Assembly (NCBI GenBank): GCA_026991225.1
Contig: JALXCB010000191.1
Span: 1-33,290, forward strand
Source: Anaerolineae bacterium
Lineage (GTDB): Bacteria > Chloroflexota > Anaerolineae > J102
Direction of reading: 5' to 3'
DNA length: 33,290 bases
How positions within the stretch are numbered: the first letter of the stretch is position 1; every line of letters begins with the position of its first letter. The notes below the pieces were generated by a model that was not told the origin of the DNA, searched no databases, and saw only the letters and a list, made by a program, of their open reading frames with translations. Positions 1 to 33,290 of the stretch are shown one piece after another. The position numbers and the translations under genes were made by a program.

Positions 1-1
1 T

Positions 2-127
2 GGCGACAACGTGAACCTGGAAGTGGAGCTGATTGCGCCGGTGGCGCTGGAGGTTGGCTCCCGGTTTGCGATTCGCGAGGGCGGCCGCACCGTGGGCGCT
101 GGCGTCATCACCGAGATCCTCGAGTAA
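2..127 (+). CDS. tuf: Elongation factor Tu, C-terminal end (partial)
   Basis: This is the last 41 codons of EF-Tu, the GTPase that delivers aminoacyl-tRNA to the ribosome. The visible residues are the end of beta-barrel domain 3, including the nearly invariant [14 protein letters not shown] stretch before the TAA stop at 125-127. The 5' end lies outside the window. The neighbouring rpmG, tRNA-Trp, secE and nusG form the usual bacterial arrangement downstream of tuf, which supports the call. Whether the genome has a second tuf copy cannot be seen here. Confidence 0.97.
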
Positions 128-142
128 AATTCAACGCTCATG

Positions 143-183
143 CGGTTTGGAGCGCGTCGCTCTTTGTGATGCGCTCCAAACCG
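143..183 (+). promoter_or_regulatory. Intergenic hairpin between tuf and rpmG
   Basis: A perfect 13-bp inverted repeat (143-155 with 171-183) encloses a 15-nt loop in the tuf-rpmG gap. There is no T-tract after it, so it is not a standard intrinsic terminator. An mRNA processing or stabilising hairpin, or a partial terminator lowering rpmG output relative to tuf, is possible. The function is inferred. Confidence 0.5.
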
Positions 184-209
184 TTGATCTTCATAAATCA
201 AGGTTCGTT

Positions 210-374
210 ATGGCCAAAAAAGGAAATCGCGTGCTGGTCACTCTGGCTTGCACGGAATGCAAAGAGCGAAATTACCTCACGAGCAAAAATCGGCGCACGC
301 AGACCGGGCGGCTGGAATTGAAGAAATACTGCCCTCGCTGCCGCCGTCATACCTTGCATCGCGAGACGAAATAA
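210..374 (+). CDS. rpmG: Ribosomal protein bL33
   Basis: This encodes a 54-residue large-subunit protein. I start it at ATG 210, where the MAKKGNRV N-terminus is typical of L33. The longer open frame from position 33 runs through tuf and is not real. Two Cys pairs (C14/C17 and C41/C44, CxxC type) make it the zinc-binding form of L33. Genomes carrying this form often also carry a Cys-free paralogue, which cannot be judged here. It sits between tuf and tRNA-Trp and is probably co-transcribed with tuf or separated from it by the 143-183 hairpin. Confidence 0.96.
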
Positions 375-423
375 GGTATCCTATAAGGTGCGGCTGTGAT
401 TCCAATGCAGCCCACCGCAACGA

Positions 424-498
<75 letters not shown>

Positions 499-506
499 TC
501 AACGGT

Positions 507-538
507 AAGACACCGCTCGGGGTTCCGGGCGGTGTCTT
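507..538 (+). terminator. Hairpin after tRNA-Trp
   Basis: A perfect 10-bp stem (AAGACACCGC, 507-516, with GCGGTGTCTT, 529-538) has a 12-nt GC-rich loop just 3' of the tRNA. Only a weak T content follows. It could be a leaky terminator or a processing site between the tRNA and secE. Confidence 0.5.
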
Positions 539-585
539 CAACCGTCAGGGCGTCTTACTTCTTCCCCACAAGGAGCCAGGCATTC

Positions 586-804
586 ATGGCCAAGTCGAAA
601 AACGAGACTTCCGCCAAAAGCGTCAATCCAATAGTCAAGTATCTGCGCGAAACCCGTGCCGAGATTGCCAAAGTCACCTGGCCCACCCGGCAGGAATGGA
701 TTCGTCTCAGTGGCATCGTCATTGCCGTCACTCTGATCATGGCGCTGATCCTGGGCGTGACCGATGCGATTGCCGCACAGATCATGAACTTCATCCTTTA
801 CTAA
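586..804 (+). CDS. secE: Preprotein translocase subunit SecE
   Basis: This 72-residue small SecE stabilises SecY in the SecYEG protein-conducting channel of the cytoplasmic membrane. The start is ATG 586 (MAKSKN) with an AGGAG ribosome-binding site at 571-575. The longer frame from 532 would read through the tRNA-trailing hairpin. The conserved amphipathic segment EIAKVTWPTRQEW is at about residues 25-37. One transmembrane helix follows (about 42-62). The single-helix form is normal outside enterobacteria. It lies 21 bp upstream of nusG, the classic secE-nusG pair. Confidence 0.96.
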   Translation: MAKSKNETSAKSVNPIVKYLRETRAEIAKVTWPTRQEWIRLSGIVIAVTLIMALILGVTDAIAAQIMNFILY

Positions 805-825
805 TTCCCGGCCCCTTCATCCACT

Positions 826-1506
826 GTGGACAGGCGTAAACCCGTGACCGATCAACACCAGCAACATCCCGTTCCCGAGAACGACGAATTCGAGAATCAG
901 ACTTCCATCGAGGACGACGACGCCTTGCTGGATGACGCTGCGGACTTTTCTGCGGAGGACGCCTCCACAGAGGAGATCGATGACGGCCGCCGCTGGTATG
1001 TGGTTCACTGCTATTCGGGCATGGAAAGCCGCGTCAAGCGCAATCTGGAATATCGGATTGAGTCCATGGACATGGGCGACCGCATCTTCTCCGTGGTCGT
1101 GCCCACCGAAGAGCAGATCGAGCTGAAGGATGGCGAGCGCCGCGTCGTGGAGCGCCGCGTCTTTCCCGGCTATATCCTCGTGCAGATGATCCTGGATGAT
1201 GAAAGCTGGTCGGTCGTGCGGAATACGCCCGGCGTCACCGGCTTTGTAGGCATCGGCAATCGGCCTACGCCTCTCAGCCAGACCGAGGTGGACAACATCA
1301 TGCAGCGCATCGAGGCCAGCCAGCCGCGCGTGCAGGTGGATTTCAAGCCTGGCGACAAGGTGCGCATCACCGAAGGCGCTTTCGCCGATTTCCATGGCAC
1401 GGTTGAGGAAATCGACCTGGAACGAGGCAAGGTCCGCATCCTGGTCTCCATCTTCGGGCGCGAAACCCCGGTGGAAGTCGACTTCCTGCAAGTCGAGAAA
1501 TCGTAA
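826..1506 (+). CDS. nusG: Transcription termination/antitermination factor NusG
   Basis: NusG binds RNA polymerase and couples it to Rho or the ribosome. The frame encodes 226 residues from GTG 826; an in-frame GTG at 844 is an alternative start giving 220. No clear Shine-Dalgarno decides between them. The first roughly 45 residues form an acidic, probably disordered extension. The NGN domain begins at RRWYVVHCYSGME. A C-terminal KOW domain occupies the last 55 residues (FKPGDKVRITEGAFADF onward). It is followed by rplK, as in most bacteria, after a low-complexity hairpin region. Confidence 0.96.
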   Translation: MDRRKPVTDQHQQHPVPENDEFENQTSIEDDDALLDDAADFSAEDASTEEIDDGRRWYVVHCYSGMESRVKRNLEYRIESMDMGDRIFSVVVPTEEQIELKDGERRVVERRVFPGYILVQMILDDESWSVVRNTPGVTGFVGIGNRPTPLSQTEVDNIMQRIEASQPRVQVDFKPGDKVRITEGAFADFHGTVEEIDLERGKVRILVSIFGRETPVEVDFLQVEKS

Positions 1507-1521
1507 CGAAAAGCATAACAT

Positions 1522-1604
1522 AAAGACTAAAGATTGAGGACTAAAGGAAATTTTCATTCATTACTTCTTTTCTTTAATCTTTGATCTTTAATCTTCAATT
1601 TTTA
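1522..1604. repeat. Low-complexity self-complementary region (word CTTTAATCTT)
   Basis: The nusG-rplK gap holds a left arm of reiterated AAAGACTAAAGATT-like words (about 1524-1553) and a right arm of CTTTAATCTTTGATCTTT words (about 1570-1600). They are near reverse complements with scattered mismatches. It resembles the hairpin at 2043-2135 in architecture but not in sequence. No promoter or gene is evident in it. Confidence 0.6.
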
Positions 1605-1618
1605 TCCTGGAGCAATTC

Positions 1619-2044
1619 ATGGCCAAAAAAGTCAAAGCAGTCATTACGTTGCAGTTGCCCGCGGGCAAAGCCACGCCCGCGCCTCCCGTGGGCCCCGCTT
1701 TGGGTCAGCATGGTATCAACATCGTGGGCTTCTGCAAGGAATATAATGCCCGCACCAGCACCATGATCGGGAACATTGTTCCCGCGCAAATCACCGTCTA
1801 CACCGACGGCTCCTTCACCTTCATCACCAAGACGCCGCCCGCTTCCGATCTGCTGAAGAAGGCCGCGGGCGTGGAGAAGGGAGCGGGCAATCCTCTGCGC
1901 GACAAGGTCGGCAAGGTCACGAAAGCGCAAGTGCGCGAGATCGCCGAAACCAAGATGAAAGACCTGAACGCGGTGGATATCGAAGGCGCCATGCGCCAGA
2001 TCGAAGGCACTGCCCGCAGCATGGGCATCGAGGTGGTGGAATAG
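1619..2044 (+). CDS. rplK: Ribosomal protein uL11
   Basis: This 141-residue protein of the GTPase-associated centre binds 23S rRNA helices 43/44 and contacts translation factors. The N-terminal [18 protein letters not shown] and the [11 protein letters not shown] segment (about residues 26-36) are signature L11 sequence. Length equals the family norm. The start ATG 1619 is preceded by a GGAG ribosome-binding site. It is followed by rplA, but a repeat-filled gap of about 170 bp separates the two, wider than usual for this pair. Confidence 0.97.
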
Positions 2045-2135
2045 GAGTAGGAGTAGGAGTAGGATTAGGATTTCGATCCAGACATCAATCCCAATCCTAA
2101 TCCCAATCCCAACCCCAACCCTAAATCCTCAAAAT
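2043..2135. repeat. Low-complexity G-rich/C-rich hairpin (GGAGTA / AATCCC words)
   Basis: Just after the rplK stop, GGAGTA/GGATTA words (2044-2072) are followed after a short spacer by AATCCC/AACCCC words (2087-2125). The two arms are largely complementary and resemble telomere-type repeats. It would be transcribed inside the rplK-rplA message and form a long imperfect hairpin. The rest of the gap to 2214 shows only the rplA ribosome-binding site. Confidence 0.65.
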
Positions 2136-2214
2136 CATCCCCTCATCGTCATTCTCTATTCAATTCATTGTGGGAGGGCGTCTCACACGCCCGCTATGAC
2201 CACGGAGGTTCAAC

Positions 2215-2931
2215 ATGCCAAAGCACGGAAAGAATTACCGCATCGTCGCTTCCCAACTGGAAGATCGACCCTACGACCCCGAGGAAGCCCTGGCTTTCTT
2301 CAAAGAACACCCCACCGCCCGCTTCGACGAGACCATGGAGCTGCACCTGCGTCTGGGCGTCGATCCCCGTCACGCCGACCAGATGGTGCGTGGCGTGGTC
2401 GTGTTGCCCCGCGGCACGGGCAAACAGACCCGCATCCTGGTCTTCGCCGATGGCGAGGCCGCCCGCATCGCCGAGGAAGCGGGCGCGGATTACGTGGGCC
2501 TGGATGACCTGGTGCAGAAGATTCAGGGCGGCTGGCTCGATTTCGACATGGCCATCGCCATCCCCCAGGTCATGAGCAAAGTCGGTCGTCTGGGCCGCAT
2601 TCTGGGCCCGCGCGGGCTCATGCCCAGCCCCAAGGCCGGCACCATCGTCCAGCCCAACGAACTGAAACGCGTCATCGACGAAGCCCGCAAGGGGCGCGTC
2701 AGCTATCGCGTGGACCGCACCGGCAACCTGCACATCCCCTTCGGCAAGCGCAGCTTCGAGGTGGAGGCGCTTCTGGAAAACCTGGCCGCGGTGACCGATT
2801 CCGTCTTGCGGGCCCGTCCCGCCTCGGCCAAAGGTGCCTACATCCGCAAGGCCGTCATCGCTCCCACCATGGGCCCGGGCGCCAAAATCGATATCCCCGC
2901 CCTCACCGCCCTCCGAGCGAAATACGCGTAA
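2215..2931 (+). CDS. rplA: Ribosomal protein uL1
   Basis: This 238-residue protein forms the L1 stalk of the large subunit and guides E-site tRNA release. The start ATG 2215 (MPKHGKNY) has a GGAGGT ribosome-binding site at about 2204. The diagnostic segment GRLGRILGPRGLMPSPKAGT lies at about residues 124-143, and length is normal. L1 is also a translational repressor of rplK-rplA in many bacteria. No L1-type operator was clear here, although the GGAGTA hairpin between the two genes would alter that coupling. Confidence 0.97.
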   Translation: MPKHGKNYRIVASQLEDRPYDPEEALAFFKEHPTARFDETMELHLRLGVDPRHADQMVRGVVVLPRGTGKQTRILVFADGEAARIAEEAGADYVGLDDLVQKIQGGWLDFDMAIAIPQVMSKVGRLGRILGPRGLMPSPKAGTIVQPNELKRVIDEARKGRVSYRVDRTGNLHIPFGKRSFEVEALLENLAAVTDSVLRARPASAKGAYIRKAVIAPTMGPGAKIDIPALTALRAKYA

Positions 2932-3020
2932 AAGTGCGCTGAGATTCCGCAGAGAACACCCAAAGTATAGCCCAAACGACCGCGCGACCAAATGACCGCG
3001 CGACCGCACGACAACCCCAT

Positions 3021-3147
3021 ACCCTCGCTGAAGACAGCAGGCGTCTCATCCGAGACTTAATCTCCTGCCGAGGCGAAGACAGCACGCCGGGATTTCCCTC
3101 CCAGTGATGACTACTGCCTTCGCGTCGGCCCGATGCGAAGGTTTTTT
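3021..3147 (+). promoter_or_regulatory. Ribosomal protein L10 leader RNA
   Basis: The rplA-rplJ gap contains the conserved L10-leader core: GAAGACAGCAGGCG (about 3029-3042), a GTCTC...GAGAC hairpin (3042-3055), then TTAATCTCCTGCCGAGGCGA (3057-3076). The CAGCAGG/CCTGC strands pair to make the kink-turn element that L10-(L12)4 binds in this RNA family. An intrinsic terminator follows at once, so repression by premature termination is the likely mechanism. Identified by remembered consensus, not by a covariance search. Confidence 0.88.
3117..3147 (+). terminator. Attenuator terminator of the L10 leader
   Basis: A 12-bp stem (3117-3128 with 3130-3141, one G-T pair) is followed by TTTTTT (3142-3147). 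It lies 30 bp before the rplJ start and directly after the L10-binding core. This is the expected off-switch for autoregulation of rplJ-rplL. Confidence 0.85.
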
Positions 3148-3161
3148 ATTATCTACAACCC

Positions 3162-3170
3162 AAGGAGGTG
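3162..3170 (+). promoter_or_regulatory. Near-perfect ribosome-binding site fixing the rplJ TTG start
   Basis: AAGGAGGTG matches the anti-Shine-Dalgarno almost completely and is spaced 7 nt from TTG 3178. This decides the non-ATG start. Confidence 0.85.
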
Positions 3171-3177
3171 ATTTCAC

Positions 3178-3729
3178 TTGCCAATCACAAGAGCTCAAAA
3201 AGCGGAATTGATCGAATCCTACAAGGAGATGATCGAGAACAGCCATGCCGTGGTGCTGGCCCGCTATACCGGCATCTCGGTGCAGGAGATGGAGAGCCTG
3301 CGCCGGGGTCTGCGAGAAGCGGGCGCGCGCATCGTCGTGGCCAAGAAGACTTTGATGAAGCGGGCGTTGCAGGAAACCAACCGTCCCATCCCCGAAGATG
3401 CGTTCGACGGCCCCATCGGCTTCGTCTTCCTGGGCGAAGATATCGGCGCGGGAGCCAAAGCGCTCAAGGCCTTCATCAAGGAAGTGAGCAAGGACCGCTT
3501 CGCCCTCACCGGCGGCATCCTGGGCGACACCATCCTGGATGAAGCCGCCGCCACTGCTCTGGCCGACCTGCCCACCAAGGACGTCATGCGGGCCATGCTC
3601 ATCAGCGCCATCACCGCGCCGATGACCTCCCTGCTGAGCCTGATCACGGGGCCGCAACGCGACATCGTGGGCATCCTCCAGGCCCGCATCGACAAGGAAG
3701 GCGGCGAAGGCGAGGCCGAGGCCGCCTGA
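3178..3729 (+). CDS. rplJ: Ribosomal protein uL10
   Basis: This 183-residue protein anchors L7/L12 dimers at the stalk base and autoregulates its own operon. Translation starts at TTG 3178 (MPITRAQKAELIESY), supported by the exceptional ribosome-binding site at 3162-3170. No ATG gives the complete N-terminus. The rRNA-binding N-terminal domain is clear (SHAVVLARYTGISVQEM). The C-terminal helix that recruits L12 ends in an acidic EGGEGEAEAEAA-type tail. The L10 leader and attenuator lie upstream, and rplL starts 68 bp downstream. Confidence 0.96.
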   Translation: MPITRAQKAELIESYKEMIENSHAVVLARYTGISVQEMESLRRGLREAGARIVVAKKTLMKRALQETNRPIPEDAFDGPIGFVFLGEDIGAGAKALKAFIKEVSKDRFALTGGILGDTILDEAAATALADLPTKDVMRAMLISAITAPMTSLLSLITGPQRDIVGILQARIDKEGGEGEAEAA

Positions 3730-3797
3730 TCCTCCCACCATTCCCCCATTGTTTCACTCACAACCAACATTCACCATAAAAAGGAGTATTCAAAACC

Positions 3798-4178
3798 ATG
3801 GCTGATCTGGAAAAACTGTACGAGGAACTTAGCTCCCTGACCCTGCTGGAAGCTGCCGAGCTGAAGAAAATGCTTGAGGAGCGCTGGGGCGTGACCGCCG
3901 CTGCGCCCGTGGCGATGGCCGGCATGATGCCCGGCGCCGCTGCTGCCGAAGAGGAGAAGGAAGAGAAGACCGAATTCGACGTGGTGCTCAAGGACCATGG
4001 CCCCAAGAAGATTCAGGTCATCAAGGCGGTGCGCGCCCTCACCAACCTGGGCCTCAAGGAGGCCAAGGCTGTGGTCGAGGACACCCCCTCCGTCATCCTC
4101 GAAGCCGTCAGCAAAGAGGCTGCCGAAGAAGCCAAGCAGAAGCTCGAAGCCGAAGGCGCGGTCGTCGAGATCAAGTAA
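3798..4178 (+). CDS. rplL: Ribosomal protein bL12 (L7/L12)
   Basis: This 126-residue stalk protein is multicopy on the ribosome and recruits translational GTPases. The N-terminal dimerisation domain ([21 protein letters not shown]) is followed by an Ala/Met/Glu hinge at about residues 36-58. The globular C-terminal domain carries the [20 protein letters not shown] factor-binding helix region. An AAAGGAG ribosome-binding site precedes ATG 3798. It ends the operon: a strong terminator follows, and rpoB is not next, unlike in many bacteria. Confidence 0.97.
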
Positions 4179-4202
4179 GACCCCGACCTTGTATCGAAAA
4201 AG

Positions 4203-4237
4203 CTCCCTGTTCCGGACATCCGGACGGGGAGTTTTTT
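4203..4237 (+). terminator. Intrinsic terminator of the rplJ-rplL unit
   Basis: CTCCC...GGGGAG outer pairs plus an inner TCCGG/CCGGA stem form a GC-rich hairpin (4203-4231). TTTTTT follows at 4232-4237. It lies 25 bp after the rplL stop. Confidence 0.9.
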
Positions 4238-4299
4238 GTTGGGCGGGCAAGATGCGCGTTTGGGCGTAGATTTGATCATTGTTGCGGAAGTGTGCATAC

Positions 4300-4467
4300 T
4301 GTTCCGCATACAGCGTTGCGTTGGATTGCAAAAGTGAGTTGAAGCCCACGTTGGGCGTGTTTGCAACCCACGTGATGCGTAATGCGTAATCCGTGAGGTC
4401 GTTACGCATCACGCATTACGCATTACGTCATTGGCTTTCCGCGCCAACATGGCCGCGAGGCCATTTC
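4300..4467 (+). repeat. Dispersed repeat family E, copy E1
   Basis: This 168-bp segment is homologous over its full length to 31321-31488 in reverse orientation. The core is a long hairpin of reiterated GTGATGCGTAAT words (4372-4426). The flanks CGTTGGGCG...TTGCAACCCACGT and GGCTTTCCGCGCC are also shared. A small perfect hairpin, ATGGCCGCGAGGCCAT, lies at 4449-4464. No gene lies between the rplL terminator and 4525. Confidence 0.8.
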
Positions 4468-4524
4468 CATTCATCTCAGTGAGCGATAGCTCGCACCGAA
4501 TCACCAAACCTCCTGGAGCCCGTC

Positions 4525-6225
4525 ATGCCCGCTGATCCCAACGCCACGTACGATCTCCAATCCGTCGACCTGCCCTATCTCTCGGGAACGCCCCTCAAGC
4601 TCTTCGCGGCCGCGCTGGAAGGCGGCCCCACTCGCGGTCTGCTGTTGCCCAACCTGCTGAAACAGGCGGGCGTCACCTGGCTGCGAACGCAAGCGTTTGG
4701 CGAATGGCCCACCTTTGCGCCCATCCATCCCGCAGGCCCGCCCGCGACCGGGGAACACACCCTCTCGCCCGACCAATGGCCCGACCATCCCGCTATCTCC
4801 CCCAGCGGCTGGCGCTTTCCCACCGCGTTCGATTACGCCCGTGCCTACCGCGAGGGACGCACCGATCCCGTGCAGGTGGCCGAGGCGCTCTTCACCGCCA
4901 TCGACGCCTCCGACGCCCAGAACCCTCCGCTGCGTGCGTTTATCGAAATCGACCGGGATGACGTGATGCGTCAGGCGCGGGCGTCCGCCCAACGGTGGGA
5001 AGAAGGCCGTCCTCGGAGCCTCCTCGACGGCGTTCCTGTGGCCGTTAAGGATGAGCTGGACATGACGCCCTATCCCACCCACATGGGCACGACCTTTCTG
5101 GGCAAGAAGCCGGTGAAGGAGGACGCCATCGCCGTGGCCCGAATGCGGCGGGCGGGGGCGTTGCTGGTGGGGAAGACGAACATGCACGAGATCGGCATCG
5201 GCGTCACCGGCTTTAATCCTCATTTCGGCACGCCTCGCAATCCCTACAACCTCGCGCACTACACCGGCGGCAGCTCCAGCGGATCCGCGGCCGCGGTGGC
5301 CGCGGGCCTGGTCCCCATCGCCCTGGGCGCGGACGGCGGCGGCTCCATTCGCATCCCGGCCGCCTTCTGCGGCGTGGTCGGTCTCAAACCCACCTACGGG
5401 CGCATTCCCGAATCGGGCTCCTTCGCCCTGGATTTCACCGTGGCCCATGTGGGGCATATCGCGGCCACGGTCAGTGACCTGGTGCTGGGCTACGCGATCA
5501 TGGCCGGGCCTCATCCTCACGACCCGCTCAGCCTGCAACAGGCCCCGCCTACGCTGTCGGGCTGGCGCAATACGGATCTCAGCGATCTCACCCTGGGCGT
5601 GTTCTGGCCCTGGTTCCGCCACGCCACGCCCGAGATGGTCGCGGCCAACGAGGCTATGCTGGAACGCTTCCAGCAGATGGGGGCAAAGGTGAAGGAAATC
5701 GCCATCCCCGACCTGGAAGCGGCCCGCGTCGCCCATGTCATCACCATCACAACGGAAATGAACCAGGTCCTGGACCCCTATTACGACGCGCATCGCAAGG
5801 ATTTGGGTCTGGACGTGCGCATCAGTCTGGCCCTCTCCCGCGCTTTCAACGCCCGAGACTTCGTGCTGGCCCAGCGGGTGCGCACCCGGCTCATCGCCCA
5901 CTTCCAGGCCGCGTTCGAGCAGGTGGACGCCATTGTTACCCCGGCCGCCGGGCTCACCGCGCCCCCCATTCCCGAATCCGCCCTCCCGGACGGCGACTCC
6001 GACCTGACGACGCTGACCGAGATCATGCGCTACGCGCCCTTCGCCAACATGTCGGGCCATCCCGCCATCAGCTTCCCTGTGGGCTATTCCGATGCGGGCC
6101 TGCCCATCGGCATGCAGGCCATGGGGCGCTATTGGGATGAAGTCACCCTGTTCCGTCTGGCCCTGGCCGCGGAAAGCGTATTGGAGCGCCGTCAGCCGCA
6201 GGTATTCTTCGTCCCGCCAGCATAG
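4525..6225 (+). CDS. Amidase-signature family hydrolase
   Basis: This 566-residue enzyme hydrolyses a C-N amide bond. The Ser-cis-Ser-Lys triad of the amidase signature family is visible: K175 (PVAVKDE), S250 ([11 protein letters not shown]) and nucleophile S274 ([13 protein letters not shown]), with the canonical 24-residue spacing between the serines. An N-terminal extension of about 95 residues precedes the amidase fold, so it is longer than GatA. No gatB or gatC is adjacent, so it is unlikely to be the tRNA amidotransferase subunit. ATG 4525 follows a GGAG ribosome-binding site. The substrate is unknown. It lies one regulator away from a peptide-type ABC importer, a nitrilase and an aminotransferase, so a role in amide or peptide catabolism is plausible. 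Confidence 0.85.
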
Positions 6226-6237
6226 GCGCTGGGCCTA

Positions 6238-6480
6238 AACTAAACGCATTGTGAAATCAGGTGTTTTCGGCCTCGGCCACCCGGAGCTGAAGCTCCGGGC
6301 TACGGAACGACGCCGGGTGAACCCGGCTTCCCGCGGCGCGCGACATGCGCCGTAGCCCCATTTATGGGGCGTCGTTCTTAGCCCGCAGGTTCACCTGCGG
6401 GCGGCGGCGCGGCCAGAGAATCGCCTTTCATGGATGATCCAATGCAAACCAAAAGCCTTGGTTTCAATTTGCTTTCAGTT
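6238..6480 (-). mobile_element. MITE-like element family A, copy A1 (243 bp)
   Basis: Full-length copy in inverse orientation, bounded by TA at 6236-6237 and 6481-6482. Ends are AACTAAACGCATTGTGAAA on the left and the AACTGAAAGCAAATTGAAA end on the right. It contains four short GC-rich hairpins, for example AGCCCGCAGG...CCTGCGGGC at about 6380-6402. It fills the gap between the amidase stop and the regulator stop. No ORF is supported. Confidence 0.85.
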
Positions 6481-6498
6481 TAGACGCTCACTTAGCGT

Positions 6499-6544
6499 CT
6501 TAGTGTCCTTTGTGGTTGGTTAACCGGGGTGCGTTAACAGTTAC
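6499..6544 (+). mobile_element. Right-end fragment of family B element (B4)
   Basis: This segment matches the right ends of B1, B2 and B3 (TTTGTGGTT, TTAACCGGGGT, ending GTTAACAGTTAC). It stops 1 bp before the regulator stop codon. The left half is missing and A1 lies immediately beside it. Confidence 0.65.
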
Positions 6545-6545
6545 T

Positions 6546-9500
6546 TTACGTCACTGCCATCATATTCTCGTACGCCGCCCGAATCACCGGGTCGGGCCCG
6601 ACGCCCAATTCCCGCCGCAGCGCCTCCTCCAACTGACGATATTGCCGGGCCACGGCCGCCCGGTTGCCCAGGGCCGCGTAGCAGCGCATGGCGTCCAGAT
6701 GCACTTGCTCCTGCAAGGGGTCCAGCGCCAGCGCCTGGTTGAGCAGGCTCAGGGCGTCTTCGTAACGGCGGGTGTTCATGCGCAGCCCCGCCAGATGCCG
6801 CAACGCCTGCAAGTGCGCTTCGCGCAGACGGCGCTGTTCGGGAAAGAGCCAGTCGTAGTAGAGATTGGCCAGATAATCACCCTGATAGAGCGCCAGCGCG
6901 GTCTCGAACCAGCGTTCGGCCTCCTCGGGCCGTTGGTGCATGAGATGGCGGGCCTGGGCCAGCGCCGCGTCGAATTCATCCACGTCCACCTGAAAACGAG
7001 CCGCGTCCAGCCAGTATTCGCCCGACTGCACCAGGATGAACTTGGTGGATTCGGAGCCCGCGCGCAGGGCCTGGCGCACCCGGTAGAGCGCGGTGTGAAA
7101 GGCGCGGGGCCCCAGGCTCGCCGTTTGAGGCCAGAGGGCTTCCTGCACCCGTTCCATGGGGATGCGGTCATGGCGGAAGGTGATGAAATAGGCGAGCATA
7201 TCCCGGGCCCGGGCCGACACCCATCGCTCCTGCGACACTTCCTGGCCGTTGACGAACACCCGAAACGCGCCCAGGGTGCGAACGACCACGGCTTTGTTTT
7301 CGATGACGCGAGGCCGCGCAGACGCGTTCTTCCCCAGCCGGGCCAGCACTTCATCCACGAAGGGACTGCTGACCCCGGCCTTTTTCAGCGCCCGACACAC
7401 CACCACCGCCCGCTCGCCCTGATCCAGATAGAGCTGCACCGCGTTGGTGGGCTCCACCAGCGCCAGCGAACGCCGGGCGTAGTCGACGCCCTTCTCCCGA
7501 TCTCCTCGCTTGAGGGCAATGTAGGCCAGCCCGAAATAGACCATGGCCAGGGGCAGACGGAACCGCCGTCGTTCGCCCACCTCCAGCAGGTCGATGAAAA
7601 GCTGCTCTGCTTCCTCATCCCGCCCCTTCTCCAGGGAGATGTCGGCCAACACGCTACGACAGACATAGACCTCGTAGGTGTCGGGGTTGCCGGCGAAGGC
7701 CCACAACGAGCCCTCGGCCAATTGTTGAGCCTCGTCGACGCGGCCCTGACTGTAAAGATTGTAGGCCAGGTAGCCCGCGGCCATGACCTGATCGTAGGCG
7801 GCCAGGCCGAGCTGTTGCGCGATCTCCAGGGATTGGCGCAGCGCGGCCTCGGCCCGGGCGGTCTCGCCCATGCGGGTGAGGACGTTGCCGAGGATGGTGT
7901 AGGCGTTGGGCAGCAGTTCTTGCATCTCGAGCTGCTGGGCGATCTCCAGTCCTCGCTCCGCATGTTTCAGAGCCGTGTCCAGATGTCCCCAATAGAGGTA
8001 GGGGATGGCCAGGGAGGTGTGGGCGCGGGCGGCGATGGGGGAGAGCTCATCGGGCAGGATTTGCAGGGCTTCGGTGGCGTAGCGCACGGTGGATTGAGGG
8101 TCGCCGTGCCACCAGGCGATCTGTCCCAGCGAGCCGAGGATATTGGCCAGGGTGATGAGGGAGATGGCTCCGCCCGCCAGCCGGGCTTCGGCCAGGGCCT
8201 GCTCCGCCAGCGCCCGGCCCTGATCCATGCCCGTGAGAAAGCCGGTGCTTTTGGCCAGGGCGATGAGGGCACGCGCCCGGTCTTCGTGGGCGTCTTTGGG
8301 AGCATGGATCAGCGCCTGGGTGACTAGCGTCTGGGCCTGACGATAGTGGCCCTGCGACCGGGCCAGCTCGCCCAACCGCACCAGCGCGCGAGAGAGCCAC
8401 ACCGCATCGCCCGCGGCCTCGAACGCGGCTCGGGCTTGCTGGTAGCGACGGTCGGCCTCGCCCGCGTAGCCCAAGCGCCGCAGCGCGTCCCCATGATAGA
8501 GTAGCAGTTGCGGATGCCGGGCCAGCACGGGCTCGGGCAGGCGGGCGAGGTGGCGTTGCAGCATGACCACGCGACCATGTTCGATATAATCGGGCGCGAA
8601 GCGCAGCAGCATTTGGGCTGCATCATCCGCGGCTTCGCCCGCCAGATAGTGCTGCGCGGCCATCTCGAATTGCCCTTGCGATTCGTAGTAGCGCCCCGCG
8701 GCCCGCTGGGCCTGCTGGAAAAGATCGGGATGATCGCGGCGCAGCGCGTCCAGCAGGAATTCCCGAAAGAGCTGGTGATAGCGATACCAGCGATGGGCCT
8801 CATCCAGGCTGCTGACGAACAGGTTCTTCCGCTCCAGCTCGGCCAGCATGGCCTGAGGGTGTTCGATGCCGGGCAGGGCCGCGCACGCGGCCGCGTCCAT
8901 CTGATTGAGCACCGAGGTGACCAGGAGAAAGCGTTGGGTGGCCGGGGGCTGACGTTGAAACGCCTCGCTGATCAGATAATCGAACAGGTAGCGATGGGAG
9001 CCCTGGATGCCCTCGATGAGACGGCTACGGCTCTCGGGATTGCGTCCCGCCAGCGCGGCCAGCACCAGTTGCAGCCCCGCGGCCCATCCCTCGGTCTTGT
9101 CCTCCAGCGCCCGGATATCCTCGGGCGTGGCCTCGGGCAGGCGGGTGCGCACCCATGCCCGCACCTCTTCCTCCGAAAAACGCAGGTCTTCCGCCCGGAA
9201 TTCCGCCAGCAGACCCCGCGCCCGCAATCGGGCCAGGGGCAGGGGCGGGTCTGCGCGGGTGGAGATGATCAGGGTGAGGCCCGGCGGCGCATTCTCCAGC
9301 AGCAGGATTAGCAGCTCGTGCACCGCGGGATTCGCGATCTCGTGATAATCCTCCAGCACCACCAGCCACGACCGCTCCACCTGCTCCAGCAGCTCGTTGA
9401 TGAGCACCGTCAGCACCCGCCTGGGCGTGATGCTGAGGTCGGCCTCCATGTTGCTGAGCAGAGCCAGCGCGGCCCGGCCCATGCGGGCGCACGCCTCGCT

Positions 9501-9785
9501 GTCGGGCGCGTTGCGGGTGTGGCGCAGGCTCTCGATGAAGGCGGAGAGGAAGACGACCGGGTCGCTATCCCCGGCGTCGAGCTGACACCAGGCCAGAGGC
9601 TGGTCGGTGGCCTCGGCCAGTTGCGCCAGCAGGGTGGTCTTGCCATAGCCGGGGGGCGTGGAGATGAGCGCGAGGCGGCGATGCAGGGCGCGCTCCAGCC
9701 GGGCCAGCAGCTCGGGCCGGGACACCACGTCAGCGCCGCTGCGGGGGATGAGGAATTTGGTGCGAGGAAGCACAGAATAGATCAT
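6546..9785 (-). CDS. MalT-like ATPase regulator with C-terminal BTAD (SARP-type) domain
   Basis: This 1079-residue STAND-type transcriptional regulator starts at ATG 9785 (MIYSVLPRTKFLIPR). An ATG 60 bp upstream would place the -10 box inside the gene. Domains in order: an NTPase with Walker A STPPGYGKTT at about 42-51 and a Walker B-like LVVLEDYHE; winged-helix and TPR-like repeats from about 350 to 820; a winged-helix DNA-binding segment (LGAFRVFVNGQEV..., about 835-915); and a bacterial transcriptional activator domain to the end. There is no LuxR HTH. The family couples ligand or protein binding to activation. It is divergent from the ABC importer at 10135, so it probably controls that operon. 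The inducer is unknown. Confidence 0.88.
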   Translation of the reverse strand: MIYSVLPRTKFLIPRSGADVVSRPELLARLERALHRRLALISTPPGYGKTTLLAQLAEATDQPLAWCQLDAGDSDPVVFLSAFIESLRHTRNAPDSEACARMGRAALALLSNMEADLSITPRRVLTVLINELLEQVERSWLVVLEDYHEIANPAVHELLILLLENAPPGLTLIISTRADPPLPLARLRARGLLAEFRAEDLRFSEEEVRAWVRTRLPEATPEDIRALEDKTEGWAAGLQLVLAALAGRNPESRSRLIEGIQGSHRYLFDYLISEAFQRQPPATQRFLLVTSVLNQMDAAACAALPGIEHPQAMLAELERKNLFVSSLDEAHRWYRYHQLFREFLLDALRRDHPDLFQQAQRAAGRYYESQGQFEMAAQHYLAGEAADDAAQMLLRFAPDYIEHGRVVMLQRHLARLPEPVLARHPQLLLYHGDALRRLGYAGEADRRYQQARAAFEAAGDAVWLSRALVRLGELARSQGHYRQAQTLVTQALIHAPKDAHEDRARALIALAKSTGFLTGMDQGRALAEQALAEARLAGGAISLITLANILGSLGQIAWWHGDPQSTVRYATEALQILPDELSPIAARAHTSLAIPYLYWGHLDTALKHAERGLEIAQQLEMQELLPNAYTILGNVLTRMGETARAEAALRQSLEIAQQLGLAAYDQVMAAGYLAYNLYSQGRVDEAQQLAEGSLWAFAGNPDTYEVYVCRSVLADISLEKGRDEEAEQLFIDLLEVGERRRFRLPLAMVYFGLAYIALKRGDREKGVDYARRSLALVEPTNAVQLYLDQGERAVVVCRALKKAGVSSPFVDEVLARLGKNASARPRVIENKAVVVRTLGAFRVFVNGQEVSQERWVSARARDMLAYFITFRHDRIPMERVQEALWPQTASLGPRAFHTALYRVRQALRAGSESTKFILVQSGEYWLDAARFQVDVDEFDAALAQARHLMHQRPEEAERWFETALALYQGDYLANLYYDWLFPEQRRLREAHLQALRHLAGLRMNTRRYEDALSLLNQALALDPLQEQVHLDAMRCYAALGNRAAVARQYRQLEEALRRELGVGPDPVIRAAYENMMAVT

Positions 9786-9791
9786 AGAAGG

Positions 9792-9797
9792 ATTATA
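9792..9797 (-). promoter_or_regulatory. -10 box of the regulator (probably leaderless)
   Basis: On the minus strand a perfect TATAAT ends 6 nt before ATG 9785. Transcription would start at or next to the A of ATG. No good -35 is seen and no Shine-Dalgarno precedes the start. Confidence 0.6.
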
Positions 9798-9860
9798 GCA
9801 TGTTGTTAGACGTAGACACTCTTTATCAGAGGAACGTCGAGCCAAGGCTGAGTGAATCTG

Positions 9861-9951
9861 TCACCAATGTGATGCGTGATGCGTAATCCGTGAGATCGTT
9901 ACGCATCACGCATTACGTATCAGGAACTCGGCTTCCCGCGCTGCGTCAGCA
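9861..9951 (+). repeat. Dispersed repeat family E, copy E2 (short)
   Basis: The core hairpin of GTGATGCG/GCGTAATCCGTGAG words (about 9869-9918) matches E1 and E4. A CGGCTTCCCGCGC tail follows at about 9929. The upstream flank shared by E1 and E4 is missing. It lies in the divergent regulator-transporter gap. Confidence 0.65.
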
Positions 9952-9997
9952 TGTCAAGTTTTCATCAGGACTTACGATCATGCCGCATACGGTGGAT

Positions 9998-10032
9998 TTC
10001 GCGACAATCTCGCGAACATCATTTGTTATACT
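9998..10032 (+). promoter_or_regulatory. Candidate operator and promoter of the ABC importer
   Basis: A perfect inverted repeat TTCGCGA-N5-TCGCGAA (9998-10016) lies 10 bp upstream of a TATACT -10-like hexamer (10027-10032). It is about 100 bp before the lipoprotein gene. The inverted repeat would overlap the -35 region, as a regulator site might. The -35 itself is poor. Confidence 0.4.
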
Positions 10033-10134
10033 GATTCCATCGCCATCCATCTCGACGCGCGCGAAATTCTATCATCGTCCCTTATTCGCTCATCGTCCCT
10101 CCATCCACCCGCTTTTCTTTCCAGGAGAAGACCC

Positions 10135-11859
10135 ATGAGACGCTATCTGATTCCGATTACCATGCTCCTGCTGCTGGCGCTGGTGCTGGGGGCCTGCGGC
10201 GGCAGTCAACCTGCAGCCACCCAGGCGCCCGCCGAACAGCCCGCCGCCGCCACCGCGCCCGCGGAACAGCCCACCGAAGCGCCCGCGGCCGAGCCCACCA
10301 AGGAAGCGGCCAAAGAGGAGCCGACTCAGGCGCCAACCCCCACCGAAGCGCCCAAAGAGGAAGCCACGACCGGGCCCAAAGTGCTGAAGATCGCCAATAC
10401 GGCCAACATCACCACCTGGGACCCCATCAAATCCTTCTCCACCGAGGCCGCCTACATGGCCAACATGTACGAGCAGCTTCTGCGCATCAATCCCCCCGAC
10501 GCGGACGAGAAATTCACGCCGCTGCTGGCGGAGAGCTGGGAAAAGTCGGACGACGGCACCGTGTGGACCTTTCACCTGCGCAAGGGCGTGAAGTTCCACG
10601 ACGGCGAGCCGCTCACCTCCGAGGCCGTGAAAATGTCCATCGAGGCCGCGGCCACCCGCGGGGGCGCCTCCTTCATCTGGGCTCCGCTGGACACCATCGA
10701 AACCCCGGATGATTACACCGTCGTCTTCAACCTGAAATACGCCGCGCCCCTTGACCTCATCGCCTCCTCTCTCTACGGCGCCTGGATCGTCAGCCCCAAG
10801 GCCCTGAAGGCTGCGGAAGAGAATCCTGACTACTTCGAACAGGGCGTCGAAGCGGGCACTGGCCCCTACATGCTGGAATCTTACACGCCCGACCAGGAGA
10901 TCCTGTTCACCAAATTCGACGATTATTGGGGCGGTTGGGATGACAAGAAGTTCGATAAGGTGCTGGTGCAGATCGTGCCCGAGGCCGTGACCCAACAGCA
11001 GATGCTGGAAGGCGGCGAGGTGGACCTGGTCACCCGCATTCCTCAGGAGAATTACGATGCGTTCCGGGAGAATCCCGATTACCAGGTGCTGACCGAGCCC
11101 TCCTTCTTCAACTACGTGGGCTTCTTCAACACCCTGCGCCCGCCCCTGGACAACGTGAAAGTGCGTCAGGCCCTCTCCTACGCCACGCCCTATCAGGACA
11201 TCATCGATATTGGGGCCAAGGGGCTGGGAACTCAGAGCCGCGGGCCTGTGCCCAAGGGCGTCTGGCCCTGGTCGGAGAAAGTGAAACAATACACTTATGA
11301 CATGGATAAAGCCAGACAACTCATGGCCGATGCTGGCTATCCTGACGGCGGCTTCAAGCTGGTGCTGACCTACGCGGCCGAAAACGCGACCGAGGAAGCC
11401 TTCGCACCTTTACTGAAGGACGCCTGGGGCGAGCTGGGCGTGGACGTGGAGCTGAAACCGATGCTCTTCAACCAGCAGTGGGAATGGGCGAAATCGGATC
11501 CGCCCAACGCGCAAGACGTGTTCCTGCTGCTCTACTGGCCCACCTACAGCGACGCGGGCGCGGACAACCTCTGGTCCATGTTCCACAGCAGCGAAAAGCC
11601 CTTCTTCAACCTGAGTTACTGGAAGAACGAGAAGTTCGACCAGCTTGTGGATGACGCCATCGCCAAGACGGTGACCGACCCCGAGACCGCACAGCAGGAA
11701 TACATCGAAGCCATGAATCTGCTGGTGGATGAAGCGCCTGGCCTGTTCTTCTTCGACACCATGGCCATCTTCATCATCCCCAACTACATCAAAGGCTTCC
11801 AGTACAACCTGAACTACCCCTTCGTCCAGTACTTCTTCTACGACCTCTACACCGAGTAA
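10135..11859 (+). CDS. Peptide-type ABC importer substrate-binding lipoprotein (SBP family 5)
   Basis: This 574-residue extracytoplasmic receptor captures a substrate such as a di/oligopeptide for import. The signal peptide ends in lipobox LGAC with C21 as the lipidated residue. A linker of about 60 residues rich in Ala, Pro, Thr and Glu (22-80) is typical of Chloroflexota lipoproteins. The family 5 binding fold follows, with LLAESWEKSDDGTVWTFHL and KGVKFHDGEPLTSE (about residues 136-170). GGAGA precedes ATG 10135. It is first in an operon with two permeases and two ATPases. The ligand cannot be told from sequence; peptides, nickel, sugars and opines are all known in this family. Confidence 0.93.
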   Translation: MRRYLIPITMLLLLALVLGACGGSQPAATQAPAEQPAAATAPAEQPTEAPAAEPTKEAAKEEPTQAPTPTEAPKEEATTGPKVLKIANTANITTWDPIKSFSTEAAYMANMYEQLLRINPPDADEKFTPLLAESWEKSDDGTVWTFHLRKGVKFHDGEPLTSEAVKMSIEAAATRGGASFIWAPLDTIETPDDYTVVFNLKYAAPLDLIASSLYGAWIVSPKALKAAEENPDYFEQGVEAGTGPYMLESYTPDQEILFTKFDDYWGGWDDKKFDKVLVQIVPEAVTQQQMLEGGEVDLVTRIPQENYDAFRENPDYQVLTEPSFFNYVGFFNTLRPPLDNVKVRQALSYATPYQDIIDIGAKGLGTQSRGPVPKGVWPWSEKVKQYTYDMDKARQLMADAGYPDGGFKLVLTYAAENATEEAFAPLLKDAWGELGVDVELKPMLFNQQWEWAKSDPPNAQDVFLLLYWPTYSDAGADNLWSMFHSSEKPFFNLSYWKNEKFDQLVDDAIAKTVTDPETAQQEYIEAMNLLVDEAPGLFFFDTMAIFIIPNYIKGFQYNLNYPFVQYFFYDLYTE

Positions 11860-11880
11860 ACCGGCCGGACGCGATTCGAA

Positions 11881-11923
11881 CCTCCCGGAGGTGGTAGATC
11901 ACTTTGCATCCACCTCCGGGAGG
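11881..11923 (+). promoter_or_regulatory. Intercistronic hairpin after the binding-protein gene
   Basis: A perfect 14-bp stem (11881-11894 with 11910-11923) has a 15-nt loop and no T-tract. Such hairpins after binding-protein genes usually protect the upstream mRNA, giving more receptor than permease. The stem core also occurs inside element C2 at 21859-21924. Confidence 0.6.
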
Positions 11924-11943
11924 TCTAAACACAACTGTTTCCC

Positions 11944-12966
11944 ATGCAGAAGCTCGAGTACGTCATCCGGCGGATCGCCACCTCATTGCTGGTGCTGGTA
12001 GGGGTGACCATCATCACCTTTACCCTGGCCCGCGTCGTGCCCTCGAACCCCGCCGCGCTCTACATCGGGCCTAAGGCCCGGCCCGCGGATATCGAACGGG
12101 TGAGGAAGGAGCTGGGGCTAGACAAACCGTTGGTGGTGCAGTACTTCACCTACATGAAATCCCTGGTTCATGGCGACCTGGGCACGTCCATCGGCTCCAA
12201 ACGTCCGGTGTTGCAAGAGATCACGACGCGCCTGCCCGCCACCCTGGAGCTGCTGTTCGCAGCCATGTTCTTCGCCATCCTCATCGGCATCCCCGCCGGG
12301 GTAATCAGCGCCAGCATGCAGGGAAAATGGCCCGACATCTTCGTGCGCGCCGGCTCCATCATCGGCGTCTCCATGCCCGCGTTCTGGCTGGGCCTGCTTT
12401 TGCAGATCATCTTCTTCCGACATTTAGGCTTGCTTCCCCTGGCGGGACGCATCAGCTCCGACATCCGTTTCACCGCTCCCATCGAGGATATCACCGGCTT
12501 CCATCTCATCGATTCCCTCATCACCGGCAACTGGGTGGCGTTCAAGGACGCGGCCCTGCACCTGGTGTTGCCCGCCATGACCCTGGCCGCCTATCCCATC
12601 GGACTCATCGCCCGCATGACCCGCGGCTCCATGCTCGAAGTGCTGGAGCAGGATTACATCCGCACCGCTCGGGCCTATGGCCTGGGTAAAACCAAGATCA
12701 CTTACGTCTACGCCCTGAAGAACGCCATCGGCCCGGCCCTGACGGTGGTGGGCCTCACCTTCGCCTTCGCACTCACCGGATCCTTTTTCGTGGAGGTCGT
12801 GTTCAACTGGCCCGGCCTGGGCCAGTTCACCGTGCGGGCGTTGCTCAATGTGGATTATCCCGCCATCATGGGCGTGACCCTGCTGGGCGCCATCGGCTAC
12901 GTCTCCATCAATCTGCTGGTGGACCTGGTGCAGGCGTGGATTGATCCCCGCATCAGTTTGCAATGA
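11944..12966 (+). CDS. ABC importer permease, DppB/OppB type
   Basis: This 340-residue inner-membrane subunit has an N-terminal transmembrane helix (IATSLLVLVGVTIITFTLARV) and about five more helices. The cytoplasmic EAA loop contacting the ATPases is TARAYGLGKTKITYVYALKNAIGPAL, written here in parts: TARAYGLGKTKI then NAIGPAL (about residues 240-262). The C-terminal FFVEVVFNWPGLGQFTVRAL segment is characteristic of DppB-like permeases. It starts 84 bp after the binding-protein gene, beyond the 11881-11923 hairpin. The next operon gene is 706 bp away because of mobile-element insertions, so the operon may be interrupted. Confidence 0.93.
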   Translation: MQKLEYVIRRIATSLLVLVGVTIITFTLARVVPSNPAALYIGPKARPADIERVRKELGLDKPLVVQYFTYMKSLVHGDLGTSIGSKRPVLQEITTRLPATLELLFAAMFFAILIGIPAGVISASMQGKWPDIFVRAGSIIGVSMPAFWLGLLLQIIFFRHLGLLPLAGRISSDIRFTAPIEDITGFHLIDSLITGNWVAFKDAALHLVLPAMTLAAYPIGLIARMTRGSMLEVLEQDYIRTARAYGLGKTKITYVYALKNAIGPALTVVGLTFAFALTGSFFVEVVFNWPGLGQFTVRALLNVDYPAIMGVTLLGAIGYVSINLLVDLVQAWIDPRISLQ

Positions 12967-12977
12967 CCTGATATTTC

Positions 12978-13440
12978 GTAACTGAACTGAAAACAAATTG
13001 AAACCAAGGCTTTTGGTTCGCGTTGGATCATCCATGAAAGGCGATTCGCTGGCCGCGCCGCCGCCCGCAGGTGAACCTGCGGGCTAAAAACGACGCCCCA
13101 TAAATGGGGCTACGGCGCATGTCGCGTGTCGCGGGAAGCCGGGTTCACCCGGCGTTGTTTCGTAGCCCGGAGCTTCAGCTCCGGGTGGCCGAGGCCGAAA
13201 ACACCTGATTTCAAAATGCGTTTAGTTTACTAACGTAGCAAGGTCGAAAACCACGAAGACACGACGACACGAAGGCACGAAGGGGAAAAGTGGCAGGTGG
13301 CAGGTAGCAAGTGGCAGGTGAGAAACGTCGCTGCTAGAAGAACTTGCCACTTGCGACCTGCAAACCTGCATCGTCTTCGTCCCTTCGAGCCTTCGTGGCA
13401 AGGCATTTTCGATGCCGAACCAGGCCACCTTAGCAGTTAC
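12978..13440 (+). mobile_element. Family B element B5, interrupted by A2
   Basis: The left TIR begins GTAACT at 12978 and is split by A2 (12985-13227). It resumes at TACTAACG (13228). The right TIR ACCTTAGCAGTTAC ends at 13440. Internal words (GGCAGGTAGCAAGTGGC, CACGAAGGCACGAAGG) match B8 in inverse orientation. It carries the uninterrupted version of the D1 target, with CCTGCATCG at 13365-13373. Confidence 0.7.
12985..13227 (+). mobile_element. MITE-like element family A, copy A2 (243 bp)
   Basis: Left end AACTGAAAAC and right end GCGTTTAGTT, flanked by TG (12983-12984, probably a mutated TA) and TA (13228-13229). The same four hairpins as A1 and A6 are present. It is inserted in the left TIR of B5. 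Confidence 0.85.
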
Positions 13441-13476
13441 GATTTCACCACGGAGCCACGGAGCGCACAGAGAAAT

Positions 13477-13632
13477 TTATGGCGCCACGTTCGCCAACGC
13501 TTCACGGGCCGCCTGCCGCACCTCGATCGGCACAAAGCATGAGGCTGGGTAGAGATACCCATCTTGTTCATCGATATCCTCATCGATGATGCGCATGAGA
13601 CCGTGCCGTTCAGCTTCCTCGTCAGAAAGACG
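13477..13632 (-). pseudogene. 5'-truncated remnant of a small YLYP-type conserved protein
   Basis: The minus-strand frame encodes a sensible tail of about 51 residues: RLSDEEAERHGLMRIIDED, then DGYLYPASCFVPIEVRQAA, ending ALANVAP. It resembles, from memory, small (about 65-75 aa) proteins of Chloroflexota and cyanobacteria with the pattern HGLLRVIDESGEDYLYP...FVPIELPQ. The expected N-terminal half is absent. Upstream the frame runs straight into the ACTGATTACTG repeat at 13634-13662 and then into the opposite-strand permease gene. An internal Met at 13596 would give only 39 residues. I call it a decayed fragment. Family recall is unverified. Confidence 0.45.
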
Positions 13633-13633
13633 C

Positions 13634-13662
13634 TGATTACTGATCACTGAACACTGATTACT
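13634..13662. repeat. ACTGATTACTG word repeat, copy 1
   Basis: Reiterated, partly self-complementary words TGATTACTGATCACTG and AACACTGATTACT lie just upstream of the 13673 permease start. The same words recur at 17380-17412. Confidence 0.65.
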
Positions 13663-13672
13663 ATAACCAACC

Positions 13673-14584
13673 GTGTCCGCCTCCCTTCCCGCCATCAACG
13701 AACCGTCCCCGCCCGACAGCGATCCCCTCGCGCCAGTCAGCACGTGGCGCCATGTCTGGCATGTGATCCGGCATGACGTCCTGGCCATGGTCGGCGTGGC
13801 CATCATCATCCTGTTCCTGATCATGGCCCTGTTCGCGCCCTACATCGCCCCCTATCCCGAACAGGGCGCGGGGAAAACCAGTCCCAAGACGACGATGCTG
13901 CCGCCCTCCTGGGAACATCCCTTCGGCACTGACCGTCTGGGCCGGGACGTGCTCAGCCGGGTGATCATGGGCAGCCGTCCGGCTTTCGCCGTGCCCATCC
14001 TGGTGGTGCTGCTGGCCGTGCTCATCGGCGCTCCCCTGGGCGCCATTGCCGGCTACAAAGGCGGGAAGACGGATGAGATCATCATGCGGATCACGGATCT
14101 GTTTCTGGCCTTTCCCTCGCTGCTGCTGGCTATGGCTATCACCGCTGCCCTGGGCCGGGGCCTGGCCAACGCGGCCATCGCCCTGGTGGTCTCGTGGTGG
14201 CCCTGGTACACCCGCATCGTGCGCGGGGTCACCGTCAGTCTGCGGGGCAGCTATTTCGTGGAAGCGGCGCAGGCCGCGGGCGTGTCCGACGCGGCCATCA
14301 TCCGCCGCCATATCCTGCCCAACACCATCACGCCCCTGCTGGTGCAGGCCACCATCGACCTGGGCACAGTCATCCTGGCCATGGGCGGCCTCGCCTTCAT
14401 CGGTCTGGGCACGCAGCCGCCCCACCCCGACTGGGGCCTCATGGTCGCCAGCGGGCGATCCTACATCCTCAACCAGTGGTGGATCTCTACCTTCCCCGGC
14501 CTGGCCATCTTCATCGTCGTGCTCGCCTTCAACCTGGTGGGCGACACCCTGCGCGACATCTTCGATCCCCGACAGCACAAATGA
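13673..14584 (+). CDS. ABC importer permease, DppC/OppC type
   Basis: This 303-residue inner-membrane subunit starts at GTG 13673 (MSASLPAINEPS). No Shine-Dalgarno is visible because the ACTGATTACTG repeat abuts the start; a TATAAC hexamer sits 5 nt upstream. The N-terminal helix (DVLAMVGVAIIILFLIMALF), the HPFGTDRLGRDVLSRV segment (about residues 82-97) and the EAA loop (EAAQAAGVSDAAIIRRHILP) are typical of DppC-like permeases. Its stop overlaps the start of the next ATPase gene by ATGA. It is separated from its partner permease by mobile elements. Confidence 0.93.
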   Translation: MSASLPAINEPSPPDSDPLAPVSTWRHVWHVIRHDVLAMVGVAIIILFLIMALFAPYIAPYPEQGAGKTSPKTTMLPPSWEHPFGTDRLGRDVLSRVIMGSRPAFAVPILVVLLAVLIGAPLGAIAGYKGGKTDEIIMRITDLFLAFPSLLLAMAITAALGRGLANAAIALVVSWWPWYTRIVRGVTVSLRGSYFVEAAQAAGVSDAAIIRRHILPNTITPLLVQATIDLGTVILAMGGLAFIGLGTQPPHPDWGLMVASGRSYILNQWWISTFPGLAIFIVVLAFNLVGDTLRDIFDPRQHK

Positions 14585-15579
14585 ACGCCCCGCTCCTCAG
14601 CATCCAGGACCTGCATCTGGTTTTCGACACGGCCCGCGGCCGTCTCGAAGCCCTGAACGGCGTCAGCTTCGACGTGCGTTCGGGCGAGATCTTCGGCGTG
14701 GTGGGCGAAACCGGCTGCGGCAAGACGGTGACCGGGCTCTCGGTGCTGCGCCTGCTGCCGCAAACGGCCACCATCACCCAGGGCCGCATCCTCTTCAAGG
14801 GCCAGAACCTGCTGGAATTGTCGGAAAAGGAGATGAGCCAGGTGCGGGGCGGGCAGATCGCCATGATCTTTCAGAACCCCGGCTCCTCGCTGAACCCCGT
14901 GTTCACCGTGGGATCGCAGATGGTCGCCATTATTCGCAAGCATTTCGGCATCGGCAAGCGCGAGGCCCGCGCCCGGGCGGAACACATGTTGCAAGCAGTA
15001 GGCCTGCCCGACGTGCAACGCATCCTCAAATCCTACCCCCATCAGCTTTCGGGCGGGATGCAGCAGCGGGTGATGATCGCCACCGCCCTCTCCTGTGAGC
15101 CCGACCTGCTCATCGCGGACGAGCCCACCACCGCGCTCGACGTCACCATCCAGGCCCAGATCCTGGCCCTGCTGCGGGATTTGCGAGACCGCCTGGGCAT
15201 TGCCATCGTGCTTATCACCCATAATCTGGGCGTGGTGGCCAAGACCTGCGACCGACTGGCCGTGCTCTATGCGGGCAGGGTGGTGGAAACCGGCCCGACC
15301 CGCGTCATCTTCAAAAACCCGCAGCATCCCTACACCCGCGGCCTGATGCGGGCCATCCCCCGCCCGGAATCCCGAGGCAAGCGCCTGGAAGCCATTCCCG
15401 GCAGCGTGCCCGGCAATCCCGGCGCCATCGTGGGTTGCGCCTTCGCACCCCGCTGCGCCCTGGCCTTCGACCGCTGTCGCGTGGAAGCGCCGCCGTTGAT
15501 CGAGGTGGGCGAAGACCATCGCTGCGCCTGTTTTCTGGCCGAGACGTCATTCCGACGACCGGAGGGAGGAGGAATCTAG
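14581..15579 (+). CDS. ABC importer ATPase, DppD/OppD type
   Basis: This 332-residue cytoplasmic ATPase starts at ATG 14581, overlapping the permease stop (ATGA), which implies translational coupling. A much longer upstream frame is an artefact inside the permease. Walker A is GETGCGKT (about residues 42-49), the signature is LSGGMQQRV and Walker B is LLIADEPT, followed by the H-loop LITHNLG. The C-terminal oligopeptide-transporter domain carries a Cys pattern ([15 protein letters not shown]), which in this subfamily may bind a metal cluster. Works with the 15911 ATPase as a heterodimer. Confidence 0.94.
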
Positions 15580-15651
15580 CGAAGCGCCTCACCAGACGCG
15601 AAGAAAACGAAGACGCAAGAGATTTTATCCATCCAGTGTGCAAGGTTTCCC

Positions 15652-15781
15652 AGCCGCCCGGAGCTGAAGCCTCCGGGCTACAAAGCGATGCCGGGTGAAC
15701 CCCGGCTTTCGGGCCGGCGGGCGCACAAGAGTCCCATTCACGGGGCGCTGTTTCTAGCCCGCAGGTGAACCTGCGGGCGTT
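15652..15781 (-). mobile_element. Degenerate family A fragment (A5)
   Basis: The four hairpin modules in reverse order (CCCGGAGCTGAAGCCTCCGGG, given here as CCCGGAGC...CTCCGGG, then GCCGGGTGAA, ATTCACGGGGC and CCCGCAGGTGAACCTGCGGG) match family A. Both TIRs are missing. The remainder of the 15580-15910 gap holds a TTTTATCCGTGTTCTCTCG word cluster (15825-15843) that recurs inverted near 24870-24895. No gene is seen. Confidence 0.6.
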
Positions 15782-15910
15782 CGGGCCATGAGAAGTATTG
15801 TTTCATGAAAACTTATACATTACGTTTTATCCGTGTTCTCTCGTATCCGTGTCAAGTCAACAGGGATATGTCCAATCCCCCAACTCCTCCCCACCCCACG
15901 CTGAGTCCTC

Positions 15911-16900
15911 ATGAACGCTTCTCCACCTCCTCAAACCCCGCTCCTCGAACTGCATGACGTGGTCAAGCGGTTTCGACTGCCGGGCGGCTGGCTTTCGGGC
16001 CAGGCCCGCTATGTACACGCGGTCGCGGGCGTCAGCCTGAGCGTGCAGACAGGCGAGGTGTTCGGACTGGTGGGGGAGTCGGGCTGCGGCAAGACTACGC
16101 TAGGAAGGCTGATCCTGCGGCTGATCGAGCCCACCTCGGGCCAGATCATCTTCGACGGACAGGATATCACCCATCGCAAGAAGAAGGACCTGCGCCCCAT
16201 CCGCCGGGAGATGCAGGTGGTGTTTCAGAACCCGCTGGCCTCCCTCAGCCCCCGCATGAAGATCTTCGACAGCGTGGCCGAGCCCATGCGCACCCATCAC
16301 ATCGTGCCCGAAAGCCAGATGAAGAAGAAGGTGCATGAGCTATTGACGCTGGTGGGGCTGGGCCCGCAGCACGCATCCCGCTATCCCCACGAGATCTCGG
16401 GCGGTCAATGCCAGCGGGTGGCCATCGCCCGGGCGCTGTCGGTGAATCCCAAGCTCATCATCCTTGACGAACCCACCTCCGCGCTGGACGTCTCGGTGCA
16501 GGCGCAGATCATCAATCTGCTGCAAGATTTGCAGGAAGCCCACGGCCTCACCTACATCTTCATCTCCCACGACCTCTCGGTGGTGGAGCACATCAGCGAC
16601 CGCATCGGCGTCATGTATCTGGGCAAGCTGGTGGAAGTGGGCGATGCCGAGGATATCTTCAACGACCCGCAGCATCCCTACACCCAGGCCCTGCTGGGCG
16701 CGATCCCCCGCCCGGAAGTGGATGATGATCAGGAACTGGTCATCCTGGAAGGGACGGTTCCCAGCCCGGTGAACCCGCCCCCTGGCTGCCGCTTCCACAC
16801 CCGCTGCCCGTTGACGACGGATATTTGCCGCCAAAAGGAGCCAGCCTTGGTGGAAGTGAACGGGCGACTGGTCGCCTGCCATCTGGTGCAGGCGTCCTGA
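15911..16900 (+). CDS. ABC importer ATPase, DppF/OppF type
   Basis: This 329-residue ATPase is the second half of the peptide-importer motor. Walker A is GESGCGKT (about residues 58-65), the signature is ISGGQCQRV, Walker B is LIILDEPTSALD and the H-loop is FISHDLSVVEH. The C-terminus has the usual CRFHTRCPLTTDIC oligopeptide-transporter Cys motif. It starts 331 bp after the first ATPase gene, an unusually wide gap for this pair, filled by a decayed family A copy. Whether it is still on the same transcript cannot be seen. Confidence 0.94.
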   Translation: MNASPPPQTPLLELHDVVKRFRLPGGWLSGQARYVHAVAGVSLSVQTGEVFGLVGESGCGKTTLGRLILRLIEPTSGQIIFDGQDITHRKKKDLRPIRREMQVVFQNPLASLSPRMKIFDSVAEPMRTHHIVPESQMKKKVHELLTLVGLGPQHASRYPHEISGGQCQRVAIARALSVNPKLIILDEPTSALDVSVQAQIINLLQDLQEAHGLTYIFISHDLSVVEHISDRIGVMYLGKLVEVGDAEDIFNDPQHPYTQALLGAIPRPEVDDDQELVILEGTVPSPVNPPPGCRFHTRCPLTTDICRQKEPALVEVNGRLVACHLVQAS

Positions 16901-16914
16901 CCGCCGCCGCGCTA

Positions 16915-17153
16915 AACTGGAGGCAAATTGAAATCAAGGCTTTTGGTTCGCATTGGATCATCAGCGAAAGGCGATTCTCTGGCCGCGCCGCCGCCCGCAG
17001 GTGAACCTGCGGGCTAAAAACGACGCCCCATGAATGGGGCTTTCATGCTGTGACTGCATTCAAGCCGGGGTCACCCGGCGTCGTTTCGTAGCCCGGAGCT
17101 TTAGCTCCGGGTGACCGAGGCCGAAAACACCTGATTTCAAAATGCGTTTAGTT
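16915..17153 (+). mobile_element. MITE-like element family A, copy A3 (239 bp)
   Basis: Left end AACTGGAGGCAAATTGAAA after TA (16913-16914); right end GCGTTTAGTT followed by TA (17154-17155). Three hairpin modules match A1, A2 and A6, but the middle segment (about 17041-17061) is replaced by TTCATGCTGTGACTGCATTC, also found in A4. Confidence 0.85.
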
Positions 17154-17155
17154 TA

Positions 17156-17347
17156 AACTGGAAGCAGAATGAAAACCAGGTTCGTGGTTTGATTTCCATA
17201 CGAATGCGACGCTATTCGATGGCCATCCGGCGTCCCGCAGGTGAACTGCGGGCTAAAAACGACGCCCCATGAATGGGGCTTTCATGCTGTGACTGCATTC
17301 AAGCCGGGGTCACCCGGCGTCGTTCCATAGCCCAGCGACTTCAGCTA
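17156..17347 (+). mobile_element. Truncated family A element A4, abutting A3
   Basis: It begins AACTGGAAGCAGAATGAAA directly after the TA that closes A3. It shares a 75-bp identical block with A3 (17011-17085 equals 17250-17324). Its right end is lost around 17347. Confidence 0.7.
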
Positions 17348-17368
17348 AAATGTGAGTTGTCCAACGCT

Positions 17369-17412
17369 CACTGCCTGCTCACTGAACACTGATTACTGCT
17401 CACTGATTACCT
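17369..17412. repeat. ACTGATTACTG word repeat, copy 2
   Basis: Reiterated CACTGAACACTGATTACTG and GCTCACTGATTAC words match the 13634-13662 cluster. It lies between A4 and the nitrilase ribosome-binding site. Confidence 0.6.
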
Positions 17413-17479
17413 CTCTAGTGTCCTGTGTGCCATTTCAGGGCGCTCTGTGTTCCTCTATTTCCCCGACAGGAGTTCTCCC

Positions 17480-18382
17480 ATGTCGCGTCTTTTCGGAATC
17501 GCCGGCGTTCAAATGTCTGTCATCCCCTGGGATGTGGACGCCACCATCGACAAAATGGCCGACGTCACCCGTCAGATCAGCCTCACCTTCCCCTGGGTGC
17601 ACATGGTCATGTTCCATGAACTGGCGGTGCCGGGCCTGGTGCAATTCATTACCGCGCCCCGGCCCGACACCTGGCGGAAGAACGCCGCGCCCATCCCCGG
17701 CCCGCAGACCGACCGGCTATGCGCCATCGCCAGGAAAACGCGTAAATGGCTCCTGCCCGGCTCCCTCTACGAGCTGGATGGCGATCTCATTTACAATACC
17801 GCCATCGTCATCTCTCCCCAGGGCGAGATCGTGGCCAAATATCGCAAAATGTTTCCCTGGCTGCCCTACGAGGCGGGCACGGCCGCGGGGAAGGAGTTCT
17901 GTGTGTTCGATATCCCCGACGTAGGCCGGTTTGGCGTCATGATCTGTTACGACATGTGGTTCCCTGAAGTCACCCGCACCCTGGCCTGGATGGGCGCGGA
18001 GGTCATCCTGCAGCCCACGATGACGCCCACATCGGATCGGGAGGTGGAGTTGGTGATGGCCCAGGCCAGCGCCATCTTCAACCAGGCTTACTTCGTCAGC
18101 ATCAACGGCGTGGGGCCGTGGGGCGGCGGGCAGTCGTTGCTGGTGGACCCGGACGGGCGCATTTTGCAGAAGGCGGGCGTGGCCGAGACGATCCTCACCG
18201 AGATTATCGATCTGGATCATGTGACCCGGACGCGAGAATATGGTACCATCGGGCTGGGACAAACCCTGAAGCAGTTGCGGGATAGCGGCATCGCCTTTCC
18301 GGTGTACGACCGGCAGGGCGGGCTGGCGGAAGGGAGTTTCGCCCAGCTCGGGCCGCTGGCCCTGCACCGTAATCTTCGGTAG
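17480..18382 (+). CDS. Carbon-nitrogen hydrolase (nitrilase superfamily)
   Basis: This 300-residue cytoplasmic amidohydrolase starts at ATG 17480 (MSRLFGIAGVQM) after CAGGAG; an upstream in-frame ATG would start in intergenic sequence. The Glu-Lys-Cys triad is visible: E47 (MFHELAVPG), K123 (AKYRKMFPW) and C156 (FGVMICYDMWFPE). Known superfamily members hydrolyse N-carbamoyl amines, omega-amides or aliphatic amides. The exact substrate is not determined. It is 56 bp upstream of a class III aminotransferase. An amidohydrolase that frees an amine plus a transaminase that oxidises it would make a two-step catabolic unit, for example for carbamoyl-beta-alanine or carbamoylputrescine. That reading is inference. 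Confidence 0.87.
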   Translation: MSRLFGIAGVQMSVIPWDVDATIDKMADVTRQISLTFPWVHMVMFHELAVPGLVQFITAPRPDTWRKNAAPIPGPQTDRLCAIARKTRKWLLPGSLYELDGDLIYNTAIVISPQGEIVAKYRKMFPWLPYEAGTAAGKEFCVFDIPDVGRFGVMICYDMWFPEVTRTLAWMGAEVILQPTMTPTSDREVELVMAQASAIFNQAYFVSINGVGPWGGGQSLLVDPDGRILQKAGVAETILTEIIDLDHVTRTREYGTIGLGQTLKQLRDSGIAFPVYDRQGGLAEGSFAQLGPLALHRNLR

Positions 18383-18438
18383 TCCCCCGTGACAGTTTCC
18401 CCCCATCGATCTGTACCATCTCTATCAGGAGCAACCTC

Positions 18439-19707
18439 ATGACCACTGGCGTTGATCTTCTCTCCCCCGTCTGGACCCATCTCACCACCATGCAGCCCGT
18501 CCGGGCCGAAGGCATTTACTTCTATGACGCCGACGGGCATCGTTGGATCGATTTCACCTCGGGCATCGGCGTCATCAACACGGGCCACCGGCATCCCAAA
18601 GTCGTGGCGGCTATCCAGGAGGCGCTAGACAGTCTGTTGTTCGCGCAGATGAACATCGTCATCAATCCCCGCTTCGTGGAACTGGCCCAAAAGCTGAATG
18701 AAGTCACCCCGCCGGGCATCGACCGTTTCTTCTTCTCCAACAGCGGGGCCGAGGCGGTGGAGGCTGCGGTGAAGCTGGCCCGTCAGGCCACGAAACGCCG
18801 TAACATCATCGTCTTCCAGGGCAGCTTTCATGGCCGCACCGCCCAGACCATGGCCATGACCACCTCGAAATATATCTACCGCTACGATTACCAGCCCCTG
18901 CCCGCGGGCGTGTTCGTCAGTCCCTTCCCCTACGCCTATCACTATGGTTGGGATGAGGAGACGACCACGGCCTTTTGTCTGGATGAGCTGGACCGGGCGC
19001 TGCACGGCCAGAGCGCGCCCGATGAGACAGCGGCCTTCATCATCGAGCCGGTGTTGGGCGAAGGCGGCTATGTGCCCGCGCCGCCCGCGTTTCTGGAGGG
19101 CCTGCGTCGCATCGCGGACGAGCACGGCATTCTGCTGGTGATGGATGAGGTGCAGTCGGGCTTTGGGCGCACGGGCGAATTCTTCGGATTCGAGCATGCG
19201 GACGTGGTTCCCGACATCATCATCATGGCCAAAGGACTGGGCAGCGGTATGCCCATCTCGGGCATCGCCGCCTCGGCCGAGCTGATGGGAAAGTGGCGGC
19301 CCGGCACCCACGGCGGCACCTATGGCGGCGGCAACGCCCTGGCCGCGGCCGCGGCCTCCGCCACCATCGACGTCATCCGGGAGGAGAAGCTGGTGGAGAA
19401 CGCCGCAGCGCAGGGGGACTATCTCATGGCCCGACTGCGCGACCTCCAGGCCGATTTTCCGGTCATCGGGGACGTGCGAGGCTGGGGGCTCATGGTCGCC
19501 ACCGAATTCACGGGCGAGGATGGCAGCCCCGATCCCGAGACGGCGAAAGCCGTGGCCGCGGCCGCGCTCAAAGAGCGGCTCATGCTCCTCACCTGCGGCA
19601 CCTACGGCAACGTCATCCGCTGGATTCCTCCCCTCATCGTCACTCGCGAGCAACTGGATGAAGGGCTGGACATCTTCGCTCGGGCGTTGGCGGATGTGGT
19701 GACATAA
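18439..19707 (+). CDS. Class III PLP-dependent aminotransferase (GABA/omega-aminotransferase type)
   Basis: This 422-residue enzyme transfers the terminal amino group of an omega-amino acid or diamine to a 2-oxo acid. Visible features are the SGAEAVEAA phosphate-binding segment (S102 onward), D236 in MDEVQSGFGRTG that contacts the pyridine nitrogen, and the Schiff-base lysine K265 (IIMAKGLGSGMPISG). The length is typical of GabT-like enzymes. The start ATG 18439 follows AGGAGC. It is probably co-transcribed with the nitrilase. The exact donor (GABA, beta-alanine, putrescine, ornithine-like) cannot be assigned by eye, so I give no symbol. Confidence 0.9.
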   Translation: MTTGVDLLSPVWTHLTTMQPVRAEGIYFYDADGHRWIDFTSGIGVINTGHRHPKVVAAIQEALDSLLFAQMNIVINPRFVELAQKLNEVTPPGIDRFFFSNSGAEAVEAAVKLARQATKRRNIIVFQGSFHGRTAQTMAMTTSKYIYRYDYQPLPAGVFVSPFPYAYHYGWDEETTTAFCLDELDRALHGQSAPDETAAFIIEPVLGEGGYVPAPPAFLEGLRRIADEHGILLVMDEVQSGFGRTGEFFGFEHADVVPDIIIMAKGLGSGMPISGIAASAELMGKWRPGTHGGTYGGGNALAAAAASATIDVIREEKLVENAAAQGDYLMARLRDLQADFPVIGDVRGWGLMVATEFTGEDGSPDPETAKAVAAAALKERLMLLTCGTYGNVIRWIPPLIVTREQLDEGLDIFARALADVVT

Positions 19708-19732
19708 CGCGTTTGCACTGTATCCGTTATAC

Positions 19733-19940
19733 AGGACACGACGACACGAAGGCGCGAAGGGGAAAAGTGGCGGGTGGCAGGTAACAAGCAGCAGGTGAAA
19801 AACCTCGCAGCCAGAGTAACTGCTAAGGTATCGCCACTACTTTTTGCCACGAAGACACGAAGAAAAGCCAAGGCGCGACGTATTTTCCTTGATTTTTCCT
19901 TCGTGTCTTCGAAAAACTTCGAGCCTTCGTGGCTTTTAGC
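19733..19940. mobile_element. Family B-type debris
   Basis: The left part (about 19735-19812) repeats the B5 internal words (ACACGACGACACGAAGG, GTGGCGGGTGGCAGG). At 19816 a GTAACTGCTAAGGT end starts a second B-like remnant containing CCACGAAGACACGAAG and its complement. The right end is incomplete. No gene lies between 19708 and 20684. Confidence 0.5.
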
Positions 19941-20327
19941 GTAACTACTAAGGTTGTCACCCGAAAACCACTAAACTGAAAGCAAATTGAAACCAAGGCT
20001 TTTGGTTTGCATTGGATCATCCATGAAAGGCGATTCTCTGGCTGCGCTGCCGCCCGCAGGTTCACCTGCGGGCTAAAAACGACGCCCCATGAATGGGGCT
20101 ACGGTGCATGTCGCGCGCCGCAGGAAGCCGGGTTCACCCGGCGTCGTTTCGTAGCCCGGAGCTTCAGCTCCGGGTGGCCGAGGCCGAAAACACCTGATTT
20201 CAAAATGCGTTTAGTTTAAGTACACCAAGACACAAAGGCACAAAGGGGAATTTATACATTTTTTCTTCGTGTTCTTAGTGCCTTTGTGCTCTTTGTGGTT
20301 TGTTAACCGGGGTACGTTAGCAGTTAT
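19941..20327 (+). mobile_element. Family B element B3, interrupted by A6
   Basis: The left part GTAACTACTAAGGTTGTC... (19941-19971) and the right part (20219-20327, ending TTAGCAGTTAT) join into one B element equivalent to B2 at 26192-26334. A6 sits at a TA in between. TTTATACATTTTTT is shared with B2. Confidence 0.75.
19974..20216 (+). mobile_element. MITE-like element family A, copy A6 (243 bp)
   Basis: Cleanest copy. Ends are AACTGAAAGCAAATTGAAA and, inverted, AACTAAACGCATTTTGAAA. TA flanks both sides (19972-19973 and 20217-20218). Internal hairpins are GCCCGCAGG...CCTGCGGGC, GCCCCATGAATGGGGC, GCCGGGTTCACCCGGC and CCCGGAGC...GCTCCGGG. It carries no coding potential. Confidence 0.9.
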
Positions 20328-20381
20328 CTTCGATCTTTCGTTTTGGGTTGGACGACTTGGGCGGTCTCACCAAAAAGATTT

Positions 20382-20651
20382 GGGTGTGTCCTTTTTCGGT
20401 TGAGGAGTCTCACCGCAGCACTCGCCGACTGAAGCCGGACTCTTCTTGCCTACGGCCGGTGGACGGCGGAGGCCGTTCAGTTTTCCGGTCGACGAAGGCC
20501 GACCATCGGCGCCATCGAATCCTCCTTCCTTATTTCCTCCCCCGCCCGTCTCGAAGCGGGGGAGGAAGCAAAGGAGGGGGCTTGCGCCTAAAGAGCCCGA
20601 GTTCACTCGGCCAGTGCGTCCGGCTAATGCCAACTCATTTAGGACGCACCC
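20382..20651. mobile_element. MITE-like element family C, copy C1 (270 bp)
   Basis: TIRs are GGGTGTGTCCT on the left and the inverse of GGGTGCGTCCT on the right. A perfect 9-bp TSD, AAAAGATTT, is at 20373-20381 and 20652-20660. Internal hairpins match C3 and D1. A 12-bp-stem hairpin (TTCCTCCCCCGC with its complement, about 20536-20573) is unique to this copy. It ends 34 bp beyond the stop of the convergent glycosyltransferase gene. Confidence 0.88.
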
Positions 20652-20684
20652 AAAAGATTTCGATCTGGCCCGAGCCATCGAAGC

Positions 20685-21632
<948 letters not shown>

Positions 21633-21827
21633 GATGGCTGGAGGCGAGGGTGAATGGGCGAGGGATCGAATCAGCGTGACTGCGTTTGCGTGGCATTTTG
21701 CCATCGTCGGGCGTCAAACGCCAAACCCTTCAGCAACGCTCAGGGCAGGCCGTCGTGTGTGAAATCGGAAAGGCCGTTGGGAATCGTCGAGCCAGCGTCC
21801 GTGAGGCCTGATCGCTATTCTCTCGCC

Positions 21828-21948
21828 GGGTGCGTCCCTGAAAATTGGCGCCGCGAATGACCTCCGGGAGGTGGCAACAAAGTTTTGGTCAAAATGAAGC
21901 GTTTGACGCCACCTCCCGGAGGTCTTGCTAAAAAATTGGGACGCACCC
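21828..21948. mobile_element. MITE-like element family C, copy C2 (121 bp)
   Basis: Perfect 11-bp TIRs GGGTGCGTCCC (21828-21838, inverse at 21938-21948). The 9-bp TSD TCTCTCGCC (21819-21827) versus TCTCTCACC (21949-21957) has one mismatch. The inside is one long hairpin with a perfect 17-bp stem (21859-21875 with 21908-21924). It lies between the divergent glycosyltransferase genes. Confidence 0.88.
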
Positions 21949-21966
21949 TCTCTCACCGACGCACGT

Positions 21967-21995
21967 TTGGTCCAGACCGGAGAATGGCATACAAT
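21967..21995 (+). promoter_or_regulatory. Promoter of the GT39-like gene (near-leaderless)
   Basis: TTGGTC (21967-21972), a 17-bp spacer and TACAAT (21990-21995) lie 8 nt before ATG 22004. No Shine-Dalgarno fits between them. The -35 starts 10 bp after the TSD of C2. Confidence 0.6.
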
Positions 21996-22003
21996 AATCC
22001 GCT

Positions 22004-24028
22004 ATGGAAACCGCCCGCACCCGCCGCCGATGGATCTGGATCGGCTTTGTCATCGTCCTGGTCGTCGCCGCGTTCTTCCGATTGTGGCAATTGCACAGCA
22101 TCCCGCCCGGCCTGTTCGGCGACGAGGCCGCGGACGCGCTGGACGCGCTGGATGTGCTCGCGGGTCGGGGCCAGGTGTTCTTTCCGGGCAATTTCGGCCG
22201 CGAGGGCCTGCACATGTGGATTCTGGCGGGGATGTTCAGGCTGATGGGGCTGACGCCTTACGCCATCCGCCTGCCTTCCGCCATCGCCGGCGTCGTCACG
22301 GCCCTGGCCGCGTATTGGCTGGGCTATGAACTGTTCATCGCCCGGCTGCCCGATAAAGCTGACGCCCGGGCCTGGCGCGCGGCCTGGCTGATGACCCTGG
22401 GCGCGGGCCTGTTCACCGCCGTCTCCTACTGGCATATTCACTTCTCCCGCTTCGGCATCCGCGGGGTCTTCACCACGATGATGGCGGCTTTGACCATGGC
22501 CGCATTGTGGCGGGCCCTCAATCGGGATCATTGGGGATGGTGGGCGTTGGCCGGGTTGTTCATGGGCATAGGCGCGCATTTCTACACCGCCAGCCGCTTC
22601 ATTCCCCTGTTCGTGGGCCTTTTCCTGGGCGGATGGCTGGCTCTGTCCTGGCTGCATGTGCGATTGCAGCCGCCCGTGACGAACTTCCGCCGATTCATTC
22701 TCGGTTCGATCATCCTCTTCGCCGTCTCCGCCGTCGTTTTTGCACCCCTGGGCTATTACTTCCTTACCCATCCCGGCAGCTTCACCCAGCGGGCGGGCGA
22801 GGTCTCCGCGTTTCAGGATGGCTTCAGTCTGGCCACGCTGAAAGTCATCAGCCGGGCCGCCCTCCTCAACCTGGTGCAATTCATCGCGCCCGGACGGGGC
22901 GACATGGCCCGGTTCTACAATCTGCCCGGTCGGGCCGTGTTCACGCCCCTGACCGCGCTTTTGGCGCTGTTGGGCGCGGGGATCAGCTTGAAGCGCTGGC
23001 GCAACCCGGTTTACAGCTTCCTGCTGCTATGGTTCATCATCATGGCCAGCCCCTCCTTCCTGGCCGTGGATCGGGCCCCCACCCTGCCGCGGGTGCTGGG
23101 CGTGATCCCGGGCGTCTTCTTCTTCCCCGCCATCGGTCTGGCCGCGGGCCTGGATTGGCTGACCGCCCGCCTGGCCTCGCTCTCTCCGAAAACCCGCCAG
23201 GCGCTCTTCTGGGGCCTGGCCGCGGCGGCCTTTCTGCTGCCCGCCGCCATCACCTATCGCGACTACTTCCATATCTGGGGGCCTGCGCCCGAGACCGCGG
23301 ACGCGTTTGAGGTGGATATGACCACGGTCTGGCGCTGGCTGGAGGCCCATCCTCCCGACGGGCCATTATACATCTCCGCGGACATCTACAAGCACCCCAG
23401 CTTCTACGTCCTTTACGAACAGATTCCCACCACCGAGTACTTCACCCGCATCGATCCCCAGCTTCACTGGTTCGACGCCCGCCGGGCCTGGCCCCTGCCC
23501 CATCCCGACAGCCATCCCACCATCCTTGTGGGCGACTCCGCCCTGCCGCCAGCCTTCACCCAGGGCCTGCTGGGCATCGAGCTGACGCCCATCGACGGCG
23601 GCGTCGCTTTTCTGGCCACGACAGACCTGTACGTGGAGGGCGAACCCGTCGTCTGGTTCAGCGAGGCGTTGGGGTTGATGGGACAGTACGTCCTGCCGCC
23701 CGCCGCGGACGAGTCGGAGGGGGTGATCCTGCAGGTTTGGCGCACCCGGGGGCCCCTCATCGAGGAGGTCGCTCCTTACCAGATCCAGAGCGCCCTGCTG
23801 GGGCCGGACGGCGGGCAAATCGTCCAGGTCTCCGACGAGATGGGTATGCGCCCGCCTGAATGGGAGCGGGAGGGCGAGTTCGTCACCTGGCAACGCGTTC
23901 CCTGGCCGGAAGGGATGCAGATAACGGGCTCAGCCCTGCGCGTCGTTCCCCACAACCAGTCTCCCCTCCAACCCGAGGGTTCGCTGGATGGCTGGGTGCA
24001 GTCGCCTTGGGTTGCCTGGCCGCATTGA
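22004..24028 (+). CDS. GT39-like polytopic membrane glycosyltransferase
   Basis: This 674-residue membrane protein of the PMT/ArnT-like superfamily would transfer sugar from a polyprenyl-phosphate donor on the outer face of the membrane. The first helix (WIWIGFVIVLVVAAFFRLW) is followed by the loop motif PPGLFGDEAADALDAL (about residues 34-49), whose acidic pair is the family's catalytic site. About ten helices extend to residue 420, then a soluble extracytoplasmic domain of about 250 residues. ATG 22004 directly follows a promoter, so the mRNA is probably leaderless. The partner donor synthase may be the divergent GT2. The acceptor is unknown. Confidence 0.85.
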   Translation: METARTRRRWIWIGFVIVLVVAAFFRLWQLHSIPPGLFGDEAADALDALDVLAGRGQVFFPGNFGREGLHMWILAGMFRLMGLTPYAIRLPSAIAGVVTALAAYWLGYELFIARLPDKADARAWRAAWLMTLGAGLFTAVSYWHIHFSRFGIRGVFTTMMAALTMAALWRALNRDHWGWWALAGLFMGIGAHFYTASRFIPLFVGLFLGGWLALSWLHVRLQPPVTNFRRFILGSIILFAVSAVVFAPLGYYFLTHPGSFTQRAGEVSAFQDGFSLATLKVISRAALLNLVQFIAPGRGDMARFYNLPGRAVFTPLTALLALLGAGISLKRWRNPVYSFLLLWFIIMASPSFLAVDRAPTLPRVLGVIPGVFFFPAIGLAAGLDWLTARLASLSPKTRQALFWGLAAAAFLLPAAITYRDYFHIWGPAPETADAFEVDMTTVWRWLEAHPPDGPLYISADIYKHPSFYVLYEQIPTTEYFTRIDPQLHWFDARRAWPLPHPDSHPTILVGDSALPPAFTQGLLGIELTPIDGGVAFLATTDLYVEGEPVVWFSEALGLMGQYVLPPAADESEGVILQVWRTRGPLIEEVAPYQIQSALLGPDGGQIVQVSDEMGMRPPEWEREGEFVTWQRVPWPEGMQITGSALRVVPHNQSPLQPEGSLDGWVQSPWVAWPH

Positions 24029-24071
24029 CGGCGACATCCGAGGACTTCGAAGCCCGGCGAGCAAGCCTGCG

Positions 24072-24176
24072 CTGATGCGGATGAAAATGAGAACGCTGAT
24101 AACGCGGATGCTTCGCATCGCAGATTTACGCAGATGATTTTCACAGATTTTTTCTTTATCATCTGCGTTCCCTAAT
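24072..24176. repeat. Low-complexity word repeat (GCTGATAACGCGGATG type)
   Basis: Reiterated words GATGCGGATGAAAATGAG, CGCTGATAACGCGGATG, ACGCAGATGATTTTCAC and ATCATCTGCGT form an imperfect self-complementary region. It lies between the GT39-like stop and the terminator of the minus-strand gene. No ORF is supported. Confidence 0.55.
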
Positions 24177-24200
24177 CCTATTTTTGGAACAGCAGGACAT

Positions 24201-24234
24201 AAAAAAGCCCAACCATCCCAAAGGGTGATCGGGC
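24201..24234 (-). terminator. Terminator of the YtxH-like gene
   Basis: On the minus strand, GCCC...GGGC with an inner wobble-rich stem (24207-24234) is followed by TTTTTT (24201-24206), 24 bp after the stop. Confidence 0.75.
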
Positions 24235-24257
24235 AAGTCAGAATCGAAGGGGCATTA

Positions 24258-24479
24258 TCAGGAACTGGGGGTTGCTTCGCCCGTCTGAGCGCTTTCCTGT
24301 GTCTGGCTCTTCTTCAATTGAGCTTGAAGCTGCTCCACTTTCTGGTTGAGGTCCTGGATGCTCAGTTCGTAGCGCTCGGCGAGGTCGCCGCGCAATTCAG
24401 TGCCGCTCTTGGGCGTCAGAAAGGCGGTCAGGACCGCGCCCATCAGCAGGCCGACAAGAAAAAGCAGGACATCTCTCAT
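24258..24479 (-). CDS. Small YtxH-like membrane-anchored coiled-coil protein
   Basis: This 73-residue protein has an N-terminal membrane helix (VLLFLVGLLMGAVLTAFL, about 4-21). The motif TPKSGTELRGDL follows, resembling the APKSGxExR motif of YtxH-like stress proteins. A predicted coiled coil (YELSIQDLNQKVEQLQAQL) and a polar Ser/Thr/Gln tail complete it. The start is secured by an AGGAGGT ribosome-binding site 7 nt upstream of ATG 24479. Its promoter and terminator are both visible, so it is a single-gene unit. The role is unknown; YtxH homologues are linked to envelope stress, but the molecular function is not established. Confidence 0.75.
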   Translation of the reverse strand: MRDVLLFLVGLLMGAVLTAFLTPKSGTELRGDLAERYELSIQDLNQKVEQLQAQLKKSQTQESAQTGEATPSS

Positions 24480-24583
24480 GATTGTTACCTCCTGGTCGGT
24501 AGGGGATTGGCAGTTGGCAAAGGGAATCAGGAGTTTGTTTTCGTTTGCAGGGACACATTGCAGGCGAAACCCGCTCCAAATTC

Positions 24584-24612
24584 ATTTTAGCCCATCTATA
24601 ACGTTTCGTCAA
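24584..24612 (-). promoter_or_regulatory. Promoter of the YtxH-like gene
   Basis: Minus strand TTGACG (24607-24612), 17-bp spacer, TAAAAT (24584-24589). This is a strong housekeeping-type match about 105 bp upstream of ATG 24479. The C3 insertion lies just upstream (its TSD starts at 24620). Confidence 0.75.
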
Positions 24613-24628
24613 TTCGCATCAAACGGTA

Positions 24629-24842
24629 GGGTGCGTTTCAAAAATGGGGCGCACTAGCCGACTCAAGTCGGGCGCTTCAGGCCTGCGGCCAGTGGACGGC
24701 CTCCGCCGTCCATTTTCACCGTATGCAACAGGTCGACGAAGGTCGACCACTGGCGCGAAGCGCCCAAAAGGCCCGAGTTTACTCGGCCAGTGCTTGGCGA
24801 CGAATCGACGATGATTTTTTGCCCCCAAATTGAAACGCACCC
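24629..24842. mobile_element. MITE-like element family C, copy C3 (214 bp)
   Basis: Perfect 12-bp TIRs GGGTGCGTTTCA, extending imperfectly to about 21 bp. Perfect 9-bp TSD CAAACGGTA at 24620-24628 and 24843-24851. The internal hairpin series is GGACGGC-CTCC-GCCGTCC, GGTCGAC-GAA-GGTCGACC, GGCGC-GAA-GCGCC and CCGAGT-TT-ACTCGG. No ORF. Confidence 0.92.
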
Positions 24843-24865
24843 CAAACGGTAGTCCTGTTCACTCG

Positions 24866-24989
24866 ACACGGATACGAGGAAACACGGATAAAATCTTTTT
24901 TGAATGACTTCGCTCCTTCGTTTCCTTCGTTTCCTTCGTGTCTTCGTGGCAAAAGAGGGGCGATTGAGGCCAACTACCTTAGCAGTTAT
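24866..24989. mobile_element. Family B right-end remnant (B7)
   Basis: CTTCGTGTCTTCGTGG words and an ACCTTAGCAGTTAT end (24976-24989) match B5 and B3 right ends. The left part is an ACACGGATACGAGGAAACAC word cluster also present inverted near 15823-15855. 24990-25145 shows nothing I recognise. Confidence 0.5.
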
Positions 24990-25145
24990 CATCAGACATT
25001 ATTTGATTCGGTATTTTTTGCTTTTTACGCCGGTTCCGACTAAAATAAAGGGCTGTGTGTACAGCACCCAAAAGCCCGATGCCCCATGTCCTCTGTGACC
25101 TGTTGGCATCCCCACTTTCCGAAATCGGCGCGGCCGTGATTCATG

Positions 25146-25289
25146 GTAACTACTAAGGTCGTCACCCGTCGTCGCCCGAAAACCACTAAGAACACAAAGG
25201 CGCAAAGGGAAATGGATACATTTTTCTTCGTGTTCTAAGCGCCTTTGCGCCCTTTTGTGGTTTGTTGACCGGGGTGAGTTGACGGTTAC
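25146..25289 (+). mobile_element. Family B element B1
   Basis: The left TIR GTAACTACTAAGGT (25146-25159) and a decayed right TIR (ending GACGGTTAC, 25289) match B2 in length (144 bp) and interior (AACCACTAAGAACACAAAGG, TACATTTTT, TTCGTGTTCT). No convincing TSD remains. It lies directly upstream of the bL25 gene. Confidence 0.75.
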
Positions 25290-25329
25290 GACCATTCTCA
25301 AATACATCAAAGAAGGAGCGAATCATCCA

Positions 25330-25956
25330 ATGGATTATGTATTGAATGTTGAACCTCGAAGCATCACCGGCAGGCACGTGAAACAGGTGCGCGCGGCCGG
25401 TTTTGTGCCCGCTATCGTGTATGGGCAGGGCGAACCCGCCACCCCTATCCAGTTCCGCGAGATCGACATGGTGCGCATCCTGCGCAGCGGCGGTCTCAGC
25501 CAGCTCATCGAGATCAGGGGCCTGGGCAAGCCTATGAACGTGCTAATCAAGGACCTGCAACGCCATCCCATTCGCCGCACCCTCCTCCATGTCGATTTCT
25601 ACCGGGTGCAGATGGACGTCAAAATCCAAACCGACCTGCCCGTCCACACGGTGGGCGAGTCCGAGGCCCTCAAGGGCGGCGCTGTGCTCATCCATCACAT
25701 GGACGCCATTACCGTGGAATGTCTTCCCGGCGATATTCCCGAAGCGCTCGTGGCCGATTTGAGCAAGCTCAAGACCCTGAACGATGTCATCACCGTGGCC
25801 GACCTGCCCATCCCCGAGGGCGTGGAGGTGTTGGCCGAGCCCGAAGCGCCTGTCTTCAGCCTGACCATCTCCCGCAAGCTGGCGGAAGAGTCTGCCGAGG
25901 GTGAGGAAGAAGGCGCTGAGGCCGAAGCGGGCGAAGAAACAGTCGCAGAGGGCTAA
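25330..25956 (+). CDS. rplY: Ribosomal protein bL25, long CTC form
   Basis: This 208-residue 5S rRNA-binding protein starts at ATG 25330 (MDYVLNVEPRSITGR) after AAGAAGGAG; the in-frame ATG at 25255 is inside element B1. The N-terminal L25 domain (about 1-92) has VRAAGFVPAIVYGQG and KDLQRHPIRRTLLHVDFYRV. The C-terminal CTC/TL5 beta domain (about 93-182) has an Ala/Glu-rich acidic tail (EEEGAEAEAGEE). The CTC form is common in Chloroflexota, Thermus and Gram-positives, where it is a general stress protein. It stands alone upstream of tRNA-Glu. Confidence 0.94.
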   Translation: MDYVLNVEPRSITGRHVKQVRAAGFVPAIVYGQGEPATPIQFREIDMVRILRSGGLSQLIEIRGLGKPMNVLIKDLQRHPIRRTLLHVDFYRVQMDVKIQTDLPVHTVGESEALKGGAVLIHHMDAITVECLPGDIPEALVADLSKLKTLNDVITVADLPIPEGVEVLAEPEAPVFSLTISRKLAEESAEGEEEGAEAEAGEETVAEG

Positions 25957-25971
25957 CCGCGCGCCTTGCAG

Positions 25972-26011
25972 GCGGATGGCGGGCGTTTTCTGGTGAAAAA
26001 CCGCCATCCGC
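25972..26011 (+). terminator. Hairpin after rplY
   Basis: A perfect 11-bp stem (GCGGATGGCGG, 25972-25982, with CCGCCATCCGC, 26001-26011) has an 18-nt loop and lies 15 bp after the stop. There is no T-tract, so termination is uncertain. Confidence 0.5.
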
Positions 26012-26035
26012 TCCTGACAAACTTTCCGTCGATCT

Positions 26036-26064
26036 TTGCCCAACCACCTGTCTTCTGCTAAAAT
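26036..26064 (+). promoter_or_regulatory. Promoter of tRNA-Glu
   Basis: TTGCCC (26036-26041), a 17-bp spacer and TAAAAT (26059-26064) lie 12 bp before the tRNA 5' end. Confidence 0.65.
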
Positions 26065-26075
26065 ACAATCACTGC

Positions 26076-26151
26076 GCCCCCATCGTCTAGAGGACTAGGA
26101 TGTCAGCCTTTCAAGCTGAAGACAGGGGTTCGAATCCCCTTGGGGGCGCCA
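26076..26151 (+). tRNA. trnE: tRNA-Glu (anticodon TTC)
   Basis: A 76-nt cloverleaf. The acceptor GCCCCCA pairs with TGGGGGC (26141-26147), G148 discriminator (26148) and encoded CCA (26149-26151). The anticodon stem TCAGC/GCTGA holds loop CTTTCAA with TTC at 26110-26112. The T-arm is GGGGTTCGAATCCCC. It has its own promoter and terminator. Confidence 0.97.
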
Positions 26152-26181
26152 AAAGCCTCGGTCGTCGACCGGGGCTTTTTT
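26152..26181 (+). terminator. Terminator of tRNA-Glu
   Basis: AAGCCTCGGTCG pairs with CGACCGGGGCTT (one wobble), followed by TTTTT up to 26181. It lies directly after the encoded CCA. Confidence 0.9.
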
Positions 26182-26191
26182 GTTTGAAAAG

Positions 26192-26334
26192 GTCACTACT
26201 AAGGTCATCACACGAAAACCACTAAGAATACGAAGACACAAAGGCACAAAGGGAAATTTATACATTTTTTTCTTCGTGTTCTTGGCGCCTTTGTGCCCTT
26301 TGTGGTTTGTTAACCGGGGTACGTTAGCAGTTAC
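26192..26334 (+). mobile_element. Family B element B2 (143 bp)
   Basis: TIRs are GTCACTACTAAGGT on the left and, inverted, GTAACTGCTAACGT on the right. A perfect 8-bp TSD, TTGAAAAG, is at 26184-26191 and 26335-26342. The inside has complementary AAGACACAAAGGCAC and GTGCCCTTTGTGG words around TATACATTTTTTT. It lies between the tRNA-Glu terminator and the DUF190 stop. Confidence 0.85.
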
Positions 26335-26360
26335 TTGAAAAGTGTCAAGTCGTCTCCGCA

Positions 26361-26687
26361 TTACCGATAGAATCGGACGTCCGCTTTCTCCAGCGTCGCC
26401 AGCCCTTCCTTGATCTCCCGCTCCACCGAATCCAGATAGGCTTCCAGGCGGTCGCGAGTGTCGACGAGCTCCACGATGACGGGCAGATCCGTCGACAATC
26501 GCAGAATGCGGGCTGTGTGAATCCGGCTCTTCTTTCCGAAACCCATGATTCCGCGCACGACAGTCGCCCCGGCCAATCCCTGACGTTGGGCCTCCTCGAC
26601 CAGCCATTCATACAACGGGCGGCCATGGGCCCGATCATTCTCGCCGACGAAAATCCGTAGAAGACAGCCGTCTTTTTCGAATTCCAT
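26361..26687 (-). CDS. DUF190 (PII-like) protein
   Basis: This 108-residue protein matches the DUF190 pattern: an opening strand CLLRIFVGENDR, then the segment LVEEAQRQGLAGATVVRGIMGFG (quoted in part as GLAGATVVRGIMGFG) and LPVIVELVDTRDRLEAYLD. The fold is related to PII signalling trimers. It starts 5 bp after the crcB stop, with GGGAGC inside the end of crcB as ribosome-binding site, so the two are translationally linked. DUF190 genes often accompany crcB, which suggests a regulatory or accessory role in fluoride export, but the mechanism is not established. Confidence 0.88.
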   Translation of the reverse strand: MEFEKDGCLLRIFVGENDRAHGRPLYEWLVEEAQRQGLAGATVVRGIMGFGKKSRIHTARILRLSTDLPVIVELVDTRDRLEAYLDSVEREIKEGLATLEKADVRFYR

Positions 26688-26692
26688 GAGGC

Positions 26693-27076
26693 TTAGCTCC
26701 CGAAAGCGTAGGCCAGGGTTTGTCCTAACCAGACAGCGACCAGGCCCAGAAAGATGTTTGCGGTTATGTTCAACACCGCGGGCGTGGCGGCCCCATCCGC
26801 AAACAGGTTGAAGGTTTCGAGGCTGAAGGTGGAGAAGGTCGTGAAAGCGCCCAAAAAGCCGATGAAAATCAACATGCGGACTTCAGGGCTAAAGACATTT
26901 TGCATGAAGGCGTAACGCACCAGAAAGCCGAGAAGAAAGCTGCCAATGACATTGACGGCCAGGGTGCCATAGGGAAAATGCACGGATCGGCTGAGATCTT
27001 GCACCCAGCCCGCCATGAGGAACCGGCTGACAGCGCCCAGAAAGCCGCCAATGCCGATGATGAGTAATTTCGTCAT
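26693..27076 (-). CDS. crcB: Fluoride channel CrcB/FluC
   Basis: This 127-residue four-helix membrane protein forms a dual-topology dimer that lets fluoride leave the cell. Conserved elements are GIGGFLGAVSRF (about residues 7-18), the polar-track YGTLAVNVIGSFLLG (about 36-50) with its Asn, and the Phe-box and Na+-site segment GFLGAFTTFSTFSLE (about 73-87). Many bacteria have two crcB genes; here a single subunit pairs with DUF190. The upstream 5' region was hit by element B8, whose duplicated target begins 7 bp from ATG 27076. I see no fluoride riboswitch upstream. Confidence 0.93.
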   Translation of the reverse strand: MTKLLIIGIGGFLGAVSRFLMAGWVQDLSRSVHFPYGTLAVNVIGSFLLGFLVRYAFMQNVFSPEVRMLIFIGFLGAFTTFSTFSLETFNLFADGAATPAVLNITANIFLGLVAVWLGQTLAYAFGS

Positions 27077-27090
27077 AGTCGCTTCCGATG

Positions 27091-27549
27091 GTAACTATAC
27101 AGGTATCCAACAGAACGTCTTGCCACGAAGGCTCGAAGGGACGAAGGCGATGCAGGCTGATTGATTGACAAAACGCGTTTTGGTCTGCTGTGGTCGCCTA
27201 TGCTGTCGACTGAAGTCGTCCCATTCCAGGCCTGCGGCCAGTGGACGGCCTCCGCCGTCCATGTTCATGATGGAAATCAGGTCGACGAAGGTCGATCACA
27301 GGCGCGAAGCGCCTGAAGAGTCCGAGTTTACTCGGTGAATATGGTCGGAAAGGAAAGACTCAAGATTTGTCAGTCAACCAGCGATGCAGGTTTGCAAGTT
27401 CGCAGGCCACAAGTGGCAAGCCTTTCTGGCTGCAAGGTTTTTCACCTGCTACTTGCTACCTGCCACCTGCAACTTTTACCCTTCGTGCCTTCGTGTCGTC
27501 GTGTCTTCGTGGTTTTTGCCTCGCTATGAGGGGATACGTGTATAGTTAC
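27091..27549. mobile_element. Family B-like element B8 (459 bp), containing D1
   Basis: TIRs are GTAACTATACAGGTATCC and, inverted, GTAACTATACACGTATCC (17 of 18). The 8-bp TSD is TTCCGATG (27083-27090) and TTCTGATG (27550-27557). Internal words match B5 inverted (CCACGAAGGCTCGAAGGG, GCTACCTGCCACCTGC). Without D1 and one TSD copy it is about 225 bp. Both TIRs read outward contain TATAGT. Confidence 0.85.
27157..27381. mobile_element. MITE-like element D1 (225 bp), nested in B8
   Basis: TIRs are CTGATTGATTGACAAA and, inverted, CTGGTTGACTGACAAA (14 of 16). The 9-bp TSD CGATGCAGG is at 27148-27156 and 27382-27390; B5 holds a single copy of this target (13365-13373, inverted). The interior carries the same hairpin cassette as C3, identical in the GGCCTGCGGCCAGTGGACGG block. 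Confidence 0.9.
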
Positions 27550-27653
27550 TTCTGATGAAAAGGATAGGCAAACGCATCATAGATCACCCGGGCCGCGGGC
27601 GCAAATCCACGAACGCATCTCGGGCCGAAAGGGTTCGCCGCGCGCGGAGCGAC

Positions 27654-27682
27654 TTGCATTCGGGCGGGAAGGGGACTACAAT
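27654..27682 (+). promoter_or_regulatory. Promoter of pgl (probably leaderless)
   Basis: TTGCAT (27654-27659), 17-bp spacer, TACAAT (27677-27682), then 6 nt to ATG 27689. Transcription should begin at the start codon. Confidence 0.7.
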
Positions 27683-27688
27683 CCAGGC

Positions 27689-28441
27689 ATGAACACCCGT
27701 CCCTATGAAGTTCACGAATCCGATATCCTCATCCTCCGGGCGGCGGAGTTGCTGTCCTGGGTGGTCGAGGACGCCGTGAACGCCCGCGGCGTGGCCCACA
27801 TCGCCATCTCGGGCGGCTCCACGCCCCGCCCATTGTTCAAACTCCTGGCCGCGCCTCCGTGGCGGGAGCGCATTCCCTGGGGCCGAACCCATATCTGGTG
27901 GGTGGACGAACGCTGCGTCCCCCCCGACCATCCCCATAGCAACTTCGGCGTGGCCTACGCGCTGCTCCTGCAACACCTGCCCATCGTCATCACTCATCGC
28001 ATCCACGGCGAGGAGGACGATCCCCAACAAGCTGCCGCCCTTTACGAGCAGGAGATCACAACGACGATGGGCCTGGCCGCCTGGCAATGGCCCCGGTTCG
28101 ATCTGATCTTGCTGGGTATGGGCGCGGACGGTCACACCGCTTCCCTCTTTCCGGGCGATCCCGCGCTGACCGTGCGCGACCGTCTGGTCACGGTGGGCCA
28201 TGCCCCCACAGCACCTCGCGATCGGGTCACCCTCACCCTGCCTGTGCTCAACCAGGCCGCGCATGTGATCTTCCTGATCGCGGGCGCAGGTAAGGGGCCC
28301 GCCCTCCGCCGCGTCTTTCATAAAGAAGACCCCCAGCCCCTGCCCGCAGCTCTGGTGGAGCCGGAAAACGGCTATCTGCTGTGGCTGTTGGACCGGGATG
28401 CGGCCCGCGCCGCGGACATGCCTTTTCTGTCTTGTAGATAA
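27689..28441 (+). CDS. pgl: 6-phosphogluconolactonase
   Basis: This 250-residue enzyme hydrolyses 6-phosphogluconolactone to 6-phosphogluconate, step two of the oxidative pentose phosphate pathway. It has the SGGSTPRPLF phosphate-binding loop (about residues 36-45), WWVDERCVPPDHPHSN (about 71-86) and LILLGMGADGHTASLFPG (about 138-155), all hallmarks of the SugarP_isomerase-fold DevB/Pgl group. The length is normal. ATG 27689 lies 6 nt from a -10 box with no ribosome-binding site. It heads a pgl-tal-zwf set; a family E repeat separates it from tal. Confidence 0.94.
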   Translation: MNTRPYEVHESDILILRAAELLSWVVEDAVNARGVAHIAISGGSTPRPLFKLLAAPPWRERIPWGRTHIWWVDERCVPPDHPHSNFGVAYALLLQHLPIVITHRIHGEEDDPQQAAALYEQEITTTMGLAAWQWPRFDLILLGMGADGHTASLFPGDPALTVRDRLVTVGHAPTAPRDRVTLTLPVLNQAAHVIFLIAGAGKGPALRRVFHKEDPQPLPAALVEPENGYLLWLLDRDAARAADMPFLSCR

Positions 28442-28475
28442 CGTTGGCGTTCTTTGCGAAAGGTTCGCCAGGCCA

Positions 28476-28577
28476 AAGTTGGGCGAGGCTGCAACGCACG
28501 TAAAACGTCAAACGTGAAACGTCATGTCCTCACGCATCACGTTTCACTCGTCACGTCTTCAGCTTTCCGCGACCACG
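28476..28577 (-). repeat. Dispersed repeat family E, variant copy E5
   Basis: The flank GTTGGGCGAGGCTGCAACG (28479-28497) and the CTTTCCGCGACC tail match E4 and E1. The hairpin core differs: words AACGTCAAACGTGAAACGTC with CACGTTTCACTCGTCACGTC replace the GTGATGCGTAAT words. It lies between pgl and tal. Strand is nominal; the flank order is as in E1. Confidence 0.6.
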
Positions 28578-28633
28578 CAGCCGATACGCACTTTCATCAC
28601 CACACGAGAACCCCTACCAAGATCGAGGTGACT

Positions 28634-29734
28634 ATGACCAGCAAACTGCAACGACTCTACGACGAATTCGGACAATCCATCTGGCTGGATTTCATCAGTC
28701 GCGACATCATGGCCTCGGGCCAGTTTCAGGAACTCATCGACCTGGGCCTGCGCGGGGTGACTTCCAATCCTTCCATCTTCAACAAAGCCATCAGCGGCAG
28801 CGCCCTCTACGATGAGGATATCCGCCGTCTGGCCGGGGAAGGCGCGGACGCTTTCGCCATCTACGACGTCCTCTCCCAGGCCGACATCACCGCGGCCTGC
28901 GACGCGCTCCTGCCCCTGTACGAGTCCAGCAACCGGGGCGATGGCTATGTGAGCATCGAGGTGAATCCCGACCTGGCCTACGACGCCGAGGGCACGGTGG
29001 CGGAGGCCCAGCGGCTGTGGCGCAGCATCGACCGTCCCAACCTCATGGTGAAAGTGCCCGCCACCCGCGAAGGCATCCCCGCCATCCGTCGGCTCATCGC
29101 CGCGGGCGTCAATGTGAACGCCACCCTCATGTTCTCTCTGCGCCACTACGAGGCCGTGGCCTACGCGTTCATCGAAGGAGTGGAGGATCGGGCCCGGGCG
29201 GGCGAGGATGTCAGCCACGTGGCCTCGGTGGCCTCCTTCTTCGTCAGCCGCATCGACACGGCCATGGACAAAGCCCTGGCCGCGGTGGGCAATACCGAAT
29301 TGCAGGGGAAGATCGCGATCGCCAACGCCAAACTGGCCTATGATCGCTTCAAAGTCGTCTTCGGCGACGCCCGCTGGCAGGCGTTAGCGAACCAGGGCGC
29401 GCGGGTGCAGCGACCCCTTTGGGCCAGCACCAGCACCAAGAATCCCGCTTACTCGGACGTGCTTTACGTCGAAAACCTCATCGGCCCGCACACAGTCAAC
29501 ACCCTGCCTCTGCACACCATCCAGGCCCTGCTGGACCACGGCAGGCTGGCCCGCACCGTCGACCAGGGCGTGGAAGAAGCCCGGGCGCAGATCGCCCGTC
29601 TGGCCGAACTGGGCATCGACTTCGACCAGATCACCGAAGACCTGCAAACCGCGGGCGTGAAAGCCTTTGCCAACGACTTCCACAAACTGCTGCATACCAT
29701 CGCCCAGCGCGCGGGCGCTATCGCCAGCGTCTGA
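28634..29734 (+). CDS. tal: Transaldolase
   Basis: This 366-residue enzyme moves a dihydroxyacetone unit from sedoheptulose-7-P to glyceraldehyde-3-P in the non-oxidative pentose phosphate pathway. The Schiff-base lysine is K140 in LMVKVPATREG. GVTSNPSIFNKAI (about 39-51), the NVNATLMFSLRHYEAV strand and RPLWASTSTKNPAYSDVLY (about 258-276) are family signatures. The length fits the longer actinobacterial/cyanobacterial type. I start at ATG 28634 after GAGGTG; the upstream frame covers repeat E5. zwf follows 11 bp later, so the two are co-transcribed. Confidence 0.95.
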   Translation: MTSKLQRLYDEFGQSIWLDFISRDIMASGQFQELIDLGLRGVTSNPSIFNKAISGSALYDEDIRRLAGEGADAFAIYDVLSQADITAACDALLPLYESSNRGDGYVSIEVNPDLAYDAEGTVAEAQRLWRSIDRPNLMVKVPATREGIPAIRRLIAAGVNVNATLMFSLRHYEAVAYAFIEGVEDRARAGEDVSHVASVASFFVSRIDTAMDKALAAVGNTELQGKIAIANAKLAYDRFKVVFGDARWQALANQGARVQRPLWASTSTKNPAYSDVLYVENLIGPHTVNTLPLHTIQALLDHGRLARTVDQGVEEARAQIARLAELGIDFDQITEDLQTAGVKAFANDFHKLLHTIAQRAGAIASV

Positions 29735-29745
29735 AGGAAGCCCTC

Positions 29746-31287
29746 ATGTCCCAGCCTGAACTCGAAGCCATCCACCGCGCCCCCTCCTTCAGCCTGATTA
29801 TTTTCGGCGCTTCGGGCGACCTGGCCTACCGCAAACTCCTGCCAGCCCTCTTCACCCTGGCCTGCAATGACCTCTTGCCCGAAAACTACGTCCTTTTGGG
29901 CGCGGCCCGCACGCCCTACACCGACGACGCCTTTCGGGATCACATTCGGCAGGGCGTGGAGGAATTCGGGCGCATCAAGCCTGACGAATGCGACCGCTGG
30001 CAGGAGTTCGCCTCCCGCCTTTACTACCAGCACATTCAGTATGATGAGCGAGCGGACTTTCAGACGCTGAAGCAGCGCCTGGAGGAGCTGGAAAAGGCCC
30101 ATCAAACGGCCCCCAACCGCCTGTTCTATCTGGCCATTCCGCCCTCCATCTACCCGGTGGTGGTGGAAAACCTGGGAGAGGTGGATTTCGCCCAGGAGCA
30201 AGAGGGCCATTTCGCCCGACTCATCGTGGAAAAGCCCTTCGGCACGGACTACAACAGCGCCTTCGCCCTCAACCAGCACATTCATCGCTACTTCCGGGAA
30301 GATCAGGTCTATCGCATCGACCACTATCTGGGCAAGGAGACGGTGCAGAATCTGCTGGTCTTCCGCTTCGCCAACGCCATCTTCGAGCCGCTATGGAACC
30401 GGCACTACATCGACCACGTTCAGATTTCCGTGCTGGAATCGGTGGCCGTGGGCAAGCGTGGAGGCTATTACGATCAGGCCGGGGTGATGCGGGACATGTT
30501 CCAGAATCATCTGATGCAGCTCATCTCCCTCACGGCCATGGAACCGCCCAACGAATGGGATGCCACCCAGTTGCGGGATGAGAAGGTGAAGGTGCTGCGG
30601 GCGGTGCGTCCGCCCAGGGATGGCGCACTGCGCACGAACACCGTGCGCGCTCAATATCGCTCCACCGACGGTTCGGGCCCCACCTACCGGCTGGAGCCGG
30701 GCGTCGATCCCCATTCCGAGACGCCCACCTACGCCGCCCTCACCCTCTACATCGACAATTGGCGCTGGAAGGGCGTGCCCTTCTACCTGCGTTCCGGCAA
30801 GGCCCTGGCCGCCAAAACCACCGAAATCTACGTTCAGTTCAAGGAAGTCCCCCACCTGCTGTTCGAAGCCCAGGGCGTGGACCTGGCTCCCAACGCGCTC
30901 TCCATTTGCCTGCAACCCCACGAGGGTTTTCACCTTCGCTTTCAGACCAAAGTGCCCGGCGCTGGCATGCGCACGCAGGATGTGGACATGCGCTTCAACT
31001 TCGCCACCACCTTCGGCGACAAGAGCCTGCCCGAAGCCTATGAGCGCCTGCTGCTGGATGCGGTGCTGGGCGACGCCTCCCTCTTCTCCCGCGAGGACGA
31101 AATTCTGGTCTCCTGGCAGATCATCGACGCCATCCTCCAGGGCTGGGAGCGAGGCGACGGCCCGCCTCTCACCTTTTACGAGCCGGGCAGTTGGGGCCCC
31201 ATCACCGCGCACAACATGCTGGCCGTGTGGGGGCGGTCATGGAGCGTGGATTGTTTCAAAAGCGAGGGCGCGAAAACCGTAGGATAG
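29746..31287 (+). CDS. zwf: Glucose-6-phosphate 1-dehydrogenase
   Basis: This 513-residue enzyme oxidises glucose-6-phosphate with NAD(P)+, the committed step of the oxidative pentose phosphate pathway. The coenzyme motif IFGASGDLAYRKL is at about residues 19-31 and the active-site RIDHYLGKE at 190-198 (D192, H193). VPFYLRSGKAL and EIYVQFKEVPH in the second half are typical. The start is ATG 29746 with GAAGGAAG just upstream; a longer frame overlaps tal in another reading phase and is not real. No gnd or opcA is visible in the window. Confidence 0.96.
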   Translation: MSQPELEAIHRAPSFSLIIFGASGDLAYRKLLPALFTLACNDLLPENYVLLGAARTPYTDDAFRDHIRQGVEEFGRIKPDECDRWQEFASRLYYQHIQYDERADFQTLKQRLEELEKAHQTAPNRLFYLAIPPSIYPVVVENLGEVDFAQEQEGHFARLIVEKPFGTDYNSAFALNQHIHRYFREDQVYRIDHYLGKETVQNLLVFRFANAIFEPLWNRHYIDHVQISVLESVAVGKRGGYYDQAGVMRDMFQNHLMQLISLTAMEPPNEWDATQLRDEKVKVLRAVRPPRDGALRTNTVRAQYRSTDGSGPTYRLEPGVDPHSETPTYAALTLYIDNWRWKGVPFYLRSGKALAAKTTEIYVQFKEVPHLLFEAQGVDLAPNALSICLQPHEGFHLRFQTKVPGAGMRTQDVDMRFNFATTFGDKSLPEAYERLLLDAVLGDASLFSREDEILVSWQIIDAILQGWERGDGPPLTFYEPGSWGPITAHNMLAVWGRSWSVDCFKSEGAKTVG

Positions 31288-31320
31288 CAGGCGACACGAG
31301 CAGCAACTCGCCGATACCGA

Positions 31321-31488
31321 TGAAAACGCCTCGCGGTCAGGTTGGCGCGGGAAGCCAAACACGTAATGCGTAATGTGTGATGCGTAATGACCTCACGGAT
31401 TACGCATCACGCATCACGTCCGTTGCAGACTCGCCCAACGGGGACTTTGAGTCATTTTTGCAAACCAACGCAACGCTATTTTCGGAAC
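31321..31488 (-). repeat. Dispersed repeat family E, copy E4
   Basis: 168 bp homologous to E1 (4300-4467) in inverse orientation, including flanks and the GTGATGCG/GCGTAAT hairpin core (about 31362-31420). It lies between the convergent zwf and aldolase genes. The zwf terminator is not otherwise obvious, so this hairpin may serve both. Confidence 0.8.
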
Positions 31489-31512
31489 AGGAGCGATCCG
31501 TAAATCGCTCCT
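31489..31512 (-). terminator. Hairpin after the aldolase gene
   Basis: A perfect 9-bp stem AGGAGCGAT/ATCGCTCCT with a 6-nt loop lies 6 bp beyond the minus-strand stop. There is no strong T-tract, so termination is tentative. Confidence 0.5.
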
Positions 31513-31518
31513 GCGCCA

Positions 31519-32265
31519 TCATTTCAGCGGACAGACGTCACAGACGTTGCAGAGGTCGTGGGCCAGGGCGTCATTCAAGAGGCCGCGGCTTTCGCGCCAG
31601 TGCACGGCTTTGGCTACCTCGTCCGGCTTCATGGGATTGAACCGGTTGAGTTCGACCAGGGTCTTCGTGATCAACGCTGTGTGTTCCAGCTTCTCCAGCT
31701 TGAGATAAGCCTTCCACGGGCTTTCGCCCACGGTGACGCTGCCATGCCGCTGCAGGATGAGCGCGTCGTAGTGTTCGATGACGCCGGCAATGACTTCGGC
31801 CCCTTCGGGCGAGGCGGGCGTGGCGTATTTCGTGGTGGGAATGAGTCCCAGCGTCATCACCACCTCGGGCAGGATGCACTGGGCCAGGGAGACGCCGGCG
31901 ATGGAGAGGGCCACGGCCATGGGGGGATGGGCGTGGACGACGCTGCGGATGTCGGGGCGGCGGCGGTACGCCTCAAGATGCAAGATGATCTCGCTGGAAG
32001 GGCGCAGCTCCCGATTCGCGCCGTACAACGGCCCGATCACCTTCGCTTCCCAGTCGATGACCAGAAGCTGGTCGGGTTTGAGATTGCCCTTGGAGAAGCC
32101 GCTGGGGGTGACGAGAAAACGATCCGGGCCCAGCCGCACGCTGACATTGCCGTCAGAAGCCGCGACAAAGTCCTTCTCCCACATGAGGCGGCATACCCGA
32201 ATGACCTCTTCCCGCCATGCTCTTTCGGTACGCCGGGCAGGTTGTGACGTGATGGTGTAGGACAT
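31519..32265 (-). CDS. Class II aldolase/adducin-family protein
   Basis: This 248-residue zinc enzyme is of the fuculose-phosphate aldolase / ribulose-phosphate epimerase fold. The expected metal ligands are present: H111 and H113 (VVHAHPP) and H174 (LQRHGSV), with E92 (SSEIILH) as the likely catalytic acid. SDGNVSVRL (about 38-46) and TPSGFSKG are the phosphate-binding loops. I choose ATG 32265 (MSYTITSQPA); an in-frame ATG upstream would cover the terminator hairpin of the preceding gene. The C-terminus ends DLCNVCDVCPLK with three cysteines (C239, C242, C245), unusual for the family. The substrate sugar is unknown. Confidence 0.86.
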   Translation of the reverse strand: MSYTITSQPARRTERAWREEVIRVCRLMWEKDFVAASDGNVSVRLGPDRFLVTPSGFSKGNLKPDQLLVIDWEAKVIGPLYGANRELRPSSEIILHLEAYRRRPDIRSVVHAHPPMAVALSIAGVSLAQCILPEVVMTLGLIPTTKYATPASPEGAEVIAGVIEHYDALILQRHGSVTVGESPWKAYLKLEKLEHTALITKTLVELNRFNPMKPDEVAKAVHWRESRGLLNDALAHDLCNVCDVCPLK

Positions 32266-32288
32266 AGCGCCTGTCGATCTACGAAGAA

Positions 32289-32314
32289 GGAGGCGACGAT
32301 AGTTCGCCGCCTCC
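32289..32314 (-). terminator. Terminator of the secreted-protein gene
   Basis: Minus strand GGAGGCGGCGA/TCGTCGCCTCC with an ACTA-type loop, followed by TTCTTCGT. It lies 28 bp after the 32342 stop and just before the aldolase start. Confidence 0.65.
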
Positions 32315-32341
32315 TGGGTTGTCATTGCAAAGAGGTGTGGT

Positions 32342-33289
32342 TTATTTGTGGATGAGGGTGGCGGGTTCGAGGCTTGTATCGACATCGGGAGCCGTCACCC
32401 GCAGAGGCATGGCGCGGGGCGGGCCTGCGTCCACGTACTTGCGCACCACGACGTTATCGACGAAAACGCCCCTGTCGGTGTTCTGACTGTCGCTCTCGAA
32501 GACGAACGCCACCCACACTTTGTCCTTGCCCACCCAGTTGCTCAGATCGAACGTCTGGGTGTTCCAGCCGTTGCTATTGCCGCTCTCTCGAATGCCGGAA
32601 TAGGTGAGGTTATCGTCGGAAGCGTACCAGCCGAACCAGTCCGCGCCCTTCTCGGTGTCCAGCAGGTAGTCGAAGGTGACTTCCGCCTGGGTGGCGTCGG
32701 TCAGGTTGAATGGGCCGAGGATGATCCAGGACTCCATGTCGTTGGGGTAGTTTTCGACGCAGGGTTGGGCGGCGGTGCGTCCTCGGGCCGCGGGCCAGAT
32801 GCTAAAGGGGCGGCTGTCGGCCTCGCAGGTGGCCAGACCCCAGGTGGGGCTGCCTGCGCGTTCGACATTGCCCACGGAAGCCTCATCGAAATCCTGCTGC
32901 GCCAGCGTCACCCAGCCGGATTGAGGGGGCGCCGCCGGAGGGGGAGGCGTGGGCGTGGGATCATCGATGTTGCTCATGATGGCGATTTCGCCGCAGTCGG
33001 TGCGCACGTAGAGGGTGAATTCTTCGCCCGAATGACCGCCGGGATAGGTGAATTCGTAGCCGCCGATCTGCTTGTTGTATGTGGGATCATACTGCGTCCA
33101 CCTTACATAACCTTCGTACTCTCGCAGATAGAACGTGGTGGGGTGTTGCCAGGGCAGAGGTCGCAGTGTGTAGACGTAAGGCACATCCTGCAGCGGGATA
33201 TGGTAGTCCTTGCCCCAGACGTTCACGTAGAGATAGCCCACTTCGCACATGGGGGGGCGGGTGAGGATGATGGGCAGATAAAGCTTATA
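32342..33289 (-). CDS. Secreted/cell-surface protein, C-terminal part (partial)
   Basis: The frame stays open to the window edge, giving 315 residues and no N-terminus. The ATG at 33250 is probably internal because the upstream codons read KLYLPIILTRPP, a LYLPIIL-type motif I associate with Chloroflexota secreted proteins. A first region (GYLYVNVWGKDYHIPLQ...) is followed by a Pro/Thr linker (DDPTPTPPPPAAPP). A beta-sandwich-like module then contains QDFDEASVG, TFDYLLDTEKGADWFGWY, WNTQTFDLSNWVG and GVFVDNVVVRKY. This resembles the accessory domains of immune-inhibitor-A-type proteases and other exoproteins. No catalytic motif is in the visible part, so the function is unknown. Confidence 0.7.
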   Translation of the reverse strand, partial: YKLYLPIILTRPPMCEVGYLYVNVWGKDYHIPLQDVPYVYTLRPLPWQHPTTFYLREYEGYVRWTQYDPTYNKQIGGYEFTYPGGHSGEEFTLYVRTDCGEIAIMSNIDDPTPTPPPPAAPPQSGWVTLAQQDFDEASVGNVERAGSPTWGLATCEADSRPFSIWPAARGRTAAQPCVENYPNDMESWIILGPFNLTDATQAEVTFDYLLDTEKGADWFGWYASDDNLTYSGIRESGNSNGWNTQTFDLSNWVGKDKVWVAFVFESDSQNTDRGVFVDNVVVRKYVDAGPPRAMPLRVTAPDVDTSLEPATLIHK

Positions 33290-33290
33290 G

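Follow-up and report, generated by a model that had tools for sequence, protein, structure and literature searches.

How is crcB expressed when a mobile element occupies its 5' edge? In the 33,290-nt stretch of an Anaerolineae genome analyzed here (hereafter, the window), a miniature inverted-repeat element, denoted Element B8, separates crcB from the divergent pgl-like gene. Such an element could carry a promoter, could have removed a promoter or riboswitch, or could be transcribed as part of the crcB leader.

A nested MITE at the 5' edge of crcB

The locus includes the following genes:

26361-26687, minus strand: DUF190 gene behind crcB (PF02641, 129.5 bits)
26693-27076, minus strand: crcB (PF02537, Pfam CRCB, 105.4 bits)
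27689-28441, plus strand: pgl-like gene, divergent from crcB (PF01182, 249 bits)

Elsewhere, the window contains a ribosomal protein L10 leader (3010-3156, 51.6 bits). The insertion itself consists of:

27083-27090, no strand: target duplication TTCCGATG
27091-27549, no strand: Element B8, composite MITE, 459 bp
27091-27108, no strand: terminal inverted repeat (TIR) adjoining crcB
27094-27099, minus strand: TATAGT toward crcB, without a convincing -35, read off the sequence
27532-27549, no strand: TIR adjoining pgl
27541-27546, plus strand: TATAGT toward pgl, without a convincing -35, read off the sequence
27550-27557, no strand: target duplication TTCTGATG

The two TIRs (GTAACTATACAGGTATCC / GTAACTATACACGTATCC) are 18 nt long and 94% complementary, the 8-bp duplication is 7/8 identical between its two copies, and B8 overlaps none of the listed ORFs of at least 80 aa. 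The initial annotation is correct in placing the start of the duplication at 7 bp, and that of the TIR at 15 bp, from the crcB ATG, and in noting an outward TATAGT at both ends of B8. The likely ribosome binding site of crcB, GGAAG, is intact and located between B8 and the ATG. Together, these features support the interpretation of B8 as a MITE-like insertion that parts crcB from its former upstream region.

B8 consists of a short MITE interrupted by an inserted hairpin-array element of 225 bp:

27148-27156, no strand: inner duplication CGATGCAGG, copy 1
27157-27381, no strand: inner hairpin-array element, 225 bp
27382-27390, no strand: inner duplication CGATGCAGG, copy 2

This nesting, one mobile element within another, is established by the 9-bp duplications flanking the inner element and by the outer-MITE copy on contig C111, where the corresponding stretch is single and uninterrupted, with one base of nine differing. 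The inner element, with the ends CTGATTGATTGACA/CTGGTTGACTGACA, was found in 27 full copies among 35 loci scanned; the 9-bp duplication is perfect in 21 of these, with one mismatch in four, two in one and six in one. Matches to the inner element (about positions 52-180) were detected in all nine same-genus genomes, with a single short or weak match each in G004 and G008, and in none of the 12 other genomes searched. A second hairpin array is present in the window at 24651-24800 (85% over the aligned part), where no surrounding B8-type MITE was seen.

The same composite occurs at C167:680-1138 (458/459 identical), where the 8-bp duplication is perfect and has another sequence, CTTTATTT; there it lies within a further MITE-like element, the flanks of which repeat TTACAGAC. 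The existence of at least two copies with different outer duplications shows that the nested composite has transposed as a unit. Each of the six inner hairpins is paired in 98-99% of the cells of an alignment of 44 copies (47 rows, from which three in reverse orientation were left out). Just 4 of the 33 pairs changed on both sides, and the case for structural selection on these hairpins is therefore slight; the inner array alone folds with a z-score of -3.80.

The outer MITE family

Within its own genome, B8 has at least 52 matching stretches, at least two of which span its full 459 bases; these counts are lower bounds because scoring was applied to 40 of the 501 candidates from a first look. 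The partial matches fall into two groups, one covering the outer parts of B8 (about 1-65 and 294-459) and the other covering the middle. A search with the TIR gave 87 matches, compared to 21 for the reversed control pattern. From the own-genome loci fetched, 33 TIR pairs of 143-589 bp were assembled, so that the family is both small in element size and repeated. The flanking bases of these pairs match at 8/8 positions in 18, 7/8 in six, 6/8 in one and 5/8 or fewer in eight; 24 of 33 pairs with seven or eight matching positions is above chance, and the family has a constant 8-bp target duplication. The larger copies, of 365-589 bp (G000:C17, C154, C69 and C73, respectively L129-L132), also hold inserts. 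By eye, the insert in C154 is a second MITE, that in C17 a second MITE with a hairpin array inside it, and that in C69 and C73 a hairpin array of a different kind.

The 22 unpaired TIRs were checked for an autonomous partner and none gave a long element; eight belong to a sister MITE that is shorter (145-156 bp) and one forms a possible 440-bp pair. As a mobilizer we considered IS66, the ends and duplication length of which presumably fit the MITE end sequence, GTAACTATAC, and the 8-bp duplication. There are three stretches matching IS66 in this genome, and no B8-like ends were seen at the two of these loci that were inspected (L219 and L221).

A promoter in the MITE?

According to the initial annotation, the TATAGT motifs at the ends of B8 could act as -10 elements, so that the MITE might supply a promoter. 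In favor of this proposal, TATAGT matches the consensus at five of six positions and, toward crcB, leaves 17 nt to the start codon, so that the geometry is possible; the transcript would begin about 10 nt ahead of the ATG. Combined with AAGACG at a spacer of 16, it scores 8/12, as does the native pair that persists in the window (see below), and outward-promoter MITEs exist (PMC10969869 and PMC6382973, in the portions available). The -35 part fares worse. At the crcB-facing end, the best candidate, AAGACG, does not exceed shuffles (p 0.39), and none of the 43 TATAGT-bearing ends, taken from copies with at least 6/8 matching flanks and each compared with 500 single-base shuffles, has a -35 with a shuffle p of 0.1 or below (median 0.45). 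A consensus scan found no 9/12 site on the crcB strand. The -10 thus occurs by itself, and none of the ends examined shows a -35/-10 pair amounting to a full outward promoter. Moreover, TATAGT belongs to the TIR, which transposition would be expected to conserve anyway.

The genomic distribution of the family points the same way. From 40 copies taken, seven with poor duplications were removed; among the 66 sides of the remaining 33, 58 have an ORF scored by simple codon usage rather than by a gene finder. Counted by distance from the copy, gene starts and stops number 14 and 13 within 100 bp, 13 and 8 at 100-300 bp, and 5 and 5 farther away. The copies appear to have no preference for gene starts, and nothing suggests that the family is kept for promoter supply. 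We therefore consider it unlikely that the crcB-facing end is a working promoter.

Predicted native promoters survive beyond B8

The region between crcB and pgl was compared with relatives that lack B8. In four same-genus genomes, G003, G006, G007 and G008, crcB and pgl are likewise divergent and B8 is absent, with gaps of 111, 288, 134 and 278 bp, respectively; the gap in the window, minus B8 and one duplication, is 145 bp. The predicted promoters are:

27576-27581, minus strand: surviving native crcB -10, TATGAT, conserved in the four same-genus relatives
27677-27682, plus strand: pgl -10, TACAAT, with TTGCAT 17 nt upstream

The window without B8 shares three 7-mers with G003, G007 and G008 (TATGATG, GATTGTA and ATTGTAG; G008 was compared without its own MITE, and G006 is nearly identical to G008), and no shared 7-mer was obtained in 300 sets of dinucleotide shuffles. 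Toward crcB, the relatives have a TT-type -35 at a spacer of 17: TTTACA in G003, TTTGCA in G007, and TTGGCG in G006 and G008. Toward pgl, TACAAT is accompanied by a TTG-type -35 at the same spacer. In G011, which belongs to another genus of the family, TTGCCG-17-TACGAT is found at the same divergent pair. G002 and G005, where crcB is present and no pgl match was found in the fetched stretch, were scanned for promoters only; the scan gave GCAACA-17-TATATT in G005 and nothing in G002.

These conserved motifs indicate that a predicted native crcB promoter survives beyond B8. TATGAT is now 499 nt from the start codon, compared to 32 nt in the joined empty site. Given that this conserved -10 persists past the insertion, expression need not begin in B8, contrary to the suggestion that it must start within the element. 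The -35 of crcB in the window, TTGCGC, matches at 3/6 positions with a shuffle p of 0.17, versus 0.00-0.06 in the four relatives, so that the native promoter may be decaying.

A role for B8 as the pgl promoter was considered and appears needless: the relatives conserve the pgl promoter, which in the window (TTGCAT-17-TACAAT) ends 6 nt before the pgl ATG, although the window -35 matches at 3/6 positions with p 0.16, versus 0.03-0.08 in the relatives. Between the -10 of pgl and its ATG, G006 and G008 (L046 and L047) carry a MITE of another type; in G008, the junction of the MITE end with the target again spells TACAAT, 6 nt from the ATG.

No fluoride riboswitch found at crcB in this genus

The initial annotation saw no fluoride riboswitch at crcB, and the Rfam model RF01734 agrees, with no match in the window at the gathering threshold and none in 26900-27720 at E-values up to 10. 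The further suggestion that a native riboswitch had been displaced by B8 is not supported by the comparison with relatives lacking the element. Seven of the nine genomes of the genus, own included, encode crcB, and in none of the seven does an RF01734 match adjoin the gene; matches are absent in three and, in the other four, lie elsewhere than on the contig of crcB. Permissive scanning of the window crcB locus and of seven such loci from relatives did not find RF01734 either. The lack of RF01734 matches beside crcB across the genus indicates that no riboswitch was displaced. The absence of a riboswitch next to a mobile element thus does not imply removal by that element, tempting as this inference is.

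The search covered 80 genomes, with stricter filters that lose some weak matches, and recovered the known arrangement, with RF01734 immediately preceding crcB, in 3 of 25 crcB-bearing genomes: G075 (56.3 bits), G077 (33.7 bits) and G015 (30.0 bits), the latter two below the 34-bit cut-off. The search method therefore works, and G015 belongs to the same family as the window genome. A match of 22.7 bits on contig C138 of the window genome, below the cut-off, was discarded: it is on a contig other than that of crcB and looks repeat-like by eye. A strong fluoride riboswitch (52.1 bits) was detected in G007 (C523:484-548, L072), also on a contig other than that of crcB. The 136-aa partial ORF beside it has no Pfam match, and the MutS identity suggested by likeness by eye was dropped.

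B8 as a probable structured leader of crcB

We consider it probable, at roughly 60%, that B8 is now a structured 5' leader of crcB, behind a native promoter that has been displaced and reads through. The nested MITE would have been inserted between the native promoter and the ribosome binding site, with transcription still starting mainly from the -10 at 27576-27581 and the transcript running through B8. The leader, formerly about 25 nt, would thus have grown to about 490 nt. The TIRs may pair in the RNA and close B8 into a single folded domain, with the intact GGAAG immediately after it; in this way, B8 would modulate the output of crcB, through processing, Rho or message stability, without being its source. 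For 27060-27575 on the minus strand, folding into such a TIR-closed domain is predicted (-193.5 kcal/mol; z-score -7.05 against 100 shuffles, in part reflecting the inverted repeats common to any MITE). A long untranslated insert can provoke Rho termination, which counts against this reading.

The opposite outcome, in which B8 silences or strongly lowers crcB as the native promoter is too far away and the insert blocks without providing a replacement, seems quite unlikely. It is favored by the 467 extra, heavily folded bases between the -10 and the gene and by the weakened -35, and it is opposed by the search of 26900-27750, in which no intrinsic terminator was found, and by the intact state of crcB and the DUF190 gene. 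The crcB of the window shares 78-79% identity with its counterparts in G003, G006, G007 and G008, with no visible decay (G003 versus the other three: 79%); this argument is weak because a recent insertion would leave no trace of decay. That the nest is an assembly artefact, with repeats mis-stitched in this metagenome-assembled genome, is barely credible: the genome is in 201 contigs and has a near-identical second composite copy, so that the interior could be a mixture, but the outer and inner duplications match here and, with different outer bases, at C167, and the flanks keep the gene order of the four relatives.

If B8 is indeed a transcribed leader, a broader and rather speculative extension, to which we give little credence, is that this type of MITE moves a captured, genus-specific hairpin array as cargo and installs a structured leader of ~490 nt before host genes. 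It would then be a mobile 5'-leader module, not a mobile promoter, with TIR closure keeping the ribosome binding site free. The four B8-free relatives offer a clean comparison for the effect of a nested MITE on a leader, in a little-studied genus of Anaerolineae.

Comparison with known elements

In the open-licence literature, we found no paper joining 'Anaerolineae' or 'crcB' with 'miniature inverted-repeat transposable'; promoters of insertion sequences in general are treated in the available portion of PMC9208149. The closest precedent is the Correia element of Neisseria meningitidis, which, in the excerpts of PMC2649163, separates mtrCDE from its native promoter and is transcribed and cut by RNase III. 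Like that element, B8 is short, has inverted ends and is located between the (predicted) native promoter and the gene, hence in the predicted leader. Unlike it, B8 is 459 bp long, nested and unrelated in sequence. The same excerpts report that Correia ends can also form promoters and provide the -35 of the Black promoter, for which B8 has no convincing counterpart. MITEAba12 of Acinetobacter resembles B8 in being non-autonomous and in having target duplications and putative outward promoters but, in the part of PMC6382973 that describes it, differs in its 9-bp duplications, an identified mobilizing IS and transcripts from one end. The accessible text of the review PMC10969869 lists several MITEs with sigma-70-like promoters, as well as small elements that cluster through insertion into each other, citing pneumococcal repeats. 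The B8 nest shares intergenic nesting with such clusters as described there, and differs in its at least two copies with different outer duplications, which show that it moved as one unit. Given the Correia precedent and this review of MITEs and nested elements, the kind of insertion is already known, and B8 at crcB is an ordinary case of it.

Follow-up and report, generated by a model that had tools for sequence, protein, structure and literature searches.

E5, an element in the 33,290-nucleotide stretch of Chloroflexota DNA analysed here (the window), is probably one copy of a modular, non-coding mosaic repeat, whose modules are shuffled anew as copies recombine with one another and as arrays contract. 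Together with E1 and E4 in the same window, it belongs to a dispersed non-coding repeat with hundreds of copies, far beyond chance. E copy numbers derive from whole-genome pattern counts, in which the inner left flank gave 326 matches (29 for the reversed-pattern control), the inner right flank 150 (21 for the reversed control) and the outer frame motif 334 (4 for the reversed control). The 168-bp E4 query returned 432 first-look candidates genome-wide. A profile search over 751 kb, composed of stretches picked around known copies and hence a sample biased to repeat-rich regions, identified 156 E copies, 102 of which have both inner flanks. The genome stems from an uncultured Chloroflexota bacterium (Caldilineales/Anaerolineae), with Anaerolineae and Caldilineae MAGs as its named relatives, and is a draft metagenome assembly, as are all genomes compared here; repeats can be misjoined in such assemblies.

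E copies in the window

The neighbours of E5 are a 6-phosphogluconolactonase-like gene on one side and a transaldolase gene on the other, after which comes glucose-6-phosphate dehydrogenase. On the forward strand it comprises a decayed left frame CTGTCTTGTAGATAA (28427-28441; four mismatches to the frame consensus CTGYTNYGAAAATAG), a left module of the type GTTGGCG...GCGAAAGGTTCGCCAGGCC (28442-28477; 102 copies compared), an inner left flank GTTGGGCGAGGCTGC (28478-28492; from the window sequence and the whole-genome pattern count), a 68-nt heptamer-word array as core (CGTAAAACGTCAAACGTGAAACGTCATG...CATCACGTTTCACTCGTCACGTC, 28493-28560), an inner right flank AGCTTTCCGCGACCA (28561-28575) and a decayed right frame CACTTTCATCAC (28589-28600), for which the right-end alignment of copies gives the consensus CATTTTCATCGG. 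The inner-flank sequence reads GTTGGGCGAGGCTGCAACG at 28478-28496 and CTTTCCGCGACC at 28563-28574.

E1 (4299-4467, forward strand) consists of a frame remnant (4299-4313), an inner flank (4350-4364), a GTGATGCGTAAT-class core (4365-4432) and an inner right flank (4433-4447). E4 (31309-31490, reverse strand) has an intact frame (left part 31476-31490, right part 31309-31326) around a core of the same GTGATGCGTAAT class. Over 169 nt, E1 (4299-4467) and E4 (31322-31490) form an inverted pair that is 86% complementary. E2 (9840-9941, forward strand) is a fourth copy; its left flank has diverged, and it combines a GTGATGCGTAAT-class core with the right flank GGCTTCCCGCGC. Besides that of E4, the window holds one more intact frame, at 24070-24192 on the reverse strand; frame comparison identifies it as an outer frame of the E4 type with a ACGCAGAT-word hairpin in place of the E core. 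A sequence-only reading of this DNA had described E1 and E4 as matching copies and E5 as a copy with conserved flanks and another core. Sequence comparison bears this out, except that the outer flanks are not kept. As E5 has another left module than E1 and E4, and a decayed frame, sharing is limited to the inner flanks.

Rfam returned two tRNAs and a ribosomal protein L10 leader (RF00557, 3010-3156) alone in the window, and no family matching the E repeats. Other repeats are also present. GTAG-tagged REP-like palindromes (GTAGCCCGGAGCTTCAGCTCCGGG) occupy 6236-6483, 12981-13230, 16912-17333 and 19970-20219, and elsewhere in the genome also flank a Y1 transposase (RAYT-like) gene (L285). A family with the ends GTAACTACTAAGG and GTTAGCAGTTA is found at about 20217-20326, at 25146-25287 and at 26192-26333. 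Another copy of this family, near position 1343 of L193, interrupts a ACGCAGAT cassette; what seems to be an 8-bp duplication, AAAAAATC, accompanies the interruption, and on account of this duplication the family looks like a MITE.

Exchange of the core between copies

The core of E is built of degenerate 7-base words arrayed on both arms of a hairpin. Core lengths follow the series 47/54/61/68/75 in 70 of the 102 copies and the series 62/69/76 in another 25, the latter because one class has an extra base inserted in its left arm; 7 of the 102 lie elsewhere. The two 7-bp series together thus cover 95 of the 102 cores, a pattern of 7-nt repeats on both arms and 7-nt length steps like that of the P6b hairpin discussed below. 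Instead of one ancestral core with point changes only, several core classes exist, including GTGATGCGTAATGCGTAAT, GTGATGCGTGAAAACGTGAAACG, GTAAAACGTCAAACGTGAAACG (the class of E5) and GTCAAACGTCAATCG. Folded as DNA, the E5 hairpin is weaker (z = -1.6) than those of E1 (-3.9) and E4 (-3.5). The two arms of a copy pair at -25.8 kcal/mol, compared with -23.8 kcal/mol (sd 0.4) for arms reshuffled between copies. Within a single core class, however, own arms match little better than shuffled ones, so most of the arm match is due to inheritance of the core as a block.

Several lines of sequence evidence indicate that the core is exchanged between copies independently of its flanks, with both arms moving together. 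Over the 59 bp compared, two other loci (L069:264 and L192:11084) match the E5 core at 100% identity. Cores at least 85% identical to it occur at 14 loci, where the 37-bp left modules share only 57-70% identity with the E5 module and are of other types. Among 5,151 copy pairs, 98 are alike in the core (at least 0.93) and unlike in the left module (at most 0.65), 11 are alike in the left module (at least 0.93) and unlike in the core (at most 0.75), and 4 are alike in both.

Linkage and Mantel tests on 70 gap-free aligned copies point in the same direction. Starting from 0.15, the r2 of pairs of variable columns declines to the chance level (0.015) within some 100 bp, whereas the core arms retain 0.14-0.22 at distances where other column pairs are down to 0.03. 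Accordingly coupled in the Mantel test are the two core arms (r = 0.535, p = 0.002). No association links the core to the adjoining inner left flank (0.01-0.02) or to the right module (0.00 and -0.08); its association with the left module is weak (0.13-0.16), so the shuffle of modules is incomplete.

The suggestion that a core is swapped at a fixed position is therefore supported by identical E5 cores beside several kinds of left module, by a core-flank association at chance and by the coupling of the arms. The accompanying idea of a regenerated core is not supported: the core of E5 recurs as a copy at 14 other loci, and orthologous E-to-E pairs keep their core type, with point changes and 7-bp steps.

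The outer frame and orthologous loci

Copies open with CTGYTNYGAAAATAG and close with TTTTCATCGGTATCGGCG, which is followed by a small variable hairpin and then by the CTGCTTTGAAAATAG of the next unit, so that head-to-tail joining is possible. One and the same frame (CTGCTTTGAAAATAG...TTTTCATCGGTATCGGCG) is found around eight or more kinds of insert, most of them word-hairpins; those other than E are made of ACACGGATGA, CGTCATTTCGAGG, TCTCACGCAAAG, ACGCAGAT, GTAGACCGG, CACGAAGG or GATCAGTTATCAG words. Most inserts fold as long hairpins, with z values for DNA folding as low as -7.5; the CACGAAGG and GATCAG inserts are without such a fold. As in NIMEs, the constant repeat alternates head to tail with several families, in arrays of up to four units. 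Of the hallmarks of a MITE, inverted ends (TGAAAA/TTTTCA) alone are seen, and a clean empty site for the whole frame was found in 0 of 25 orthologous pairs.

Two readings were rejected. Around the four Y1_Tnp genes examined, out of five, there is no frame or inner-flank match, and for these four a RAYT/REP origin of the frame was discarded, as the frame is missing around each. The motif GTTGGGC fits the GTTRRRY of attC sites, but the wrong side carries its partner motif, and the genome yields no match to the integron integrase (TIGR02249) above cut-off, generic tyrosine recombinases alone being found.

Comparison of 25 orthologous loci in the sister species G006 and G008, with flanks mostly 90-96% alike, directly visualized whole-cassette differences. 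At five loci the frame is at the same place and holds different cassettes (L200/L265, L275/L224, L305/L308, L286/L309 and L277/L223; at L277 and L286 the G006 array runs to the contig end), a difference in array content between relatives as described for NIME-type arrays. At the level of the outer frame, these loci agree with the proposed swapping. Differential loss from a longer ancestral array may fit these differences as well as replacement does.

Six of the 25 loci keep the E core with small changes: point changes at L196/L215, loss of one heptamer at L204/L270, loss of one heptamer adjoining the loop from each arm at L280/L225, gain of complementary words in both arms at L278/L231, and further small changes at L209/L269 and L281/L221. 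The core is partially deleted or collapsed at four loci (L205/L266, L276/L219, L212/L273 and L279/L230). A unit is added at two, L301/L307 and L197/L267, and at the latter a whole unit was gained or lost precisely between frame repeats. The other eight are empty in one species or without clear assignment. At the orthologous E loci among these 25, replacement of the inner-core class is not seen directly; replacement within the inner flanks is inferred from the discordance of core and flank between copies of one genome.

The locus of E5 itself is without E in G001, G003 and G008. In G006 it holds another insertion (L108, about 2360-2650), absent in G008, with TIR-like ends GTRACYATACAG, an 8-bp duplication ACGCAAAA and CGTCAAACGTCA words inside. 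The view that the exchanged core reflects neither ordinary point mutation nor transposition stands in part. Several core classes exist, as it implies; transposition or another kind of insertion is possible as the origin of copies, given that whole units are present or absent between sisters (L197/L267).

In both sister species, several E copies are fused just after the core to a CGTCATTTCGAGGGAGCG repeat (L208, L209, L210 and L211 in G006; L228, L231 and L233 in G008); from its occurrence at several loci, the fusion appears to have spread as a unit. L217 (G008 contig 187) and L074 near 10964 are near-identical DNA including the flanks, although the two species differ widely elsewhere; either a misbinned contig or a very recent transfer would account for this.

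Mechanism and relation to known systems

The repeat can be seen to vary on three nested levels. On the outermost, the frame CTGCTTTGAAAATAG...TTTTCATCGGTATCGGCG with its small hairpin forms head-to-tail arrays of interchangeable cassettes, mostly hairpins of short degenerate words. One of these is the E cassette, in which constant inner flanks, GTTGGGCGAG... and GGCTTCCCGCGCC, enclose a hairpin of 7-bp words from one of several core classes. Within the arms, number and identity of the words vary in 7-bp steps. Ordinary recombination among the many copies would be the simplest cause of the exchange: gene conversion may act between E copies, the arrays may be remodelled where frame repeats undergo deletion or unequal exchange, and slippage may change the number of 7-bp words; initial dispersal of the copies would have required some insertion process. 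The hairpins may influence transcript ends or be merely tolerated by the host.

Four other explanations were weighed against such reshuffling. Each core class might represent a branch of a transposing element, split off a single time and amplified afterwards with no exchange between copies. The recurrence of core classes in many copies and the differences between sister species in presence or absence of copies are compatible with subfamilies of this kind, yet identical cores occur beside unrelated left modules and the reverse, linkage is at chance within 100 bp, and the core is unlinked even to the directly adjoining inner flank; descent by subfamilies is therefore disfavoured, and we consider it very improbable. 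Mobile repeats that differ but have equal ends could also have inserted independently at a hot spot common to both species, without exchange in place. The E5 locus, with its unrelated insertion and ACGCAAAA target duplication in G006 and its empty state in G008, is in line with this, and shows that such intergenic spots receive insertions repeatedly. Nonetheless, five loci share position and sequence of the frame and differ in contents, which would need site-specific repeat insertion, and the free assortment inside the E family would be left unexplained, so that independent insertion seems unlikely.

A dedicated exchange of cassettes at CTGCTTTGAAAATAG/TTTTCATCGG, integron-like or resembling the action of a phage integrase on dRS3, would explain why exchange boundaries at the outer level fall at the frame, why cassettes are arrayed head to tail with constant spacers and why the gain or loss of one whole unit fell precisely between frame repeats. 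Homologous deletion from one frame repeat to another, however, yields equal junctions, the gradual decay of linkage inside E copies is what homologous tracts would give, the cassettes are without a reading frame to select, and the tyrosine recombinases of the genome are generic, with no integron integrase above the family cut-off. We thus hold this mechanism to be quite unlikely. We are similarly sceptical of a broader variant, a dedicated non-coding cassette system in which a frame conserved in several genera would specifically take up and trade word-hairpins of self-complementary sequence at hundreds of chromosomal loci, with a copying process to keep their arms complementary. The word array might instead be rebuilt in place, for instance by template switching between the arms. 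The paired two-arm changes at L280/L225 and L278/L231 and the better pairing of own over reshuffled arms favour such de novo regeneration, but the E5 core exactly copies cores elsewhere, the arm match within a class is little above shuffled and the E5 hairpin is weak. Regeneration of E5 as a perfect palindrome was rejected for its weak hairpin and copied core. We regard rebuilding in place as highly doubtful; if it occurs, its reach is at most single words rather than an entire core.

Reshuffling of mosaic modules has precedents. In the NIMEs of Neisseria, the short constant repeat dRS3 alternates with several RS families in intergenic arrays; dRS3 reaches almost 700 copies per genome, and recombination between dRS3 elements has been suggested (PMC3898611). 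The likeness lies in a constant short repeat that alternates in arrays with several insert families. Here, one side of the constant part measures about 15 bp and the other, which has a hairpin of its own, 18-55 bp; the sequence of the constant part is GAAAATAG...TTTTCATCGGTATCGGCG and not the ATTCCC(N8)GGGAAT of dRS3, the cassettes are mostly hairpins of degenerate words, and the phylum is different. BIMEs of enterobacteria form mosaic intergenic arrays (PMC3116915, PMC2817692), and gene conversion has been proposed for the evolution of REPs (a review by Higgins, as cited in PMC3116915). E resembles BIMEs, REPs and REPINs in its hundreds of intergenic palindromic repeats in mosaics; it differs in that the four Y1 transposase loci inspected are without the frame, whereas a gene of this kind does have the window's other palindromes, those with the GTAG tag, at its sides. 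BOX elements (boxA-boxB-boxC) have constant ends and a number of middle modules that varies between strains (PMC3049150); in the frame, the variable middle is replaced by other sequences and not just multiplied. In P6b of the cyanobacterial tRNA-Leu(UAA) intron, degenerate 7-nt repeats of several classes and varying copy number make up the paired arms of a hairpin whose position is fixed (PMC3488679). P6b is one intron locus, in contrast to the hundreds of dispersed loci with mosaic-repeat flanks described here. MITEs with 8-bp target duplications are matched by other repeats at these loci, with the ends GTRACYATACAG and GTAACTGCTAA, one of them with CGTCAAACGTCA-like words; the E frame is without an established target duplication or a clear terminal inverted repeat. 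By these comparisons, the E repeat appears new in joining mosaic intergenic arrays with heptanucleotide hairpins of several repeat classes, each known separately, and suggests that mosaic arrays resembling those of Neisseria occur in a distant phylum.

Frame motif and heptamer-word pattern were counted in 120 related genomes and are distributed independently. The frame is common within the genus as well as in certain other genomes of the family, with 60 matches in G012 and 37 in G018, where the heptamer words have 0 and 1. Conversely, distant genomes rich in heptamer words (172 matches in G077, 590 in G097, 365 in G107 and 123 in G036) have 0, 2, 0 and 0 frame matches, respectively. The frames of G012 hold other word-hairpins, made of GGACGAT and TGGTCTAC words. 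Degenerate word hairpins, with heptamers such as ACGCATC or ACGTTTC, occur across many genomes of the class. In the genus, the words are separable from their carriers, with frames lacking words, words lacking a frame and sisters with unlike inserts, and this separability makes the spread and change of the hairpins directly testable by strain comparison. In G077 and G036, the heptamer hairpins stand alone and have no common flank. Examples are L325-L328 (G077) and L331-L332 (G036), lone hairpins with unique flanks, some of which seemingly start at or overlap a stop codon. The stand-alone hairpins of these two genomes are possible candidates for transcript-end structures.
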